Positions 1-64,000 of a stretch of DNA of 64,000 nucleotides are shown here, in pieces. The DNA comes from Gammaproteobacteria bacterium (lineage in GTDB: Bacteria; Pseudomonadota; Gammaproteobacteria; Pseudomonadales; Azotimanducaceae): assembly GCA_012269545.1 (NCBI GenBank), contig JAAXKB010000040.1, forward strand, positions 70,341 to 134,340. Reading direction: 5' to 3'. The notes beneath the pieces are model-generated. The model was not told the origin of the DNA. It did no database searches and saw only the letters and a program-made list of their open reading frames with translations. The position numbers and the translations under genes were made by a program. Positions within the stretch are counted from its first letter, which is position 1, and each line of letters starts with the position of its first letter.

Positions 1-300
1 ACATTGAACCCCCCGGTTCACCGAATCGAATTCATAAGCTCGTTTATTCTTAAAATTCTTATTCTTCTTTGCCTATCTCACGCTTCTTTATTTCAGCCAG
101 AAACCTAGGTAACGCATACTGACAGGAACTATCAGCGAACGAGATGGGCGCATTTATAGCAGTGGGCTCTTACAAACCCGAGAGAAAGGGATGACCAGTA
201 TGAATTTAAGGATAAACGGTAGTTTTTTCGGAGGGGTAAGGCAGAAATCGACCGTGGGACAAGTTGGGCCTTGTCTCGCCCAACCCGCCACAAATCAAAA
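1..300. other. Intergenic region left of the first gene
   Basis: I see no convincing gene here. The stretch holds a 6-bp perfect inverted repeat with a C4 loop at 5-20, a T-rich run around 41-75, and a pair of mutually exclusive hairpins at 258-284 listed separately. An 81-codon reading frame crosses it on the minus strand into the first gene, but it has no ribosome binding site and no recognisable product. Confidence 0.5.
258..284 (-). terminator. Overlapping alternative hairpins after the enoyl-CoA hydratase gene
   Basis: Two stems compete for the same bases. One pairs 258-263 with 270-275 (GACAAG/CTTGTC). The other pairs 263-269 with 278-284 (GTTGGGC/GCCCAAC). They begin about 17 bases past the stop codon of the minus-strand gene ending at 301. 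No run of T follows on either strand, so if this ends transcription it is a weak or factor-assisted terminator. Confidence 0.3.
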
Positions 301-1023
301 TCAATGCCGGTATAGATCCGGATGAGCGAGCATATAGGCAGCTCCATGCACGTCGTTGATAGCCGCATGCTCACCAAATAGGCGCTGCTTTTGACCGCCG
401 TAGTTCTCTCGATGTGCCGCTAGGGGCGCTAACTGCGCTGCACGGGCCTGGGCGGTGCCCAATAGCGTATCTAAATCACAGGCTTGCTCGACAAAGCCAG
501 CGCTCTGCGCCGCAGGGCCAGTCCATCGCTTAGCTAACTGCACTGTTTCAAAGAACGTTGATGCGGGCAGCTTGTGCTTAAACAGAGCTAATTCTGGTGT
601 TGGTATGGTCAAACCTATTTGCAGTTCGTTTGCACACATAAAGCCCCGGTCGGCTCGCATGAATCGCACATCGTGACAAAGTGCCGACATGAACCCGGCG
701 CCAAATGCGTGACCGTTCACAGCGCATACTGTTGGCATGGGGAAGGTCATAATTCGGCTCATCAGCCCCATGAATTCCGGACCAAACGCCGTGCGATCAC
801 CAGCGGCAGGGTGATCATCGGGAGCCTGCACCCAATCCAGATCTAAGCCATTAGAAAAGAACTTCTCGTCCGCGGAGGTGGTAACCAGCGCGGCGGCTCC
901 AGTTGAGGATTCAACCTCATTGAGCACCTCATCAATGGCGCGCACGAACGTTGTATTCCAGCGATTTTCGCCAGCATTCAACGTCATGGTAAATACATCT
1001 CCTTCGCGCGTTAGATCAATCAT
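301..1023 (-). CDS. Enoyl-CoA hydratase/isomerase family protein
   Basis: A 240-residue crotonase-fold protein. It probably acts on an acyl-CoA thioester in the cytoplasm, either hydrating a 2-enoyl-CoA or shifting a double bond. The N-terminal oxyanion-hole segment reads FFSNGLDLDW at about residues 54-63, and the second reads AVNGHAFGAG at about 101-110. The FSNGxDL wording is closer to delta3,delta2-enoyl-CoA isomerases than to classical hydratases, so isomerase is my preferred guess. The ATG at 1023 was chosen because GGAGAGGGGAG lies just upstream; the open frame continues 38 codons further but reads as non-protein. It is divergent from the nitroreductase gene across about 170 bases. Confidence 0.85.
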   Translation of the reverse strand: MIDLTREGDVFTMTLNAGENRWNTTFVRAIDEVLNEVESSTGAAALVTTSADEKFFSNGLDLDWVQAPDDHPAAGDRTAFGPEFMGLMSRIMTFPMPTVCAVNGHAFGAGFMSALCHDVRFMRADRGFMCANELQIGLTIPTPELALFKHKLPASTFFETVQLAKRWTGPAAQSAGFVEQACDLDTLLGTAQARAAQLAPLAAHRENYGGQKQRLFGEHAAINDVHGAAYMLAHPDLYRH

Positions 1024-1193
1024 CAATCTCCCCTCTCCGTTTGTTTTTGTATGCCATAGTCTGGCGACTCCCGTAAATCGAAGCAATACGCGCGCACTGA
1101 ACGACACATCCGTCAGTCGCACTTCTGATCTGTTCAAGGCAAACTCCCTGCGTCAGTATGCGACAGAAAAATAGAAATCGGCGCGTCTTTACT

Positions 1194-1949
1194 ATGAGCA
1201 AAAACGATCACCCGCTAGGACAACAACCGGTCGAAAAAACGGTTATTTCGCTGTTAGAGGGGTTAGCGACCACTCGAGCCATCAGACGCTATACGAGTGA
1301 GCCGATTCCAGAAGCGCACCTGCGCGACATGTTGTTCTCCGCGACCCGTGCACCGAGCGGCTCAAACCGTCAGCCATTTCGTTTCCTGGTTCTGACCGAT
1401 GGCGAGAAAGCAGTCCAAGCCAAGGCTCTGATTGCCCAAGCTGCCCAAGATATATGGACCGAAAAAGAGCGTAGCGATGGTTATGGAGAAGGCTCGGGCT
1501 CGAATCCAGACTCGCCAAAATCTCGTATGGCGCGCACCATGCGCAACTACGTCGGCAACTTTAGCGACGTGCCCGCCTTGATTTTACCCTGCATGATTCG
1601 CTACCGAGACCCTGACCCCATGGAAGGCGCGTCCATATACCCAGCTGTGCAAAACCTATTGCTGGCAGCTAGAGGCCTTGGTTATGGTGGCGTCATCACG
1701 GGCTTTCACCGACCCGTAGAAACGGAACTGAAAAAGTTGCTGGCGATCCCCGATGACGTATTTGTGGCCTGCACGCTGACCCTCGGGAAGCCTGAAGGAA
1801 GCCACGGCCCGGTACGCAGACGTCCTCTGGAGGAGTTCGTGTTTACTGACAGTTGGGCAAGCTCAGCCCCTTGGGCCGTCGATCCGCCGGGCACGCGATT
1901 CACCAGCGCGGGACCACCCAAAGCACAAAACAAGAACGAGGAGGCCTGA
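1194..1949 (+). CDS. Nitroreductase family FMN oxidoreductase
   Basis: A 251-residue nitroreductase-fold flavoprotein expected to reduce nitro groups, quinones or related electrophiles using NAD(P)H. The FMN-contacting N-terminal arginine motif RAIRRYT is at about residues 28-34, and the second contact PSGSNRQPF at about 54-62. The C-terminal part carries the glycine-rich GYGGVITGF and the TLGKPEG segment typical of the fold. The start at 1194 gives a normal N-terminus; an in-frame ATG at 1158 would add 12 basic residues, and neither has a strong ribosome binding site. The stop codon abuts the GTG of the next gene, so the two are translationally coupled. Confidence 0.88.
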   Translation: MSKNDHPLGQQPVEKTVISLLEGLATTRAIRRYTSEPIPEAHLRDMLFSATRAPSGSNRQPFRFLVLTDGEKAVQAKALIAQAAQDIWTEKERSDGYGEGSGSNPDSPKSRMARTMRNYVGNFSDVPALILPCMIRYRDPDPMEGASIYPAVQNLLLAARGLGYGGVITGFHRPVETELKKLLAIPDDVFVACTLTLGKPEGSHGPVRRRPLEEFVFTDSWASSAPWAVDPPGTRFTSAGPPKAQNKNEEA

Positions 1950-2573
1950 GTGCTCACCATCTATCACGTCCCTGGCACAAGGGGCGTTCGAGCCATTTGG
2001 CTATGCGAAGAGTTGGCTCTGCCCTATACCGTCGAAGCAGTAGACTTCAGCCCGGAGTTTCGGGCCAGCGAGTCTTGGCGGGCCATGAATCCTGTTGGCA
2101 AGGTGCCCGTGCTGCGAGATTCGAAGGGGACCTCGAAAGACGATTTCTTCATGTTCGAGTCTGGCGCCATGGTGCAGTACATCTTGGATCGTTACGGTAA
2201 CGGTCAACTGCAGCCGACAGTTGGCACGTCCGAACATGGCACCTACTTGCAGTGGAGCTGGTTTGCAGAAGCGACCTTCGCTAGGCCATTGGGCGAGATC
2301 GTCAATCACGGCAGAGAATTCCCGGGCACCGAACGCATCGACGCTGTCGTTGAAGAAATGCAAAACAGAGCCCTGTTCTCCGCTCAGGCTGTGGGGGCCG
2401 CAGTGAAAGACCGGCCCTTCATACTTGGTGAACAGTTCACAGCCGCAGACATCATGCTTGGCTACACTCTTATGCTTGCCGAGCGTTTTTTACCCCAAGG
2501 TCTGCCAGCCGATGTCCAACCATACTGGGAAAGTTTGTCCAGCCGATCGGCGTATCAAAAAGCCGTGAATTAG
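1950..2573 (+). CDS. Glutathione S-transferase family protein
   Basis: A 207-residue protein with an N-terminal thioredoxin-fold GST domain and an all-helical C-terminal domain. The N-terminus TIYHVPGTRGVRA, the cis-proline motif NPVGKVPVL near residues 47-55 and the glutathione-binding ES pair in FESGAMVQYI are clear. The C-terminal helix-capping segment AADIMLGYTL is also present. It starts with GTG directly after the nitroreductase stop (TGAGTG), with GAGGAGG upstream, so the pair forms one operon. A role in thiol conjugation or isomerisation of a catabolic intermediate is likely; the substrate cannot be read from the sequence. Confidence 0.88.
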   Translation: MLTIYHVPGTRGVRAIWLCEELALPYTVEAVDFSPEFRASESWRAMNPVGKVPVLRDSKGTSKDDFFMFESGAMVQYILDRYGNGQLQPTVGTSEHGTYLQWSWFAEATFARPLGEIVNHGREFPGTERIDAVVEEMQNRALFSAQAVGAAVKDRPFILGEQFTAADIMLGYTLMLAERFLPQGLPADVQPYWESLSSRSAYQKAVN

Positions 2574-2584
2574 GAGCAATCGTC

Positions 2585-3916
2585 ATGCAGTCTAAAACCA
2601 TCGCAACCAACCTCAGCTCAACGCCGGCGCACTGGATGCCATTTACCGCCAACCGGCAATTCCACAAGGACCCTAGGGTTGTTGTCGCGGCTGAGCAGAA
2701 CCACTACATCAGCCAAGATGGCCGCCGGGTTTTTGACTCGTTATCGGGGCTTTGGTGCTGCGGCTATGGCCATAACCGACCAGAAATCACCGCAGCTATT
2801 ACAGCCCAGCTGGACGCGATGGATTACGCACCGGCATTTCAGTACACACACCCAGGTGCAACCGCGTTGGCGGCGCGCTTGACTGAAATGGCTCCCGGTG
2901 AACTCAATCATGCACTGTTCACCAACTCTGGCTCGGAATGCGCCGATACGTCGCTCAAGCTGGCCAGAGCTTATTGGCGCAGCAAGGGTCAACCGACCAA
3001 GACGCGTTTTATCTCCCGCCACAAGGGTTATCACGGGGTCAATTTCGCCGGCACCAGCTTAGGCGGCATTGGCGCCAATCGAAAGCTGTTCGGGCAACTG
3101 GGCGATGCCGATCACCTTCCCCACACACTCCAGCCGGAATTGGCGTTTACCAAGGGACAGGCGGACACAGGCGCTGAACTCGCCGATCATCTAAAGCAAC
3201 TGATCATGCTGCACGACGCATCAAACATTGCCGCAGTTATCGTTGAACCGATGTCAGGATCCGCCGGAGTGATCGTGCCTCCCAAGGGGTATCTGCAACG
3301 GCTGCGGGATCTTTGCGATGAAAACGATATTTTGCTGATTTTCGATGAGGTCATTACGGGCTTTGGTCGCGTCGGCGCGCCGTTCGGTGCTGATGCCTTT
3401 GGCGTCCAACCCGACATCATGAATATTGCGAAGGGACTCACCAACGGAGCCATTCCCATGGGTGCCGTGCTGGCCTCCAGCAAAATTTACAACTGCTTGA
3501 TGAGCATGGACCAACCTGAACACATGATCGAGCTACCTCATGGCTACACCTACAGCGCGCATCCCGTTGCTTGCGCAGCGGCTTTAGCGGCGCTGAACGT
3601 ATTCCAGGATGACCACATGGTGGATCGCGCCAAAACACTGATACCCGTTTTGGAAGAAACTCTTCACAGCCTTAGAGGCCACCCTTATATCACTGACATC
3701 CGTAATTTCGGCCTAGCCGGTGCGCTGCAGATTGCGCCTCGCGACAATGACCCCGTTGTACGACCATTTGAGCTGGGCATCAAATGCTGGGAACTCGGAC
3801 TTTACGTTCGATGGGGTGGCGATACGCTGCAGTTCGGGCCGCCGTTTACGGCGTCAGCCGATGATGTTCGTTCCATAGCGCCCATTGTAGCCCAAGCTCT
3901 GGAGCAGGTGGCATAA
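2585..3916 (+). CDS. Class III omega-aminotransferase (beta-alanine/pyruvate type)
   Basis: A 443-residue PLP-dependent aminotransferase of fold type I, subgroup III. It transfers an amino group from an omega-amino acid or amine to a keto acid, typically pyruvate. The N-terminus (HWMPFTANRQF) and the SGLWCCGYGHNRPEI segment match the beta-alanine:pyruvate transaminase branch. The PLP site shows LIFDEVITGFGR and the Schiff-base lysine K283 in NIAKGLTNGAIPMGAV. TNSGSE supplies the phosphate-binding turn. The gene follows the GST by 11 bases with TAGGAG before its ATG, so it belongs to the nitroreductase-GST operon. Subfamily naming is moderately sure; the exact substrate is not. Confidence 0.9.
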   Translation: MQSKTIATNLSSTPAHWMPFTANRQFHKDPRVVVAAEQNHYISQDGRRVFDSLSGLWCCGYGHNRPEITAAITAQLDAMDYAPAFQYTHPGATALAARLTEMAPGELNHALFTNSGSECADTSLKLARAYWRSKGQPTKTRFISRHKGYHGVNFAGTSLGGIGANRKLFGQLGDADHLPHTLQPELAFTKGQADTGAELADHLKQLIMLHDASNIAAVIVEPMSGSAGVIVPPKGYLQRLRDLCDENDILLIFDEVITGFGRVGAPFGADAFGVQPDIMNIAKGLTNGAIPMGAVLASSKIYNCLMSMDQPEHMIELPHGYTYSAHPVACAAALAALNVFQDDHMVDRAKTLIPVLEETLHSLRGHPYITDIRNFGLAGALQIAPRDNDPVVRPFELGIKCWELGLYVRWGGDTLQFGPPFTASADDVRSIAPIVAQALEQVA

Positions 3917-4008
3917 CCTAAACTGGTCTACAGTGTCGGAATCAGGTCTGTTCATATTAAACGCATATGCCTAACATCTTTTGACTAATTCACGGAGGAG
4001 ACAAACTC

Positions 4009-4908
4009 ATGCGCACTCTCATACTGTTGTTCGCAGCACTCGCGTTTACTGCATGCACGGAATCAGCACCCATCGAGCAAGCAACCGAGTCCAACGAAGC
4101 ACCTAGAGTCAGTACACCGGTATCCAACACGCTCAGCGATATCCTTAGTTCACAGCCTGAAGACGTACAGGCGCGTTATGCACATCGGCACCCTGCCGAG
4201 ACCTTGGCGTTTTTTGGCGTCGAGCCCGGTATGACCGTGGTTGAGGCTCTGCCCGGTGGCGGATGGTATAGCAAGCTACTGCTGCCTTATTTGGGTGATG
4301 ACGGCGCACTGATCGGCGCAGGTTATACCGTCGATATGCTACGCCTCTTCGGCTTTTACAGCGAAGAGCGACTCAAGGAAATGGAAACCTGGGATACGGA
4401 TTGGCCCGCCAATGCCTCGACTTGGGTCGAAGGCAACAACACACCCATCTCCGCTTTCTTCTTTGGCTCTATGCCGGAAGATACTGCCGGCAGCGCCGAC
4501 GTCGTGCTTTTTATTCGTGCACTTCACAATCTGGCGAGATTCGAAGATCAAGGCGGCTATCTCACCAGCGCGTTGGCTGACGCCTACGCGACCCTGAAGC
4601 CTGGCGGCGTCGTCGGCGTTGTGCAACACCAGATGCGCGAAGAAGCCCCTGATACCTGGGCCCAAGGAAATCGCGGCTACCTAAAGCAGAGCTTCGTTAT
4701 TGCGCAAATGGAGCAGGCCGGGTTTGTGCTAGAGGGTGCATCAGACATCAATGCCAACCCCAAGGACCTGCCTGAGGACGGCGACGTTGTGTGGCGGCTG
4801 CCTCCGTCGCTCAGCGGCAGTCGGGACGATCCGGAAGCGGCAGCGGCAATGCAAGCAATTGGCGAGTCTAACCGTATGACGCTGCTGTTCCGCAAACCGA
4901 CCGCTTAA
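4009..4908 (+). CDS. Lipoprotein with a SAM-methyltransferase-like domain
   Basis: A 299-residue protein with a lipoprotein signal peptide: a hydrophobic segment at residues 4-15 and the lipobox AFTAC with C16. Residues about 55-260 look like a class I methyltransferase. The motif I region reads VVEALPGGGWYS (77-88), followed by a DVVLFIRALHNL segment and ATLKPGGVVGVVQH. Motif I lacks the usual D/ExGxGxG spacing. Periplasmic export is hard to square with SAM use, so the domain may have lost catalysis or bind another ligand. GGAGGAGAC precedes the ATG. Similar exported methyltransferase-like proteins occur in proteobacteria, with no function known to me. Confidence 0.75.
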   Translation: MRTLILLFAALAFTACTESAPIEQATESNEAPRVSTPVSNTLSDILSSQPEDVQARYAHRHPAETLAFFGVEPGMTVVEALPGGGWYSKLLLPYLGDDGALIGAGYTVDMLRLFGFYSEERLKEMETWDTDWPANASTWVEGNNTPISAFFFGSMPEDTAGSADVVLFIRALHNLARFEDQGGYLTSALADAYATLKPGGVVGVVQHQMREEAPDTWAQGNRGYLKQSFVIAQMEQAGFVLEGASDINANPKDLPEDGDVVWRLPPSLSGSRDDPEAAAAMQAIGESNRMTLLFRKPTA

Positions 4909-4931
4909 TCCATACGGTGCGTTATTCCTCT

Positions 4932-4953
4932 GCAGCGGCCTCGGGGCCGCTGC
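4932..4953. terminator. GC-rich hairpin between the lipoprotein and modB
   Basis: A perfect 9-bp stem (GCAGCGGCC/GGCCGCTGC) closes a TCGG loop 23 bases after the lipoprotein stop codon and 26 bases before modB. Only a weak pyrimidine run (CTCTATT) follows. It could end the upstream transcript inefficiently, so modBC may depend partly on read-through. Confidence 0.5.
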
Positions 4954-4978
4954 CTCTATTCACAAAGACCAAGCTCTA

Positions 4979-5665
4979 TTGAACGAATTCAGTGCCATTC
5001 TTTTGACAGCAAAACTTGCCGGAATCACGACGGCGGTTTTGCTGATATTGGCTACGCCGCTTGCTTGGTGGTTAGCTCATAGCAGACATCGTCTAAAACC
5101 CGCGGTAGAGGCTCTGACCGCCTTACCTCTGGTCATGCCACCAACAGTGCTCGGGTTTTATCTGCTCTTACTCTTCAGCCCAGACAACCCTTTTGGAGGG
5201 TTTTGGGTAGCTCTTACCGGCAGCGCTCTATCATTTTCGTTTCATGGTTTAGTCATCGCCTCACTGATTTATTCGCTTCCCTTTATGGTTCAGCCCCTAA
5301 CTGCGGCCTTTGGCCAGATTGGCAAAAGACCCATGGAGGCCGCGGCTACGCTGGGCGCCAGTCCCTGGAATGCTTGGCGCACCACAGTGCTACCGAGAAC
5401 TCGCAACGGCTATCTCACAGCAGCGGTGCTGACCTTTGCACACACTGTAGGCGAGTTCGGCATTGTGCTGATGGTCGGAGGCAATCTAGCGGGAGAGACA
5501 CGAGTTATTTCCATCGCCATTTATGAAAGCGTAGAAACCCTCGACTATGCACAAGCCCACCTGCTATCGGTAGGGCTACTGATATTCTCTTTTTCGACCC
5601 TGCTCTGTGTTTACTATTTCAACCGCCAATTTGCATTAAGCCTTGGGCCGAGGAGCGCAAGCTAG
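4979..5665 (+). CDS. modB: Molybdate ABC transporter permease ModB
   Basis: A 228-residue inner-membrane permease with about five transmembrane segments. The binding-protein-dependent transport signature is EAAATLGASPWNAWRTTVLPR, at about residues 120-140, and a second family hallmark is HTVGEFGIVLMVGGN. It would form the channel for molybdate or tungstate with ModC. The start is TTG at 4979, because no ATG or GTG precedes the first membrane segment and homologues begin about here; the ribosome binding site is poor. The stop overlaps the GTG of modC by one base. No modA-like binding-protein gene is in the window. Confidence 0.88.
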   Translation: MNEFSAILLTAKLAGITTAVLLILATPLAWWLAHSRHRLKPAVEALTALPLVMPPTVLGFYLLLLFSPDNPFGGFWVALTGSALSFSFHGLVIASLIYSLPFMVQPLTAAFGQIGKRPMEAAATLGASPWNAWRTTVLPRTRNGYLTAAVLTFAHTVGEFGIVLMVGGNLAGETRVISIAIYESVETLDYAQAHLLSVGLLIFSFSTLLCVYYFNRQFALSLGPRSAS

Positions 5666-6780
5666 TGCTTTGTATTGATATTCAGGCTCGCCAGGGTGAC
5701 CTTTCGCTGCAGGTGAATACACGCGTTGCGAACACGGTTACTGCGTTAGCTGGCCCGAGCGGCTGCGGTAAAACCACGTTGCTGAGAGTCATCGCAGGTC
5801 TTACGCCGAGCCAAGGTCTGCTGACATTCAACGACGTGACGTGGCAGGACGACACCATTATCGTACCCAGCCATAGGCGTCGTATCGGTTTCGTTTTTCA
5901 AGACGACCAGTTGTTTCCACATTTAACTGTCGAACAAAACCTGCGTTACGGGATGGAGCGAGCACAGGCAGCCGGCGTCGATATTGCGCTAACGCTTGCC
6001 GAGGTAACAGCGCACTTTGATCTTCATGCACTCCTCAAGCGACGCCCCGCCACCCTCTCCGGAGGCGAATCCCGGCGCGTCAACATCGCAAGAGCAGTAC
6101 TGAGTCAACCCCAATTACTGCTGCTGGATGAGCCTCTGACCGGACTCGACAATAAACGCAAAGCGGAAATTTTTCCCTACCTCGCCAAAGTCACTCGGGA
6201 GCTGCAGATCCCGACGCTGTACGTGAGCCATATTAACGACGAAATCGCCCAGTTCTGCGAAAACATGATTGTCATGCAGCACGGCAAGCTGATCGATCAG
6301 GGCGCAACAGCCGAAGTCCTTCCTAGGCTGTGGCGGGAGCCACTCGAATCGGATCGAAGTCTGAGCGAGGCGGGCAGCCTAATTAACGCATCCGTCAGTC
6401 GCTTTGATCCGATCTACTCAATGATCCATTTGCAGGTCGCCGACCAACCGCTGCAGGTCATCGGGCCAAAAATGCCCGAAACCAGTCAAATCCGACTCTT
6501 TCTTGCTGCCAAGGACGTCGCAATCGCCTTGCAGCGGCCAACCGATCTCAGCATCCGCAACACCCTTGCTGCCACCGTACGCGCCATCACACCCATGCAA
6601 GGTGAAACCCCGGGGCTCGTTGCCGTTGAACTGCGCATTGAGCACCCCACCGAACCCCAAGCATTAAGCGCCCATATTACCGCTGCAGCCTGCGATGCGC
6701 TGTTACTGGAAACCGGGGCTCACGTCTTCGCCCTAATCAAGAGCGCGCGCATATCAACCCCGAGTATCTTTGAGGGCTAG
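5665..6780 (+). CDS. modC: Molybdate ABC transporter ATP-binding protein ModC
   Basis: A 371-residue ABC ATPase. Walker A is GPSGCGKTT (30-38), the ABC signature LSGGESRR starts near 131, and Walker B reads LLLLDEPLTGLD near 152. The C-terminal part (about 290-365) looks like the TOBE/Mop oxyanion-sensing domain that separates ModC from sulfate and iron ATPases. The start is GTG, overlapping the modB stop (TAGTG). It energises molybdate uptake with ModB. Its stop overlaps the 3' end of the convergent carotenoid oxygenase gene by four bases, so the two transcripts must run into each other. Confidence 0.88.
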   Translation: MLCIDIQARQGDLSLQVNTRVANTVTALAGPSGCGKTTLLRVIAGLTPSQGLLTFNDVTWQDDTIIVPSHRRRIGFVFQDDQLFPHLTVEQNLRYGMERAQAAGVDIALTLAEVTAHFDLHALLKRRPATLSGGESRRVNIARAVLSQPQLLLLDEPLTGLDNKRKAEIFPYLAKVTRELQIPTLYVSHINDEIAQFCENMIVMQHGKLIDQGATAEVLPRLWREPLESDRSLSEAGSLINASVSRFDPIYSMIHLQVADQPLQVIGPKMPETSQIRLFLAAKDVAIALQRPTDLSIRNTLAATVRAITPMQGETPGLVAVELRIEHPTEPQALSAHITAAACDALLLETGAHVFALIKSARISTPSIFEG

Positions 6781-8189
6781 CCTGCATCTCGCCAATTGCC
6801 GTGAAAACCGTAGGGCACACGGTGATCTAGCAGGGCTTTGGCTAACGGGCCGTCACTGACATTCTGTGCGTCCAGTACCACCAAGTGGCTGGCGCTGCGA
6901 TTGGCATCATAGACATAGGCCAGCAAAAAACCCTCGCCCTCCGCCGCGGTTGCCGAACGGGGTACAAAAATGGGCTCACTGGTTGCGCATCCGGCACCCA
7001 CATCGTAACTGTCCAGACGCCCGGTGCTGTGATCAACAGCGGCTATGAGGTTAAATCCTCCCACCTTGTCAGGTGGCTGCGAATCACCGGCGATATAACC
7101 GTAGCGATAGTGCAAGCCTGCGTATCGTTCATCGAGTCGCGGGAACTCGCATACCAAGTCATCGAGCTGTTCAACCTGGTAACGATCCGTCTCAGCCCGC
7201 AGATCGAAGGTCCATCGAGCCAACTTGGCCAATGCCTTCTTCGGATCACCCGGCGTGCCGTCAACGTTTGGAAACAGCGGTGCTTGCGGATATTCACACA
7301 CGTCACAAACGATCTTGCCATCTGCCGTGCTATAAGCGTTCATCGGGTGGAAAACATAGCTGGCTTCACCACGAAACCACTGAAGGTCTTTCACCGATCC
7401 ATTGCGAGGCATGATTCCAATGTGGGCGCCCTTCTCCGGCTCCCATGCGTAAACCGGCCCGCCCTTAAAAGCGCGCTCTAAGCTGCCCGTTAAGGGCATA
7501 ATCGGAAAAATCACATGATCCCGGGTCACGACGAAGTCATGCACCATCGCGGCATAAGGCGCATCGAAGGTCTCCGTGCGCAGTAACTTTCCGGTTTTAT
7601 CCACGACGCTGAAGGTCATCTGCTCAGAGATCGTGCCACAGGCGTTATAGCCAAAGAACAGCATTTCACCATTCTCTGGATCAATCTTTGGGTGCGCGGT
7701 CATGGGGCCCTTGAGCACACCGCCGTAGAAATGCGGACCAACAGATTCCAGTGTATCGGGGTCAAGTTCGAAAGGTGCATGGCCCTCTTCCAGCGCCAAT
7801 AGCTTACCGCCATGCCAAATGACATTAGTATTGGCGACGCCATCGGTTTCCAGTCCGGCAACGCTTTCATCGTTTTCCATCGGGTTGAACGCACTGAACA
7901 ACGACCTACCAGCCTCGCGTTCCTTCTCCCACTTAACCGTACGCACCCATCGATTGCGGTAAGACACCCGACCATCTTCTAGATGAAAGGCGTGAACCAT
8001 GCCGTCGCCACCAAACCAATGGTAGTGGCCTCGCGGCGCGTATTGGGGGTTCGGACCGTTTCGGTAGAAACTGCCATTGAGTTCCTTAGGAATTTGTCCT
8101 TCGATCACCAGATCATTGACGTCACATTCCATTTGCAAAGGTGCAAACCCGCCCCGCAAATTCGGATGGTTGGGAAATGGTTGCGCCAT
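6777..8189 (-). CDS. Carotenoid cleavage dioxygenase (RPE65/lignostilbene family)
   Basis: A 470-residue seven-bladed beta-propeller non-haem iron oxygenase that would cleave a carotenoid, apocarotenoid or stilbene double bond with O2. The four iron-binding histidines appear in TAHPKID (about H166), MVHDFVV (H217), VFHPMNA (H281) and the C-terminal YGFHGNW (H463). The N-terminal ELNGSFYRNGPNPQ and HWFGGDGMVH are family signatures. The ATG at 8189 has TTTGGAG about seven bases upstream; an in-frame TTG at 8201 would swallow that site. Retinal-forming and stilbene-cleaving members are too alike to choose between without a tree, and no carotenoid synthesis gene is nearby. Confidence 0.9.
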   Translation of the reverse strand: MAQPFPNHPNLRGGFAPLQMECDVNDLVIEGQIPKELNGSFYRNGPNPQYAPRGHYHWFGGDGMVHAFHLEDGRVSYRNRWVRTVKWEKEREAGRSLFSAFNPMENDESVAGLETDGVANTNVIWHGGKLLALEEGHAPFELDPDTLESVGPHFYGGVLKGPMTAHPKIDPENGEMLFFGYNACGTISEQMTFSVVDKTGKLLRTETFDAPYAAMVHDFVVTRDHVIFPIMPLTGSLERAFKGGPVYAWEPEKGAHIGIMPRNGSVKDLQWFRGEASYVFHPMNAYSTADGKIVCDVCEYPQAPLFPNVDGTPGDPKKALAKLARWTFDLRAETDRYQVEQLDDLVCEFPRLDERYAGLHYRYGYIAGDSQPPDKVGGFNLIAAVDHSTGRLDSYDVGAGCATSEPIFVPRSATAAEGEGFLLAYVYDANRSASHLVVLDAQNVSDGPLAKALLDHRVPYGFHGNWRDAG

Positions 8190-8220
8190 GCGCTGCTCCA
8201 AAAATTCATGATTCCCCAGA

Positions 8221-8991
8221 TTACTTCAAATCAACACCTACTGGACAGTGATCCGAGCCAAAAACGTCGGGCCAAATAAAGGCATTGGTCACACGGTGCG
8301 AAGCGGAGGGCGAGGCGTATACTGCGTCGATTCGCCAACCAACATTGTTCTCCCGAGCACCACCAAACTGACGCCACCATGTGTAATGGTCTGGCTGATC
8401 CGGGTGAGCCGCGCGAAAGGTATCAACCCAGCCTTCGTTTTGCAGTTGCGTCAGCATCTGCCGTTCCACAGGCAAAAAGCCACTCGACTTGCGATTTCCC
8501 TTTGGCCGAGCCAAATCAATTTCATGGTGGGCAGTGTTGAAATCACCCAGTACGTAAACGCGTCCTCTCCGGCGCAGCTGGTCTAGCCGCTCAAAAGCAG
8601 CTCGATAAAAATCCAATTTGTAGCCAACCCGGGAGTTGTCCCGCTCCTTGCCATTGCCTTTTGGAAAGTAGATGCTGGCCACCGATAAGCGCCCAAAGTG
8701 CGCGACGATAAAGCGCCCTTCATCGTCAAATCGCGCATCCCCTAAACTGGTCTCCACCTTGTTAGGGGCGGTACGGCTTAAAATTGCCACCCCGCTGTAG
8801 CCGGGTCGCTTTGCCGGAAAAAAACTCGCGTGCCAGTCTGGTGAACTCGTTATCTCAGGCGGTAGCTGCTCCGGGAATGCTCGGACTTCCTGCAGTGCAA
8901 CAATATCCGCGCCGCTCGATTCTAAAAAAGAAACAAAACCCTTTTTAATACAGGCTCGCAAGCCATTCACATTCCATCCGACTATGCGCAT
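8221..8991 (-). CDS. xth: Exodeoxyribonuclease III / AP endonuclease
   Basis: A 256-residue member of the exonuclease III family, which cuts 5' to abasic sites and trims 3' blocks in base-excision repair. Active-site segments in order are VGWNVNGLR (Asn), ALQEVRAF (metal-binding Glu), the catalytic YFPKG tyrosine region, LGDFNTAHHEIDL (Asp/Asn) and GSDHCPVGV (Asp-His). The start at 8991 (MRIVGWN) matches family N-termini; in-frame ATGs at 9012 and 9021 would add 7 or 10 residues, and the ribosome binding site does not decide. It may be expressed alone, as the carotenoid oxygenase lies 31 bases downstream with its own ribosome binding site. Confidence 0.92.
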   Translation of the reverse strand: MRIVGWNVNGLRACIKKGFVSFLESSGADIVALQEVRAFPEQLPPEITSSPDWHASFFPAKRPGYSGVAILSRTAPNKVETSLGDARFDDEGRFIVAHFGRLSVASIYFPKGNGKERDNSRVGYKLDFYRAAFERLDQLRRRGRVYVLGDFNTAHHEIDLARPKGNRKSSGFLPVERQMLTQLQNEGWVDTFRAAHPDQPDHYTWWRQFGGARENNVGWRIDAVYASPSASHRVTNAFIWPDVFGSDHCPVGVDLK

Positions 8992-9101
8992 CGGTTCATT
9001 CACCGCCTTCATCTCCACCAATCCACCTTCCTATCATCTAAAGACTAAATTCAAAAAACCTGGACGGGAGATACTAAAAAAGAGACGAACACTGTCTCGG
9101 A

Positions 9102-9782
9102 CTAACGTCGAATCAACAGCGATGCCCAGCGGAACAGATTAAAAGCGTCTGCGAGGGCCGCCGCAAAATAAGTGAGCGCAGCCGCGCCAAGCACTCTACG
9201 AACGACCCGCTCCTGCGCTGAAGATATGTATTCGCCTTGCGTTAGAAGCGGGAGCGCCTTGCCGAAACTGGCATCCCATTCGGTAGGCAGCGTCACGAGA
9301 TGAAGTAGCATACGGAACAGTAATCCTGACAGTCCAATCAGCGCGATCAACAGCGTTGGGGCGGGATGCCGCGTCAGCAATCCGATAATCGGCACCACCG
9401 TCAGCACCCCAACACTGAGTTGGCCTAAGATCGTCACGATCGGGATCAGCTTCGTGCGAGCAGCCAATCGAGGGTCATTTTGATGATGCTGCACCGCATG
9501 ACCCACCTCATGGGCGGCTACCGCTATCGCCGTAAGCGATTTACCCCGCCAATTCTGCTCGCTCAAGCGAACCATCCGATTGTTGGGGTCATAGTGATCC
9601 CCGAGATCAGTAGGTTCAGCAGCAACACCTTCTAGGCCCAATTTCTCAATGAGATGCTCAGCCAGTTCGCCACCGGTGCCTGGCATATCAGGCACCTCGG
9701 TGGAATATCGCTTCATTACCCAGCGCACCCACAGCGTAGGCATAAACACCAACATCAATCCCAACAGCAGCAACCAGATCAT
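9102..9782 (-). CDS. Membrane zinc metallopeptidase, YugP-like
   Basis: A 226-residue membrane protein of the YugP-type neutral zinc metallopeptidase family. A hydrophobic segment occupies residues 1-18, and the zinc motif HEVGH lies at 91-95, followed by AVQHHQ. Two or three more membrane segments fill residues about 110-165, and LPTEWDAS near 168 probably supplies the glutamate ligand. A last membrane helix ends the protein. The family's role is unclear; membrane protein turnover is the usual suggestion. It is 29 bases downstream of the aldolase gene on the same strand and may share its transcript. Confidence 0.88.
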   Translation of the reverse strand: MIWLLLLGLMLVFMPTLWVRWVMKRYSTEVPDMPGTGGELAEHLIEKLGLEGVAAEPTDLGDHYDPNNRMVRLSEQNWRGKSLTAIAVAAHEVGHAVQHHQNDPRLAARTKLIPIVTILGQLSVGVLTVVPIIGLLTRHPAPTLLIALIGLSGLLFRMLLHLVTLPTEWDASFGKALPLLTQGEYISSAQERVVRRVLGAAALTYFAAALADAFNLFRWASLLIRR

Positions 9783-9811
9783 GCCTTAAGCCTCATCCTG
9801 CAAAAGCCGCT

Positions 9812-10603
9812 TCAATAGCCGGTATTTTCCCGCGGGGCTGCAACACCGCCTCGAGCAGCGGCGAGTTCCTTCACGGCGTTTTTTGTCATATGGCCTGAAT
9901 CGCTGCCCAACGTCACAAAGTTAAACCCTAGGGCCAAATACTTCTGCGCGTATTCCAGACTGGATGTGTGAATACCTGCCGCAATGCCGTGCGCCTTACA
10001 CTTTGCAAGCAGTTCTTTTACGACCAAAAGATGCTCCTCTTGCGGTTGGTCGCCCATGGCGGGCAATCCGAGAGACAGGGCAAGATCCGCTGGGCCAATG
10101 TAGACACCATTTAAACCGGAAGTACGCATGATTTCATCGGCATTGGCGATGCCCTCTGCGGTTTCGATCATGGCGATGCACGCGATCTGATCGTTTGCTT
10201 CCACCGCGTACCCGCGGCCGCCGTAAACCGCTGCGCGGATGGGTCCGAAGGAGCGATTGCCCAGCGGGGGATAGCGACAGGCCGCAACCGCTTGCTCGGC
10301 CTCTTCACGATTATTCACCATGGGCACGATGACTCCGTAGGCACCGGCATCCAAAGCTTTCATGATTTCGTAGGGCTCATTCCAAGGCACCCGAACCAGT
10401 GGCGTCGCGCTCGACGTGGAAATGGCCGGCAGCATTTGCACCAAGTCGGTGTAGTCGATAAGACCATGCTGCATATCCACACACACCCAATCGAAACCAA
10501 GATTTGCCATCACTTCCGCTGAGTATGTGTTTGCCAAACTCAACCAAAGGCCGATCGTTTGCTCATCCCGCTGCCACGCCGACAATGCTGTATTTTCTCG
10601 CAT
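9812..10603 (-). CDS. HpcH/HpaI family aldolase
   Basis: A 263-residue class II (divalent-metal) pyruvate aldolase of the 2,4-dihydroxyhept-2-ene-1,7-dioate aldolase type. It makes or breaks a C-C bond between pyruvate and an aldehyde, classically at the end of homoprotocatechuate degradation. Catalytic histidine lies in DMQHGLID, arginine in VRVPW, metal-binding glutamate in AMIETAEG and aspartate in GPADLALS. The ATG at 10603 is preceded by GGGAGAAAG; the frame stays open 22 codons further without a plausible start. No other meta-cleavage pathway gene sits beside it, so the physiological aldehyde is unknown. Confidence 0.9.
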   Translation of the reverse strand: MRENTALSAWQRDEQTIGLWLSLANTYSAEVMANLGFDWVCVDMQHGLIDYTDLVQMLPAISTSSATPLVRVPWNEPYEIMKALDAGAYGVIVPMVNNREEAEQAVAACRYPPLGNRSFGPIRAAVYGGRGYAVEANDQIACIAMIETAEGIANADEIMRTSGLNGVYIGPADLALSLGLPAMGDQPQEEHLLVVKELLAKCKAHGIAAGIHTSSLEYAQKYLALGFNFVTLGSDSGHMTKNAVKELAAARGGVAAPRENTGY

Positions 10604-10743
10604 CTTTCTCCCTCTCTTAGCAAATGCAAAGCTGCCCTTTGATATTACACTGATATTCGACACAGGCATGATTGTTGTTAACCTTTCCCTGCTTAGGGTT
10701 TACGCTTGTCTTGCATCGGGATTTCTTGGGAGCGCACACGGTT

Positions 10744-11061
10744 TTGACTCTGAACCAACAGTTTATCGATCTCGGCAACGTCACCCGAGAGTTGGTAGGG
10801 CTTCTGAATGAGGCCGACGAGCGATTTTGGGTAATGTGTATGCAGCGCGCGCTACCTAAAATAGAGAGCCACGAACTGGCAGGGGCAACGCTGGTGCTCG
10901 GATGTTTTGGGGGTATGGATACCTTTTCCGATCTGGAGTTGGGCAAGGATATGATGGAGTCAAACCCGGTGAGGTACCGAAATCTGAATGCCCGATTGGA
11001 TCATTTGCGCACCAAAACCTTTGAGGCGGCCCGCAGCATTGCCGCGAGACAGACGTGGTGA
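10744..11061 (+). CDS. Small uncharacterised protein with a GG-x-FxDL motif
   Basis: A predicted 105-residue soluble, mostly helical protein. It contains LVGLLNEADERFW (about 14-26), FGGMDTFSDLEL (about 57-68) and a C-terminal helix ending in ARSIAARQ. The arrangement recalls small bacterial proteins grouped as DUF6966, with an LLxxAGExxW helix followed by an FGGMGSFNDL turn; that assignment is from memory. The start is probably TTG at 10744, with GGGAG 11 bases upstream. An ATG at 10672 is in frame but adds a stretch unlike the family. The gene lies between the divergent aldolase and a GST gene, 40 bases before the latter. Confidence 0.55.
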   Translation: MTLNQQFIDLGNVTRELVGLLNEADERFWVMCMQRALPKIESHELAGATLVLGCFGGMDTFSDLELGKDMMESNPVRYRNLNARLDHLRTKTFEAARSIAARQTW

Positions 11062-11101
11062 ACCCGTGATCTTGCCCGCAATTTGGCGCTAAGGAGTTCT
11101 C

Positions 11102-11815
11102 ATGGAGCTTTGGACATCTGCTACCCCAAACGGCTGGAAGGTCAGCATCATGCTCGAAGAGTTGATCGAAGCCGGCGCAGAATTAGGCGAGACCACCATC
11201 AAACACATCAATTTGACCGAGGGCGAGCAGCACAGTCCTGAATTTCTGGCGCATAATCCTAACGCCAAGATCCCGGTTCTGATCGACGGCAATCGAAGCA
11301 TCATGGAAAGCTGTGCAATTCTTCAGTATCTCGGAGAAAAATTTCCCAGCTCTCTGCTGCCCGAAGACGATTCCCGCTGGGATATTCTACCTTGGCTGTA
11401 CTGGCAGGCGGCCAACGTAGGTCCGGTCTTTGGCAACAAACTAAGCTACACCCGCTATATGGACTCTGTATCCGACGAGGCGAAAGCTCATCCATTGGAG
11501 CGTTTTGGCAAAGAGGCGTTGCGGCTCGTTGGGGTATTGGAAGGTCAGCTAAACACGCACACGTGGGTAGCCGGAAACACATTCACTGTCGCCGATATTG
11601 CTTTGTATCCGTGGGTTCGTGGATGGAAGTGGAGCAAAGTCGATATCACAAAAACGCCCGCTGTCATGGAATGGATAACACGAGTCAGACAGCGACCCGG
11701 CGTCGCCCGTGGCATTGCTCATGGCGTACCTGCGGACGAAATCGATCGCTGGAGTCCCGAGCGCAAGGAGCAATACCGTCGCAACGGGTCACAGATCACC
11801 AATCCTGGGTCGTAA
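11102..11815 (+). CDS. Glutathione S-transferase family protein (YghU/Ure2-like)
   Basis: A 237-residue GST-fold protein. The N-terminal domain has ELWTSATPNGWKVSIMLEEL, where the N-terminal threonine-rich turn replaces the classical tyrosine, then the cis-proline motif HNPNAKIPVL and the glutathione-binding ESCAILQYL. The C-terminal helical domain has the N-capping box FTVADIALYPWV. This pattern is that of the YghU/YfcG group, disulfide-bond reductases acting on glutathione-linked or small disulfides, rather than classical conjugating GSTs. AAGGAG precedes the ATG. Its stop lies only three bases from the convergent enoyl-CoA hydratase stop. Confidence 0.88.
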   Translation: MELWTSATPNGWKVSIMLEELIEAGAELGETTIKHINLTEGEQHSPEFLAHNPNAKIPVLIDGNRSIMESCAILQYLGEKFPSSLLPEDDSRWDILPWLYWQAANVGPVFGNKLSYTRYMDSVSDEAKAHPLERFGKEALRLVGVLEGQLNTHTWVAGNTFTVADIALYPWVRGWKWSKVDITKTPAVMEWITRVRQRPGVARGIAHGVPADEIDRWSPERKEQYRRNGSQITNPGS

Positions 11816-11818
11816 GCT

Positions 11819-12577
11819 TCAGAATGAAGAAAAATCCGGTTCTCGCCGCTCGGCGAACGCGGCCAATGCTTCTTGATTCGCTGGACCACCCATCAAGCTG
11901 CCCAATCCTGCCGTTTCTATTTCGCTAGCTTCCCGCAGTGCTTCTCGACGCGGCGCCATCAGCATCTCTTTTGTGGTGATCAGCGACGCCAATGGTTTGC
12001 TGGCCAACACCTGCGCACGCTCAAGCGTGTGCTGCAGCAACACGTTGTCCGCGACCACCTCGAACACCATGCCGTATTCTTTACAGGTTCGCGCGTCTAA
12101 CCACTCGGAGCTGAGCAGTACCCAGTTCGCTGCCTGCGGCCCCAGCATAGCGGGAAAAGTCACAGTACTGGCCGCTTCAGCGGTAAGCCCCAGTGCAGAA
12201 AATGGGCATCGCAGCCGAGCGCTTTCAGCCATAAAAACCAAATCCGCAAGACCCGTTATGGTGCATCCAAACCCGACGCCCACACCATTAATGGCCAATA
12301 ACAAAGGTTTGGGAAATTCAATTAATGCCTCAAACATGCCCCCGAAGCCGTGCTCAGGAGGATTGTCTTTCTCTTGCCTGTCTGCCAAATCCATGCCCGC
12401 AGAAAATGCTCGGCCTTCACCGGTAATCACTAGCACTTTTACTGTGTCATCATCCGTTGCGGCCAAGACTTCTGCGGCCACCGCATCGAACATGGCGTCA
12501 TTGAAGGCGTTTAACGCCTCGGGACGATTAAACCGAAGAACCCGCACTGCTCCATGATTTTGTGTTGTTGTTAGCAT
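11819..12577 (-). CDS. Enoyl-CoA hydratase/isomerase
   Basis: A 252-residue crotonase-family protein. It shows LRFNRPEALNAFNDAM near residues 15-30, the oxyanion segment GRAFSAGMDLADR near 60-72 and the second segment AINGVGVGFGCTI near 100-112. The glutamate expected in the third helix is represented by GLTAEAAST, so isomerase or hydratase activity is plausible. The ATG at 12577 has GGAGAAGGAAG just upstream; the longer in-frame start at 12652 would overlap the DUF1330 gene. The DUF1330 gene ends 34 bases upstream on the same strand, so both likely share a transcript and may act on the same short- or branched-chain substrate. Confidence 0.88.
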   Translation of the reverse strand: MLTTTQNHGAVRVLRFNRPEALNAFNDAMFDAVAAEVLAATDDDTVKVLVITGEGRAFSAGMDLADRQEKDNPPEHGFGGMFEALIEFPKPLLLAINGVGVGFGCTITGLADLVFMAESARLRCPFSALGLTAEAASTVTFPAMLGPQAANWVLLSSEWLDARTCKEYGMVFEVVADNVLLQHTLERAQVLASKPLASLITTKEMLMAPRREALREASEIETAGLGSLMGGPANQEALAAFAERREPDFSSF

Positions 12578-12611
12578 TACTTCCTTCTCCGTACAGCGTA
12601 TTCCATGACCG

Positions 12612-12917
12612 TCATTGTGAGACCTCTGGGGGCAAACCGGCGACGATGGCAATATCGGCAGTCGATCCCTCCCAGCGATGTTTAGCTAACTCTTGATAAG
12701 CGTCACTGTCGTACCAAGCCCGCGCGTCGGTGCTGCTTTCAAAGCGAATAATCACGGTCCTAGTGTGTTCCCACTGGCCTTCCAGCGTCACCGGTGTCTC
12801 GTCTACCGCCAGCATCTCGCCACCGTAGCGAGCAAAAATTGCCATGAATCCCGATTCATAACGAGCGTAGGCAGTTCGATCGTGGATACGGATTTGCGCG
12901 ATGACATAAACACTCAT
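12612..12917 (-). CDS. DUF1330 family protein
   Basis: A 101-residue protein of the DUF1330 dimeric alpha/beta-barrel (ferredoxin-like) family, recognised from YVIAQIRIHDRTAYARYE, the FARYGGEMLAVDE loop and the FESSTDARAWYDSDAYQELAKHR helix. Members are small soluble proteins of unknown function, often beside catabolic oxidoreductases or CoA enzymes. The ATG at 12917 follows GGAGAGG by six bases. It is the first gene of a probable two-gene operon with the enoyl-CoA hydratase. About 290 bases separate it from the divergent regulator gene, whose operators may influence this promoter too. Confidence 0.85.
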   Translation of the reverse strand: MSVYVIAQIRIHDRTAYARYESGFMAIFARYGGEMLAVDETPVTLEGQWEHTRTVIIRFESSTDARAWYDSDAYQELAKHRWEGSTADIAIVAGLPPEVSQ

Positions 12918-13129
12918 AAACCTCTCCGACAAAGCCTTAATCCTAGACGTATTTGACAGGCCTATCACCTGAGGTGCCTAGAAAAAGATCGCGAGCTTTT
13001 GGTCAAAAGAGCGGAGGAAAAAGGAGTCCGCGCTACTTCTTATACCCTCATTACACGGGCATAAAATGCAATTTCGAGCACAAGAAGTGCGCGCGAACCC
13101 AAAACCAATATGGTGGTTGTAACGTCTTC

Positions 13130-13156
13130 AATTAAGTTATTTTTACTAACTTAATT
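13130..13156. promoter_or_regulatory. Perfect 10-bp palindrome upstream of the Xre-type regulator
   Basis: AATTAAGTTA at 13130-13139 is perfectly repeated in inverse as TAACTTAATT at 13147-13156, with a 7-base spacer. The two arms are about one and a half helical turns apart centre to centre, fitting two protein half-sites. It lies 55 bases before the regulator's ATG, in the gap shared with the divergent DUF1330 gene. An autoregulatory operator is the natural reading. Confidence 0.5.
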
Positions 13157-13163
13157 GGAATGA

Positions 13164-13182
13164 GGTAAATTATCATATTACC
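13164..13182. promoter_or_regulatory. Second inverted repeat before the regulator start
   Basis: GGTAA at 13164-13168 and TTACC at 13178-13182 flank an AT-rich core containing TATCAT, a possible -10 element. The repeat is 29 bases before the ATG at 13212. Together with the longer palindrome just upstream it suggests repressor binding across the promoter. Confidence 0.35.
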
Positions 13183-13211
13183 GCGACAAACCCAAAGCTA
13201 ACCTTTGGTGT

Positions 13212-13622
13212 ATGTCCACGCTCCAACAACGTATCGTGCTAGCCCGAAAGGCACGCAAGCTTTCTCAGGCGAATCTCGCTGAACGCCTTGGCGTTACCCG
13301 AACTGCCTGCAGCCACTGGGAGACCGGACGAGCCAAGCCATCAACAAAGCACATAGAAAAAATAGCGGAAATTCTTGCGGTAGACGGTCACTGGTTGATC
13401 AGTGGCAAGAAGAGACGAGGCTTCGAATCGCCTTTGAATCCGGACAATCATGCCGGCAACAGCCCCACGACCGTTGTTCTGGAATCCCAAGTACGCTACC
13501 AACAGAGCTTTGATAAGGAGACCCTCGCGATCGCCGGAGAGTACTTTGCCCTCAACGAACGTCGGCGCAAGCTCGTGCGCGACTTGCTTCAAGCATTGAG
13601 AGCCCCTAGCAAGGTGAACTGA
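13212..13622 (+). CDS. Xre-family helix-turn-helix transcriptional regulator
   Basis: A 136-residue DNA-binding protein. Residues about 5-62 form a lambda-repressor-type HTH, with LSQANLAERLGVTRTACSHW as helix-turn-helix and WETGRAKPS following. Residues 65-136 have no recognisable catalytic domain and end in a basic helix (ERRRKLVRDLLQAL). It is a single-domain regulator, without a C-terminal peptidase and without a toxin-like neighbour, so neither a phage repressor nor a toxin-antitoxin antitoxin is well supported. Two inverted repeats lie directly upstream. It may control itself and the divergent DUF1330/enoyl-CoA hydratase pair. Confidence 0.85.
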   Translation: MSTLQQRIVLARKARKLSQANLAERLGVTRTACSHWETGRAKPSTKHIEKIAEILAVDGHWLISGKKRRGFESPLNPDNHAGNSPTTVVLESQVRYQQSFDKETLAIAGEYFALNERRRKLVRDLLQALRAPSKVN

Positions 13623-13705
13623 CACCCGCATCGCTGAGTCGCTCCGCGACACTGAAAATACCGAAATATAGTCCACTAAAAAGTAGCGATTTTCGATATC
13701 GGGCT

Positions 13706-14656
13706 TCAAGCACGAAATATCCAGCGCAGCGTTTCGGCAAAAAGCGCGCCACCGTGACGCAAATTGTGCCCACCGGTACCAAACTCGAAGCGATAGTCGT
13801 AACCGGCAAAGCTTAACGCTGCGGCCATTTGCTGATTCGCCAAGGACCAACTTCCGGTCACAATATCAGCATCAAGCTCGCCGCTTTGCAAAAAAACCCT
13901 TATCGGTTTCCTTGGCGTGCTCCGAATCAGGTAAGGAAAATTATGCGCCCCGCGAATATTCACAAACGACCCGCAATGACTGATCACACCACCAAAGCTG
14001 CCGGGAAAATGCCAAGCGGTATTGAATGCACAGATGCCGCCGCTTGATATGCCGCAAACGACTCGCCGGCCCGAATCGGTCGTTAACGTGATGCCAAGCT
14101 CTTTCTCAACAAAGGGCAATACGTCTGCAAGTAAGAATTCGCCATAAGCCGGAGTGCATGAGTCGTATTCAACGCTGCGCTGTCGATTCACGGTCGGATG
14201 TGGCATCTGCCCTGGCACCGTGGCTGCAAAACCTTCCGGAATACCGGGCATCACGAATACGGCAGCTGTCGGACCAAGTTCGCCCGCAGCAAACAGACTG
14301 TCCAGCACAGCCGGCGCTCTGATTGCGCCTCTATCAAACCGATACCCCTCACCGTCATTGCAAATCAGTAAGTTCAACGGCCCGTGTACAAGGTCCTCCG
14401 GGGGCAGATAAACCGCCAACCTACGTCGTGTTCCCGGAAAAACTGAGACCTGATCCCAATCGTTGAACACATGCATGGTGCCTCGCAGTTCACCTGCTAA
14501 ATAGGCTTCCGGGCAGGGGTGGTAATGCTCATCCCCGACCGTCGCTAGCGACTCGAGGATCTCAGTATTCGCCCTGCCATTGACGGGATAGTCCATGTCA
14601 TGCATGTCACCCCACGCTTGATGGAGACCCAATGCCTGAAATGTTTTAACGTCCAT
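13706..14656 (-). CDS. Alpha/beta-hydrolase, enterochelin-esterase-like
   Basis: A 316-residue esterase of the esterase-D/Fes type. The nucleophile elbow GISSGG places the catalytic serine at S204, followed by the acid in SGELDADIV and the histidine in [11 protein letters not shown] near the C-terminus. No signal peptide is visible, so it is probably cytoplasmic. The ATG at 14656 is preceded by GGAGGAAG; an ATG six codons upstream has no such site. It leads nowhere obvious in terms of siderophores: no siderophore synthesis or receptor gene is nearby, so a general ester substrate is as likely. The serine hydrolase gene ends 51 bases upstream. Confidence 0.82.
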
Positions 14657-14706
14657 ACTTCCTCCGACCTTCAAACCTTGTGTCGCCCAACTCTATCTGA
14701 CAAGGA

Positions 14707-15984
14707 TCAATCAACGATAGCCTGATACACCCGCGTCCTGAGCTCGCGTCTGATAGGGTAGGTCGATGACGGCATCAGTTGAGTAAAGAAAACGACGAAC
14801 AAATCCTCCGCCGGATCTACCCAGAAAAAAGTACTTGCCGCGCCTCCCCAATGGTGCTCCCCGGGTGAGGTGATGATGGAAGCTTTTACCGGATCCAACA
14901 CCACCGCAAATCCCAGACCGAAACCAATGCCGTCATAGCTGGTTTCACTCCAGACCGGCTGACCCATGGCTGCCATGTCGGAGTTGTTTGGCAGCTGATT
15001 CGTACGCATGTAGCGCACGGTTGTCGGCGAAAGCAGGCGCTCGCCTTCTAACTCGCCCAGATTAATTAGCATCTGACAAAACCGTGCGTAGTCGCCAACA
15101 GTGCCGACCAAACCACCACCACCTGAATGTGACATGGGTTCTTTGAAATAGACCGACTGGCTGGAGCCCTCCATCAGCTTTAAACCACCTCGCTGGTCTT
15201 GGGGTACCGTCGCGCCGCTGCTGCCCACCGAGCTCATGTCGCCACCGACTGCGGGCGCATACAGTGCAGCGAAACGACCTTGGCTATGCTGTGGCACAAA
15301 AAAGCCGGTATCCGTCATACCCAGTGGGGAAAAAATCCGCTGCTCGAAAAAAGCCGCCAAACTCATACCCGACCAAACCTCGACAAGTCTGCCGAGCACG
15401 TCGGTGGAGACTGAATAATTCCATTGCGTGCCGGGCTGACACAGCAAGGGAATTTGAGCCAGTCGCGCGACAATGTCTGCTAGCGATTCGGATCGACTTT
15501 GGAACTCAATCTCTCGATCACGATACTGCGCATCGACCGGCGTCGTATTCATAAAACCATAGGTTAAGCCCGACGTATGATTCATCAGGTGCCTTATTTG
15601 CATCGGCGATCGCTGAGCTTGAACAGCAGTGATTGGCGCATCACCGCCATCCCAAACGGGGGTATCCGCAAACTCCGGTAGGTACTTGGCGACAGGATCG
15701 TCAAGCTGAAAACAGCCCTGCTCGTAGAGCATCATGGCCGCGACGGTGGTTACGGACTTGCTCATGGAGTAGATGCGCACGATGGTGTCTGCATCCATAA
15801 CCTTGCCAATTTCTTTGTCGGCAAAGCCCGCGCACTGCAGATAAGCGACCTTACCGCGCCGCGCGATCAGGGTACTGGCACCGGCAAGTTTACCGTCCGT
15901 TACCTGAGCTTCCAGCCAACTCGTAATCAGCGCCAAACGTTCTTTAGACAAACCAACGACTGCGGGATCAACCGATTCCAGCAT
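14707..15984 (-). CDS. Serine hydrolase, beta-lactamase class C fold
   Basis: A 425-residue penicillin-binding-protein/beta-lactamase-fold hydrolase without a signal peptide, most like the EstB-type esterases. The catalytic SxxK is SMSK at 73-76, the second element is YSV in WNYSVSTDVLGRLVE (about 191), and the third is a HWGGAAS segment near the C-terminus in place of KTG. These features fit an esterase or amidase rather than antibiotic resistance. The ATG at 15984 follows TTGGAGAG; a start five codons upstream lacks a site. It lies between the esterase and the acetyltransferase on one strand, so all may be co-transcribed. Confidence 0.88.
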   Translation of the reverse strand: MLESVDPAVVGLSKERLALITSWLEAQVTDGKLAGASTLIARRGKVAYLQCAGFADKEIGKVMDADTIVRIYSMSKSVTTVAAMMLYEQGCFQLDDPVAKYLPEFADTPVWDGGDAPITAVQAQRSPMQIRHLMNHTSGLTYGFMNTTPVDAQYRDREIEFQSRSESLADIVARLAQIPLLCQPGTQWNYSVSTDVLGRLVEVWSGMSLAAFFEQRIFSPLGMTDTGFFVPQHSQGRFAALYAPAVGGDMSSVGSSGATVPQDQRGGLKLMEGSSQSVYFKEPMSHSGGGGLVGTVGDYARFCQMLINLGELEGERLLSPTTVRYMRTNQLPNNSDMAAMGQPVWSETSYDGIGFGLGFAVVLDPVKASIITSPGEHHWGGAASTFFWVDPAEDLFVVFFTQLMPSSTYPIRRELRTRVYQAIVD

Positions 15985-16022
15985 AGTATTTCTCTCCAAA
16001 AAGAAGCCTGCACAAGGGCAGG

Positions 16023-17303
16023 CTAATAGTGATCCGGGCAGTGGGGTTTGTACCGGGTCGCAAATAAGGAATCTGCCTTGGCGATAGCATCTGGCTTGCC
16101 ATGCAGTAGCCCCCAGTTGGCAAGGGTCTGAGCCCCATACATGCCGCTGAAAAGGCTCGTGAGCGTTTTGCTCGACAACGTTAGGTCGGGCGCCTTCGTC
16201 GCGGGCGTAACCTGAGAGTCTGTCGCATCATCGGCAGATGTTTGCAAACACCAGCTGCCATTATTCCAAGGGGCCAAATCGTCCCCAGCCAGCTTGAACA
16301 CCAGTTCTGCGTTCGCGTTGTAGCCGCGCTGTGCCAGGGCCTTGGGCGCATCGACGATGCGCCACCAAGTCGCCTCCGTGTCTTGGGTGTGCAGCATGCG
16401 GGGCTCTGCCAAAATCACTTGGGCAGGATCGTCCATCGGGGCGTTTGGCCATACCACTCTACCCACGAGATCGTGTTTCGCGAAGAAACGCCAAATAGCG
16501 CGGTAAGCAGACATATCCAGCCAAGCCATATCCCGCACTTTTATCTCTTGCGGCCGCGCGCGATGGGCCACCCGCCCAGCACGGAGGGTGTAAACAGCAT
16601 AGCCTGTTGGAGCTTCAACAGGTCCGACCAGTGCAACATAGACCGGTCCATCCTGTGTCTTCCCGCTGGCACTGCTTTGTGCATTTTCACTCCCATCCAA
16701 CACCGAGTTCAGCCACAGAGACTTGCCGCGGTGTAGATAACCCGTGCGCTGGGCAATGAACTGCTTGTACACCTCTCGCAGGGAATCCAACACTCCTTCG
16801 GGACGATACCGGGATACCTCGGTCTCGGCGTCTGCCGCCGTCTCAAGAAGCGCGATATCCGCAGTATCAATCGCATAGCCCCGGTTTAGCCCCGCAGGAG
16901 CAAAACCGTAACGCTGGTAGATGGCGGCTTGCGATGCCCACAATCCGGCAAGGCTCTGCCCTCGCTCACGCTGTTCGGCGAAGGCCCGAGTCATAATGGT
17001 TCGCACCAGTCCTTGCCGACGATATTCTGGACGCGTGCCGATCACTGAAATGCCAGCCATGGCCATCGCCCGGCCGTTGGCTCGCGTAGTGAAGGGAAAG
17101 GCAGCAAACGACGTTGCCATCATCGGCTGCCCCGACTCGGTCTGGGCTGCAGGATCAAACGCGCAAAGCGTCCATTCCGGCCGGGTTCCCGCCGCAGCGA
17201 TGTTATCCTCTCCATCGCCAAAGGTACCACCGTAGGAATAGGACGCCATCAGGCCCAATTGCCCCATCTCCTCAGCCTGCGCAGGGCGAATATCAAATGT
17301 CAC
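16023..17303 (-). CDS. Eis-like GNAT N-acetyltransferase
   Basis: A 426-residue protein with the three-part layout of Eis: an N-terminal GNAT domain, a second degenerate GNAT domain and a C-terminal sterol-carrier-like domain. The acetyl-CoA pyrophosphate loop reads RPEYRRQGLVRTIM at about residues 92-105, followed by GLWASQAAIYQRYGF, the family's typical strand-helix. Eis proteins acetylate amines such as aminoglycosides or protein lysines; this substrate is unknown. The C-terminal carboxylate expected in Eis is consistent with the ending PHCPDHY but not conclusive. A secreted conserved protein gene lies 15 bases upstream on the same strand. Confidence 0.85.
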   Translation of the reverse strand: MTFDIRPAQAEEMGQLGLMASYSYGGTFGDGEDNIAAAGTRPEWTLCAFDPAAQTESGQPMMATSFAAFPFTTRANGRAMAMAGISVIGTRPEYRRQGLVRTIMTRAFAEQRERGQSLAGLWASQAAIYQRYGFAPAGLNRGYAIDTADIALLETAADAETEVSRYRPEGVLDSLREVYKQFIAQRTGYLHRGKSLWLNSVLDGSENAQSSASGKTQDGPVYVALVGPVEAPTGYAVYTLRAGRVAHRARPQEIKVRDMAWLDMSAYRAIWRFFAKHDLVGRVVWPNAPMDDPAQVILAEPRMLHTQDTEATWWRIVDAPKALAQRGYNANAELVFKLAGDDLAPWNNGSWCLQTSADDATDSQVTPATKAPDLTLSSKTLTSLFSGMYGAQTLANWGLLHGKPDAIAKADSLFATRYKPHCPDHY

Positions 17304-17317
17304 TGGCGACCCGATGG

Positions 17318-18361
17318 TTACTTCCCAGCAGCTTGAGCTTCGCTTTCCAACAATCGGGCACCACGCAGGATATTTCCCATGGCGTAATTCCCTTCGTGAC
17401 AGGCGTATTCGTACACCTTAGCCTGCTCGCGTTTCCAGACGTACGCGCCGCTCCATGGCTGGGTCCAAGCTGTGTCGTCTTGCACTGTAAAGTCGTAGAG
17501 CAAATCACCATTTTCCAAGGGCGTGAAACGTTCGGTCAGGTACAGATTTTGGTCACCACCATACAGACCGGTGTCCTCGCGGAAATTTGTGGTTTCTACC
17601 ACTAGCGTATCGCCCTCCCAGCGCCCAATCGCATCACCCAACCATTTCCGGTTATCCGCGGGGCCGTGTGTCGAGTTCATGCGAATCACGCGGGCATCGT
17701 GCACCATTTCCAGCAAAATCATTACGTGATCGTCGGTTTGCACGATACGCTTATAGTTGTTGTAGAGACCGGGCAAGCTCGGCGGTCCTGCGCTGAAACC
17801 CAGCAAACAGCGTTCAGCCAAAGCAAGGCTTTCTGGCCCGTCAAAGGGGCCGGGGCCATCGTTGTTCAACCACGAGGCTGTACCGTCATTCACGTGGGTA
17901 AATGAACTGAATGTGCTCGCCATCTTGCGCATGCCTTTCGGCGTTAGCGGCGGCTGACGGCCGTTGGCTGGATCGTAAATGATCGACGTGCGTATCTTGC
18001 CATCCAGCTGGGACAGATCACTGCCGGGATCCACCCAAAACGAGTTGTATCCGCCGACACCACCAGCGCCATAAGCCTGCTGACCGTCGCCGCCCTTTGG
18101 CGGTGCCGAACGATTGGGATCACTGATTTCGTCAGCATCGCTTGCGAGCAACCCACTGAGCTTTTTGAACTGCTCGGCTTCGGCAGGCGTCATGAACTGC
18201 TTTTCACCCAATGCCTCAGGTCTGTTTAGCGGCGTCAATGTGCCGCTGTCGTAAAAGCCTGATAAGTCCGGCTTACCGGAAGCCGTTCGCTTAATTTCCG
18301 CGAACCCAACACTGCTAAGCAGTAACCCCAAGACGCCAGCTGCTATTAATTTTACCCTCAT
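17318..18361 (-). CDS. Secreted conserved protein of unknown function
   Basis: A 347-residue protein with an N-terminal signal peptide (MRVKLIAAGVLGLLLSSVGFA, probable cleavage after residue 21). The mature part opens with TASGKPDLSGFYDSG and contains ERCLLGFSAGPPSLPGLYNN, then VMILLEMVHDARVIRM and a WEGDTLVVETTNF segment. These recall a large family of secreted proteins common in Acidobacteria and marine Gammaproteobacteria, where a D-L-(S/N)-G-x-(W/F/Y) opening and an E-x-x-H-D-x-R-x-I strand recur. I know of no function. The start at 18361 was chosen because it begins the signal peptide. The next gene upstream ends 43 bases away on the same strand. Confidence 0.75.
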   Translation of the reverse strand: MRVKLIAAGVLGLLLSSVGFAEIKRTASGKPDLSGFYDSGTLTPLNRPEALGEKQFMTPAEAEQFKKLSGLLASDADEISDPNRSAPPKGGDGQQAYGAGGVGGYNSFWVDPGSDLSQLDGKIRTSIIYDPANGRQPPLTPKGMRKMASTFSSFTHVNDGTASWLNNDGPGPFDGPESLALAERCLLGFSAGPPSLPGLYNNYKRIVQTDDHVMILLEMVHDARVIRMNSTHGPADNRKWLGDAIGRWEGDTLVVETTNFREDTGLYGGDQNLYLTERFTPLENGDLLYDFTVQDDTAWTQPWSGAYVWKREQAKVYEYACHEGNYAMGNILRGARLLESEAQAAGK

Positions 18362-18404
18362 TGGCGGGCTCCCAGATCGTGTTAAAAATAAGCCTTGAGA
18401 CGTC

Positions 18405-19382
18405 CTAAGCGGTGGAAAAGCGCGCCAGCCGCTCACAAATCAGCGCATCGGCCTCGCCCATTATGCGATCCATCAGTTCTTGCACCGTTGGAATGTCATA
18501 CACCAGCCCTGCAACCATGCCACAGGACCAAGCGCCGATGTCCATATCGCCCTCGGTCATTACTTTGGGATAGACACCCGCTACTTCTTCCGCGATGTCC
18601 TCAAACTTCAACTCGCTGCCCATGGCTTTTTCTTTTTCCAACAATCGCTCTACTGCCGGATTCGTCAGCACTCGCTCGGTGTTGCGCAGAGGCCGCATCA
18701 CCAATCGTGTGTCCAACTCTGAGGCATTTAGAATCGCTTGCTTGACGTTGTCGTGCACGGGCGCCTCTTGGGTTGCAATGAAGCGCGTGCCCATGTTCAT
18801 GCCTTCGGCACCCATGGCCAGAGACGCTACCAAGGAGCGGGCGTCAGCCATACCGCCTGACGCGACAAAGGGAATCTCCAGCTCGTCCGCTGCTCTAGGC
18901 AGCAGAATAAAGTTGGGGATATCGTCTTCGCCTGGGTGACCGCCACATTCAAAACCGTCCACCGACACCGCATCGCAGCCAATATCTTGCGCTTTTACAG
19001 AATGGCGAACGGACGTGCATTTGTGAATGACCTTAATACCCGCTTCTTTTAGCTGCGGCAGCCATTTAGCGGGGTTGTTGCCAGCAGTTTCCACCACTTT
19101 GACACCGCTTTCGATAATGGTGTTAACCAAGCCCGGATAGTCTGGCGGTGTCACCGAGGGCAAAAATGTGAGGTTTACGCCGAAGGGCTTATCTGTCATT
19201 GCCTGACAACGCTTGATTTCATTTGCGAGCTTCTCAGGCGTGCCCTGGGTCAGACCTGTGATGATACCCAAGCCACCAGCATTGGATACAGCAGCTGCCA
19301 TTTCGGCAAGGCCCACATAGTGCATACCACCTTGAATCACAGGGTGTTCAATACCAAAAAGTTCCGTTATTCGCGTTTTCAT
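18405..19382 (-). CDS. Nitronate monooxygenase / 2-nitropropane dioxygenase family
   Basis: A 325-residue FMN-dependent TIM-barrel enzyme. Family segments are PVIQGGMHYVG (about 14-24), NAGGLGIITGL, the phosphate-binding GFECGGHPGEDD and VASGGMADARS. It oxidises nitronates or, in related class II members, acts on enoyl compounds. A histidine in the STSVRHSVKAQ region could be the catalytic base. The ATG at 19382 is favoured over an in-frame GTG four codons upstream. Its company (nitroreductase elsewhere in the window, DsbA/HCCA-type fusion directly upstream) supports a role in handling nitro or unsaturated xenobiotics. Confidence 0.9.
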   Translation of the reverse strand: MKTRITELFGIEHPVIQGGMHYVGLAEMAAAVSNAGGLGIITGLTQGTPEKLANEIKRCQAMTDKPFGVNLTFLPSVTPPDYPGLVNTIIESGVKVVETAGNNPAKWLPQLKEAGIKVIHKCTSVRHSVKAQDIGCDAVSVDGFECGGHPGEDDIPNFILLPRAADELEIPFVASGGMADARSLVASLAMGAEGMNMGTRFIATQEAPVHDNVKQAILNASELDTRLVMRPLRNTERVLTNPAVERLLEKEKAMGSELKFEDIAEEVAGVYPKVMTEGDMDIGAWSCGMVAGLVYDIPTVQELMDRIMGEADALICERLARFSTA

Positions 19383-19500
19383 AGGAAATCTCACGTGATG
19401 AATAAAAGAGGCTCATGCACCTCACTCAGCCCTAGATGCTGAATGACCACCGCCAAGCCTGTCAATACAAGTCAGTGCGAAAGGCTCTTCCAGACACAGT

Positions 19501-20934
19501 TCAAATGCCAGCACGCATTCGCGCCAGCACCAAGGGCAACTGGGCACGACCTTGAAAGGGTTCGTCGCCCAAGAAAAAGGTAGGCGCGAAAGATACGCCC
19601 TGATCCTTGGCCCGAGCATACGCTTGCGCCAGCGCCTGCGGTCCAGCACCCCGCACATAGACATCCCATGCGCCTGCATCGAATGCGATCTCGCCCATCA
19701 CCGTATTCAACAGCCCCGCAATGACCTGAGGTAATTCAACATCGGCGTGGTCTCGCCAAAGCGCGAGGAACACGCTCTCTACATAATTATCTACCAGCGT
19801 CGGCGCATGCTCCTGCAGCCAGAGCACGCCCATGTTGGCAATATCGCAGTTCGTGGCGAGATAGGGGTCACGCAGCGGATGCGGGGCATAGCGCTGAAGC
19901 TCGGCAGCGAGATACTCACCGCGTATGCGCCGATGGCGAGTGCTGCGGTCTTCTTCGCTATTTTGCTGGGCAGGTTTTTTCAGCGGCTTGTGGTCAAAGG
20001 GGTGCCACTGCAGCTTGATGCCTTCATTCTTCGCCGCCAATAAACCCGCCAGCGCGAGGTAACTGTTTGGGCTCTTGAAATCAAAATATACCGTCAGACC
20101 AGCTTGACTGAGCACGACACCCGGATCAGAGGCACTCTTTTCCAGTGCCGCAGAATCTACGTCAGATGCGAGTTCGTAGGCGACATCCGGCGCATCACCC
20201 TGCTGACCGGCAAGCATCCAGGCGATACGAGGCAAATGCTCTCGCCCAAAAAACTGACTCGCGCGACCCGCCGCATCAGGATACTCGGGCAGCACGTAAG
20301 TGGGCACGCCATAGACTCCCCAGTCAAATGTCTGCTGCTGCACGGCATCGTTGTAGCTCTTGCCCGCACCTTCGGCAAAGGCTTTAAAGCCAGCTGTCGG
20401 TGCGCCGATTTGATCCAAAGTTTTGAGCACAGCTTCTGGGTCCTCGGCATCGAACTCGCGACGCCAAAAAGGCAGGTATATTGCATCCAGATAACGCTGG
20501 AGCATTCCATCCGCCTGATTTTGCGCGGCTAAGCCCTCGTGCAGCTTAATCCACCACATGCCAATGGCAGGCAAATCAGTGTTCCAGATTTTCTCCGTAC
20601 CGCGAATGGTTAAATCAGCCAGATTGGCGTAGCGGCGGCAGTCGAAATAGGCGTATTTCACCCCTGACCACTGCTCTTTGCTACGGGACTGAGCAGCAAC
20701 TTTGCCATCCTTGGCCAGCTTGGCAGTGCCCAAATAGCTGCCAATATCGAGTACAAACGGCCGCCAATCTGCGACCAGGCCCAACTTCTTCAGCATTGTC
20801 CTCGTTGGCTCAATAGCAAGAAAGGCATAGGGGCTTTTGAAGTCGATGTACACAGTGAGAGGCGCATCGGACGCGCAGACCTCATGCTGCCTTAACGTTT
20901 GCCCTTGAGCCGTCAATGGCGCTATCTCATTCAT
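19501..20934 (-). CDS. Tandem DsbA-fold / 2-hydroxychromene-2-carboxylate isomerase fusion
   Basis: A 477-residue protein made of two copies of the kappa-class GST/HCCA isomerase domain. Copy 1 begins with LTVYIDFKSPYAFLAIEPT at about residue 25, copy 2 with LTVYFDFKSPNSYLALAG at about residue 280. Both keep the DFKSP catalytic turn where a glutathione-activating serine sits. Copy 1 ends with the GVYGVPTYVLPE cis-proline loop and copy 2 with GVSFAPTFFLGDEPFQGR. Ordinary members have one domain of about 200 residues, so this is a head-to-tail fusion, not recent, as the copies have diverged. HCCA isomerases act in naphthalene-type aromatic degradation with glutathione as cofactor. Confidence 0.85.
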   Translation of the reverse strand: MNEIAPLTAQGQTLRQHEVCASDAPLTVYIDFKSPYAFLAIEPTRTMLKKLGLVADWRPFVLDIGSYLGTAKLAKDGKVAAQSRSKEQWSGVKYAYFDCRRYANLADLTIRGTEKIWNTDLPAIGMWWIKLHEGLAAQNQADGMLQRYLDAIYLPFWRREFDAEDPEAVLKTLDQIGAPTAGFKAFAEGAGKSYNDAVQQQTFDWGVYGVPTYVLPEYPDAAGRASQFFGREHLPRIAWMLAGQQGDAPDVAYELASDVDSAALEKSASDPGVVLSQAGLTVYFDFKSPNSYLALAGLLAAKNEGIKLQWHPFDHKPLKKPAQQNSEEDRSTRHRRIRGEYLAAELQRYAPHPLRDPYLATNCDIANMGVLWLQEHAPTLVDNYVESVFLALWRDHADVELPQVIAGLLNTVMGEIAFDAGAWDVYVRGAGPQALAQAYARAKDQGVSFAPTFFLGDEPFQGRAQLPLVLARMRAGI

Positions 20935-20985
20935 CTGCGATGGTCCTTGGTTAAACGTTGGTTTCTTGGCGGCGTCGCACCAGAA

Positions 20986-23196
20986 TTACCGTGCCATCCC
21001 TTCACCGGGGCGATAGGCGCGGAGCAGATTGGCTTGCAGGGCTTGTTCATCGAACAACGGCGCGTGGAGCACCTCTTGGGCGTAATCCACGGCTTGATCG
21101 CTGTAATGAGGCGACTCCTCATCCAGCGTTGCGCTACCGAACTGATGCACACCCTCAACCGACAACTGTCCCTCGGCATCCCAGGAGACCAGATAATAGA
21201 GGCCGTCGCCCGCTACGTTGGTTAAAAAGCCGTCATCATTCAAATCACGCCCATAGATTGCACGCAAGATATCCGGCCCGCCGCCGACCGGCACATTCAC
21301 GTCACCTCGCACATGACGGTTCACCTCCCCCCACGGCGGATCTAAGCGACCGGTCGATTTTAGCAACGTCTCAACGCAACCAGCCAGCAGATCGGCCACC
21401 GCCTCGCCGTCATGTTTCTCCCGATCATCAGCGCGCTCTGCCGCCAGCAATACGCAGGTCCCCAGCGCCGCACCTGTATTGTCTATGTCCGTGCCCAAAT
21501 CCCATTGGCCTAGTACCTGCTGGGCTCTCTGAAGATTTGAATCCGTAAACGACTGCGCCGCAATGGTATCCAAGTAGGCGACATAGAATGTTGATGGCGA
21601 ATAAAATTTGTCGTGCTTAATCGCGGAAAATTCCTCTTTGCTGATCGTTGGGCCAAGGCTCGCAAACAGCTCCAGACCACGGTGAGCACGATTGGACATA
21701 TCCGTTTGAAAACCGTGCTCGGGCGCAAGCGAACTTTCCTTGGGGTTTTCGGCTTCGGCAGTGACATTGAAGGGCGTCTGGTTGGCGCTTATAACAAACC
21801 CGCTTTCCGGGTTTATTACCTGCGGCATTTGGGAAAACGACAGGTTTTCCTGCCAAATCAAGGACGAATCATCGCCGGGAAGATACTTCTGCCAATCGTA
21901 TCGAATATCCCGTTTAGGCGTTAGCGAGTTATGTAGGTACATGATGTTGCCGTCTTTGTCCGCATAGACAAAGTTAAAGCTGGCAAAGGTCATCATACGC
22001 ATCGCTTCCTTCCAGTCGGTGAAGTCCTGCGCAAGATTCATACGGTACCACTGTTCAACTTGGCGCAACTCGCCCATACCCGCATAACGAATGGCATAGG
22101 TGCCGTGATCGGTACGCAACACGGGGCCGTGTTCAGATCGCAACCCCTCCTGAGTCACCGTCCAAGGCAAAAAACCCCACAGCCGGATTTTCAACTCAAT
22201 GTCGCGAACCTCAAGGTCGCGCCACTGACCGTCCAGCATGTACTGATTCTCGTTGTTCGGGTTGATATTCAGCACAAATACATCGACCAAATCCGGCCGG
22301 TTAACCGTCGCCGCCCAAGCCAAGTTTTCGGTAAAACCAACGGACACTGTGGGAGAGCCGGGAAACAGCCCGCCCATAATGTTCAACCCTTCAGCGCTTT
22401 TGAGGTGCGCCTCGTACCACGCAACGGGCCCGGTGGCGGGCTGATGGGAATTGATCGCGAGTCGCGTGGCGCCTTCGTCGGACTTTTGCGGCGTTATAGC
22501 AAAGGCGTTTGAACCCACGGGCACCCCGGTCATCATTATCTCAGGGGGCGGTTGCTTTAGCACCTCGGGGGGTTCCAGCAACGGTTCTTCGGCAGGCAAT
22601 TGCAGGTCCTGCGGGGTAATCTGACGGACAACGTCACTCACCGCTCGCTGGCGTTCATCACCCATTACCTCGCGGACCACGCCATCGAATCCATAGAACA
22701 TCAGATGACGCAGCATAAAGCCCGCGACCACGTCCTTGCCCGTTACCGGCAGCACGCGCTCATCAACTGCCTCCGGGTGGGTGGCAGCATAAAAATTCAG
22801 CCCGTCCGCATAGGCTTGGATGTAGGCACGTGTATCAGGACTGAGATCCCACTCATAGTTCGCCTCCAACGTCTCCCAAATACCGAGCCAATGAACCAAA
22901 AAGTCTGTCACCGCGCCATCTTGACCAATGAACAAGCCATTGTTCCCTCGATAAAAAGGCATGGCCTCTTCGATCAACTGCCAATTGTCTTCCGCCTGAG
23001 CGTAAGCAAAACCAAAGGCCGCATCTTCATTGGTCTCACCCAAAACATGCGGAACGCCTCGAATATCGCGACGAATCGTTACATCGTAGCGATCCGCCAG
23101 ATACAGGTAATCGTCCGCAACAAAGTCAGGCGCTGCACAGCCTATGAGCATGAACAACAGGCAAGCAGACAAAACAGTTTGGGAAATCGGTCGCAC
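20986..23196 (-). CDS. Penicillin acylase family lipoprotein (Ntn amidohydrolase)
   Basis: A 736-residue precursor of a periplasmic N-terminal-nucleophile amidohydrolase that would self-cleave into alpha and beta chains. The new N-terminal serine is in PVGSNAFAITPQ at about residue 228, the usual GSN(x)W/F site. Before it are DIRGVPHVLGETNEDAAFG and AQAEDNWQL, typical of the alpha chain. The signal sequence ends in the lipobox LIGC. The GTG at 23196 has AGGAG eight bases upstream and directly starts the signal peptide, so it is preferred over a start 28 codons earlier. Substrates could be acyl-homoserine lactones, beta-lactams or other N-acyl amides. Confidence 0.88.
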   Translation of the reverse strand: MRPISQTVLSACLLFMLIGCAAPDFVADDYLYLADRYDVTIRRDIRGVPHVLGETNEDAAFGFAYAQAEDNWQLIEEAMPFYRGNNGLFIGQDGAVTDFLVHWLGIWETLEANYEWDLSPDTRAYIQAYADGLNFYAATHPEAVDERVLPVTGKDVVAGFMLRHLMFYGFDGVVREVMGDERQRAVSDVVRQITPQDLQLPAEEPLLEPPEVLKQPPPEIMMTGVPVGSNAFAITPQKSDEGATRLAINSHQPATGPVAWYEAHLKSAEGLNIMGGLFPGSPTVSVGFTENLAWAATVNRPDLVDVFVLNINPNNENQYMLDGQWRDLEVRDIELKIRLWGFLPWTVTQEGLRSEHGPVLRTDHGTYAIRYAGMGELRQVEQWYRMNLAQDFTDWKEAMRMMTFASFNFVYADKDGNIMYLHNSLTPKRDIRYDWQKYLPGDDSSLIWQENLSFSQMPQVINPESGFVISANQTPFNVTAEAENPKESSLAPEHGFQTDMSNRAHRGLELFASLGPTISKEEFSAIKHDKFYSPSTFYVAYLDTIAAQSFTDSNLQRAQQVLGQWDLGTDIDNTGAALGTCVLLAAERADDREKHDGEAVADLLAGCVETLLKSTGRLDPPWGEVNRHVRGDVNVPVGGGPDILRAIYGRDLNDDGFLTNVAGDGLYYLVSWDAEGQLSVEGVHQFGSATLDEESPHYSDQAVDYAQEVLHAPLFDEQALQANLLRAYRPGEGMAR

Positions 23197-23598
23197 TAAT
23201 GTTCTCCTGCCCTCGGATTTAAGCGTCCCGACAGGGTGCCACAGAGACAGCATCGAGAAAAGAAACTCCCTGCCCAGCACAGGGGGATTAGCACTTGACT
23301 CTTCATGGCCCGACCCTCACTCTGCACGCCTCGAAGATGCATGTCTTTGAGACTTGGGAGAATTCCCCTATCTCGCGACTTCCAACGCGAGCCAAGCCGA
23401 CCCCACCCTAGCGTGTGTGAGTTTGCTTGCAATAATGATGCAGACTGCGCAGTCGTGAAAACCGCCAACAATGGCGACCTCCTTGCGACCGAGTACTCCC
23501 GGCGGACTTCTGTTAGGGGCAAGAAAGATACGCGGCAAACATCCACATTAAATTGACGCGCATGGCGAGGACTCAACGCCGCGTGACCAGGACATGTT
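23197..23598. other. Divergent intergenic region with small hairpins
   Basis: About 400 bases between the divergent acylase and helicase genes hold no believable gene. Two short adjacent inverted repeats stand out: GGGA/TCCC at 23358-23369 and CTCGCG/CGCGAG at 23373-23392. The last 60 bases would be the 5' leader of the helicase mRNA, ending with AGGACATGTT before its ATG. Cold-responsive helicase genes often have long leaders, but nothing in the sequence proves it here. Confidence 0.4.
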
Positions 23599-25134
23599 AT
23601 GACAGACAACGCGTTTGCGGCTCTTGGGCTGCACCCTGACTACTGCGATACAGTCGCGGAACTGGGCTTTAACGAACCGAGCGATATTCAGCAAGCTGCT
23701 ATTCCTGAGGTATTGGCTCTCAGGGACCTGTTGGGGATTGCTCAGACTGGCACCGGTAAAACCGCCGCTTTTGGTTTGCCGTTGCTGCAGAACCTTGTGA
23801 AGGATGCCGCCAAGCGAAAAGACGAGATGCGCGCCAAACCTCGACACCCTCGCGCACTCATATTGGCACCGACCCGGGAACTTGCGCTGCAAATTCACGG
23901 CGAACTGGAACGCCTAGGCAGCCGGACTACCATGAACTATGTGTGCGTGATCGGCGGCGTGAACCAGAACCCGCAGGTAAAGAAACTGCGGGGGGGAGTG
24001 GACATCTTAGTCGCCGCACCCGGCCGCTTACTGGACCTTATAAACCAAGGTCATGTGAACCTTGGCGAGACCGAATTCTTGGTGCTCGACGAATGCGACC
24101 GATTGTTGGATATGGGTTTCATCCCAGACGTCCGTCGCATCATTAAGGCCATGCCGACTGAGCGTCAAACGCTGCTGTTCTCGGCCACCATGCCCGGCGA
24201 GATCGCCAAACTTTCGAAAGAAATTTTGCGCGACCCGGTGCGTATCGACATCACACCTGAAGAAGTCACCGTCGCTAAGATCGAACAAAAAGTTGTGCAT
24301 GTGGCAACCCAGCAAAAACGCGCCGTGCTGGAACACTTGCTCCGTGACAGCAGCTTGGTACGAGCCATTGTTTTCACTCGCACCAAGCACGGTGCCAACA
24401 AAGTCGCCCGACAACTTAACGCCTCCGGCTTTGCTGCCGAAGTCATTCATGGCAACAAAAGCCAGGCCGCTCGACAGCGTGCGCTGGAAAATTTCAAATC
24501 CGGAGACGCGTGGGTCTTAGTGGCCACAGATATCGCGGCGCGGGGTATCGACATTCGCGACGTGTCCCATGTCTTCAATTACGAACTGCCGCACGAGCCA
24601 GAGAGCTACGTGCATCGGATCGGTCGTACTGCCAGAGCCGGCGCTGGAGGTATCGCTTGGGCACTGGTGGATGCCGCTGAAATCAGTCGGCTGAAGGCCA
24701 TCCAGCGACTCACCAAACTGACGCTGGAGCCTGTGTCACTGGATATCGAACTGCCCGACAACGTGATCACCAAACCCGCCACACCTCCCGACGAGTCTAA
24801 AAAACAGAACAGAGGCGCCGGCAAAGCCAACCGCCAACGCTCACGACGACGCAAACCAACAGGCGAGGGACGCGACAGCGCCAAAACTGCCGGGAATCGC
24901 GCTGGGAGCAACGGCAATCGAGCCGAGCCCGAGGCAAGAGACTCCAAGCCGGAAGTCAACGGAAACCGACATGGCGTCAGCAATGCCAACGTAGACCCAT
25001 TCGCCGAACAGCGGCGCGCCAATGGCAAACGCAAATATCATGCACCGAAAGGGCAAGACGGCGGCGGCAATCGACCGCGGCGGCGGCGACGTTCCACCAA
25101 GCCCGGTGCTGAAGCCAACGGTAACAGGGCCTGA
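23599..25134 (+). CDS. rhlE: DEAD-box-family RNA helicase, RhlE-like, with a DECD motif
   Basis: A 511-residue ATP-dependent RNA helicase. Motifs in order are the Q-motif (FNEPSDIQQAAIP, 25-37), motif I AQTGTGKTAA, Ia PTRELALQI, Ib APGRLLDL, motif II DECD at 164-167 in place of DEAD, motif III SAT, motif V VATDIAARGIDI and motif VI HRIGRTARAG. The tail after about residue 390 is disordered and basic, with repeated NGNRA/NRAG-type units and a final KRKYHAPKGQDGGGNRPRRR. This matches RhlE-type proteins. It would remodel rRNA or mRNA structure. The alanine-to-cysteine change in motif II is unusual for bacteria but conserves the metal-binding Asp-Glu. Confidence 0.88.
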   Translation: MTDNAFAALGLHPDYCDTVAELGFNEPSDIQQAAIPEVLALRDLLGIAQTGTGKTAAFGLPLLQNLVKDAAKRKDEMRAKPRHPRALILAPTRELALQIHGELERLGSRTTMNYVCVIGGVNQNPQVKKLRGGVDILVAAPGRLLDLINQGHVNLGETEFLVLDECDRLLDMGFIPDVRRIIKAMPTERQTLLFSATMPGEIAKLSKEILRDPVRIDITPEEVTVAKIEQKVVHVATQQKRAVLEHLLRDSSLVRAIVFTRTKHGANKVARQLNASGFAAEVIHGNKSQAARQRALENFKSGDAWVLVATDIAARGIDIRDVSHVFNYELPHEPESYVHRIGRTARAGAGGIAWALVDAAEISRLKAIQRLTKLTLEPVSLDIELPDNVITKPATPPDESKKQNRGAGKANRQRSRRRKPTGEGRDSAKTAGNRAGSNGNRAEPEARDSKPEVNGNRHGVSNANVDPFAEQRRANGKRKYHAPKGQDGGGNRPRRRRRSTKPGAEANGNRA

Positions 25135-25166
25135 ACCGCCTGATACCTAAAACGGCACGCCGGGCG

Positions 25167-26579
25167 TCAACTTAGGCCTCGAGCGCGGTATTGTCTACCC
25201 TTGATTTTATGGCGATTAATTAACTTTTGGGCAGTGCTAGAGTGCTCTTTGGCAATCGCCACATAGCTCACCATGGGTAAAATATCGATTTTTCCGACGG
25301 CGTCGGCGCTCAATTCTTTTGAGGACGTCAATGTGCCAAGAATGTCTCCGGGGCGCAGCTTTTGCTTGCGGCCGCCGTTAATCTCAAGGGTGTACACAGC
25401 GGGCTCGGGCATGCTTTCTGTAGCTTTCGACGCTGAATCATCCATGCTGTCTGCGCGCCACAATTTCATGGCACCCGTACCGCGCTCGTTTTCTACATCC
25501 CGTAGACGCGACGTTTCACGATCCGCCACCAAGCTGATGGCAACACCTTTTCTGCCGCCACGGGCTGTTCGACCGATTCGATGAACATAAATTTCTGCCT
25601 GATGCGGCAATTCGAAATTGAACACGGCATCTACATCATCAATGTCGAGCCCCCGTGCTGCAACGTCCGTCGCGACCAGCACGTTCGCGCTCCCGTTGGA
25701 GAAGCGAATCAAGGTCTGACTGCGCTCGTGTTGCTCCATGTCACCGTGCAGGGCCACGGCGCTGAACCCCAAAAGATCAAGCTGACGACTGACCTCTGCG
25801 CAATCCAACTTCGTGTTACAAAAAACGAGGTTCAGCCGGCCACCCCAATGCCTCAGGCTATCGCCCAGCGCCTGCACGCGCGCACTAAATTCGCGCTGAG
25901 CGGGCGCATGACACCATCGCTCAACAATTGATGGCGCCAACTCAGTCTCGGTCACGTCGATACGCTCAGCGTATGGGCTAAGAGCCTTCACCACGTGAGC
26001 AACCTCGTCGGGAAACGTTGCGGAAAACAGCAGATTCTGACGTGGTGATGGCAGGTAGGCGAAGATGGCGTCGATTTCCTCTTCAAACCCCATATCCAGC
26101 ATACGATCCGCCTCATCCAACACTAAGGCATTCAGACCCTGCAGGCGTAAGGTGCCCTTTTGCAGGTGCTTGAGCACCCGGCCAGGCGTGCCAACAACAA
26201 CATGGGCACTGTGCTGCAGGGAACCAATCTGCGGGCCAATGGCGACACCCCCACATAGGGTCGTCACCTTCGTATTGGCCAAGTGCTTGGCCAACTCGCG
26301 AAAGCTCTCTGCAACTTGTTCTGCCAACTCGCGGGTTGGACAAAGTACCAGCGACTGAACCTGGAACTTCGTATTTTCCAAACGCTGCAGACAGGCCAGC
26401 GCAAAAGCGGCGGTCTTGCCGCTGCCGGTGCTCGCCTGCGCAACCACGTCCTTGCCCTCTAAGGCGCTCGGCAGAGCAGCAGCCTGAACCGGCGTCATCT
26501 GGGTAAATTCCATTTGCTGGAGGCGAGAAAGCAGTTCGTCGCGCAATCCCAGCGCGTGAAAGGAATGATCATCTGACAT
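25167..26579 (-). CDS. dbpA: ATP-dependent RNA helicase DbpA
   Basis: A 470-residue DEAD-box helicase with motif I ASTGSGKTAA, motif II DEAD in LVLDEADRMLDMGF, SAT, VATDVAARGLDI and HRIGRTARGG. The C-terminal domain, about residues 395-470, reads VYTLEINGGRKQKLRPGDIL and ends in HKIKGRQYRARGL. This is the DbpA-type RNA recognition domain that binds hairpin 92 of 23S rRNA, so a role in 50S subunit maturation is expected. It is convergent with the DECD helicase gene, with 32 bases between stops. The photolyase-like gene ends 18 bases upstream on the same strand. Confidence 0.92.
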   Translation of the reverse strand: MSDDHSFHALGLRDELLSRLQQMEFTQMTPVQAAALPSALEGKDVVAQASTGSGKTAAFALACLQRLENTKFQVQSLVLCPTRELAEQVAESFRELAKHLANTKVTTLCGGVAIGPQIGSLQHSAHVVVGTPGRVLKHLQKGTLRLQGLNALVLDEADRMLDMGFEEEIDAIFAYLPSPRQNLLFSATFPDEVAHVVKALSPYAERIDVTETELAPSIVERWCHAPAQREFSARVQALGDSLRHWGGRLNLVFCNTKLDCAEVSRQLDLLGFSAVALHGDMEQHERSQTLIRFSNGSANVLVATDVAARGLDIDDVDAVFNFELPHQAEIYVHRIGRTARGGRKGVAISLVADRETSRLRDVENERGTGAMKLWRADSMDDSASKATESMPEPAVYTLEINGGRKQKLRPGDILGTLTSSKELSADAVGKIDILPMVSYVAIAKEHSSTAQKLINRHKIKGRQYRARGLS

Positions 26580-26597
26580 GGCAAAACACCACCCGGT

Positions 26598-28109
26598 TTA
26601 ACTGCGGCGAGTGTGCCTGAGCAGAAAGGCTTCTGCCGCAGAAAAGATGATTTCTTTTCGCTCCGGCTTTAGCCGATCCAACGCCCGAGGCATCAGTGCC
26701 AATCGAGGATTGGTTGAAAAAAACTCCCGGTTGTTATCGATAAAGCGCCAGTAAAGGCCGTCCATCACATCGCACCACGGTCCTTTTTTATAGTCACTCA
26801 TTTTCAACAGATAATTTGAACCGCAAATATAAGGCTTGGTCGCAAAAATACCGCCATCGCTGAAAACGCCCATTCCGTAGACATTGGGGCCCATCACCCA
26901 GGATGCAGAGTCCACGTACATTTCCATAAACCAGCGGTGGGCTGCCTTGGGTTCGATTTCACACAGAGTCATCAAATTGGCCACAACCATCAGCCTGGGA
27001 ATGTGATGGGACCACCCGGACCGTTGGGCTTCCACTATGGCTACATCCAACGGTTCGATACCGGTATCACCGGTGTACCAAGCATCCGTCATCTGTCGCT
27101 CGTGCCGCCAAAAATTGCCTTGGTGCTGCACCGCACTGAAGTGTTGATATACCCCACGAATAAATTCTCGCCAACCTATCACCTGACGGATAAACCCCTC
27201 CAAGCTTTGCATTGGAATATCGTTGCGCTCAGCCGCCTGCAGAGTTCGATCGACTAACTCCTTGGGCGTAATCAAACCCAAGTTGAGCATAGGACTTAAA
27301 ACGCTGTGAAAAACCGTTTTGGAACGCTGACTGATTGCATCTTCATAGGGACCAAACAGCGCCAATCGCTGAAGCAAAAAATCCTCTAGCCATTGCAGAG
27401 CGCCCTGCCGAGTGACCGGCCAATGAAAACCTTCGACGCTACCCGGATGATCTGCAAAGACGCGACTCACCAAGTCTGAGACTTCCCCTACCACAGGGTC
27501 TTCGGGGACGCCGGGCAATGCCGGCGGCTGAATGCTTTTAGGCAGTTTCTTACGATTGTCCTCATCGAAACTCCAGCGCCCCCCGGCTGGTGCTCCGTCC
27601 GCGTCGACCAAAATCTTCAGGCGAGTTCGCTGGAATTTGTAAAAAGACGCCATTTGAGGCTTTGCGCGGCCCTTGAGGAATCCTGCAAATTCTGCTCTGC
27701 CACATAAAAACATTGGCGAGGGCAAAACTCTGTGCTGCAAATCCATGCTCTGCGCCAATCGCAGCAAATTGCCTTGCATGGCCTTTCCTTCCACCTCGAA
27801 ACACACCAACTCAGTCACTTCGTGCTGGGCCAACAGATGCCGCAACGTCGCTGTAAATTGATCGACGTTTGAGCTTTCCTGCTCGACTACCAACGGCTGA
27901 TACAGTACTTGGATACCAACCTGCCGCAGAGACTGTGCATAGGCGCGCATCGCAGCTAGTACGAGCACGAGTTTCTGTTGGTGGTAGGCAAAATGCCGGC
28001 ACAAAAACTGATCTTCGATCATGATTACGCAATCCACTTGCGCCGCATTTACCTCTTCGATTGGAAACAGCTGATTGCCGAGCACCAACAAAGCAGACTG
28101 ATACGTCAT
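26598..28109 (-). CDS. Cryptochrome/photolyase family protein (PhrB/FeS-BCP-related)
   Basis: A 503-residue flavoprotein of the prokaryotic (6-4) photolyase-related group. The N-terminal Rossmann-like domain starts LLVLGNQLFP and has MIEDQFLCRHF; the C-terminal FAD domain contains GWREFIRGVY, GWSHHIPRLMVVANL, WVMGPNVYGMGVFSDGG and TKPYICGSNYLLKMSDY. Fe-S members of the group have Cys-x2-Cys after MSDY, but here the segment is MSDYKKGPWCDVMDGLYWRF with only one cysteine, so a four-cysteine [4Fe-4S] site as in PhrB looks incomplete. The ATG at 28109 has GAGGAG upstream and overlaps the stop of the glycosylase gene (ATGA), coupling their translation. Confidence 0.88.
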   Translation of the reverse strand: MTYQSALLVLGNQLFPIEEVNAAQVDCVIMIEDQFLCRHFAYHQQKLVLVLAAMRAYAQSLRQVGIQVLYQPLVVEQESSNVDQFTATLRHLLAQHEVTELVCFEVEGKAMQGNLLRLAQSMDLQHRVLPSPMFLCGRAEFAGFLKGRAKPQMASFYKFQRTRLKILVDADGAPAGGRWSFDEDNRKKLPKSIQPPALPGVPEDPVVGEVSDLVSRVFADHPGSVEGFHWPVTRQGALQWLEDFLLQRLALFGPYEDAISQRSKTVFHSVLSPMLNLGLITPKELVDRTLQAAERNDIPMQSLEGFIRQVIGWREFIRGVYQHFSAVQHQGNFWRHERQMTDAWYTGDTGIEPLDVAIVEAQRSGWSHHIPRLMVVANLMTLCEIEPKAAHRWFMEMYVDSASWVMGPNVYGMGVFSDGGIFATKPYICGSNYLLKMSDYKKGPWCDVMDGLYWRFIDNNREFFSTNPRLALMPRALDRLKPERKEIIFSAAEAFLLRHTRRS

Positions 28110-28957
28110 ACAAACTCCTCGACTGCCGTACCGCGCACACTGGGCTGGCAGCTCTGGCACAAATAAATGCGGCGGCCACTGACCTCAATACGCTCAACGG
28201 TATCGCCGCATTGATAACAAGACTCCTTTGAGCGATCGAAGACCAAGTGCCTGTAGCGGCGACGGGACACCCCCTTCGCCTGCAGGCGCTTAACCCGCCC
28301 GGGTGTGTTGGTCACACCAGCGGTGGCATAGGCCTGACGAGTCAAATCCAGCGTGTTGCGGGCAAGCGTGCCTAGCTGCCTGCGCGTTAGATCCTTGGGA
28401 CGGTCGAAAGGATTGACCCGGGAATGGAACAAGATCTCAGAACGCAAATAGTTACCAATGCCAGCGACAAAACTCTGATCCAAATATAGGGCAGCCAGCG
28501 AACGGCCGGCAAAACGCCTATCTTGTAACCGCCGGAGTATGTCCCGCCATACGACTCGTTCGTCCAAGGCATCAGGACCCAATCGGGCCAAATACTTTTG
28601 TTGCAGCAAAGATTCAGGCGTATGCACCTCAATATCGGATGCACTGAAGAGCAGGGCACTGTGTGTTTCGGTATAAATCGCTAGCCGCAGGGTTCGATTA
28701 GTGCGCGGAGGCTTGTCGCGCCGGCAAATGTACCACCGGCCATAGAGCTGATTGTGGCTATAGATTGTTAATCCGCCGTCAAAACGCGTCAGCAGCGCCT
28801 TACCCCGACTGCTTACCCATTCCACTTGCTGGCCAGAGAGCTTTGGCCCAAAGCCAGCCACACCCGGCTGGGTGAACACCACCTTTTGCGCCTCCCTGCC
28901 CGCCAGAACCTTATGGATTCGGGTCGCCACTCGGCGGATCTCGGGGCCCTCAGGCAT
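28106..28957 (-). CDS. nei: Fpg/Nei family DNA glycosylase (endonuclease VIII type)
   Basis: A 283-residue bifunctional base-excision glycosylase/AP lyase. The catalytic N-terminus is MPEGPEIRR (Pro2 nucleophile, Glu3), which fits Nei rather than Fpg (PELPEV). The helix-two-turns-helix region includes [20 protein letters not shown], and the C-terminal zinc finger reads [11 protein letters not shown]...CQSCQ. It removes oxidised pyrimidines. The frame is open 55 codons further upstream, but only the ATG at 28957, preceded by GGAG, gives Pro2. Its stop overlaps the photolyase ATG. The two form a DNA-repair operon covering oxidised bases and UV lesions. Confidence 0.92.
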
Positions 28958-29825
28958 GGTCTCCTCCAAAGCGTTTCGTTTGGCCTTTGCTGCGGCGGCA
29001 TCGTTCAGAGCAATACAGTACCTGATCCCAGTCCCGCGCCCACTTCTTGCGCCACGCAAAGGGTCTTGCGCAGCTGATACAAATTTTTTGCGGCAAATTC
29101 GCCTTATTGTGCTTGGCCACACCGACCTCGCGTACTGTACGTTCAGCTACGAACGCTAAAGCGGCTTGAGTGAATCAAGAGTGAAAGGGAGAAGAAAGGC
29201 GAGGAGGACGATGAAAAAACCAGTATCGGCCAAAAAAAGGCTAAGTTTTGACCCTACGCACTGATTGATCTAGGGCACCTTCCAACCATGTCGCGGCAAC
29301 AAAACGCCGGCCAGAAATCCCACCGCACGAGCTAGCGGAAATCTGACCAGCCTAAGTTCTTCGGTGAACACAGTGGCAACCTGACGGCGCGACACGGGCA
29401 TTATTGCCCGATTTTCGACGAGTAGGTGCCTAATCAGGCTCGCTTTGTAACACCAAGGCTCGCCATATTGAAAATTCAGTGAAGATTTGCCCAACGAACT
29501 GAGGCCCAAAAAGACTAAAAGACCATGAGTTCCCATCAACAGGGACCGCCAGGCCACCCCGTGATGCAGGAACACCTCTCCGCACTCAATACGAAAAGCC
29601 CCGTAATCGCCGCTCAGGTCTAACGCAGATAGGCTTGAACTATGAAGCGCAAGGCCTGCTTTCATCCGATAACGGAAGAACCCCCTCCTTTCGAGCACAG
29701 ATAAAGTTTGGCTTGAGATCACGCGGCTGCCTGAGTCGGAGGAGAGTGCGAGTATCCATCCTTGTCATAGAATAAAACTAAAAGTTTACGACCTGTAAAC
29801 CGATGTCGACGCTTGTATCCGTCTG
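28958..29825. other. Long gap between nei and the iron permease gene
   Basis: This 868-base stretch is the largest gene-free part of the window. The side next to nei must hold its promoter. A tiny basic ORF with a strong Shine-Dalgarno sequence lies at 29211-29264 and is listed separately. A 150-codon minus-strand frame at 29270-29722 opens with GTG but has no usable ribosome binding site and its product resembles nothing I know, so I leave it out. I find no tRNA-like cloverleaf and no strong terminator. Confidence 0.45.
29211..29264 (+). CDS. Candidate 17-residue basic peptide
   Basis: An ATG preceded by GAGGAGGACG opens a 17-codon frame with predicted product MKKPVSAKKRLSFDPTH. The spacing of four bases is short but workable. 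The frame remains open upstream to a GTG at 29181, which would add ten residues, mostly arginine and lysine. A highly basic short peptide could be a nucleic-acid- or ribosome-associated protein or a leader peptide. Without conservation data it may equally be chance. Confidence 0.25.
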   Translation: MKKPVSAKKRLSFDPTH

Positions 29826-31445
29826 CTAACGCAATCGAGAGAGCATAAGGGTAGGAATCAAGCTCACTAAAACAATAATCAGCGCAGCTGTCGATGCTTG
29901 AGCTAACCGCTCATCGGAGGCAAAGCGATAAACCCACGTTGCCAGCGTTTCAAAGTTGAAAGGCCGTAAAATCAAGGTCGCTGGCAGTTCCTTCACCACA
30001 TCAATGAATACCAACAACAAACCGGTTAAAACCGCTGGCCGCAGCAAAGGCAAGTGAATCCGGCGCAGCACACCGCTCGGAGTGCGACCGAGGCTGCGCG
30101 CTGCAGCGTCCAGCTGCGGATGGATCTGGGTCAAACCGGCTTGGGTGCTGTTGAAGGCTACCGTAAGAAATCGGGCTACGTAGACAAATATCAGCGCGAC
30201 CGAGGAACCTGTGATCAGCAGCCCCCAGTACAAACCAAAATAATCCCGAAGCAATATTGCCAACCATTTGTCTACACTGGTCAGGGGTACCATCAGGGCG
30301 ACCGCCAGCACCAGACCCGGCACCGCGTACCCTAATGTCGCCACACGGACACCGCCGCGAACCCACGTATTGGGATGCAAACGCTCAGCATAGGCCAACC
30401 ACACAGCGGCTCCCGCACAGAGCAGGGCCGCCGCACTGGCCACCCACGCACTGTTCAGCACCAAGGTCAAAAACGCCTGAGTAAACGGTGTTTCTCCATA
30501 ACTCAGGGCCATCACAGTCAAGGCAGTAATGGGCACAATTAGCCCCAGCAAGACCGGCAGGAAACACAGTGCGAAAGCAAGCCAAGCGGCCCACCCGGTT
30601 AACCGATGTCTGGGTGTCTGACGCTGCCGGCCGACAGGGTTAAAACGCTGCCCCCGCCTGGCAAACTGTTCAGCAACAACCAGCACACACACCACGATAA
30701 ATAACCAGCCCGCCAACTGCATGGCGGCCGCGGATTCACCCATGGCGAACCACGTACGAAATATACCCGTGGTCAAAGTCGGTACACCGTAGTGCTCGAC
30801 AACACCGTAATCTGCTACGGTTTCCATCAACACTAGGGCGAGTCCGCCAACGACTGCAGGCCATGCAACGGGCAAGGCGACACGCCAGAAACCCCTGACC
30901 GGGCCCGCACCGAGCGCGCGCGCTGCTTCATGCAACGCGCCCGATTGCTGAACAAAGCTGCCTCGCGCGAGCAGGTATACATAAGGATAAAGCACCAAAC
31001 TAATCACCAGCGCAGCACCGGGCAGACTACGAATGTTGGGCAACACTGCTGCTTGCGGTGATAGCTGCAACCAATCTCGTAAGGCAATCTGAACCGGACC
31101 GGAAAATTCCAGCAAATCGGCATAAACATAACCGATGACATAGGCCGGAGCAGCCAACGGCAGGGCCAGAGCTGGCACCAGAATTCGACGCAACGGAAAG
31201 TCGTAGTGCACGGTCAACCATGCGGTCAGCACACCGATCACCGCAGACAGCAGGGCAACGGACACCATCAGCAATACCGTGTTGGCCAGATAGATGGGGA
31301 ACACCGTAGCGCGCATATGTGTCCAGCTTTCGTCACCGGGGGCCAATGCCGCCCAAAGCAGCATCAAAATAGGCAGGCTAACGGGCACCGCAATCAACAG
31401 CGTGCCTAACGGCCAGACAATGGATTTAGAGCGATCACTAAACAT
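29826..31445 (-). CDS. Ferric iron ABC transporter permease (FbpB/SfuB type)
   Basis: A 539-residue inner-membrane permease with about twelve transmembrane helices, arising from two fused copies of the usual six-helix unit. Both halves carry the cytoplasmic EAA loop: HEAARALGAGPVRGFWRVALP in the first, and DAAARSLGRTPSGVLRRIHLP in the second. This double architecture is characteristic of periplasmic Fe3+ importers (FbpB, SfuB, FutB, HitB). Its ATPase and binding protein are encoded divergently, starting 109 bases away, so the three-part importer is split over two transcripts. The ATG at 31445 begins a normal N-terminus. Confidence 0.88.
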   Translation of the reverse strand: MFSDRSKSIVWPLGTLLIAVPVSLPILMLLWAALAPGDESWTHMRATVFPIYLANTVLLMVSVALLSAVIGVLTAWLTVHYDFPLRRILVPALALPLAAPAYVIGYVYADLLEFSGPVQIALRDWLQLSPQAAVLPNIRSLPGAALVISLVLYPYVYLLARGSFVQQSGALHEAARALGAGPVRGFWRVALPVAWPAVVGGLALVLMETVADYGVVEHYGVPTLTTGIFRTWFAMGESAAAMQLAGWLFIVVCVLVVAEQFARRGQRFNPVGRQRQTPRHRLTGWAAWLAFALCFLPVLLGLIVPITALTVMALSYGETPFTQAFLTLVLNSAWVASAAALLCAGAAVWLAYAERLHPNTWVRGGVRVATLGYAVPGLVLAVALMVPLTSVDKWLAILLRDYFGLYWGLLITGSSVALIFVYVARFLTVAFNSTQAGLTQIHPQLDAAARSLGRTPSGVLRRIHLPLLRPAVLTGLLLVFIDVVKELPATLILRPFNFETLATWVYRFASDERLAQASTAALIIVLVSLIPTLMLSRLR

Positions 31446-31554
31446 AGCGCCGCACTATACCGGCCCGGCAAACCATTCGATAGAAAACTCGAAACTACCT
31501 TCGACCAAAACTGCCATAGGCTTGATGCGCGCAATCGGGCAGTATTGCGGCACC

Positions 31555-32625
31555 ATGAGCTTTCATCTGTCCGCTATTAGCCATCGATTCGGCACGTACC
31601 AAGTGTTATCCGATATTTCACTGTCGTTAAACGATGGCGAAATCCTCTGCATACTCGGACCGTCAGGCAGCGGCAAAAGTACATTGCTTCGGATCGCTGC
31701 CGGCCTGGAGGAACTGCAAAGCGGAGAGATTCTGCTGGACGATCTAAAGCTCGCCAGAGCAGGTCATTCTCCCCCCCCAGAGCAGCGACCCGTGGGCTTG
31801 GTGTTTCAAGATCATGCGTTGTTCCCGCACCTTACCGTCGCACAAAATGTTGGTTTTGGCCTGCATAACGCGGAACCGGCCGAGCGCGAACGCAGGGTGA
31901 ATGAGTTGCTCGACAGCGTTGGGCTTATGGATCTCGCCGCCCGCTACCCGGATACGTTGTCCGGCGGCCAACAACAAAGAATCGCTCTGATCAGGGCATT
32001 GGCCACCAATCCTCGGGTGATGCTGTTGGACGAACCCTTCGCCAGCGTCGATACACCGCTTCGTCGCCAGCTTCGTCAGGACGCACGGCAGGGCCTCATC
32101 CAAGCGGGCACATCGACCATTATGGTGACCCACGATCCCGAAGAAGCGATGGCCATGGCGGATCAGATCTTGGTGCTCGTCGACGGCGTTGCAGTTCAGC
32201 TGGACACGCCCGAAGCGCTTTGGAAGAACCCCGCGCACCGATTCATCGCCGAAACCATCGCCGGTCTGCAGACACTGGAGGGGCAAGTTCGGGGCGATCA
32301 CATTGTTACGGCCTTCGGCAATCTGCCAAGAGCGAATCTGAGTCGCGCCGGCAGTCTGAAAGTTGGTGAAACCATTGAGCTGGGTATACGCGGCAGCACG
32401 ATCACAGTAACTGGCCTCAATGATGGCGGTGGTGATATCGAGCCAACCCAACAAGGACGCAGGTATGCGGTGGACGATCTGCGCTTTGATGGCACTCACT
32501 GGACGGCACTTGTTCGATCAGCACATCAACAACTGCGCATCGTTGTTAGCCCGAAAAGTCGACTACGTAACGGCGACCGCGTCGCTCTGAGCTTTACTAG
32601 GGCCGAAGCCACAGCCTATAATTGA
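31555..32625 (+). CDS. Ferric iron ABC transporter ATP-binding protein (FbpC type)
   Basis: A 356-residue ABC ATPase. Walker A is GPSGSGKST (about 37-45), the Q-loop is LVFQDHALFPHLTV, the signature is LSGGQQQRI and Walker B is VMLLDEPFASVD. Residues about 240-350 are a TOBE-like regulatory domain, as in FbpC/FutC. The ATG at 31555 starts at the family N-terminus; earlier in-frame starts would overlap the divergent permease gene. Its ribosome binding site is weak. The last codons overlap a Fur-box promoter serving the next gene, so the ATPase and the binding protein can be made in different amounts. Confidence 0.88.
   Translation: MSFHLSAISHRFGTYQVLSDISLSLNDGEILCILGPSGSGKSTLLRIAAGLEELQSGEILLDDLKLARAGHSPPPEQRPVGLVFQDHALFPHLTVAQNVGFGLHNAEPAERERRVNELLDSVGLMDLAARYPDTLSGGQQQRIALIRALATNPRVMLLDEPFASVDTPLRRQLRQDARQGLIQAGTSTIMVTHDPEEAMAMADQILVLVDGVAVQLDTPEALWKNPAHRFIAETIAGLQTLEGQVRGDHIVTAFGNLPRANLSRAGSLKVGETIELGIRGSTITVTGLNDGGGDIEPTQQGRRYAVDDLRFDGTHWTALVRSAHQQLRIVVSPKSRLRNGDRVALSFTRAEATAYN
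32594..32622 (+). promoter_or_regulatory. Sigma-70 promoter within the end of the ATPase gene
   Basis: A -35 box TTACTA (32594-32599) and a perfect -10 TATAAT (32617-32622) are separated by 17 bases. The promoter lies inside the last codons of the ATPase gene and points at the binding-protein gene at 32650. The -10 box runs into the Fur box, so Fur bound there would exclude RNA polymerase. Confidence 0.7.
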
Positions 32626-32639
32626 TAATCATTCTCATT
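32621..32639 (+). promoter_or_regulatory. Fur box before the iron-binding-protein gene
   Basis: The 19 bases ATTGATAATCATTCTCATT match the Fur consensus GATAATGATAATCATTATC in most of the NATWAT repeats. They overlap both the ATPase stop codon and the -10 box, and end 10 bases before the binding-protein ATG. Iron-replete repression of the binding-protein/DoxX transcript is the expected result. Confidence 0.75.
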
Positions 32640-32649
32640 TGGGGTAGCC

Positions 32650-33738
32650 ATGAAACTCTTTGTACTTGCTCTGCGAGCCTTGATGACTGGACAAATCAGA
32701 AGCAACCAAGTTCCGAGCCTGTTTAGCGCAATAGCCCTCGTATCCGCTTTGACCTTTACCGCCACTTCCCATGCTGCGGCCGTGAGCCCTGACGAAGAGG
32801 TAAACGTCTACTCCGCCAGACACTACGATACTGATATGGCCTTGTACGAAGAATTCACCCGCCAGACTGGGATTAAAGTAAACCTCATCGAGGGCGGAAG
32901 CGACGCCCTGATAGAACGCATTCGCAACGAGGGTGAGTTCTCGCCGGCCGACATGCTCATTACCGTAGATGCGGGGCGTCTTTGGCGCGCTGGCGAAAAC
33001 GGTATTTTTCAGGCCATTGACAGCGATCTATTGCACGAGCGAGTTCCACAAAATCTGCGCGACCCCGGCGGCTTGTGGTTTGGCCTGTCGAAACGAGTAC
33101 GGGTCATTGCGTTCAACAAATCGGCCGGACTTCCCATCAGCGTTACCCGCTACGAAGACTTGGCCAACCCTGCCCTTACTAGCTCCGTATGCATGCGCAG
33201 TTCCTCCAACATTTATAACTTGTCTTTGATGAGCTCGATCATTGAGGCGCATGGAGAGCAAGCGGCCGAAGACTGGGCCAGTAAAACCGTCGCTAATTTT
33301 GCGCGTGCACCACAAGGCAACGATACCGCCCAGCTTCGCGCTGTGGCATCGGGCGAGTGCGGCATAACCATTGCGAACACCTATTACGTCGGTCGTCTGA
33401 TTGGGTCAGATGACCAAAAAAACAACGCCATCACTGATGCCTTAACCATTGTGTTTCCGAATCAAGGAGACCGCGGTGCGCATGTGAACATCAGTGGCGC
33501 AGGTATAACCCGCTACGCGCCGAATAGAGAAAATGCGATCAAGTTTCTTGAGTATCTGACCAGCGATTTCGCCCAACGGCTGTTCGCCGAGGGCAACAAT
33601 GAATATCCCATTGTCGGCCCCACATCGGGGCCAGTGGCGAGCCTCGGCCAGTTTGCAGAAGACAGCATCAACGCAGCAATTTTGGGCCAGCGTCAAGCCG
33701 AAGCGGTTCGAGTCTTTGACCGCGCTGGCTGGCAATAA
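32650..33738 (+). CDS. Ferric iron ABC transporter substrate-binding protein (FbpA/FutA type)
   Basis: A 362-residue periplasmic Fe3+-binding protein. The signal peptide has an unusually long basic n-region of about 25 residues, then SLFSAIALVSALTFTATSHAAA with cleavage near residue 41. The mature part starts EVNVYSARHYDTD, and two tyrosines in the IANTYYVGRL segment are the expected iron ligands, with NIYNLSLMSS nearby. It delivers iron to the divergent two-domain permease. The ATG at 32650 has TTGGGG just upstream. A Fur box overlaps its promoter, which confirms the iron assignment over thiamine or phosphate substrates. Confidence 0.9.
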   Translation: MKLFVLALRALMTGQIRSNQVPSLFSAIALVSALTFTATSHAAAVSPDEEVNVYSARHYDTDMALYEEFTRQTGIKVNLIEGGSDALIERIRNEGEFSPADMLITVDAGRLWRAGENGIFQAIDSDLLHERVPQNLRDPGGLWFGLSKRVRVIAFNKSAGLPISVTRYEDLANPALTSSVCMRSSSNIYNLSLMSSIIEAHGEQAAEDWASKTVANFARAPQGNDTAQLRAVASGECGITIANTYYVGRLIGSDDQKNNAITDALTIVFPNQGDRGAHVNISGAGITRYAPNRENAIKFLEYLTSDFAQRLFAEGNNEYPIVGPTSGPVASLGQFAEDSINAAILGQRQAEAVRVFDRAGWQ

Positions 33739-33749
33739 AGAGAAGAGCC

Positions 33750-34184
33750 ATGGCTCAAATACTTCAAGCCATGCTGCCTTTTGTTGGCGTCACCGGTCGG
33801 GTTTTATTGGGGCTGTATTTCCTGATCCCCGGCATCAGTAAGATTGTGGGCTTTGGAGGCACTGCGCAGTACATGGCAACTCACGGGGTTCCATTCGTAT
33901 CCGTGTTGCTGCCGATTACCATCTTAGTACAAATCGGCGGCGGCGCAGCTCTCCTCGTCGGATGGCAAACCCGAGCCGTCGCAGTGATACTGGCTGGGAT
34001 GACCTTGGTAATTAGCGTTTTCATGCATGATTTTTGGAACGTGTACGAAGGTCTGACCCAACAGCACGAAACTCAGAATTTCATCAAAAATCTGGCAATC
34101 ATGGCGGGCTTGTTGACGCTGGCTGCTGGACCGGCGGTTCAATCCTTATCGCTGGACAGCGCAGCGAAGGACGGTAAAGTCTAA
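33750..34184 (+). CDS. DoxX family membrane protein
   Basis: A 144-residue integral membrane protein with four predicted helices, the DoxX/YphA layout: GRVLLGLYFLIPGISKIVGF (about 16-35), a VLLPITILVQIGGGAALLVGW helix pair, and a FIKNLAIMAGLLTLAAGP helix. The conserved HDFWNVYE loop between helices 3 and 4 is typical. Members of the superfamily may carry quinone-linked electron transfer. It follows the iron-binding-protein gene by 11 bases and so should also be Fur-controlled. Its stop overlaps the convergent CoA-transferase gene by four bases. Confidence 0.85.
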   Translation: MAQILQAMLPFVGVTGRVLLGLYFLIPGISKIVGFGGTAQYMATHGVPFVSVLLPITILVQIGGGAALLVGWQTRAVAVILAGMTLVISVFMHDFWNVYEGLTQQHETQNFIKNLAIMAGLLTLAAGPAVQSLSLDSAAKDGKV

Positions 34185-35338
34185 TCTGACCTCCACGCTG
34201 CATCATCGCCACCAACCGCTCTTGGCGGTCGGTCCGGCGTTAGGCTAGCGCGATTGAGCCGAAAACCAATCCCCGGCAGCGACACCGGTGTTGCATCGTC
34301 TCCAACAGGCAAGCGGTGCAAAAGACCGCGGGCTTGAAGCTGGCCTCCGGCGACGGTTTCACTGAGCTTGCGCACGCGACTCGCGGGTACACCGGCCTGA
34401 TCCAGTAACGTTTCCCATTCTTGAGCCGACTTGGACAAAAACACAGATTCAAACAGCGCTCGCAAGGCGTCTTGATTGGCAGCACGTGCTCGCGGTTCCG
34501 CCCAGCGCGGGTCTTGAACCCATTCAGGATGCCCCAGTACCTCGCAAAGATCTGAGAACTGCCGTTGATTATTTGCCGCCAACATCAGCAAATCACCGCC
34601 TTGGGTCGCAAAACAGCCAGAGGACGGCGCGCGACTGGCCGCCTCATTGCCTAACTTGGGTAGGTCCTCGCCAGTGGTCGCCACCGTCACCAAGTTATTC
34701 GCCATCATCGTCATGGCGGTATCCAACATGCTCACGTCCACCAATTGAAATTCGCCGGTCAGGTCACGCTGACGCAACGCCGCCATTACGGCAAAAGCTG
34801 CGTTCAGCCCGGTGGCGTAATCGATATAGGGCGCACCCACTTTAACGGGACCCATCTCATCAGTACCCGTTGTACTCATGATACCGCTCATGGCCTGCAC
34901 TACATGGTCGTAGGCAGGCCGGTGCCCGATAGGCCCTACCTCACCGTAGGCAGATATGGAGCAATACACCAAGCGCGAATTCACCGCAGCAAGAGCCTCT
35001 TCGCCCAGACCCAATCGCCGCGCGACTCCTGGCCGGAAATTCTGGACAAAAATGTCCGCTTCTGCCGCTAGATCCAACACCTTGGTGACGTGGTCCGGGT
35101 TTTTCAGGTCCATCTCGATACAGTTTTTTTGCGCGTTCTGCGTGCAAAAACTCAGGCCAAGCCCTTGCTTTGCCAACTCCGGCAGCGCGCCTCCGAAACG
35201 GGTCATTTCGCCACCGGGAGGTTCCACTTTGATGACCTGAGCGCCAAGCAAAGCCAGTTGATAGGTGCAGTAGGGGCCGGCAAACACTTGGGTCAGATCA
35301 AGAACGCGAATATTCTTTAGGGGCTGACTGGAATCCAT
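34181..35338 (-). CDS. CaiB/BaiF family CoA transferase
   Basis: A 385-residue class III CoA transferase. The N-terminus carries IRVLDLTQVFAGPYCTYQLA and VIKVEPPGGEMTR, where CoA binds, then FVQNFRPGVARRLGLG and the SISAYGEVGPIGHRPAYDHV segment. The catalytic aspartate is the one in PYIDYATGLNAAFAV, at about residue 172. It moves CoA between an acyl-CoA and a free acid, for example in carnitine, oxalate or branched-chain catabolism. The ATG at 35338 was preferred to a GTG eight codons upstream because GTGGAAATAAT precedes it. The convergent neighbour is DoxX, and the SDR gene is divergent. Confidence 0.9.
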   Translation of the reverse strand: MDSSQPLKNIRVLDLTQVFAGPYCTYQLALLGAQVIKVEPPGGEMTRFGGALPELAKQGLGLSFCTQNAQKNCIEMDLKNPDHVTKVLDLAAEADIFVQNFRPGVARRLGLGEEALAAVNSRLVYCSISAYGEVGPIGHRPAYDHVVQAMSGIMSTTGTDEMGPVKVGAPYIDYATGLNAAFAVMAALRQRDLTGEFQLVDVSMLDTAMTMMANNLVTVATTGEDLPKLGNEAASRAPSSGCFATQGGDLLMLAANNQRQFSDLCEVLGHPEWVQDPRWAEPRARAANQDALRALFESVFLSKSAQEWETLLDQAGVPASRVRKLSETVAGGQLQARGLLHRLPVGDDATPVSLPGIGFRLNRASLTPDRPPRAVGGDDAAWRSD

Positions 35339-35474
35339 ATTATTTCCACAGGAGTAAAACACGGGCTAGACGGAAACCAAAACCTCATGCAATCGTCGTC
35401 CGTTGGCCGAATGAGGTAATTTAGACCACAATTTAAATCGGTTACAAACATTGGAAGCCTCTGGGAGAAAGGAT

Positions 35475-36230
35475 ATGAGCTCAGGACAACCCATTGCCCT
35501 AGTTACTGGCGCGTCGGGTGACATCGGCGGCGCAATCGCAAAAACGCTAGGTATTAGAGGCTGGCACGTCATTGGCACTTACGTCGGCGCCGCCGATGCG
35601 GCAGCCGCGACAGCGGAGGCGATCAGTTGCGCTGGCGGCAGCGCGGAAGCCATGCAGCTCGATCAACGAGATCCTGAGGCCATCGACGCTCTGATCGAGA
35701 CCGTCCGTCAAAAACACAATCGCTTGGACGTGCTGGTGAACAATGCCGCATGGAACATTGGCATTCCGTTTCGACGGTTGGATGAACTGACCGCCGACAT
35801 TTGGGATCGCGTTATGGAAACCAATCTTCGCGCCCCGTTTCTGCTCGCCAGAGCTGCCGCCGCGCTGTTAAGTGCTGGCAATGGCGGGCATATCGTGAAC
35901 ATTTCCTCAGCGGGCGGCATCAGCCCCGGCAGCAGCAGTATTGCCTACTCGTCGAGCAAGGCAGGATTAAATCATTTAACCCGGTGTCTGGCAGTGGCCA
36001 TGTCACCCCAGGTGGCCGTAAACTGCATTGCTCCAGGTTTGGTGGAAAACACTCGCATGGCTCAGCGATTGCCTGACAACGTCGCAGAAGGCGCCCGGCA
36101 AACGGCTGTTCTTGGACGCGTCGGACAGGCTGAAGACATTGCCAATCAGGTCTTGGCCTTTGTCCAATCGACCTCTGTCACCGGCCAAACTATCGTCATC
36201 GACGGTGGTATGCCCGGCGCGATGCGCTAA
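35475..36230 (+). CDS. Short-chain dehydrogenase/reductase
   Basis: A 251-residue NAD(P)(H)-dependent SDR of the classical type, close in wording to 3-oxoacyl-ACP reductases. It has the cofactor motif VTGASGDIGGAIA at about residues 9-21, NNAAWNIG near 86, the catalytic serine in VNISSAGG, and YSSSKAGLNHLTR containing the Tyr-x3-Lys pair near 155. The C-terminus ends in IVIDGGMPGAMR, also usual. The ATG at 35475 follows GGGAGAAAGG. It is the first gene after a divergent CoA transferase, 136 bases away, and may share its regulation, which would suit a fatty-acid or acyl-CoA-linked substrate. Confidence 0.9.
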   Translation: MSSGQPIALVTGASGDIGGAIAKTLGIRGWHVIGTYVGAADAAAATAEAISCAGGSAEAMQLDQRDPEAIDALIETVRQKHNRLDVLVNNAAWNIGIPFRRLDELTADIWDRVMETNLRAPFLLARAAAALLSAGNGGHIVNISSAGGISPGSSSIAYSSSKAGLNHLTRCLAVAMSPQVAVNCIAPGLVENTRMAQRLPDNVAEGARQTAVLGRVGQAEDIANQVLAFVQSTSVTGQTIVIDGGMPGAMR

Positions 36231-36270
36231 CTCTGCGTGGCTGTCCTTAACTAAAGGCTAAAATTAGACA

Positions 36271-36852
36271 ATGCTGAACGAATGGCTTCTCACTCTAGCT
36301 CGCTGGTTCGACACCCAAAGCTGGAGCACTCAAATCCACGAGAGCATCTATCTTTATGCGTGGATCGAAACGACACATGTGCTCACGCTGATGGTTTTCT
36401 TGGGCATGCTCTTTGTCATCGACCTGCGCATGCTCGGCTTGATCTTTCCTAACGTGCGCGCTTCCACCATAGCAGACCGCTTAGACCGGCCGATGATGAT
36501 CGGATTTGCGATGATGGTCATCTCCGGTTTGCTTTTGTATTACGCCATTCCAGTACGAACAACCCAAAGCATCTGGTTTCGCATCAAGGTCGTATTGCTG
36601 ATTTTGGCGGCCATCAACGCCTTCGCTTTTCGTGCACGCATGCAGGCTTCGGCTGACTCCTGGGATCTGGATGCGAAACCGCCTAGGCACATTCGCTTAG
36701 GTGCCGCTGTTTCAATCGGCCTGTGGGCGGGCGTCGTGGTAACCGGCAGAACCATCGCTTACGATTGGTTTGACTGCCACAAAGAGCTGCCTTTCGCGAT
36801 GTATTGGGCGGCGGGCTGTGTCGACGAAATGACCGCCTTTGCCAATGAATAA
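36271..36852 (+). CDS. Membrane protein, DUF6644-like (longer copy)
   Basis: A 193-residue protein with four predicted transmembrane helices: about 30-55 (including IETTHVLTLMVFLGMLFVIDLRML), 73-90, 103-120 and 141-162. A histidine within helix 1 and the following acidic-basic pair DLR are shared with the next gene. The protein ends in a soluble tail with two cysteines (DWFDCHKE and AAGCVDE). The pattern recalls small four-helix proteins of the DUF6644 group; I know of no function, but haem or quinone binding by the membrane histidine is a possibility. The next gene is 46 bases downstream. Confidence 0.7.
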   Translation: MLNEWLLTLARWFDTQSWSTQIHESIYLYAWIETTHVLTLMVFLGMLFVIDLRMLGLIFPNVRASTIADRLDRPMMIGFAMMVISGLLLYYAIPVRTTQSIWFRIKVVLLILAAINAFAFRARMQASADSWDLDAKPPRHIRLGAAVSIGLWAGVVVTGRTIAYDWFDCHKELPFAMYWAAGCVDEMTAFANE

Positions 36853-36898
36853 ATCACCCCAAAATAAACATGACGCGTTACTCGTGAGGCTGCTCTAA

Positions 36899-37375
36899 AT
36901 GGACCTTTATCCTTTTTTTGATTGGTTAGACACGTCGCTCCTGGCAGATATATCCAAAGCCTATGGCGGCGTTTTTGCCGTCGTTCAGATGTTTCACTTG
37001 CTGGGCATGTCTTTGCTGGGCGGCATGGTGCTGATGGGCGATCTGCGCTTGCTGAATCTCGTCATGAAAGACATACCGTCAGAGGTCGTCATTGAAAATA
37101 CCTACAAGTGGTTCAATGTCGGTCTGGCCACAATGATTGTAAGCGGCATTTTTATGAGCTCTGCGGTGTCGCTGAAGCTCTATTACAATGAGATGTTTTG
37201 GGCCAAGATGACCGCGTTGGCGGTGGGTGTCGCCTTCGTTTATTTTGTGCGCAAGCCGTTGCTCAGCACGCCCCATGATGCCCTAAGACCCGGGGTTGTT
37301 AAGCTGACTGCCATTACCTCCATCGCCATTTGGTTCACCGTTGCCGCATCTGGCCGATGGATCGGCTTTTCTTGA
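36899..37375 (+). CDS. Membrane protein, DUF6644-like (shorter copy)
   Basis: A 158-residue four-helix membrane protein, and a diverged paralogue of the preceding gene: both have a histidine in the first helix (QMFHLLGMSLLGGMVLMGDLR here), the DLRxLxL turn after it, and a glycine-rich third segment. It lacks the cysteine-bearing tail of the longer copy. Two such genes in a row suggest a hetero-oligomer. The ATG is preceded by a poor ribosome binding site. The next gene, a one-helix peptide, starts 16 bases after the stop. Confidence 0.7.
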   Translation: MDLYPFFDWLDTSLLADISKAYGGVFAVVQMFHLLGMSLLGGMVLMGDLRLLNLVMKDIPSEVVIENTYKWFNVGLATMIVSGIFMSSAVSLKLYYNEMFWAKMTALAVGVAFVYFVRKPLLSTPHDALRPGVVKLTAITSIAIWFTVAASGRWIGFS

Positions 37376-37391
37376 GCAGAAGGGAAAATCT

Positions 37392-37556
37392 ATGACCAAC
37401 GACATCGAGGCCGACCCACCTGCACCAAACCGCCACCGGCAAACCTTCACGGTCTTTTTTTGCGTGGCCGTACTGGGCTCATTCATTTGGTTTTGGGGCG
37501 AGCAGATCGCAGAGGTGATGGAAATGCTTGAACTTGCCTATGGCGACGGTTCCTAG
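37392..37556 (+). CDS. Small single-helix membrane protein
   Basis: A 54-residue protein with a proline- and charge-rich N-terminal 17 residues, one hydrophobic helix (TFTVFFCVAVLGSFIWFWG, about 18-36) and an acidic C-terminus (EVMEMLELAYGDGS). AGAAGGGAAAATCT precedes the ATG. Its position directly after the two four-helix proteins suggests it is a small subunit of the same membrane assembly. I know of no family for it. Confidence 0.6.
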   Translation: MTNDIEADPPAPNRHRQTFTVFFCVAVLGSFIWFWGEQIAEVMEMLELAYGDGS

Positions 37557-37603
37557 CCCCAACAGCGAAACAATTCAGTCATTCATCATTTAAGGAGTCC
37601 CCC

Positions 37604-37957
37604 ATGTCTGATGCTATCGTCGAAATACGCGATTACACCTTCGATGCCGAAACCTTCGCCGCCTATAAAGTTTGGGCAGAGGAACTGGCGGTACCTTGGC
37701 TGAAAGCCAACTTGGATGTGATCGACTTTTGGATCGACTGCGGCATCGACGCGGAAGTGAGCGGGTCAAACCCTCAGGTATCCCCAAACGGCCAGCCCAA
37801 CATTACGTGGATTATTCGCTGGGACAGCATTGAGGACAGACAAGAGCGATTCGCGAAGACCATGGCGTTGCCGGAATGGCAGACGATCTGGGCCAAACAC
37901 CCCAACGAGCACGGCTATCTGCATATGAACGCGCGCTTTATGAAAGCATCTGCTTAA
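37604..37957 (+). CDS. NIPSNAP-like small protein
   Basis: A 117-residue soluble protein predicted to fold as a dimeric alpha/beta barrel. It begins with VEIRDYTFDAETFAAYKVWA and contains ITWIIRWDSIEDRQERF followed by ALPEWQTIW, the strand-helix-strand order and tryptophan pattern of NIPSNAP-type domains. AAGGAGT precedes its ATG. Small ferredoxin-like barrels of this kind often bind hydrophobic ligands or act as monooxygenase-like enzymes. It ends 11 bases before rfbB but shares no obvious function with it; it more likely belongs to the membrane-protein block upstream. Confidence 0.65.
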   Translation: MSDAIVEIRDYTFDAETFAAYKVWAEELAVPWLKANLDVIDFWIDCGIDAEVSGSNPQVSPNGQPNITWIIRWDSIEDRQERFAKTMALPEWQTIWAKHPNEHGYLHMNARFMKASA

Positions 37958-37968
37958 AGCCCTAACGC

Positions 37969-39033
37969 ATGAAAATATTGATCACAGGCGGCGCTGGATT
38001 CATCGGTAGCTGTGTGGTCCGACAAGCATTGCTTGATCCGAATATCCAGGTCGTCAATGTGGACAAGCTCACCTACGCTGGCAATCTCGCTTCCTTGCCG
38101 GAAACCGACAACAATCCTAACTACCATTTCAGTCAGATCGATATCTGCGATGCCGGGGCGCTGGACGACACCTTTACCACCCACGAACCAGATGTGGTCA
38201 TGCACCTCGCTGCGGAAAGCCATGTGGATCGTTCCATCGATGGGCCGGAAGCCTTCATGCAGACCAACATCATGGGCACCTACCAACTGCTAGAAGCAAG
38301 CAGACGCTATCTCGCCAACCAGACTTTGGATCGGCAGGCGTCTTTTCGTTTCCACCATATTTCCACTGACGAAGTGTATGGCGACCTTGAGGGTCCCGAA
38401 GACCTTTTCCGTGAAGATACTCCCTATGCCCCGTCGTCTCCTTACTCCGCCAGCAAAGCCAGTTCCGATCATTTGGTTCGGGCCTGGCATCGAACCTACG
38501 GTTTGCCGGTGCTGGTCACCAACTGCTCCAACAACTACGGCCCCTATCATTTTCCGGAAAAACTGATCCCCCACATGATTCTCAATGCCCTTGCCGGAAG
38601 GCCATTACCCGTTTACGGCGACGGCTCCCAAGTACGCGACTGGCTTTATGTCGAAGATCACGCTCGGGCACTGCTGCGCGCTGCGACCCACGGTGATGTC
38701 GGCGAGACCTATAACATCGGCGGGCATAACGAGCGCACGAACCTGCAGGTTGTCGAAACCATTTGTGCATTGCTGGAGGAGCTTCGACCGGAAAAACCGG
38801 AGGGCATCAATGCCTACGCAGACCTGATCACCTTCGTGACCGATCGCCCCGGCCACGACCTCCGCTACGCCATTGACGCCAGCAAAATCGAGCGCGAGTT
38901 AGGCTGGCGGCCTGCAGAAACCTTTGACAGCGGTATCCGAAAAACCGTGGTCTGGTATTTGGAAAATCCCGAATGGTGGCAAGCCATTCTTAGCGGTAAG
39001 TACCAAATGCAGCGCAGTGGTAAGGGCTCTTGA
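37969..39033 (+). CDS. rfbB: dTDP-glucose 4,6-dehydratase
   Basis: A 354-residue extended SDR that converts dTDP-glucose to dTDP-4-keto-6-deoxyglucose, using tightly bound NAD. The cofactor loop is GGAGFIGS (7-14), [12 protein letters not shown] follows, and the active site has [11 protein letters not shown] plus [12 protein letters not shown] with the Tyr-x3-Lys. [14 protein letters not shown] and the C-terminal [14 protein letters not shown] are strongly diagnostic of RmlB. It feeds L-rhamnose or other 6-deoxysugars for surface polysaccharide. rfbD follows by 46 bases, but rfbA and rfbC are not in the window. Confidence 0.95.
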
Positions 39034-39079
39034 GCTCGCGCAAGCTCATAACAAATAGGCCTGTTACGGATATCCACCA

Positions 39080-39964
39080 ATGAACATTTTGGTACTGGGT
39101 CGTCACGGCCAGCTTGGGCAGTCTCTTGAGGACATCTTGCCGAAGACTTACCCGAACAGCATCTTTTGGGATCGCCAGAGTCTGGATCTTCAGCAGTTTG
39201 ACGACATTGAACATCAACTGACTGCCCAGCGACCAGATGTGATCGTCAATGCCACGGCCTACACAGCAGTCGATCAGGCAGAGTCAAACAAGAAGCTGGC
39301 CTTCGCTGTAAACCAACACGCCGTGGGGAGAGTGGCAGATTACTGCGCGAAAAATGACGTGCCCTTGCTACATGTCTCCACGGACTATGTGTTTGATGGT
39401 TTGGGCCAACAACCCTATGTGGAGACCGATGAGCCAAATCCCAGCGGCATCTACGGTGCCAGCAAGCTCGCAGGCGAACGTGCTATTGCCGACAGCGGCT
39501 GTTGGTACGTTATCCTCCGAACAGCTTGGGTATTCAGTGAATACGGCCAAAACTTCCTCAAAACCATGCTCAGGTTGGGCAGCGAACGCGACTCGCTCGC
39601 GATTGTGAGCGATCAAGTTGGCTGCCCAACCTATGCCGGCGATCTCGCGTTTGCGTTACTGACGATCCTCAAATCGATTGAAAATGGCACCTGCAGTTGG
39701 GGTCTTTACCACTATGCCGGGGACAGCGCGGTGTCTTGGTACGAGTTCGCATCAGCGATTTTTGCGCAAGCCAAGGACGCAGGACTGGGGGTGCCGGAGC
39801 ATGTAACGGCAATAGCAACAGAGGAATACCCTACCCCAGCTCCCCGCCCCGCGTGGTCCGTTCTGGACAGTTCGCTTTTCACGAGCGCCTTTGGGCAAGC
39901 TGCCTCTGACTGGCAGAGAGGCATCAAGACCTGTCTTCGGGCGCTAAACCATCCGAGCCAGTAA
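39080..39964 (+). CDS. rfbD: dTDP-4-dehydrorhamnose reductase
   Basis: A 294-residue extended SDR catalysing the last step to dTDP-L-rhamnose. It shows GRHGQLGQSL at the N-terminus, VNATAYTAVDQAE, the catalytic VSTDYVFDG, YGASKLAGE with Tyr-x3-Lys, LRTAWVFSEYGQNF and PRPAWSVLDSS near the end; the last replaces the usual PRPxNSxLD, a minor change. It works with rfbB upstream. Its last 21 bases overlap the 3' end of the convergent glycosyltransferase gene. Confidence 0.93.
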   Translation: MNILVLGRHGQLGQSLEDILPKTYPNSIFWDRQSLDLQQFDDIEHQLTAQRPDVIVNATAYTAVDQAESNKKLAFAVNQHAVGRVADYCAKNDVPLLHVSTDYVFDGLGQQPYVETDEPNPSGIYGASKLAGERAIADSGCWYVILRTAWVFSEYGQNFLKTMLRLGSERDSLAIVSDQVGCPTYAGDLAFALLTILKSIENGTCSWGLYHYAGDSAVSWYEFASAIFAQAKDAGLGVPEHVTAIATEEYPTPAPRPAWSVLDSSLFTSAFGQAASDWQRGIKTCLRALNHPSQ

Positions 39965-41008
39965 CGCCGAGAGTTCTTCGCGGATTTTCTGGTTGGAAAA
40001 ATGCTCTTGATAGGTGGCAAATGCCACGCCCCTATCAACGCCACCGACCGGCTGGGTCGAAAGCGCATCAGACAAAGCCTTGGCGATGGAAGCAGGATCA
40101 CCGGCTGCTGCCCACAGCACCCCCCCGTTTTGTGAGCGCAACTCCTCGGGATATGCCTGTGCCGCCATGGTAATGACCGGCCTATCGCAGGCCAGCGACT
40201 GATACACCTTATTAGGGATCACACGATTTGTTTTGTCGCCGATTCCGAACACACCAAGGCACAGATCGGCCGCGCCGATGCGCGCAGGCAGCTCGGTTAG
40301 CGGCACCCACTCCTCGAAAGCTACCTGTACTTTAGGGTTGGCAATGCGCCCTACAATATCTTCGCAGGCTGCCCGGTCAGGCCCAGTGCCCAAGAACGTC
40401 AGCCGGCAGACTGGGCCCTGATAATGGGCGACAGCCTCGGCGATATAGGTAGCCCCCTGCAAGCCGATAAAGGTGCCAAAAAACAGTGCTTCAGGCATTT
40501 GATTGGCCGGTTTTGCCTGAGGTTTAAACAGCGCCTCCTCGGCCCCCACCGGCAAAACACAAATCCGCTCGATGGGGTAGGCATGTTCGCGCGAGAAATA
40601 AGCCGCATGCTCTTTGGTATCGGCGATAAGCCAATTGGCTTGAGCAAAGCACTCTTGCTCCCAGCGCAGCAAGCGTTTGCCCCTGCTGGAAACCGCCGAA
40701 AACTTCTGGCGTTCAAAAACCTGCTTATCAAAAGCACTGATCAAGGGATCAAAGACCAAGGGTATGCCTTTGCGCCGGGCCCAGCGGCTGGCCGCAGCAA
40801 CATCCCGCTGACGAAAGCATGGCACCCAGACCAAATCTATGCCTCGAAAACCTCTGAGGCTGGCCTCCAGATCGGCGGTCTGAGAGAGCCTTGGTTGAAA
40901 GGTGCAAACATCCCAGCCCAGCTGAGCAAAGCAGCTCATCAGCGTGCGATTACGGGGATAGTCCGGGCCGTAGTTGCCGAAGCGCCCCCACCAAAGAACC
41001 GTCCTCAT
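39944..41008 (-). CDS. Glycosyltransferase, GT-B fold (family 4-like)
   Basis: A 354-residue glycosyltransferase with two Rossmann-like domains. The N-terminal domain has RTVLWWGRFGNYGPDYPRN and an acceptor-side loop, and the C-terminal domain has AEALFFGTFIGLQGATYIAEA followed by LTFLGTGPDR. The donor site is ADLCLGVFGIGDKTNRVIPNK with a later CDRPVITM segment, replacing the usual E-x7-E with G-x-GDKTNRVIPNK, as in many GT4-like enzymes. With rfbB/rfbD beside it, rhamnosylation or related deoxyhexose transfer to a surface glycan is a fair guess. It is convergent with rfbD. Confidence 0.85.
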   Translation of the reverse strand: MRTVLWWGRFGNYGPDYPRNRTLMSCFAQLGWDVCTFQPRLSQTADLEASLRGFRGIDLVWVPCFRQRDVAAASRWARRKGIPLVFDPLISAFDKQVFERQKFSAVSSRGKRLLRWEQECFAQANWLIADTKEHAAYFSREHAYPIERICVLPVGAEEALFKPQAKPANQMPEALFFGTFIGLQGATYIAEAVAHYQGPVCRLTFLGTGPDRAACEDIVGRIANPKVQVAFEEWVPLTELPARIGAADLCLGVFGIGDKTNRVIPNKVYQSLACDRPVITMAAQAYPEELRSQNGGVLWAAAGDPASIAKALSDALSTQPVGGVDRGVAFATYQEHFSNQKIREELSALLARMV

Positions 41009-41369
41009 TTAGGTTAGCCACAGATCATTAATGTTATCGTTTTTTCCCAACGCCATTTTCCTCAGCAACTACTGACAAGCGATACGCTCCATGTTTTCAC
41101 ATCCACACATGTTCAGCCAGACCGGAGGCCGCTTGAGATCCTTCACTTTACCCTCAGCAAGCGCTCGAACCGCAAAACGAGTGCAACCACCATTCCCTCG
41201 AACCGAAGAAAATTCAACGGGTCAGGGCGCCGAGGAAAGCCACCAAGGCAAGTCCGAGGGCTTCCACTACCGATGGCTTCCAAGTTACTCTGCGGTCACT
41301 TGGCCGCCGGGGCCGTGTCATGTCGAATATGGCCGTCAATGACTCTGTGACGTTCTTTGGGGGAAAAAC
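41009..41369. other. Gap between the glycosyltransferase and symporter genes
   Basis: About 360 bases with no convincing gene. It contains divergent promoter space for the glycosyltransferase and for the symporter. An 83-codon frame at 41091-41342 lacks a ribosome binding site and membrane or domain signature, so I treat it as chance. I see no tRNA or strong hairpin. Confidence 0.45.
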
Positions 41370-42851
41370 TTGCATCCGATCGATCTCGCCGTCGTCGTCG
41401 CCTATGTGGCGCTTATCACCTATGTGGGCATTCGCTTCGCCCAGCGCGTTAAAACTGCCAAAGACTTTTTTCTCGCCGGTCGATCTCTGACTTGGTGGGT
41501 TATTGGTCTGTCGATTATTGGCACTAACGTTGATACCAATGGGTACATTGGTGCCTCTGGCAACGCCTACAGCATTGGTATTGCCCAAGCGAACTTCGAG
41601 TGGATCGGCGCGATTCCCGCCATGATCATCGCAGCCTTAATCTTCATTCCCCTCTACTGGCGCGCCGGGGTGTATTCCATCCCCGAGTACTTGGGGCTTC
41701 GCTACAACCAAGCGGTGCGAGTGGTCGCGGCCAGCATCGTGGTAACGGTCTCGGTGTTCGCCATGGGCGTGGCCATGTGGGCGCTGGCGATTACCCTGCA
41801 GACGTTTATCGGCTGGCCGATCTGGCTGGGCATTTTGGTCTCGGGAACCGTTGTCGGCCTATACAGCGTGGCCGGCGGCTTGGGCGCTGTAGCGATCACG
41901 GACAGTATTCAGGTCTGCATCATGTTCCTCTGCGGACTGATCATTGTCGGCATTGGGATCAGTGATGCCGGCGGCAGCGCAAATTTTGTCGCCAAGCTAA
42001 CCGCTGAGAACCCAACGCACTTGCAGGCATATTTGCCGTCGGACCATGAGAGCTACCCATGGCACGCGGTCATCCTGGGATTGGGCCTAGTGCTGTCGCC
42101 AGCGTACTGGGTGGGCGGGCAGGCGATTTTACAGCGCACGCTGGGGGCGAAAACCCAATGGGATGCCAGCGCCGGCATGATGTTTGCTGCCGTTGCGAAA
42201 ACCTTCGTGCCCGTGCTCATCGTCTTTCCGGGCCTGCTGGCGCTGGTCATGATGGCACAGATTGAATACCCGGATATGGCCTTGCCTTGGGTGATTAAGA
42301 ATGTCCTGCCCGTCGGGATTTCAGGTCTTATGTTCGTGGCCATTATCGCGGCCCTGCAGTCGTCAATCGACTCCAGCATTAACTCGACAGCACTGATCAT
42401 TACCCGGGACATTCGCCATGTTCTGATGAAAAACCACAATCCCGATTCTGACCTGAAGATTGGTCGTTTACTGACCTTGGGGTTGCTGCTCAGCGCCATG
42501 TGCATCGCGCCCTATATTGGCAATCTGGGCGGCATCTTCAATTTCTTACAGTCCCTGCTGTCTCTGTTCCAAGGCCCCATGCTGGCACTGCTGTTGTTGG
42601 GCGCCATGACCAAACGAGCCACTGGCACAGCGGGCATTATTACGTTGGTCAGCGGCGTCATGCTGGCGGGCATCTTATCGTGGGGCGTCGAGCTAAATAT
42701 GCTCTTTGTGGCTTTCTTTACCTTTTGCTACGCGGTACCAGCCCTGTGGATTATCAGCGGCTTCACGAAACCCCACAGCGACGAGCACCTTCGAAAGCTG
42801 ACTTATTCACCCTGGTCGAGCAGCGACCCCAATAAGCAGTCTGCTGCTTAG
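41370..42851 (+). CDS. Sodium:solute symporter (SSS family)
   Basis: A 493-residue secondary transporter with about thirteen membrane helices. The N-terminus HPIDLAVVVAYVALITYVGI is helix 1, followed by TAKDFFLAGRSLTWWVIGLS and the GYIGASGNAYSIGIAQANFE loop with the discontinuous helix. The sodium-binding region near the middle includes SSIDSSINSTALIITRDI. The substrate cannot be read; SSS members include sugar, amino-acid, acetate and nucleoside carriers, and this looks nearer the sugar/inositol branch. The start is TTG at 41370 with TGGGGGAAAAAC upstream, as no ATG is available before helix 1. A tiny membrane gene follows 11 bases later. Confidence 0.88.
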   Translation: MHPIDLAVVVAYVALITYVGIRFAQRVKTAKDFFLAGRSLTWWVIGLSIIGTNVDTNGYIGASGNAYSIGIAQANFEWIGAIPAMIIAALIFIPLYWRAGVYSIPEYLGLRYNQAVRVVAASIVVTVSVFAMGVAMWALAITLQTFIGWPIWLGILVSGTVVGLYSVAGGLGAVAITDSIQVCIMFLCGLIIVGIGISDAGGSANFVAKLTAENPTHLQAYLPSDHESYPWHAVILGLGLVLSPAYWVGGQAILQRTLGAKTQWDASAGMMFAAVAKTFVPVLIVFPGLLALVMMAQIEYPDMALPWVIKNVLPVGISGLMFVAIIAALQSSIDSSINSTALIITRDIRHVLMKNHNPDSDLKIGRLLTLGLLLSAMCIAPYIGNLGGIFNFLQSLLSLFQGPMLALLLLGAMTKRATGTAGIITLVSGVMLAGILSWGVELNMLFVAFFTFCYAVPALWIISGFTKPHSDEHLRKLTYSPWSSSDPNKQSAA

Positions 42852-42862
42852 GAGACATTGAC

Positions 42863-43054
42863 ATGGACTTACCTGTCGTTTGGGCAAACTACATTTCCAT
42901 CGGCCTGTTTCTGGCGTTGGGCATCGGCGTCTGGAGCATTCCCAAGTCTGCCATAGTACCCGAGGAATATGCCGGAGAAGCTTGGCGTGATCTGCGTTGG
43001 TGGGCTACGGGTTTGATTCTCCTCCAAATCGCCCTGTACACCTTCTTCCGCTAG
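42863..43054 (+). CDS. Small membrane protein linked to the symporter
   Basis: A 63-residue protein with two hydrophobic helices (about 8-27 and 46-62) and a short soluble loop between them (KSAIVPEEYAGEAWRDLRW). TAGGAGAC precedes the ATG, and the gene begins 11 bases after the symporter stop, so both are surely co-transcribed. Small partners of SSS transporters are known, for example DUF997/DUF4212-type proteins, but I cannot place this one in either. Its job may be to stabilise or gate the symporter. Confidence 0.65.
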   Translation: MDLPVVWANYISIGLFLALGIGVWSIPKSAIVPEEYAGEAWRDLRWWATGLILLQIALYTFFR

Positions 43055-43063
43055 CGACTGGCC

Positions 43064-43597
43064 TTGGAGCCACAACCCAACATCGTTCTGATTGGCATGC
43101 CGGGCGCTGGCAAAAGCACTCTGGGGGTGCTGCTGGCCAAAGCCCTGGGCTATGACTTCCTTGATACCGACTTGATCATTCAGCGCCGGACCTGCCAAAC
43201 ACTGGCCGACTATCTCCGAAAACACGGTCATCAGGCGCTGCGACAATTGGAATCGGAGATTATCGCCTCTCTGGACGTGCAGCAGACCGTCATTGCTACC
43301 GGGGGCAGCGCGATCTACGGCGAGTCAGCCATGCAACACCTCAGGCATCACGGCCAGATCATTTACTTACGTTGTCCTCTGGCTGTTCTGGATCAGCGCA
43401 TCGGCAACATGCAAGACCGTGGTATCGCTGCGTCATCCGGGCAGAGCTTACACGAGATAGAAGCGGAGCGAGTTCCACTCTATGAGCAGTACGCCAACGA
43501 CACACTCGACGTGGGCAGCCAGTCCATGGACGACACCCTGACCGAACTGCTCGCCCTGACAAGGGGTCGCGGACCGAACCGGCCAACCCGCGCTTAA
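43064..43597 (+). CDS. Shikimate-kinase-like protein
   Basis: A 177-residue P-loop kinase. Walker A is GMPGAGKST at about residues 11-19, the substrate-binding aspartate is in FLDTDLIIQRR, the arginine in RQLESEI, and the ATGGSAIY motif replaces the usual ATGGG. The lid region has an arginine at NMQDRGI, and EAERVPLYEQYA is diagnostic of shikimate kinases. True AroK is usually beside aroB; here neither aroB nor other shikimate genes are present, so a second, specialised kinase is possible. The start is TTG at 43064, ten bases after the small membrane gene. Confidence 0.78.
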   Translation: MEPQPNIVLIGMPGAGKSTLGVLLAKALGYDFLDTDLIIQRRTCQTLADYLRKHGHQALRQLESEIIASLDVQQTVIATGGSAIYGESAMQHLRHHGQIIYLRCPLAVLDQRIGNMQDRGIAASSGQSLHEIEAERVPLYEQYANDTLDVGSQSMDDTLTELLALTRGRGPNRPTRA

Positions 43598-43781
43598 ACA
43601 CGCTGCGGGTCTCCGTGCAAGTTTCGCTTTGGTATACAAACGGGGGCTGCAAATGGATAATCCGAAGCTTTGCGCAACGGTGTGTATGGACCTTTATTGT
43701 TCGCCGCCCCGACCGTCGGCATGGCGAACTCAACCGTACCAGCATCGCGTGATAGCAACTTTCACCAACTTAAGGATCATC

Positions 43782-44720
43782 ATGGGGGATATCGAAAAAC
43801 TGGCGGGATCTGTGGCGTCGCTGCAGGCATCGTTTGAGGAACACCGTTACATTTGCAGCGACGAGATCGCTACAGCGGTGTTTCTTGCCTACCAGCTACG
43901 CAAACCCATTTTGATTGAGGGGCCTCCAGGCGTCGGTAAAACCGAACTTGCAAAAACCGCAGCGGAGATGTTCGCGCTGCCGCTGATTCGTTTGCAGTGC
44001 TACGAGGGTCTGGATGAATCAAAGGCCATCTATGAATGGAAATATGGCAAGCAGCTGCTCTACACCCAGGTGCTAAAAGAGGCCCTGAATGAAGTGCTCG
44101 GCGAAGCCAAGGGCTTCCGCGAGTCCGTGCAGGCGTTGCATAACTTTGGTGACATCTTCTTCTCTGAGGAATTCTTGGAGCCCCGGCCGTTGATGAAGGC
44201 CCTCAAAGAAGAGGATGGCTGTATTTTGCTGATCGACGAGATCGATAAGGCAGACCACGAATTCGAATCACTGTTGCTGGAAATTCTCTCCGACTTCCAA
44301 TTGTCGATTCCGGAAATTGGCACGATCAAGGCAGCATCGGAACCGCCACTGGTGTTCTTGACCTCGAACAATACCCGGGAAATCTCTGACGCCCTCAAGC
44401 GCCGATGCCTGCACCTGTACATTCCGTTCCCAGACGTCGAGATCGAACAGCGCATTATTGGGGCTCGCGTACCGGAGATTCCCCCAGAACTGCAAAAGCA
44501 ATTGGTGGCTTTTATCCACGAACTGCGCAGCCTCGACCTGAAAAAGATGCCTGCCATTTCAGAGACCATCGACTGGGCACGCACCTTAGTGCTGCTCCAT
44601 GCAGAAGCACTCGACCCTCAGTTGGTCAAGGACACATTGAACGTGATCCTGAAATTTCAGGAAGACATCGACAATGTAAAGACCGAAGTGCCCGCGCTAA
44701 CCGCGAAGATCGCCAGCTAG
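43782..44720 (+). CDS. MoxR-type AAA+ ATPase
   Basis: A 312-residue AAA+ ATPase of the MoxR class. Walker A is IEGPPGVGKTEL, at about residues 45-56; Walker B is CILLIDEIDKAD, near 145-156; and VFLTSNNTREISDALKRRCLH provides sensor 1 and the arginine finger. Residues 230-312 form the helical lid. MoxR proteins chaperone or load metal into enzymes together with a VWA partner, which is encoded 9 bases downstream. The ATG at 43782 has TAAGGA upstream; the longer frame to 43629 is not protein-like. Similar pairs (CoxD/CoxE) mature CO dehydrogenase, but no such enzyme is encoded here. Confidence 0.9.
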   Translation: MGDIEKLAGSVASLQASFEEHRYICSDEIATAVFLAYQLRKPILIEGPPGVGKTELAKTAAEMFALPLIRLQCYEGLDESKAIYEWKYGKQLLYTQVLKEALNEVLGEAKGFRESVQALHNFGDIFFSEEFLEPRPLMKALKEEDGCILLIDEIDKADHEFESLLLEILSDFQLSIPEIGTIKAASEPPLVFLTSNNTREISDALKRRCLHLYIPFPDVEIEQRIIGARVPEIPPELQKQLVAFIHELRSLDLKKMPAISETIDWARTLVLLHAEALDPQLVKDTLNVILKFQEDIDNVKTEVPALTAKIAS

Positions 44721-44729
44721 GTTTTGCCC

Positions 44730-46226
44730 ATGGGTATGGACCGCACCATCAGTAACTTCATTCGCGCACTCCGCAACGCTGACGTACGCGTTTCCACCGC
44801 TGAAACACTCGATGCCATCGGCGCCGTCGAGTTGGTGGGTTACAGCGATAAGGAGCACTTAAAGCGTTCTCTGTCGATGGTGCTGCCGAAAACCGCAGAC
44901 GAAAAAGTCACCTTCGACGCCTGTTTCGATCAATTCTTCCGTTTTCAAGACGTGCGCGGTGAAGTCACAAACGACAGCGCAGACAGCACCGAGCAAGACG
45001 GTGAAGAGAGCGGTGAAGGCGGTGACGGTGAAGGCGGCGGCGCTGGCGGTGATCCTCAAACGCAGAACCGCAGCAAGAAAAAGTCCAAATCCAAGGCCAA
45101 AAAGAACAATCTGTACGAAGAGGAAGAAGAGGCGGATCTGGGGCCGGGAGAGGTAACCGACGCCCACTCGCCACTAGGCAAATTGTTGATGGCGAATTCC
45201 CGGGTGGAGCTTGCTCAATCCATGGCTGAGGCCGGTGAGGCGACCAATGTCCGAGAAATCCAGATCTTCACCCAAAAAGGTTTGTACGCAAGACGCATCA
45301 TGGATCATATGGGGCTAGCGGACCTAAACAGGGAAATCAGCGATCTGCGCACGGACACCAGAGTGCCTGCACGCCGCTTGGGCCAACAGCTCAAGCAACG
45401 GCGCGATTTTTTGCGCGAACAGGTCCGAGATTACGTTGAGCAACAATTCATGCTCAATGCCGATGTGTCAGGCAAACGCCTGCGCGAAGAGATGCTGCGT
45501 TCGGTCAAGTTATCCAACGTTGAACACCGCAACTTCCGCCTGATTCAAGAAATGGTCTATAAAATGGCGAAAAAGCTGAGCACCCTGCACAGCAGACGCC
45601 GAAAAATCTTCAAGCGCGGACAGCTCAACGTACCCAAAACCCTGCGCAACAACATGTCTTACGATGGCGCAATTTTTGATCTGTACTGGAAATCGGTAAA
45701 AGTCGATCGTCCTAAGGTGTTCGCCATCTGCGACGTTTCGGGTTCTGTCGCCAATTACGCGCGATTCATGCTGATGTTTTTGTACAGCATGGACGAAGTT
45801 ATGCCCAAGGTGCGCAGCTTTGCTTTTTCTTCCGACCTTGCCGAGGTCACCGAGCTGTTCAATCGCAACAAGCTGGAAGACGCCATCTCGAAAACCCTGC
45901 ACGACTACAGCGGTGGCTCCACCGACTACGGGCAGGCCCTGTTGGATTTTAAGAAACTCTGCTTGGACGACGTCGATAACCGCACCACGATCATTATTTT
46001 GGGTGACGCGCGGAACAACCACGGTGAGGCGCATGCCGAGGTACTGAAAGAACTTTACGACCGCTCCAAGCGTGTTATCTGGCTGAATCCAGAGGCGAAA
46101 CTGGCTTGGAACACCGGCGATTCCGAAATGCGTAAGTACGGGGCGTACTCGCATCAGGTGGAGGAATGCAATTCGCTAATGCACTTAGAGCGCGTGGTCA
46201 GCAATTTATTGAGACAAACAGCCTAA
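44730..46226 (+). CDS. VWA-domain protein, CoxE-like, partner of MoxR
   Basis: A 498-residue cytoplasmic protein. An N-terminal helical part (about 1-75) leads into a low-complexity linker (about 78-140): first acidic and glycine-rich (EESGEGGDGEGGG), then lysine-rich (RSKKKSKSKAKKN), then EEEEEAD. The C-terminal half is a von Willebrand A domain with the metal-binding MIDAS residues in AICDVSGSVANYARFM, SGGSTDYGQALLDF and IIILGDARNNHG. This is the CoxE/DUF58-like layout. The ATG at 44730 was taken; TTG and ATG alternatives lie six bases on either side. It forms an obvious pair with the MoxR gene. Confidence 0.85.
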   Translation: MGMDRTISNFIRALRNADVRVSTAETLDAIGAVELVGYSDKEHLKRSLSMVLPKTADEKVTFDACFDQFFRFQDVRGEVTNDSADSTEQDGEESGEGGDGEGGGAGGDPQTQNRSKKKSKSKAKKNNLYEEEEEADLGPGEVTDAHSPLGKLLMANSRVELAQSMAEAGEATNVREIQIFTQKGLYARRIMDHMGLADLNREISDLRTDTRVPARRLGQQLKQRRDFLREQVRDYVEQQFMLNADVSGKRLREEMLRSVKLSNVEHRNFRLIQEMVYKMAKKLSTLHSRRRKIFKRGQLNVPKTLRNNMSYDGAIFDLYWKSVKVDRPKVFAICDVSGSVANYARFMLMFLYSMDEVMPKVRSFAFSSDLAEVTELFNRNKLEDAISKTLHDYSGGSTDYGQALLDFKKLCLDDVDNRTTIIILGDARNNHGEAHAEVLKELYDRSKRVIWLNPEAKLAWNTGDSEMRKYGAYSHQVEECNSLMHLERVVSNLLRQTA

Positions 46227-46311
46227 TCTGAGCACCTGCCGTATTGGAAAGGTCTCGCTTTTCCGCCAAACTCGTTGAGACTCTTTGCTCTGGATCACGT
46301 TGACTAAGCGC

Positions 46312-47976
46312 ATGTCTCCCAACCGCCAACTGGCTCAATTTTTCCTGCTCGCCTTTGCCGGTGTCGCACTGCTGATGCTCACCCTGCACTACGCGGGCAG
46401 CGCGCTTAGCGGCACCACGTCAGATGTTTCTGCGGTAGACGAAGATGCCAACAGCATTTCCATCATCATTCGTGAAGAACCCCCTCAACTGAACAGCAGT
46501 CGAGCTACGGACAGCATTTCAGGCATGGTGCTGGGACATGTGATGGAGGGCTTGGTTCGCATGGGTCTGGATGACCGACTTGAAGGCGCCGTTGCCGAGC
46601 GCTGGGAAGTGACCCCCACACAGGCCACATTCTGGCTGCGCGAAAACGCCAAGTGGAGTGACGGTCAACCAGTGACGGCCGCAGATTTTATCTTTGCCTG
46701 GCAAACCGCGCTGAAACCCGAAACCGGTTCCCAGTACGCCTTTCTGCTTTTTACTATCCAAAATGCCGAGGCCATCAATCAAGGCGCGCTGCCCGCCAGT
46801 GAGCTTGGCGTCACGGCACCAGACCCGTACACGCTGGTCATCAATCTGGCGCGGCCTGTGCCTTTCTTCGACAAAACATTGGTGTTTCCCACCTTCTTGC
46901 CCATCCGAGAAGACTTTTATAACGCCACCAACGGTCGCTTCGGCGCAGACGCGGATCAACTGCTTTACAACGGCCCATTTCAGATCAGCCAGTGGGTACA
47001 CGGCTCCAGCATGACCTTTGAGCGCAATCCGTACTTTTGGAACCAAGCCGAAATTCATCTGGATACCATTCATGTGCCTTACATCACGTCGGATGCCACT
47101 GCTTCCCTGAATTTTTTCAAGGACGACAAAATCGCAATTACCGGGCTGCAGGCGGAAAACCTTATTGAGGCCATGCGCATGGGATGGCAAATTCATCAGC
47201 ATCGCGACGGCACCGTCTTCTATCTCGAATTCAATCATCGACAGGGCCGCCCTACAGACAACCTCAATCTCCGTCGCGCCCTGCAGCTGGCCCTCGATAT
47301 GGACGAAATGGTCTACAAGGTGACCAAGCTGCCCGGCTACGAACCCGGCGTGTCTCTGTTCCCCGGTTGGCTGATGGGCGAAGAACGACTGCTACGCCAA
47401 GAATACCCGCCGCAAAAAATCACTCCCGATGCATCGCTGGCGAAACAGCATCTTAAGCAAGCACTACAAGAGCTAGGCCTCAGCGAACCACCCTCTCTTG
47501 TCCTTCTCGCGGGCGACAACCCAATTTCCAACGTGCAATCCGAGTGGGTGCAACAAACCCTGAAAACAAAGTTAGGTATCAGCGTGAAAATCGACAAGCA
47601 GATTTTCAAACAACGGCTAGCGAAAATGACCTCCGGCGATTTCGATCTAGTGCTGGCCGGCTGGGGACCCGATTACAACGACCCGCTGACCTTTGGTGAT
47701 CTGTTTGCGTCGTGGAACAAAAACAATCGCGGTCAGTACAACAGCCCAGAACTGGATGCCCTGATCGACATCGCCCAAAGCCGGCTGCAGCCGGCGGCGC
47801 GCATGCGCGCCTTCGGCGATATCCAACAGCATCTGATCGATCAGGCCGTCGTGTTGCCGATGTATGAGCGGGGGGTTACCTACGTGGTCGACCCGCGAGT
47901 CAGACAGCTCAAGCGCAGAGTTATCGGTCCTGACCCTGACCTCAGCCGCGCCTACATCGACGTCAGTGGCGAGTAA
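46312..47976 (+). CDS. oppA: Peptide ABC transporter substrate-binding protein (OppA type)
   Basis: A 554-residue family 5 extracellular solute-binding protein. The N-terminus has basic residues and then one hydrophobic helix (LAQFFLLAFAGVALLMLTLHYAG), which looks like an uncleaved anchor rather than a standard signal peptide. The mature domain starts SISIIIREEPPQLNSSRATD, with VAERWEVTPTQATFWLREN and WSDGQPVTAADFIFAWQ, all typical of OppA/MppA. The C-terminal lobe has DLVLAGWGPDYNDPLTFGDLF. It would bind oligopeptides outside the inner membrane. TTG codons at 46285 and 46300 are other possible starts. The permease gene follows by 32 bases. Confidence 0.9.
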   Translation: MSPNRQLAQFFLLAFAGVALLMLTLHYAGSALSGTTSDVSAVDEDANSISIIIREEPPQLNSSRATDSISGMVLGHVMEGLVRMGLDDRLEGAVAERWEVTPTQATFWLRENAKWSDGQPVTAADFIFAWQTALKPETGSQYAFLLFTIQNAEAINQGALPASELGVTAPDPYTLVINLARPVPFFDKTLVFPTFLPIREDFYNATNGRFGADADQLLYNGPFQISQWVHGSSMTFERNPYFWNQAEIHLDTIHVPYITSDATASLNFFKDDKIAITGLQAENLIEAMRMGWQIHQHRDGTVFYLEFNHRQGRPTDNLNLRRALQLALDMDEMVYKVTKLPGYEPGVSLFPGWLMGEERLLRQEYPPQKITPDASLAKQHLKQALQELGLSEPPSLVLLAGDNPISNVQSEWVQQTLKTKLGISVKIDKQIFKQRLAKMTSGDFDLVLAGWGPDYNDPLTFGDLFASWNKNNRGQYNSPELDALIDIAQSRLQPAARMRAFGDIQQHLIDQAVVLPMYERGVTYVVDPRVRQLKRRVIGPDPDLSRAYIDVSGE

Positions 47977-48008
47977 GCGATGCGAATGATCATTGAGAAG
48001 CCACTGTC

Positions 48009-48944
48009 ATGCTGAGCTATTTTGGCAAACGCCTGCTGCTTGGCTTGGTGACCATCTGGTTTATCGCCAGCGCCACGTTTTTTGGCATGCACGCCGTGCC
48101 CGGAGACCCCTTAGCCGGCGACAAGGCCATGACCCCGCAAATACGCGCGAACCTCGAAGCGAAGTATGGGCTGGACCAACCGCTGGGAACTCAGTATTTG
48201 ATTTATCTGGGCAACATCGCCCGCGGCGACTTTGGCATTTCCTACACCCAAGAAAACCGTCGGGTCAACGACATCATTCGTGAACACTTCCCCATTTCCG
48301 CCACGCTAGGCATTTTGGCTATCGTCTTTGCGGGTCTGGGCGGCGTACTTTGGGGGGCGCTCACCGCTTTGTACCGCAACCGATGGCCCGATGTGGTCAT
48401 CATGTTGGCAGTAATTTTAGGCATATCGGTGCCCAGCTTTGTGGTCGCCGCGATCAGTCAATGGTCCTTGGTCGGTCTTAATCTGGCTGCGGGCACGACG
48501 ATATTGCCCATCGGCGGTTGGGGCAGTGTATGGCATATGCTGGTGCCCGCCTTGGTACTGGGCTTGTCCACCATGGCTTACCTAACCCGCTTAATGCGAT
48601 CGTCGATGCTAGAGGTTGTCGGCACTGACTACATTCGCACGGCCAAGGCCAAGGGCCTACCGCCAACGCAGATTTTCAGTCGCCATCAGCTACGCAACGC
48701 CATCCTGCCGGTCATTACTGTGCTAGGGCCGGCTATCGCTGGTATTACGACTGGCGGTTTCGTTGTAGAGATCGTGTTTGCCATACCCGGCTTGGGCCGC
48801 TATTTCGTGCAGGCCATCCAGCAATTGGACTACACGGTAATCATGGGTACTACGGTCTTTTATGGTGCGTTTTTGGTCTTTATGGTCATTTTGGTGGATC
48901 TTTTCTACGGGCTGATTGATCCGCGGGTAAGGGTAGACCAATGA
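48009..48944 (+). CDS. oppB: Oligopeptide ABC transporter permease OppB
   Basis: A 311-residue inner-membrane permease with six helices. Its N-terminal helix (LLLGLVTIWFIASATFFGMH) precedes PGDPLAGDKAMTPQIRANLEAKYGLDQP, the usual OppB periplasmic loop. The EAA loop is YIRTAKAKGLPPTQIFSRHQ, followed by RNAILPVITVLGPAIAGITTGGFVVEIVFAIPGLG. Together with OppC it makes the peptide channel. The stop overlaps the oppC ATG (ATGA), so the two are translated in step. Confidence 0.93.
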   Translation: MLSYFGKRLLLGLVTIWFIASATFFGMHAVPGDPLAGDKAMTPQIRANLEAKYGLDQPLGTQYLIYLGNIARGDFGISYTQENRRVNDIIREHFPISATLGILAIVFAGLGGVLWGALTALYRNRWPDVVIMLAVILGISVPSFVVAAISQWSLVGLNLAAGTTILPIGGWGSVWHMLVPALVLGLSTMAYLTRLMRSSMLEVVGTDYIRTAKAKGLPPTQIFSRHQLRNAILPVITVLGPAIAGITTGGFVVEIVFAIPGLGRYFVQAIQQLDYTVIMGTTVFYGAFLVFMVILVDLFYGLIDPRVRVDQ

Positions 48945-50314
48945 GTTCCGCGAAGCTGAGCCCCGCCGACTTTCAGCCTCTGGTTTCAAATGGGATCGTG
49001 CAACAAATCAGCCGGCCGTCGCTGTCCTACTGGGCCGACGCTTGGCTACGCTTGCGCAAGAATCCAAGAGCCATGGCATCCTTGGGCTTAATCGCCTTCC
49101 TGCTGGCCTTTGTCAGCCTCGGCCCGGCTCTGTGGCGAATCGACCCGTCAGCCCAAGATCTGGACCAAATCGGCATCGCTCCCGGCGCAGACCGCACCGT
49201 GACCCTTGCAGCGCCTTTCGAACCTTGGAATCCGCAGCAACAACCTGCCACTCTGTCTGATAACTCCTTGGGCTTTACCCTTGCTCTGCCAGCCAGTACT
49301 CAGGCGGTCCGTTTGGCCTGGGCAGCCACAGGTGCGACGCGCCACCGGCTGTATCGCAATGTGTTCGACCCTGAGACAACCGGCAGCCTAGGTTTGCCTC
49401 TCGTGGAGCGGGATCAACCTTGGTTTGAGGACCGCCTCGATTTGCAGTCTGGCACCTACTACTACACCCTCGTGCCGCTCACTGCGGACGGCGTGGAGAC
49501 CAGTGGCGCGGTGACTCTCGCGGTTGACGTCATTCGCGTCATTTCCATCGCTCAAGCTCGGGAGCGTGGCCTCATCACTGCAGACGAGAACGTGCAACTG
49601 GGACAACGCCTTAAGCTTGCCTGGCACCCGCTGGGCACAGATTACCTAGGCCGAGACATGCTGGCTCGACTGATGTACGGCGGTCAGGTCTCTCTATTCA
49701 TCGGCATTTTTGCGCCGCTGGCCTTTGTTCTTCTGGGCGTCATTTACGGCAGCGTATCTGGGTTTCTCGGCGGCGCTGCAGACCAAGCGATGATGCGCTT
49801 CGCTGACTTCGTCGTGGCACTGCCCTTTCTGCTCTTTATGATCCTATTCAAAGTCATTTTTGGCATCGGTCCCGGCGAAAGCGGCATCTGGCCCATGCTG
49901 GTGGCCATGATCATTTTGCTGTGGCCCGCACCGGCTCGTTTGGTCCGCGGCCAGATTTTGCAGATCCGTGAAGAGGGCTACGTCAGCGCATCTCGACTAC
50001 TCGGCGGCACCACCGCGTATGTGGTGGGTCGCCATATGCTCCCCAACACCATGGGCGTCATACTAGTCACCATAACCTTTCAGGTACCAAGTGCCATTTT
50101 TACCGAAGCATTCCTTTCCTTTATCGGTATGGGTGTGGCTCCACCGACACCCTCGTGGGGGGCTATGTGTAATGAAGGCATAAAATCAATGCTGACGCGG
50201 CCTCACGAACTGATGTTTCCAGCCTTGCTGATCAGTATCACGGTATTGGCTTTCAATCTGCTTGGTGACGGGCTGCGCGATGCATTGGATGCGCGTATGC
50301 GAGGAGTTGAGTAG
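48941..50314 (+). CDS. oppC: Oligopeptide ABC transporter permease OppC with an Fn3-like insertion
   Basis: A 457-residue permease, about 150 residues longer than the family norm near 300. Helix 1 lies at about 46-65. Normally HPLGTDYLGRDML follows within 40-50 residues; here it is at about 229. The extra part (about 95-200) is predicted periplasmic and shows the strand pattern of a fibronectin type III domain: VRLAWAATGATRHRLYRN, then WFEDRLDLQSGTYYYTLVPL and GVETSGAVTLAVDV. The remaining permease core is intact, with helices after 240, the EAA loop (YVSASRLLGGTTAYVVGRHML) and SFIGMGVAPPTPSWG. The insertion may help dock the peptide-binding protein or bind cell wall. Confidence 0.9.
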   Translation: MSSAKLSPADFQPLVSNGIVQQISRPSLSYWADAWLRLRKNPRAMASLGLIAFLLAFVSLGPALWRIDPSAQDLDQIGIAPGADRTVTLAAPFEPWNPQQQPATLSDNSLGFTLALPASTQAVRLAWAATGATRHRLYRNVFDPETTGSLGLPLVERDQPWFEDRLDLQSGTYYYTLVPLTADGVETSGAVTLAVDVIRVISIAQARERGLITADENVQLGQRLKLAWHPLGTDYLGRDMLARLMYGGQVSLFIGIFAPLAFVLLGVIYGSVSGFLGGAADQAMMRFADFVVALPFLLFMILFKVIFGIGPGESGIWPMLVAMIILLWPAPARLVRGQILQIREEGYVSASRLLGGTTAYVVGRHMLPNTMGVILVTITFQVPSAIFTEAFLSFIGMGVAPPTPSWGAMCNEGIKSMLTRPHELMFPALLISITVLAFNLLGDGLRDALDARMRGVE

Positions 50315-50362
50315 TGATCATGCTTCAACCCAAGCGTAAACGAACCAACCCGAGACTCTCCT

Positions 50363-51400
50363 ATGCCTGAGCCCTTACTCAAGGTCGACAATCTGCACGT
50401 GGATTTTCAAACCTATGGCGGAGTCGTTCAAGCTGTGCGGGGCGTCAGCTTTGACGTGCATGCAGGCCAAACGCTTGCCATCGTCGGTGAGTCCGGTTGT
50501 GGCAAATCGGTCACTGTACAAAGTTTGATGGGCCTCATCCCGACGCCTCCGGGTCGCATTCACCAAGGCAGCGCGACGCTTCGGGGCAACGACATTCTGA
50601 CCTCCAAACTGATCAATAACCGCGACATTCGCGGCCGCGAGATCAGTATGATCTTTCAAGACCCGATGACATCACTCAACCCAACGATGAACATTGGTAG
50701 CCAAATTGCCGAAACCTTGGAGGTCCATCGGGGTTACAGCAAAACTCAGGCCTTCTCCCGCGCCATCGAATTGCTGGAAATGAGCAAAATTCCGGAAGCA
50801 GCGAAACGAGCGAAGCAATACCCTTTTGAATTTTCTGGCGGCATGCTGCAGCGAGCCATGATCGCTATGGCCATTGCTTGTGAACCGGCGATTTTGATCG
50901 CCGATGAACCCACCACCGCCTTGGACGTCACGATTCAGGCGCAAATTCTCGATCTGTTGAGCGACCTGCAGCGTGAAACCGGTATGGCCACCATTTTAAT
51001 TACCCACGACTTGGGGGTGGTTGCGCGCATGGCCGATGAGGTGCTGGTGATGTACGCCGGCGAAGTAGTGGAAAAAGGCAATGTAGACGATATTTTTTAT
51101 CGCTCCGGTCACCCCTATACCCACGGCCTGCGTCTGGCAATGCCATCGAACAGTCGCGAAAGTATTGGTGGCGACGAACGGACCTTGGTATCTATTGACG
51201 GATCTCCGCCGGATTTATTCGCGCCGCCCCAAGGCTGCGCTTATCACCCCCGCTGCCCCTACGCCATGAGGGTATGCGCAGAGCAAGCGCCCCTAATCCA
51301 TGAGCTTGGTGCTGGCCACCATACCCAGTGTTGGCTCCACCACGAACTGGCCGAAAAACCGCCCGCGGGCCTGATGACCAAGACGGAGGCGGGCGAATGA
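50363..51400 (+). CDS. oppD: Oligopeptide ABC transporter ATP-binding protein OppD
   Basis: A 345-residue ABC ATPase of the oligopeptide/dipeptide type. Walker A is VGESGCGKS at about residues 42-50, the Q-loop IFQDPMTSLNPTM, signature FSGGMLQRAMIAMA and Walker B ILIADEPTTALDVTIQAQ. The C-terminal extension carries the cysteine cluster GCAYHPRCPYAMRVC, the usual [4Fe-4S]-like ligand set of OppD and DppD. The gene starts 48 bases after oppC. Its stop overlaps the oppF ATG (ATGA). Confidence 0.93.
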   Translation: MPEPLLKVDNLHVDFQTYGGVVQAVRGVSFDVHAGQTLAIVGESGCGKSVTVQSLMGLIPTPPGRIHQGSATLRGNDILTSKLINNRDIRGREISMIFQDPMTSLNPTMNIGSQIAETLEVHRGYSKTQAFSRAIELLEMSKIPEAAKRAKQYPFEFSGGMLQRAMIAMAIACEPAILIADEPTTALDVTIQAQILDLLSDLQRETGMATILITHDLGVVARMADEVLVMYAGEVVEKGNVDDIFYRSGHPYTHGLRLAMPSNSRESIGGDERTLVSIDGSPPDLFAPPQGCAYHPRCPYAMRVCAEQAPLIHELGAGHHTQCWLHHELAEKPPAGLMTKTEAGE

Positions 51401-52374
51401 AACCCTTGGTTGAAATCACAAACCTCGTAAAATACTTCGACATCGGCAGCAACCAACGCGTACACGCGGTCGATGATGTCAGTTTTTCGATATACCCCAA
51501 AGAAGTCGTTGGCTTGGTTGGGGAAAGCGGCTCGGGCAAATCCACTTTGGGCAAAACCCTGCTGGGTCTTCACGATAAAACCAGCGGCAGCATCTCCTTT
51601 GCGGGCAAACAGTTACCCCAGCGGTATCAGGCCAAGGACTTTCGTGCCATGGCACCAAAAATGCAGATGATTTTTCAGGACCCGTATTCGTCGTTGAATC
51701 CCCGCATGACCGTGGGAGAAATCATCGCGGAAGGTCTCCGCCTGCAGCCAGAACTGAGCACCAGCGACGTGCAAGAGCGCGTGTTGCATTGGTTATCCTT
51801 GGTGGGGTTAAGCCCAGTTCACCAATCGCGTTACCCCCATGAGTTTTCCGGCGGGCAACGACAGCGCATAGGCATTGCCAGAGCACTTATTTTGCAACCC
51901 GAATTCGTGGTCTGCGACGAGCCAATCTCCGCGCTCGACGTGTCGGTGCAGGCGCAGGTCGTCAATCTTTTGGGGGAGCTAACGCAAGATCTAGGACTCA
52001 CGCTGTTATTTATCGCGCACGACCTCTCCATGGTCCGGTATATCAGTGACCGCATGGCGGTCATGTATCTAGGCGCCTTGGTGGAGGTGGGCTCATCCTC
52101 GGAAGTATTTTTCGATCCCAAACACCCTTATACCGAAACGCTGATTGCCTCCAATCCGGAAGCCGACCCGGAACACGAACGGCGGCGCCCATCAACGACC
52201 ATACAGGGGGAAATTCCTTCTCCGGTAAATGTGCCGGCGGGCTGTCGCTTTGCCAACCGCTGCCCTCAGGCCATGGCGCATTGCAGCAGCATCACCCCCC
52301 CACTCAAACCCGTATCGTCGGAGCCGCAGGCCGCCAAAACACCTCGACTGGTTGCCTGCCATCTCTACGACTGA
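51397..52374 (+). CDS. oppF: Oligopeptide ABC transporter ATP-binding protein OppF
   Basis: A 325-residue partner ATPase of OppD. Walker A is VGESGSGKSTLGKTLLGL, the Q-loop IFQDPYSSLNPRMTV, signature FSGGQRQRIGIARAL, and Walker B FVVCDEPISALDVSVQAQ. The C-terminal OppF extension has PVNVPAGCRFANRCPQAMAHC, again a cysteine cluster. The ATG at 51397 overlaps the oppD stop. With oppA-D it completes a five-gene import operon. No plus-strand terminator is visible after it; the hairpin at 52399-52426 is oriented for the opposite gene. Confidence 0.93.
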   Translation: MKPLVEITNLVKYFDIGSNQRVHAVDDVSFSIYPKEVVGLVGESGSGKSTLGKTLLGLHDKTSGSISFAGKQLPQRYQAKDFRAMAPKMQMIFQDPYSSLNPRMTVGEIIAEGLRLQPELSTSDVQERVLHWLSLVGLSPVHQSRYPHEFSGGQRQRIGIARALILQPEFVVCDEPISALDVSVQAQVVNLLGELTQDLGLTLLFIAHDLSMVRYISDRMAVMYLGALVEVGSSSEVFFDPKHPYTETLIASNPEADPEHERRRPSTTIQGEIPSPVNVPAGCRFANRCPQAMAHCSSITPPLKPVSSEPQAAKTPRLVACHLYD

Positions 52375-52393
52375 GCTGTCACTTTTTTGAAGC

Positions 52394-52426
52394 AAAAAAA
52401 ACCCTGAACCAGATACGTCAGGGTTT
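52394..52426 (-). terminator. Intrinsic terminator of the RRM-protein gene
   Basis: A perfect 9-bp stem, AAACCCTGA at 52399-52407 with TCAGGGTTT at 52418-52426, encloses a 10-base loop. On the minus strand the stem is followed by a run of eight T's (complement of 52394-52401). It lies about 65 bases past the stop of the minus-strand RRM gene and should end that transcript cleanly. Confidence 0.85.
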
Positions 52427-52490
52427 CAAGATAGCGTCCCCTGCGAGAACAATCTCCCCAGGACAGCTGTTTTGCGATTAGCTAATCGTC

Positions 52491-52763
52491 TTAGAAGCGT
52501 CGGCCACCGCCGCCACCCGGGCGTTGCTTGCTCTGTGCTTCGTTAACGCGAAGTGCGCGTCCTTTGAAATCCACGCCGTTCAGCGCTTCAATCGCCGCGT
52601 CGGCACCGTCTTCCATTTCGACGAATCCAAATCCTCTTGAGCGCCCTGTTTCGCGATCTGTTATAACAGATGCGGACGCGATACCGCCATGTTCACCGAA
52701 CAATGACTGTAGATCTTCATCGGTGACCGCCCATGCGAGGTTACCTACATATAATTTTTTCAC
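52491..52763 (-). CDS. RNA recognition motif (RRM) RNA-binding protein
   Basis: A 90-residue single-RRM protein with a short glycine-arginine tail (PGGGGGRRF). RNP2 reads LYVGNLAW at residues 4-11, and RNP1 reads RGFGFVEM near 43-50, with FGEHGGIASASVITDRETG between. It resembles cold-induced Rbp proteins of cyanobacteria and small RRM proteins of gammaproteobacteria, probably an RNA chaperone. The start is GTG at 52763, with AAGGAG 12 bases upstream; the frame runs further but would then include the leader. A 5' leader with a UUCG-capped hairpin and a strong terminator frame it as a one-gene unit. Confidence 0.88.
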   Translation of the reverse strand: MKKLYVGNLAWAVTDEDLQSLFGEHGGIASASVITDRETGRSRGFGFVEMEDGADAAIEALNGVDFKGRALRVNEAQSKQRPGGGGGRRF

Positions 52764-52843
52764 AGCTTTTCTTGGCTCCTTGGTTGATAAGCGCTGAGTT
52801 TTTCTCTCTAGGGAGAATTCGACCAATCAAACCTAGAAGCAGA

Positions 52844-52857
52844 AAGACCGAAGTCTT
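52844..52857 (-). promoter_or_regulatory. UUCG-tetraloop hairpin in the RRM mRNA leader
   Basis: On the minus-strand RNA, AAGAC and GUCUU pair around a UUCG loop, an unusually stable small hairpin. It sits about 80 bases before the GTG start, in the likely 5' leader, and a U-rich stretch (CUUUCUGCUUC) follows. It may affect transcript stability or cause partial early termination. Confidence 0.4.
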
Positions 52858-53008
52858 CCAATCCAATCTTTTGGTCTGAGTTATTTTTGTGTCCCCGCGA
52901 GCACTAACATCGCTGGGATTCAAAGCAAACCGAGAAAACCAAAAGGTAAAATCGGGCGAGAACCGCTAGCCTAGGGGATGCCGACCCCAGTCACAAGCCA
53001 TAATTCCT

Positions 53009-53587
53009 TTAGATTTGAGCCGATGTATTCGCGCCGCCCTCAGATTCACCGGTCTGCCGGGCGATCCACTTGCGCCGCATGCGTAAAATCGACTCTTCCT
53101 CCGTGTACTGATGCAGATCAACCAGCGGCACCCAGGCCAGATCTATCGACTCTGCGCTGACCACAAAATCTTCATATTGAGCCCGCAACTGAAAACGCAC
53201 GTCAAAATGCTCGTGCCCTGGATCATCCTTACGGGCTGGAATGGTGTGCACATCAATATCAAAAATTTCGTTGCTGATAAGGACCACAGGCAGGCCGGAT
53301 TCTTCTTCGGCTTCTCTTTTGGCCACCGCCGCGGTATCCGGATCCCCATCACTGTGCCCGCCTAACTGCAGCCACATGTTGAGCTTTCGATGATGGGTCA
53401 GCAGTAACTTGCTTTGGCTGGGATCAAGGAGCCAAGCGGAACCCGTGATGTGGCCCGCCCAACAGTCTCGTTCAAAGCAGTTCGGGTGGTCTTCCAAAAG
53501 GCGATTAAAACGTGCCACTGTGCTTTGTTCATCCGGGTGACGATGGGCATAGCGGGTCAATGCCTCAAGCAGATTGCGTCGATGCAT
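53009..53587 (-). CDS. NUDIX hydrolase
   Basis: A 192-residue hydrolase of nucleoside-diphosphate-linked compounds. Its Nudix box is GGHSDGDPDTAAVAKREAEEESGL split here as GHSDGDP and REAEEESGL: the REUxEE metal-binding core is intact, but the glutamate seven residues before the arginine is a proline, as in some subgroups with GGHxDG. An N-terminal helical extension (about 1-45) precedes the fold, with the C-terminal DLAWVPLVDLHQY segment. The ATG at 53587 begins MHRRNLLEAL; an in-frame start six codons upstream is possible. The substrate is unknown. Confidence 0.85.
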   Translation of the reverse strand: MHRRNLLEALTRYAHRHPDEQSTVARFNRLLEDHPNCFERDCWAGHITGSAWLLDPSQSKLLLTHHRKLNMWLQLGGHSDGDPDTAAVAKREAEEESGLPVVLISNEIFDIDVHTIPARKDDPGHEHFDVRFQLRAQYEDFVVSAESIDLAWVPLVDLHQYTEEESILRMRRKWIARQTGESEGGANTSAQI

Positions 53588-53698
53588 CAGAGTCCTTATT
53601 CTCAATCAAGCCGAAACCTTAGCGCATGTCGACGTGCTATGTGCGGGTAGTTGGTTCGTTTTGCACATCGGATTTTCACCATCATGGAGGAGTAGGAC

Positions 53699-53983
53699 AT
53701 GCTTGCAGTCATTGCGAAGCTAAATGTTATTGCGGGGAAAGAGGAAGAATTTGAAGCGGTCATGCTGGACTTGGCCGCCAAGGTTAACGCCAATGAGCCC
53801 GGCTGCCATTTGTACAAGTTGTGTAAGGATGCGGACGGCGGCTATACCGTCATGGAACTGTACGAAGACGCAGACGCCATGGCCGCCCACGGCGCCTCTG
53901 ATCACTTCAAAGCCGCGGGTGCTGGCTTTAAGGGACTGATGGGCGGCGCCCCAGAAATCATCCGCATGGATGTGGTGGGCTAG
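53699..53983 (+). CDS. Antibiotic biosynthesis monooxygenase (quinol monooxygenase-like)
   Basis: A 94-residue ABM-domain protein with a dimeric ferredoxin-like barrel. It shows LAVIAKLNVIAGKEEEFEAV, a middle NEPGCHLYKLCKD strand-loop and YTVMELYEDADAMAAHGASD, then a HFKAAGAGF helix. Closest by pattern to YgiN/LsrG-like quinol or autoinducer-modifying proteins; the conserved histidine in AAHGASDHF is typical. Cofactor-free oxidation of a small aromatic or dicarbonyl compound is likely. GGAGGAGT precedes the ATG. It has its own promoter space and faces the convergent CobT gene. Confidence 0.85.
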   Translation: MLAVIAKLNVIAGKEEEFEAVMLDLAAKVNANEPGCHLYKLCKDADGGYTVMELYEDADAMAAHGASDHFKAAGAGFKGLMGGAPEIIRMDVVG

Positions 53984-54021
53984 CTCCCAATCTGGCTGGT
54001 CTCGCTCTGTCTGAGCCGAGG

Positions 54022-55833
54022 CTAGCCTTTGACATCAAACAACTCTGCCAACTGATCGGTCATCGCACCTCCCAACTGCTCTGCGTCGGTGATGGTGACC
54101 GCGCGCTTGTAATGGTGCGTTACGTCGTGACCAATCCCGATTGCCACCAACTCTACCGGCGAATGGTCCTCAATCATGCTGATCGCGTACTTGAGGTGCT
54201 GCTCTAAAAAATTGCTCGGGTTCACCAGCAAGGTGGAGTTATCTACCGGCAACCCATCCGAAATCACCATCATTACCTTGCGCTGTTCTGGTCGGGTGAC
54301 AACTCGATTGTGAGCCCAAATCAGGGCCTCACCGTCAATATTTTCCTTTAGCAGCTCTTCGCGCATCATCAAGCCAAGATTCCGGCGCGATCGCGACCAA
54401 GAATCATCTGCGCTTTTGTACACGATATGCCGCAAGTCATTGAGCCGCCCCGGGTTAGCGGGCTTGTTCTCGTTGATCCACGCTTCTCGAGATTCACCAC
54501 CGCGCCAGGCCCGAGTAGTAAAGCCCAAAATTTCCACTCGCACAGAGCATCGCTCCAAGGTGCGTCCCATGATGTCGGCACACATCGCAGCGATGGTTAT
54601 CGAGCGACCGCGCATCGAACCTGAGCTGTCGATCAACAGCGTTACCACGGTGTCCCGAAACTTGGTTTCTTTTTCTTGTTTGTAGGCCAGAGGATTCATC
54701 GGATCGACCACCACCTGGGTCAATCTAGCCGCATCCAATATGCCCTCCTCAAGATCGAACTCCCAAGTGCGATTTTGTTTCGCCATTAGGCGGCGCTGCA
54801 AACGATTGGCAAGTTTGGACGTGGCGTGCTGTAAGGATACTAACTGCTGATCAAGCAGCTGACGCAGGCGCATCAATTCGTCCGGATCGCACAGCTCTTC
54901 CGCCTTGATGATCTCATCAAACCGTTCGGTATAGGCCCGATAGTTATTGTCTACCGGAATGCGACCCGCTTCGTCCGGCATAGGCATTGGCGCTTCGTCA
55001 GGGTCTGACTCCGACGCCGCCTCATCCATGTCCGCATGCGCGTCCATTTCAACCGTTGTGGCCTCGCCGTCGCTGTTTTCTTCGCCGGCAGAGTCGTCGT
55101 CCAACACCACATCTTCAGGACTGAATTCGGAATCCGCCTCTTCCGACTCGTCCATGGTATCCATGTCTTCGGAATTGCTTTCTCTCTCATTAGGATCGGT
55201 CAGATCGACGGGCAAACCTAGGTCGGCAATGATGTTCCGACACAGGCTGGCAAAGGTGTCTTGGTCCTGCACATGATCGCGCAAGGCTTCGATGTGCTCG
55301 CCCGCGTTTTCCATCACATGCTCGCGCCAGTACTGAACCACATGTTCTGCACTTGGCGGCAGTTCCCGCCCGGTGAGCTGTTGCCGCACCAGCAGTCCAA
55401 CCGCCACCGACAATGGCGCGTCGGACTCTGCGGTAATGGTGTCAAATGCCGCCTGCTTGCACTGCACCTCAAGGTGCGCATCAAGGTTTTGCGCAACGCC
55501 CTGCATACGCATAGCGCCGAGGGAGGCGATGCGCGCAGACTCGATCCACTCAAACATTTCCTGCGCCGGACCGCCATCGGGGCTGTACATTGAATGCAGT
55601 CGCGGATTGTGGTGCTTAAACCGCAGGGCAAATTCGTCTCCGACACCGCGCACGGCATCTATTTCATCCTGCTCTGCACCCACGGATGGCAATGGCAATC
55701 GCAACGTGCCGCCGCGGACTACCGGTGGGCCCGCACCAAACGTCACGTCCAGCTCGTCGTCTCCGGCAATTGCCCGAATGGTCGCCGTGGTCGCCCGCTT
55801 GAACGGGTCTAGGGGATTCTCCGCATCTGACAT
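54022..55833 (-). CDS. cobT: Cobaltochelatase CobT-like VWA protein
   Basis: A 603-residue protein of the CobT type. The N-terminal half (about 1-210) is helical; the linker about 215-290 is strongly acidic ([20 protein letters not shown] and similar); the C-terminal von Willebrand A domain has the [18 protein letters not shown] near residue 400 and ends with the [15 protein letters not shown] motif typical of CobT. It forms a ring complex with CobS that drives cobalt insertion by CobN during aerobic B12 synthesis. CobN and other cob genes are not in the window, so the client may be different. cobS lies nine bases upstream on the same strand. Confidence 0.88.
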
Positions 55834-55841
55834 AGCGGGCG

Positions 55842-56843
55842 TTATGCGGACTTAAGCGTAATGCCAGCGGTCGCATCGCCCAAGTCTTCGCCCATACAGC
55901 GCTGGTAATACTCGGCGACGATCGCCCGCTCGAGCTCATCACACTTGTTCAAAAACGTCACTCGAAAAGCGAAAGCCACATCGCCGAAAATCTCCGCGTT
56001 CTGAGCCCATGTCAGCACGGTTCGAGGCGACATCACAGTGGACACATCACCGTTAACGAAACCTTTACGGGTGAGATCAGCCACGCTGACCATGTTAGCG
56101 ATGATGCGGCGGCCATCGTCGCTTTGATACGAAGGCACCTTACCTAGCACGATGTTGCTCTCGGCTTCATGCTCCAAGTAGTTCAGCGTAGAGACGATGC
56201 TCCAGCGGTCCATTTGTCCTTGGTTGATTTGCTGAGTGCCATGATACAGACCGGTCGTATCGCCAAGGCCCACCGTATTGGTGGTCGCAAACAAGCGGAA
56301 ATGAGAGTGCGGGGTGATTACCTTGTTTTGGTCCAGCAGCGTCAGTTTGCCTTCAACCTCCAAAATGCGTTGAATCACAAACATCACATCTGGGCGGCCG
56401 GCATCGTATTCGTCAAACACCAAGGCAACCGGATTTTGCAGAGCCCATGGCAGAATGCCCTCGCGAAATTCCGTAATTTGTTTGCCATCCTGCAACACAA
56501 TCGCGTCCTTTCCGATCAGGTCGATACGCGAAATGTGACTGTCCAGATTGACACGAATACACGGCCAATTCAGACGTGAAGCCACCTGCTCAATGTGGGT
56601 AGACTTACCGGTGCCATGATATCCCTGCACCATGACCCGACGGTTGTGGGCAAATCCAGCCAAAATAGCCAACGTCGTATCCCGGTCGAACCGATAGTCC
56701 GGATCCACTTCAGGCACATATTCCGAAGACTCACTAAAGGCCGGCACCGTCAAGTCTTGATCAATACCGAACACCTCACGCACACTTACCTGCGTATCAG
56801 GAGTCATCTGAGGGTTTAATCCCGAAGCTTTGTGATCCTTCAC
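55842..56843 (-). CDS. cobS: Cobaltochelatase CobS-like AAA+ ATPase
   Basis: A 333-residue AAA+ ATPase. Walker A is GYHGTGKST (74-82), Walker B is [17 protein letters not shown] near residue 135, and sensor 1 is [20 protein letters not shown], as in Cob[17 protein letters not shown] near the C-terminus is also diagnostic. The GTG at 56843 has AGGAAGAG upstream. It pairs with cobT immediately downstream. CobS and CobT energise cobalt chelation; here they stand apart from any corrin gene. It is divergent from the histidine phosphatase gene, with 67 bases between. Confidence 0.9.
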
Positions 56844-56910
56844 TACTCTTCCTATTTCGAATTACCAAACCAACATTGTAGAGAACCCATAACAAAAGGG
56901 CAGTATAAAG

Positions 56911-57465
56911 ATGGCCATCGTCCAACTTGTCAGACACGGAAAAGCAGCCGCAGGATTTGGCGCACACCCAGATCCCGGCCTCGACGACCTGGGCCGCGCA
57001 CAGGCAGCGGCGGTCGCTAACATGCTGAACGATCAGCACACATCTCATCCCCGATTGCTTTCCAGCCCTTTGGCTCGCGCATACGAAACCGCCCAGACGC
57101 TCGCAGATCACTGGGATGCCCCAATAGGAATCGAGTCTCGGGTCGCGGAAATCCCCTCACCCACCACAGATCTGCAGGCCAGAGCCCAGTGGCTTAGCAC
57201 CGCCATGGCGGGCAATTGGTCAGCCTTGGATGACTCGGTGCAGCACTGGCGGCAAGCCTTGGCGAATTTTTTGCTGGGCTGCGACAGCGACTGCATTATT
57301 TTCAGCCACTATGTGGCCATTAATGCGGCGGTGGGAGCCGCCACAGGCGATGATCGTATGCGCATCTTCAGTCCCGATAATTGCTCGGTGACAACACTCG
57401 ACAATGCGGGCGGCTCACTGCGGGTTGTCGAGCTGGGCAAAGTAGCCGATACCCACATCAACTGA
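56911..57465 (+). CDS. Histidine phosphatase family protein
   Basis: A 184-residue phosphatase of the phosphoglycerate mutase superfamily. The phospho-histidine is in LVRHGKA at about residues 6-12, the arginine in SSPLARAYETAQ, and the second catalytic histidine in IFSHYVAINAAVG near 132. It is compact, like SixA or GpmB-type broad phosphatases. The ribosome binding site before ATG 56911 is weak. It is divergent from cobS, as is CobC/PhpB-type alpha-ribazole phosphatase near B12 genes elsewhere, which gives that role some appeal here. It ends six bases from the convergent holA. Confidence 0.82.
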   Translation: MAIVQLVRHGKAAAGFGAHPDPGLDDLGRAQAAAVANMLNDQHTSHPRLLSSPLARAYETAQTLADHWDAPIGIESRVAEIPSPTTDLQARAQWLSTAMAGNWSALDDSVQHWRQALANFLLGCDSDCIIFSHYVAINAAVGAATGDDRMRIFSPDNCSVTTLDNAGGSLRVVELGKVADTHIN

Positions 57466-57471
57466 GCGCCG

Positions 57472-58476
57472 TTAGCGCCCCTTGAGCTTACGCTGATAAA
57501 AAGAGGGTGGCCGCTGGCCCGACTGTCGGGCCATGGTCAACAACAATTGCTCCAGCCCCAACCACGCATCCCCAATGCGTTGACCCTTGCCCTGCTGATC
57601 CAGCAGGGCACATTCAGCGAGCAACGCCTTGGGTGAAGGCCCGCTCCGAGCAAAGGCTTCCATTGTGCGCGCACGGGCCGGCGGCAATCTACGAGTTTGT
57701 CCCAAGCGGCGCAGCTGACTGGTCAGCGCGCCAAGCACAGCAAATAGACTACCTTTGTCCTCGCGTAAGGAGGCCATAATTTTACTTACCCGAGTCCCCT
57801 GACCGGCCATGGCCGCGTCAATCAAATCAAAGCTATTAAAGCGGGAAGTATCTTCCAGACAGTTCAGCAACATATCTTGGGTGATGGGCTGACTCAGATT
57901 TTGCAGCGCGAGTTTCTCAACCTCCTGTGCAGCTGCCAACAGATTACCTTCAACGCGCTCACACAGCGCCATTAAGGCATCTCGCTCTAGGATCAGCTCA
58001 CGAGATTTGAGCCGCTGATCCAGCCAGGCCGGCAACTCGCGGGGACCCAAGGGCCAGATCAGTACGACCGCACCGGTTGCTTCAATCGCTTTAAACCAAG
58101 CACTGTTGCGCTGTTTAGGCTGCAAACGCTCGGTGCGAATCAACAGCAGGGTTTCTGGGTTGCCAATACTGCCTGCAGCCCAATCGCGCAGTATTTCACT
58201 CGCTTCTTTATCGAACTTAGTGGACGGTATCCGCAGATCCAACACTTTGCGCTCAGCAAATAGCGACATGCTAGCGGCATCGTTCAACACGTCGTGCCAC
58301 TTAAAACCGCTCTCTACATGATGAACGGAGCGTTCGGTGTAGCCCTGCTCCCGAGCTTTGCGGAGTACCGCATCGCAGGCTTCGCCCACCCGCAACGTTT
58401 CCTCTCCGCTAATCAGGTAGATACTGAGCAGCGATTGCTGCAGCGAGGCTTCCAGTTGATCGGTGTTAAGGGGCAT
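57472..58476 (-). CDS. holA: DNA polymerase III delta subunit
   Basis: A 334-residue clamp-loader subunit with the family layout: an N-terminal part LSIYLISGEETLRVGEACDAV, then LRDWAAGSIGNPETLLLIRTERL, LPAWLDQRLKSRELILERDA and the C-terminal collar domain with FDLIDAAMAGQGTRVSKIMASL. It opens the beta clamp for loading onto primed DNA. The ATG at 58476 overlaps the lptE 3' end by 11 bases, so translation is coupled. The order leuS-lptE-holA is conserved among gammaproteobacteria. Confidence 0.94.
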   Translation of the reverse strand: MPLNTDQLEASLQQSLLSIYLISGEETLRVGEACDAVLRKAREQGYTERSVHHVESGFKWHDVLNDAASMSLFAERKVLDLRIPSTKFDKEASEILRDWAAGSIGNPETLLLIRTERLQPKQRNSAWFKAIEATGAVVLIWPLGPRELPAWLDQRLKSRELILERDALMALCERVEGNLLAAAQEVEKLALQNLSQPITQDMLLNCLEDTSRFNSFDLIDAAMAGQGTRVSKIMASLREDKGSLFAVLGALTSQLRRLGQTRRLPPARARTMEAFARSGPSPKALLAECALLDQQGKGQRIGDAWLGLEQLLLTMARQSGQRPPSFYQRKLKGR

Positions 58477-59011
58477 TGCTCTTTACGTCACTTTCGCTGT
58501 CAGCGCTTGCCAGACCTGTCGTGGACCGTGTCAGTACGCTCAGTGCGCGCAGGATTTGGTTGGCTAACGCTTGCCGCACGTCTTGCTCAACGGATGTTTG
58601 CTGCTGATAGCTACCCAGCAGTTGCGACCGATCCATGCGATAGGCCGTGCGCTGGCGCAACAAAATCTCGTCAGCAAGCAGATTACCTTTGCCGTCAAGA
58701 ACGCTCAGCTCCAATGACGCAGTAGAGATGTTTTCAGCCACTCTGAGTTCGGCATTGACGGCCCCGTCTAGGGTTTCGGCCTGAAAGGATGAAATCCGCA
58801 GAGTCACATCAGCAGGCGCTGCCTCGCGGACTCCAGAGCGTTCCAGCGTGGCTTTGAGCACACGCTGAAAATCAGCATACCCCGCGGACTGCTCTTGCTC
58901 GCTTACCAGCCGATAGGTCATGCCCTGAGCCAAACCCGCACCACGCAGCTGAAACCCACACCCTGCGACGGTCATCATAATCACCAGCAAACTTACAGCA
59001 CGGCAGAACAT
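58466..59011 (-). CDS. lptE: LPS-assembly lipoprotein LptE
   Basis: A 181-residue outer-membrane lipoprotein that plugs LptD and helps insert lipopolysaccharide. Its signal peptide ends in the lipobox MTVAGCGFQLRG, with the family's CGFxLRG start after the cysteine, and a YADFQRVLKATLERSGV helix follows, then RVAENISTASLELSVLD and AYRMDRSQLLGSYQQ. The start at 59011 begins this signal peptide; the frame stays open into leuS but is not coding there. It begins five bases after the leuS stop. Low identity is normal for LptE; context makes the call firm. Confidence 0.93.
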   Translation of the reverse strand: MFCRAVSLLVIMMTVAGCGFQLRGAGLAQGMTYRLVSEQEQSAGYADFQRVLKATLERSGVREAAPADVTLRISSFQAETLDGAVNAELRVAENISTASLELSVLDGKGNLLADEILLRQRTAYRMDRSQLLGSYQQQTSVEQDVRQALANQILRALSVLTRSTTGLASADSESDVKSNAP

Positions 59012-59015
59012 CCGC

Positions 59016-61469
59016 TCAGCCCACCACGATATTGACAAGTTTGTTTGGCACGACAATTTCCTTCCGAATGGTCTTGCCTTCGATATGCCGCTGCACATTG
59101 GCATCAGCCTTAGCCGACGCCAATACCCCGGTTTCATCCAAGTCGGCGGCGACGTCGATCTGCCCCCGAACCTTACCGTTCACCTGAACCACCAAGGTCA
59201 AGGAATCTTGTTTCAGCGCCGAATCATCAACCGCCGGCCAGGGATACCCCACCAAGGGCTCGGTCATACCCAAGACCGTCCAAAGCTCGTGCGCAATATG
59301 CGGCGCAATGGGCGAGATAATGAGCACCCCACTGACCCAGGCTTCTTGCACCGCCGCACGGTCAGCATCGTTTGTGGCCTGCGTTTTACCCACAGTGTTC
59401 AGCAGCTCCATGACCGCGGAAACCACCGTATTGAACTGCTGCCGCCGACCGTAGTCGTCGTCCGCCTTCTGCAAAGTCTCATGGGTTTTTCGGCGCAGCG
59501 CCTTACCCTGAGGTGACAGCTGTGCTGCATCTAGGACCGGCACAGGTCCTGTCTCAGCGTGCTCATGCACCATATTCCAGAGGCGCTTTAAAAATCGCGC
59601 GGCTCCATCCAGTCCAGCCTCGCTCCATTCAAAGGATTGTTCCGGCGGCGCAGCGAACATCATCGCAGTGCGCACCGTGTCCGCACCGTAGCGGTCCAAC
59701 AGTTTTTGCGGGTCACCGGCATCGCCCGCAGACTTCGACATTTTCTTGCCGTCTTGCAGAACCATGCCCAACATCATCAGCTTTTTGAAGGGTTCATCCG
59801 CATCCACCAGACCCTCATCGCGCATGAGCTTGAAGTAAAAGCGTGCGTAAAGCAGGTGCAAGATCGCATGCTCAATGCCGCCAACGTAGTGATCGACCGG
59901 CGCCCAAAATTTCGCGCGCTCATCGACCATGGCCTTGGCATCCGGCGAGGCAAAACGCGCAAAGTACCAAGATGATTCCATGAACGTGTCAAAGGTGTCG
60001 GTTTCTCTTCGCGCCGGGCCGGAACACGTCGGGCAGGTCACCTGCAAAAACTCATCCATTTTATGCAAGGGTGAGGAAACACCCTCGAATGTCACTTCCG
60101 TCGGCAGTTCCACCGGCAGATCAGCCTCGGGAACGGGCTGCACGCCGCACGCATCACAGTGAATTACCGGGATGGGGCAACCCCAATAGCGTTGGCGTGA
60201 TACACCCCAGTCGCGCAGTCGATAATTCGTCACAGAGCGGCCGGCCCCCCTGCCCTCAAGTGCGGTGACGATGGCGGCGAAGGCGTCGTCAAATGTTTTG
60301 CCGTCAAACTCGCCCGAATTCACCAACCGGCCTTTTTCAGTAAAAGCGGAAGCGGCAAGATCGCAGGCCTCATCCCCGGTGGGTTCAATCACCTGCACAA
60401 TGTCAATGCCGTACTTTTGCGCAAATTCCCAATCACGCTGGTCGTGGCCGGGCACTGACATCACCGCCCCCGATCCGTATTCCATCAAGACAAAATTAGC
60501 GACCCATACCGGTAAAAGATCACCGGTCAGGGGATGCCGCACCTTCAGCTGGGTAGCGACGCCGGCCTTTTCCATCGTGGCCATATCGGCTTCCGCCGTG
60601 GTGTTCTGTTTGCACTGCTCGATAAATGCCGCAATCTCGGCATCGGTTTCGGCAGCCAATTTCGCCAACGGATGCTCGGCAGCCACAGCGACATAGGTCG
60701 CGCCCAACAGCGTATCGGGCCGAGTAGTAAATACCGTCAAGGTCTGCGCGGGATCGTGCTCGGTAACAAAATCGATTTCGGCACCTTCACTGCGACCAAT
60801 CCAGTTTCGCTGCATGTTTTTAACCGATTCCGGCCAGCCCGGCATGTCGTCCAGTTCGTCCAGCAGTTCTTTCGCGTAGTCGGTGATTTTGAGAAACCAC
60901 TGAGCCATCTCCCGACGCTCAACCACTGCGCCGGAACGCCAGCCCCGGCCATCTACCACCTGCTCGTTCGCCAGCACGGTTTGATCTTCCGGATCCCAAT
61001 TCACTACTGCGTTTTTGCGGTACACCATGCCTTTCTCGTAAAGGCGCAAAAACAACCACTGTTCCCAGTGATAATAGTCGCTGTCACACGTTGCGAACTC
61101 TCTGGACCAATCCATACCGAAGCCTAGGCGCTGCATTTGCGAGCGCATGTAATCGATATTGTCTCGCGTCCATTTTGCCGGCGGGATATTGTGCTTTATC
61201 GCTGCATTTTCTGCGGGCAAACCAAAGGCATCCCAGCCCATGGGGTGCAGGACGTTATAGCCCTTAAGGCGTCGGTAGCGAGCGATAACATCGCCCAAGG
61301 TATAGCAGCGCACATGGCCCATGTGCAGTCTGCCACTGGGGTACGGGAACATGGCCAGACAGTAATATTTTTCACCTGGCCTGTTCTCATCGCCAACAAA
61401 GCAGGCGCTGTGATCCCAGGCTTCTTGGGCTTTTTTTTCAACGATTTGTGGGTCGTACACTGGATTCAT
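59016..61469 (-). CDS. leuS: Leucyl-tRNA synthetase
   Basis: An 817-residue class I synthetase, near the 860 of E. coli LeuS. The HIGH motif is HMGH (49-52) in PSGRLHMGHVRCYTLGD, followed by HPMGWDAFGLPAENAA. The editing domain (about 225-410) contains VFTTRPDTLLGATYVAVA and the HPLTGDLLPVWVANFVLMEYGSGAVM region. The KMSKS motif, KKMSKSAGDAGDPQ, is near 571-584. The ATG at 61469 begins MNPVYDPQIVEKKAQ; an ATG 14 codons upstream lacks this. It heads the leuS-lptE-holA operon. The upstream neighbour is on the other strand. Confidence 0.96.
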   Translation of the reverse strand: MNPVYDPQIVEKKAQEAWDHSACFVGDENRPGEKYYCLAMFPYPSGRLHMGHVRCYTLGDVIARYRRLKGYNVLHPMGWDAFGLPAENAAIKHNIPPAKWTRDNIDYMRSQMQRLGFGMDWSREFATCDSDYYHWEQWLFLRLYEKGMVYRKNAVVNWDPEDQTVLANEQVVDGRGWRSGAVVERREMAQWFLKITDYAKELLDELDDMPGWPESVKNMQRNWIGRSEGAEIDFVTEHDPAQTLTVFTTRPDTLLGATYVAVAAEHPLAKLAAETDAEIAAFIEQCKQNTTAEADMATMEKAGVATQLKVRHPLTGDLLPVWVANFVLMEYGSGAVMSVPGHDQRDWEFAQKYGIDIVQVIEPTGDEACDLAASAFTEKGRLVNSGEFDGKTFDDAFAAIVTALEGRGAGRSVTNYRLRDWGVSRQRYWGCPIPVIHCDACGVQPVPEADLPVELPTEVTFEGVSSPLHKMDEFLQVTCPTCSGPARRETDTFDTFMESSWYFARFASPDAKAMVDERAKFWAPVDHYVGGIEHAILHLLYARFYFKLMRDEGLVDADEPFKKLMMLGMVLQDGKKMSKSAGDAGDPQKLLDRYGADTVRTAMMFAAPPEQSFEWSEAGLDGAARFLKRLWNMVHEHAETGPVPVLDAAQLSPQGKALRRKTHETLQKADDDYGRRQQFNTVVSAVMELLNTVGKTQATNDADRAAVQEAWVSGVLIISPIAPHIAHELWTVLGMTEPLVGYPWPAVDDSALKQDSLTLVVQVNGKVRGQIDVAADLDETGVLASAKADANVQRHIEGKTIRKEIVVPNKLVNIVVG

Positions 61470-61732
61470 GAACTGGGTCTTCTTACTACTCAAATGGGCC
61501 ACAGGGGACAAGGCGACAGGATACCACCTCAGAGGCTAACCACGCGCGTTCCTGACGGGAGATTTCACTTTTCCTCTTTCAGGCGACCTCGCGACAAACC
61601 CAGTCAAATCAAATTTCGAACTACGTCACATAACGTAACAAAACCAAGAAATCTGCTTGGTCAGCGAACGCGCCATCAGGGTTTTATCGTTATTTTAGGC
61701 ACCGTTTGTTAACCAAAACTTCTGGAGATGCC

Positions 61733-62587
61733 ATGAAAATCCCTGCTCTTTTAACCGCGCTTATCTTGAGTCCTTTTGCTTGCGCTGTAACGCCCGAACC
61801 CGGCGATACAGGCGAGTTATCAAGGATTGAAGCGCAGCGGGCGTCCCTCGCAAAGGCCACTGAAAATGCCGGATTTGGTCCACAGTCTCCTCGCCATATT
61901 GGGGATGCTCGGGGCGAAAATCCGATCCAGTTCGCCACGGCACCACCCTTTACCGAGATGAATCTTTGCAACATCCATTTCCACAAAAATGCTGAGCATG
62001 CCGGCGGCGAATTCACTCAATATGCGGGCGACGGAGACGGCCAGGGTTTTGAATCGGGTTACGTTTACTCGGGTATGTTAACGGCAGATGAAAACGAGCC
62101 CCTGCAAACGCCAGCGTGCCCCGGTACCCATGACGCCCTGCAATCCGGTGACACCATAGAGGTTCACTACGTATTCAGCACTGCTCCTGTAACACCCGGA
62201 CCCACGCTGGGAGCATGTCTGAGCGAAGTCAACATTAACCCTCAGCTGAGGGTAGAGGCTCAGGTATTTGTCTTGGTAAACGACGATCAAGCCTTGGACT
62301 TTTCAAACCTGGCGGAAATAGATACGCGATCAGGTTACCAGCAAGCGCCAAACATTCCTGCCAACACTGGCAAACCAATCGAGTACGCCGGCTCTACTAC
62401 CGGCCCCGGCTACAACGAAGCTGGATCACCCTTGCAGGTGTCATGGAGCGTCCGTCCAGAAGTCGCCAAGCTAGACATCGGCTCTGCGGCGCAGTGGTGC
62501 AAGGGCAATGTCTTTAACGAGGATCACGCCCACGGTGTCAGGAATTTGGTGGTCAACACCAAATTGCTCTCCCCCATCGCCCACTAA
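61733..62587 (+). CDS. Secreted delta-class carbonic anhydrase-like protein
   Basis: A 284-residue exported protein. The N-terminal segment MKIPALLTALILSPFACA is a signal peptide, with a possible lipoprotein cysteine at 17. The mature part contains the cluster NLCNIHFHKNAEHAGGEF (residues about 77-94), where H82, H84 and H89 could bind zinc, and a second histidine pair in EDHAHGVRN near 263. Four further cysteines suggest disulfides. This recalls delta-class carbonic anhydrases (PF10563, CA_like), first known from diatoms. It would hydrate CO2 in the periplasm. GGAG precedes the ATG at 61733; it sits divergent to leuS and convergent with lnt. Confidence 0.7.
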   Translation: MKIPALLTALILSPFACAVTPEPGDTGELSRIEAQRASLAKATENAGFGPQSPRHIGDARGENPIQFATAPPFTEMNLCNIHFHKNAEHAGGEFTQYAGDGDGQGFESGYVYSGMLTADENEPLQTPACPGTHDALQSGDTIEVHYVFSTAPVTPGPTLGACLSEVNINPQLRVEAQVFVLVNDDQALDFSNLAEIDTRSGYQQAPNIPANTGKPIEYAGSTTGPGYNEAGSPLQVSWSVRPEVAKLDIGSAAQWCKGNVFNEDHAHGVRNLVVNTKLLSPIAH

Positions 62588-62598
62588 AAGTTAAATTT

Positions 62599-64000
62599 TT
62601 AGCCCGTCTCGGACACGGCCCGTCTGAGACGGCCAAGGATCGCCAGCAGCATAAGTAGTACCGCAGCCAAAACGGGCCAGTCGCCAAAGTAAACATAGGG
62701 CGTCCTACCGGACATCACGGCAAATTCAGCGCGCAGCACGGCGGCTTCAAACTGGGGCAATCGAGCCACGATCTCGCCACGCTGATTGACCACACCAGTA
62801 ATTCCGCTGTTGGTGGCGCGAAGCAGCCAGCGTCCATTTTCCAGCGCCCGCATTTGAGCAATTTGCATGTGTTGATGCGGGCCGATGGAACCACCAAACC
62901 ACGTGTCATTGGACACCGTCAGCAGCAAACCACTGGTCGCCGCCTGTCTGCGCAGCGTATCGCCATAGGCAATTTCGTAGCAGATACCAGAAGCTGCCTC
63001 TACCGGATACTGCATTTCAGGCAGCTGCAAACGGATATTGGGCTGTCGCCGGAGGCCTGGCGTTGCTACCGACATCGGCAAATCAAAAAATTCGATGAGA
63101 CCGCGCAGCAAATCTTGCAGCGGCACGTATTCGCCAAACGGCACCAAGTGATGTTTGGCGAATCGACCGCTAGCCAAGCCAAAGGCTTGAACGGTATTGA
63201 AGAATTGTGAGTTTTCGCCAATTCGCTGCTGCACATCCGGCATACCGATAATGACATTGGTCTGAGTGGTCTGTCCTTGCTCCTGCAGCGCCTCTACCGC
63301 CTGTTTGGCATCCCGACCGAAGAGCGTCAATGCCGCTTCAGGCCAAATCAGAACATCCGCATCCCAGTGCGCTGCAGACAGGTCCATGTGTTTTCGCACG
63401 TTTGCGTACCGTTGGTCCGCATCCCATTTTACCGCCTGATCGATGTTGCCCTGCACCAATGCCACATCGTATCGATTTAGAGATTTTACCCAAGACACAG
63501 AATCCAGCGAATGACCCAATCCGCCTGAGATGAGCAGTACCGCCACAGCGTAGCCACGGTGTCGAGCGATCTGGGTCTTATCAACCATCGTTTGCAACAG
63601 CAGGCTACCCAGCACTGCCAGCAGGCTTACGCCCAGCACCCCGAACACGGGCGCGAATCCCTGTAATGGCGTGCCGAGCATCGCATGCCCGGCAAACAGC
63701 CAAGGAAAGCCGGTAAGAAACCACGTAAGCAGCCACTCCATAAGCAGCCACGAAGCGATAAAACCGATGCCCAGTAAACCGCGCCCGAGGCTCTCGCTCG
63801 AACGCTTCAACGCGCCAACAAACCAGCCAATGGGCAGACAAAACAGGGCCATGAAAGCAACAAATGCCGCCACCAAGCAGCCAGCCAGTGCGGGCGAGGC
63901 TCCGCCGTATTGGTGAATACTGACATAGACCCAAGAAACGCCTACGCCATATTTACCAAGACCAAAAATCCAAGCCAACAATGCCCAATGAGAGGAAGCG
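62599..64000 (-). CDS. lnt: Apolipoprotein N-acyltransferase, 5' end outside the window
   Basis: The C-terminal 467 residues or so of Lnt; the reading frame stays open through the right edge (position 64000), so the N-terminus, probably about 60 residues, is missing. Several membrane helices precede the nitrilase-fold domain, which shows the catalytic glutamate in IWPEAALTLF, the lysine in KHHLVPFGEYVP and the nucleophilic cysteine in SGICYEIAYGD. It adds the third acyl chain to lipoproteins at the periplasmic face of the inner membrane. In relatives it precedes leuS; here a carbonic anhydrase gene separates them. Confidence 0.93.
   Translation of the reverse strand, partial: ASSHWALLAWIFGLGKYGVGVSWVYVSIHQYGGASPALAGCLVAAFVAFMALFCLPIGWFVGALKRSSESLGRGLLGIGFIASWLLMEWLLTWFLTGFPWLFAGHAMLGTPLQGFAPVFGVLGVSLLAVLGSLLLQTMVDKTQIARHRGYAVAVLLISGGLGHSLDSVSWVKSLNRYDVALVQGNIDQAVKWDADQRYANVRKHMDLSAAHWDADVLIWPEAALTLFGRDAKQAVEALQEQGQTTQTNVIIGMPDVQQRIGENSQFFNTVQAFGLASGRFAKHHLVPFGEYVPLQDLLRGLIEFFDLPMSVATPGLRRQPNIRLQLPEMQYPVEAASGICYEIAYGDTLRRQAATSGLLLTVSNDTWFGGSIGPHQHMQIAQMRALENGRWLLRATNSGITGVVNQRGEIVARLPQFEAAVLRAEFAVMSGRTPYVYFGDWPVLAAVLLMLLAILGRLRRAVSETG

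Follow-up and report, generated by a model that had tools for sequence, protein, structure and literature searches.

A predicted Fn3-like module in the first periplasmic loop of an OppC oligopeptide permease

Why should the OppC subunit of an oligopeptide importer be much longer than its well-studied counterparts, and what could the extra part do? These questions were raised by an opp operon in the window, the whole 64-kb stretch of DNA that was analyzed. The operon is complete, with the genes in the order oppABCDF and all of them on the + strand. Its features are as follows.

46285 to 47976, + strand: oppA, substrate-binding protein (Pfam SBP_bac_5), with a hydrophobic N-terminal helix read by eye
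48009 to 48944, + strand: oppB, permease subunit B (Pfam), with the DppB-scoop-aligned stretch retained
48096 to 48179, + strand: stretch of OppB aligned with the DppB scoop (residues about 30 to 57), present
48941 to 50314, + strand: oppC, oligopeptide permease subunit C of 457 amino acids (Pfam OppC_N and BPD_transp_1)
49025 to 49171, + strand: OppC_N match (residues 29 to 77), comprising TM1 and the beginning of the first periplasmic loop (Pfam; alignment with 8wd9_C)
49190 to 49621, + strand: insertion of 144 residues (84 to 227) relative to Mycobacterium tuberculosis DppC (alignment; junction of plain homologues)
49262 to 49540, + strand: predicted Fn3-like beta-sandwich, OppC residues 108 to 200 (insert model; VIA-align)
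49736 to 50302, + strand: BPD_transp_1 transport core, residues 266 to 454 (Pfam)
50363 to 51400, + strand: oppD, ATPase subunit (Pfam)
51397 to 52374, + strand: oppF, ATPase subunit; the listed open reading frame begins at 51328, the Met at 51397 being the likelier start

The later start of oppF was preferred because of its overlap with oppD and after inspection by eye. Directly upstream of oppA (43629 to 46226 of the window) are two genes, one for a MoxR-type ATPase and one for a CoxE-like VWA protein. At the level of sequence, the putative function of OppABCDF as an Opp-type peptide importer is strongly supported. OppC matched the Pfam families OppC_N (48.9 bits; cut-off, 23.9) and BPD_transp_1 (109.2 bits; cut-off, 26.4), and no further Pfam family, fn3 included, was found in it at E values of up to 10. 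Its best NCBIfam match was Opp3C, with 284 bits versus a cut-off of 450. For all 21 NCBIfam families listed, it remained below the cut-off, and no named equivalog was assigned. In the window's genome, OppC was the sole match of its own query at an E value of 0.001 or less.

Place and size of the insertion in OppC

The window's OppC has 457 residues, compared with 302 for Escherichia coli OppC (8z21_B) and 287 for M. tuberculosis DppC (8wd9_C). In the alignment with 8wd9_C, OppC residues 29 to 83 correspond to residues 6 to 60 of the chain, and residues 228 to 454 correspond to residues 61 to 283. The parts matched with 8z21_B were residues 26 to 74 and 228 to 452. The original prediction had described OppC as about 150 residues overlong, with the extra part between TM1 and the HPLGTDYLGRDML segment. 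The measured excess against 8wd9_C was 144 residues, and the same alignment confirmed its position. The insertion site lies in the first periplasmic loop, between the segments APPS and H-x-x-GTD-x-x-GRD. Homologues without the insert, referred to as plain, read like APPS..H-x-x-GTD-x-x-GRD at this junction, with few or no residues in between. The limits of the insertion were taken from the 8z21_B and 8wd9_C alignments and from the plain homologues, because a mafft alignment with E. coli OppC, DppC, and YejE misplaced the N-terminal parts.

In E. coli OppC, the first loop comprises 43 residues on the periplasmic side, and its doubling causes the nascent chain to recruit SecA (PMC9192764). As estimated by aligning the GTD motif, the loop of the window's OppC comprises about 185 residues versus 43 in E. 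coli, and this OppC should therefore be a SecA client.

Shorter, different-looking insertions were noticed at the same site in Ciceribacter (L138) and Pseudochrobactrum (L139), both on alphaproteobacterial plasmids, and in L143 of genome G012. The loop therefore seems to be tolerant of insertions. In the core tree described below, the cores of these three proteins fall outside the insert-bearing group. A match on a Skermanella plasmid was dropped, as two neighboring permease genes had been joined into one match.

Predicted fold and kinship with Fn3 domains

An AlphaFold model of the insert, based on 74 aligned inserts, reached a mean pLDDT of 87.8. It contains six strands of at least three residues between insert residues 58 and 133. 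The full-length OppC model was of lower quality (mean pLDDT, 71.7; pTM, 0.52), with a poor membrane part. It was used only for residues 81 to 220, with block means of 81 to 92, and not for packing on the membrane part. Foldseek returned an Fn3 domain as the top match in the PDB at an E value of 1.9e-3; none of the 1,595 matches was at or below 0.001. VIA-align 2, run on 996 chains, gave a Z score of at least 8 for 199 of them, the best reaching 9.8 with an rmsd of 2.2 over 87 aligned residues. Among the 50 VIA-align matches listed, most bear the names of Fn3 domains or of binders derived from Fn3, and a few have uninformative titles (phage baseplate, glucanase, and receptor kinases). OppC residues 108 to 200 are thus predicted with good confidence to form an Fn3-type beta-sandwich, nearly the same span (49262 to 49540) as that originally proposed for the domain (49220 to 49540). 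The insert did not turn out to be a disordered loop common to ordinary permeases: ordinary OppC and DppC have few or no residues at this place, and 143 of the 163 modeled residues have a pLDDT of 70 or more.

Kinship with Fn3 was less evident from direct Pfam scans, for which the gathering cut-off of PF00041 (fn3) is 25 bits. One of 28 inserts matched fn3, at an E value of 0.16, and none reached the cut-off. Two of ten divergent inserts matched it at E values of 0.026 and 0.078 (15.2 and 13.6 bits), again with none at the cut-off. Since no scanned insert reached this value, the module is named Fn3-like and is not filed under PF00041. In the reciprocal direction, the insert profile matched 16 of 369 genomes of the class at an E value of 0.001 or less, the window's own included. 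The 15 other genomes gave weak partial matches (E value of 4.8e-6 or worse), at 25 places besides the window, several of them in frames of 1,000 to 4,200 amino acids. When ten of these 25 places (the nine best and the thirteenth) were given to Pfam, PF00041 was the best family for nine, with four above the cut-off; the best-scoring one (L112) matched no Pfam family. A Trp in strand B and a Tyr in strand F are hallmarks of Fn3 domains. Both were found in all 74 rows of the insert alignment (W127 and Y175), in which R139, G151, P153, and D164 are likewise invariant and position 168 is Leu in 72 rows.

The first hits of the insert profile in the PDB were nine protocadherin-15 sequences (best E value, 0.0011), ahead of the Fn3-like 3mpc_A (E value, 0.31). 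This ranking favors a beta-sandwich of a general kind over Fn3, and the protocadherin-15 match was not accepted as kinship. The same applies to three chlorophyll-binding matches obtained in a PDB search with a single insert sequence, which were at chance level. Although the protocadherin-15 ranking and the Pfam cut-off missed by every scanned insert would suit another beta-sandwich that is unrelated to Fn3 (for instance, cadherin- or Ig-like), we consider this improbable in view of the nine of ten profile matches that Pfam calls fn3, the names of most of the 50 listed VIA-align matches, and the Trp and Tyr conserved in every row. Overall, an Fn3-like module is supported by the confident model, the structure matches, and the reciprocal profile matches, although none of the scanned inserts was recognized by the Pfam fn3 family at its cut-off.

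Distribution and origin of the insert

In a scan of 84,980 species genomes, relatives of the insert were encoded at 143 loci, a lower bound given that the scan relied on two short peptide patterns. The best 80 of the 143 were kept. Their titles all refer to gammaproteobacteria, Pseudomonadales, or unspecified proteobacteria, and 79 of these 80 loci are labeled as metagenome-assembled, the exception being Pseudohongiella nitratireducens (L087). The alignments comprise 73 of the best 80 loci and the window, giving 74 rows. Omitted were L031 and L079, in which the start motif was not found; L034 and L086, cut by contig ends; L060 and L078, with unknown residues; and L105, with a varied junction motif. 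Identity to the window's insert in this alignment ranges from 39 to 82%. The relatives in 80 loci of other genomes, the identities in this alignment, and the six invariant residues mean that the insert is not a product of chance or an assembly artifact.

Applied to 390 genomes of the order, the insert profile matched 71. Judged by E value (2e-10 or better) and coverage, 63 of these were taken as insert-bearing OppC, distributed over 14 families, and the remaining eight were weaker matches elsewhere (4e-8 or worse). Among 398 genomes of the phylum, searched at an E value of 1e-6, matches were confined to the window's own genome and four genomes of family f244, which belongs to another class; all four are insert-bearing OppC. 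The insert is therefore found in no fewer than 14 families within the order and in one family belonging to a different class. In one family (f205; L177 to L181), the insert has fewer residues and has diverged further (profile E values of 2e-10 to 1e-21); the core identity to the window is 58 to 63%, and the N-terminal part of OppC has also diverged. In L185 (genome G700, one of the 63), stop codons interrupt an insert-bearing oppC beside oppA and oppB relatives, representing a broken copy or an assembly error.

The gene neighborhood was compared for the best 80 of the 143 loci, some of which are on short contigs. Relatives of OppA, OppB, OppD, and OppF were found near insert-bearing oppC in 78, 79, 74, and 74 of the 80 loci, respectively, with six of the 74 OppF matches being cross-hits on OppD. 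CoxE relatives were present in 50 and MoxR relatives in 41. One f244 genome (G789; L222) carries oppBCDF with an insert-bearing oppC and no adjacent oppA. The OppA relative of this family is on a separate contig in three of the four genomes, G789 included, and about 5 kb upstream in G804.

To avoid selection by the insert, 293 genomes of the order were searched with the transport core alone at an E value of 1e-50. This search yielded 136 places in 133 genomes. Fifty of these places show 58 to 100% core identity; all 50 are in frames of at least 441 amino acids, long enough for the insert, and each comes from a genome in which the insert profile had a match as well. The other 86 places have 48% identity or less and are mostly of ordinary length, with 80 in frames of 344 amino acids or less and six in longer ones. 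By this survey, the insertion is not a common loop of ordinary OppC but is retained in close relatives. Loss of the insert was not seen among the 50 close core matches; in one further copy (G700), the gene is broken as a whole.

In a core tree built without the insert, 58 insert-bearing rows and 35 plain rows were split at one branch with support of 100/100. A second core tree of 42 insert-bearing and 14 plain rows, with f244 included, displayed the same single-branch split and placed f244 inside the insert-bearing group, beside families f16, f9, and f209, with moderate support (87/82); its bootstrap was nearly but not fully settled. Rows were labeled beforehand in these trees, several plain rows are long-branched, and a long stem leads to the insert-bearing group. 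Separation of cores with and without the insert by one branch fits a single gain followed by mainly vertical descent, with perhaps one transfer to f244.

Possible role of the module and comparison with known systems

Of the contacts that peptide permeases make with their binding proteins, a short scoop motif is the best known. In the window, the first periplasmic stretch of OppB can be aligned with those of E. coli OppB and DppB, with Asp-Lys at the position of the two charged residues E41 and R42 of the DppB scoop. In DppB, the scoop inserts into the cleft of DppA (PMC12136057). Because OppB retains this stretch, the idea that the module replaces a lost scoop was ruled out, and a second contact is not required on that ground. 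A precedent for a larger contact is MalF-P2 (MalF residues 91 to 271), which contains beta-sheets and contacts MalE in the maltose importer (PMC3150292).

Our best guess is that the Fn3-like module of OppC, gained once, would act as a periplasmic cradle for OppA in the manner of MalF-P2, with export of this OppC depending on SecA. Taken as a whole, this explanation is tentative, at slightly less than an even chance. On the model of E. coli Dpp (PMC12136057), the module would be positioned in the periplasm near the mouth of the channel, on the side that receives OppA. There it could offer OppA a second contact surface next to the OppB scoop motif and would steady or orient it during peptide hand-over, comparable to the contact of MalF-P2 with MalE. 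The longer first loop would make SecA necessary for export during synthesis.

Partial distance correlations calculated for 71 taxa were 0.34 between insert and OppA (0.23 on ranks), 0.21 (0.23) between insert and OppB, and 0.15 (0.17) between insert and core, so that among the Opp parts OppA had the highest or an equal value with the insert. The corresponding value for OppA and OppB, a known kind of contact, was 0.45 (0.46 on ranks). In the 42 taxa with CoxE, the OppA-insert value of 0.34 (0.25 on ranks) was matched by the control pair OppA and CoxE, for which no contact is known (0.34; 0.26 on ranks), and insert and CoxE were uncorrelated (-0.10; -0.04 on ranks). Given the signal of this control, the correlation of insert and OppA was not taken as weighty support for the cradle. 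OppF was excluded from this second run, as some of its matches were cross-hits on OppD. Mean pairwise identity was 49% for the insert, the least conserved part, 60% for OppA, and 83% for the OppC core.

The OppA cradle is placed ahead of two other readings. The module might instead bind a target other than OppA, such as peptidoglycan, a periplasmic or outer-membrane protein, or a peptidase, and thereby site the importer near a source of peptides. In the secreted proteins of bacteria, Fn3 domains often serve for binding or as spacers, which would suit this reading, as does the lack of a clear OppA-specific correlation. We nevertheless regard it as unlikely: no conserved partner gene was identified around insert-bearing oppC, the frequent MoxR and CoxE are not known envelope partners and are missing from many loci within the stretch covered, and the insert does not covary with CoxE. 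Slightly less likely still is a passenger role, in which a stable spacer entered an insertion-tolerant loop a single time and has been kept because losing it is neutral or hard. The different, shorter insertions of L138, L139, and L143 at the same site agree with such a history, and so do the faster evolution of the insert relative to the core and its reduced, divergent form in f205. Conversely, the six residues invariant in 74 of 74 rows and the retention of the insert in all 50 close core matches suggest that the fold is under selection; in the further copy G700, the whole gene is broken.

The original prediction had also presented a seemingly uncleaved anchor of OppA as a companion of the modified importer. 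The N-termini of OppA were inspected by eye for 70 of the 80 loci, with start codons being uncertain and the L048 row incomplete. In many near relatives (for example, L045, L087, and L232, the L087 row of the N-terminus listing being a different protein), 15 to 40 polar, often acidic residues precede a hydrophobic helix, after which there is no obvious Ala-x-Ala or lipobox. Such an N-terminus looks like a signal anchor, and in these Gram-negative relatives the binding protein may be tethered to the membrane. The window's OppA (N-terminus, 46285 to 46440) and its closest relatives have a shorter part before the helix, and for this reason their signal may be cleaved. In the remoter insert-bearing lineages f205, f211, f18, f212, f14, f22, and f244, and likewise in G598 from the window's own family, the OppA signal looks cleavable or lipoprotein-like. 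The OppA partners of plain OppC have mostly ordinary signals. As a general rule, the association of an OppA anchor with the Fn3-like domain is thus contradicted by the remoter lineages. Anchors in near relatives and ordinary signals in remoter ones make the two traits separable, and the anchor probably arose later than the insert.

An extension of the OppA cradle, which we regard as speculative and rather unlikely, is that OppA would be held from two sides, by the OppB scoop and the Fn3-like cradle of OppC, with later tethering of OppA in one subclade giving a semi-permanent receptor-transporter complex. If true, this arrangement would contrast with that of E. coli, in which OppA is soluble.

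MalF-P2, which has an Ig-like fold and lies between TM3 and TM4, already provides an example of a large folded periplasmic loop in an ABC permease. The OppC insert resembles it as a large folded, beta-containing periplasmic loop of an importer permease and differs from it in belonging to another permease subunit and another loop. No Fn3 domain in an ABC permease or in OppC was found in the open-licence literature, and the Fn3-like module in OppC appears new. In current families, the insert is without a Pfam assignment, and the window's OppC lies under the cut-offs of the 21 listed NCBIfam families. With the multidomain bacterial Fn3 proteins of PF00041, the module shares the fold and the reciprocal profile matches; unlike those domains, it sits in a membrane permease between two helices and scores below the Pfam cut-off. 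The insertions of L138, L139, and L143 are likewise extra residues before GTD-x-x-GRD but are shorter and lack the Fn3-like residue pattern by eye.

The closest comparison is with the OppABCDF and DppABCDF importers of E. coli (8z21 and 8z1v) and M. tuberculosis (8wd9 and 8j5q), which have the same operon parts and the OppB scoop stretch. The core can be aligned with E. coli OppC over about 225 residues (E value, 3.2e-54), whereas OppC and DppC of these two species (287 to 302 amino acids) are without the 144-residue insertion. A conserved folded module that OppC apparently gained once and kept across many families offers a natural case for studying how contacts arise in importers, and as a removable part it makes it possible to test whether OppA diffuses or is held in place. 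The first loop of E. coli OppC has been doubled by engineering (PMC9192764), and the long loop of the window's OppC is a natural counterpart of that construct.
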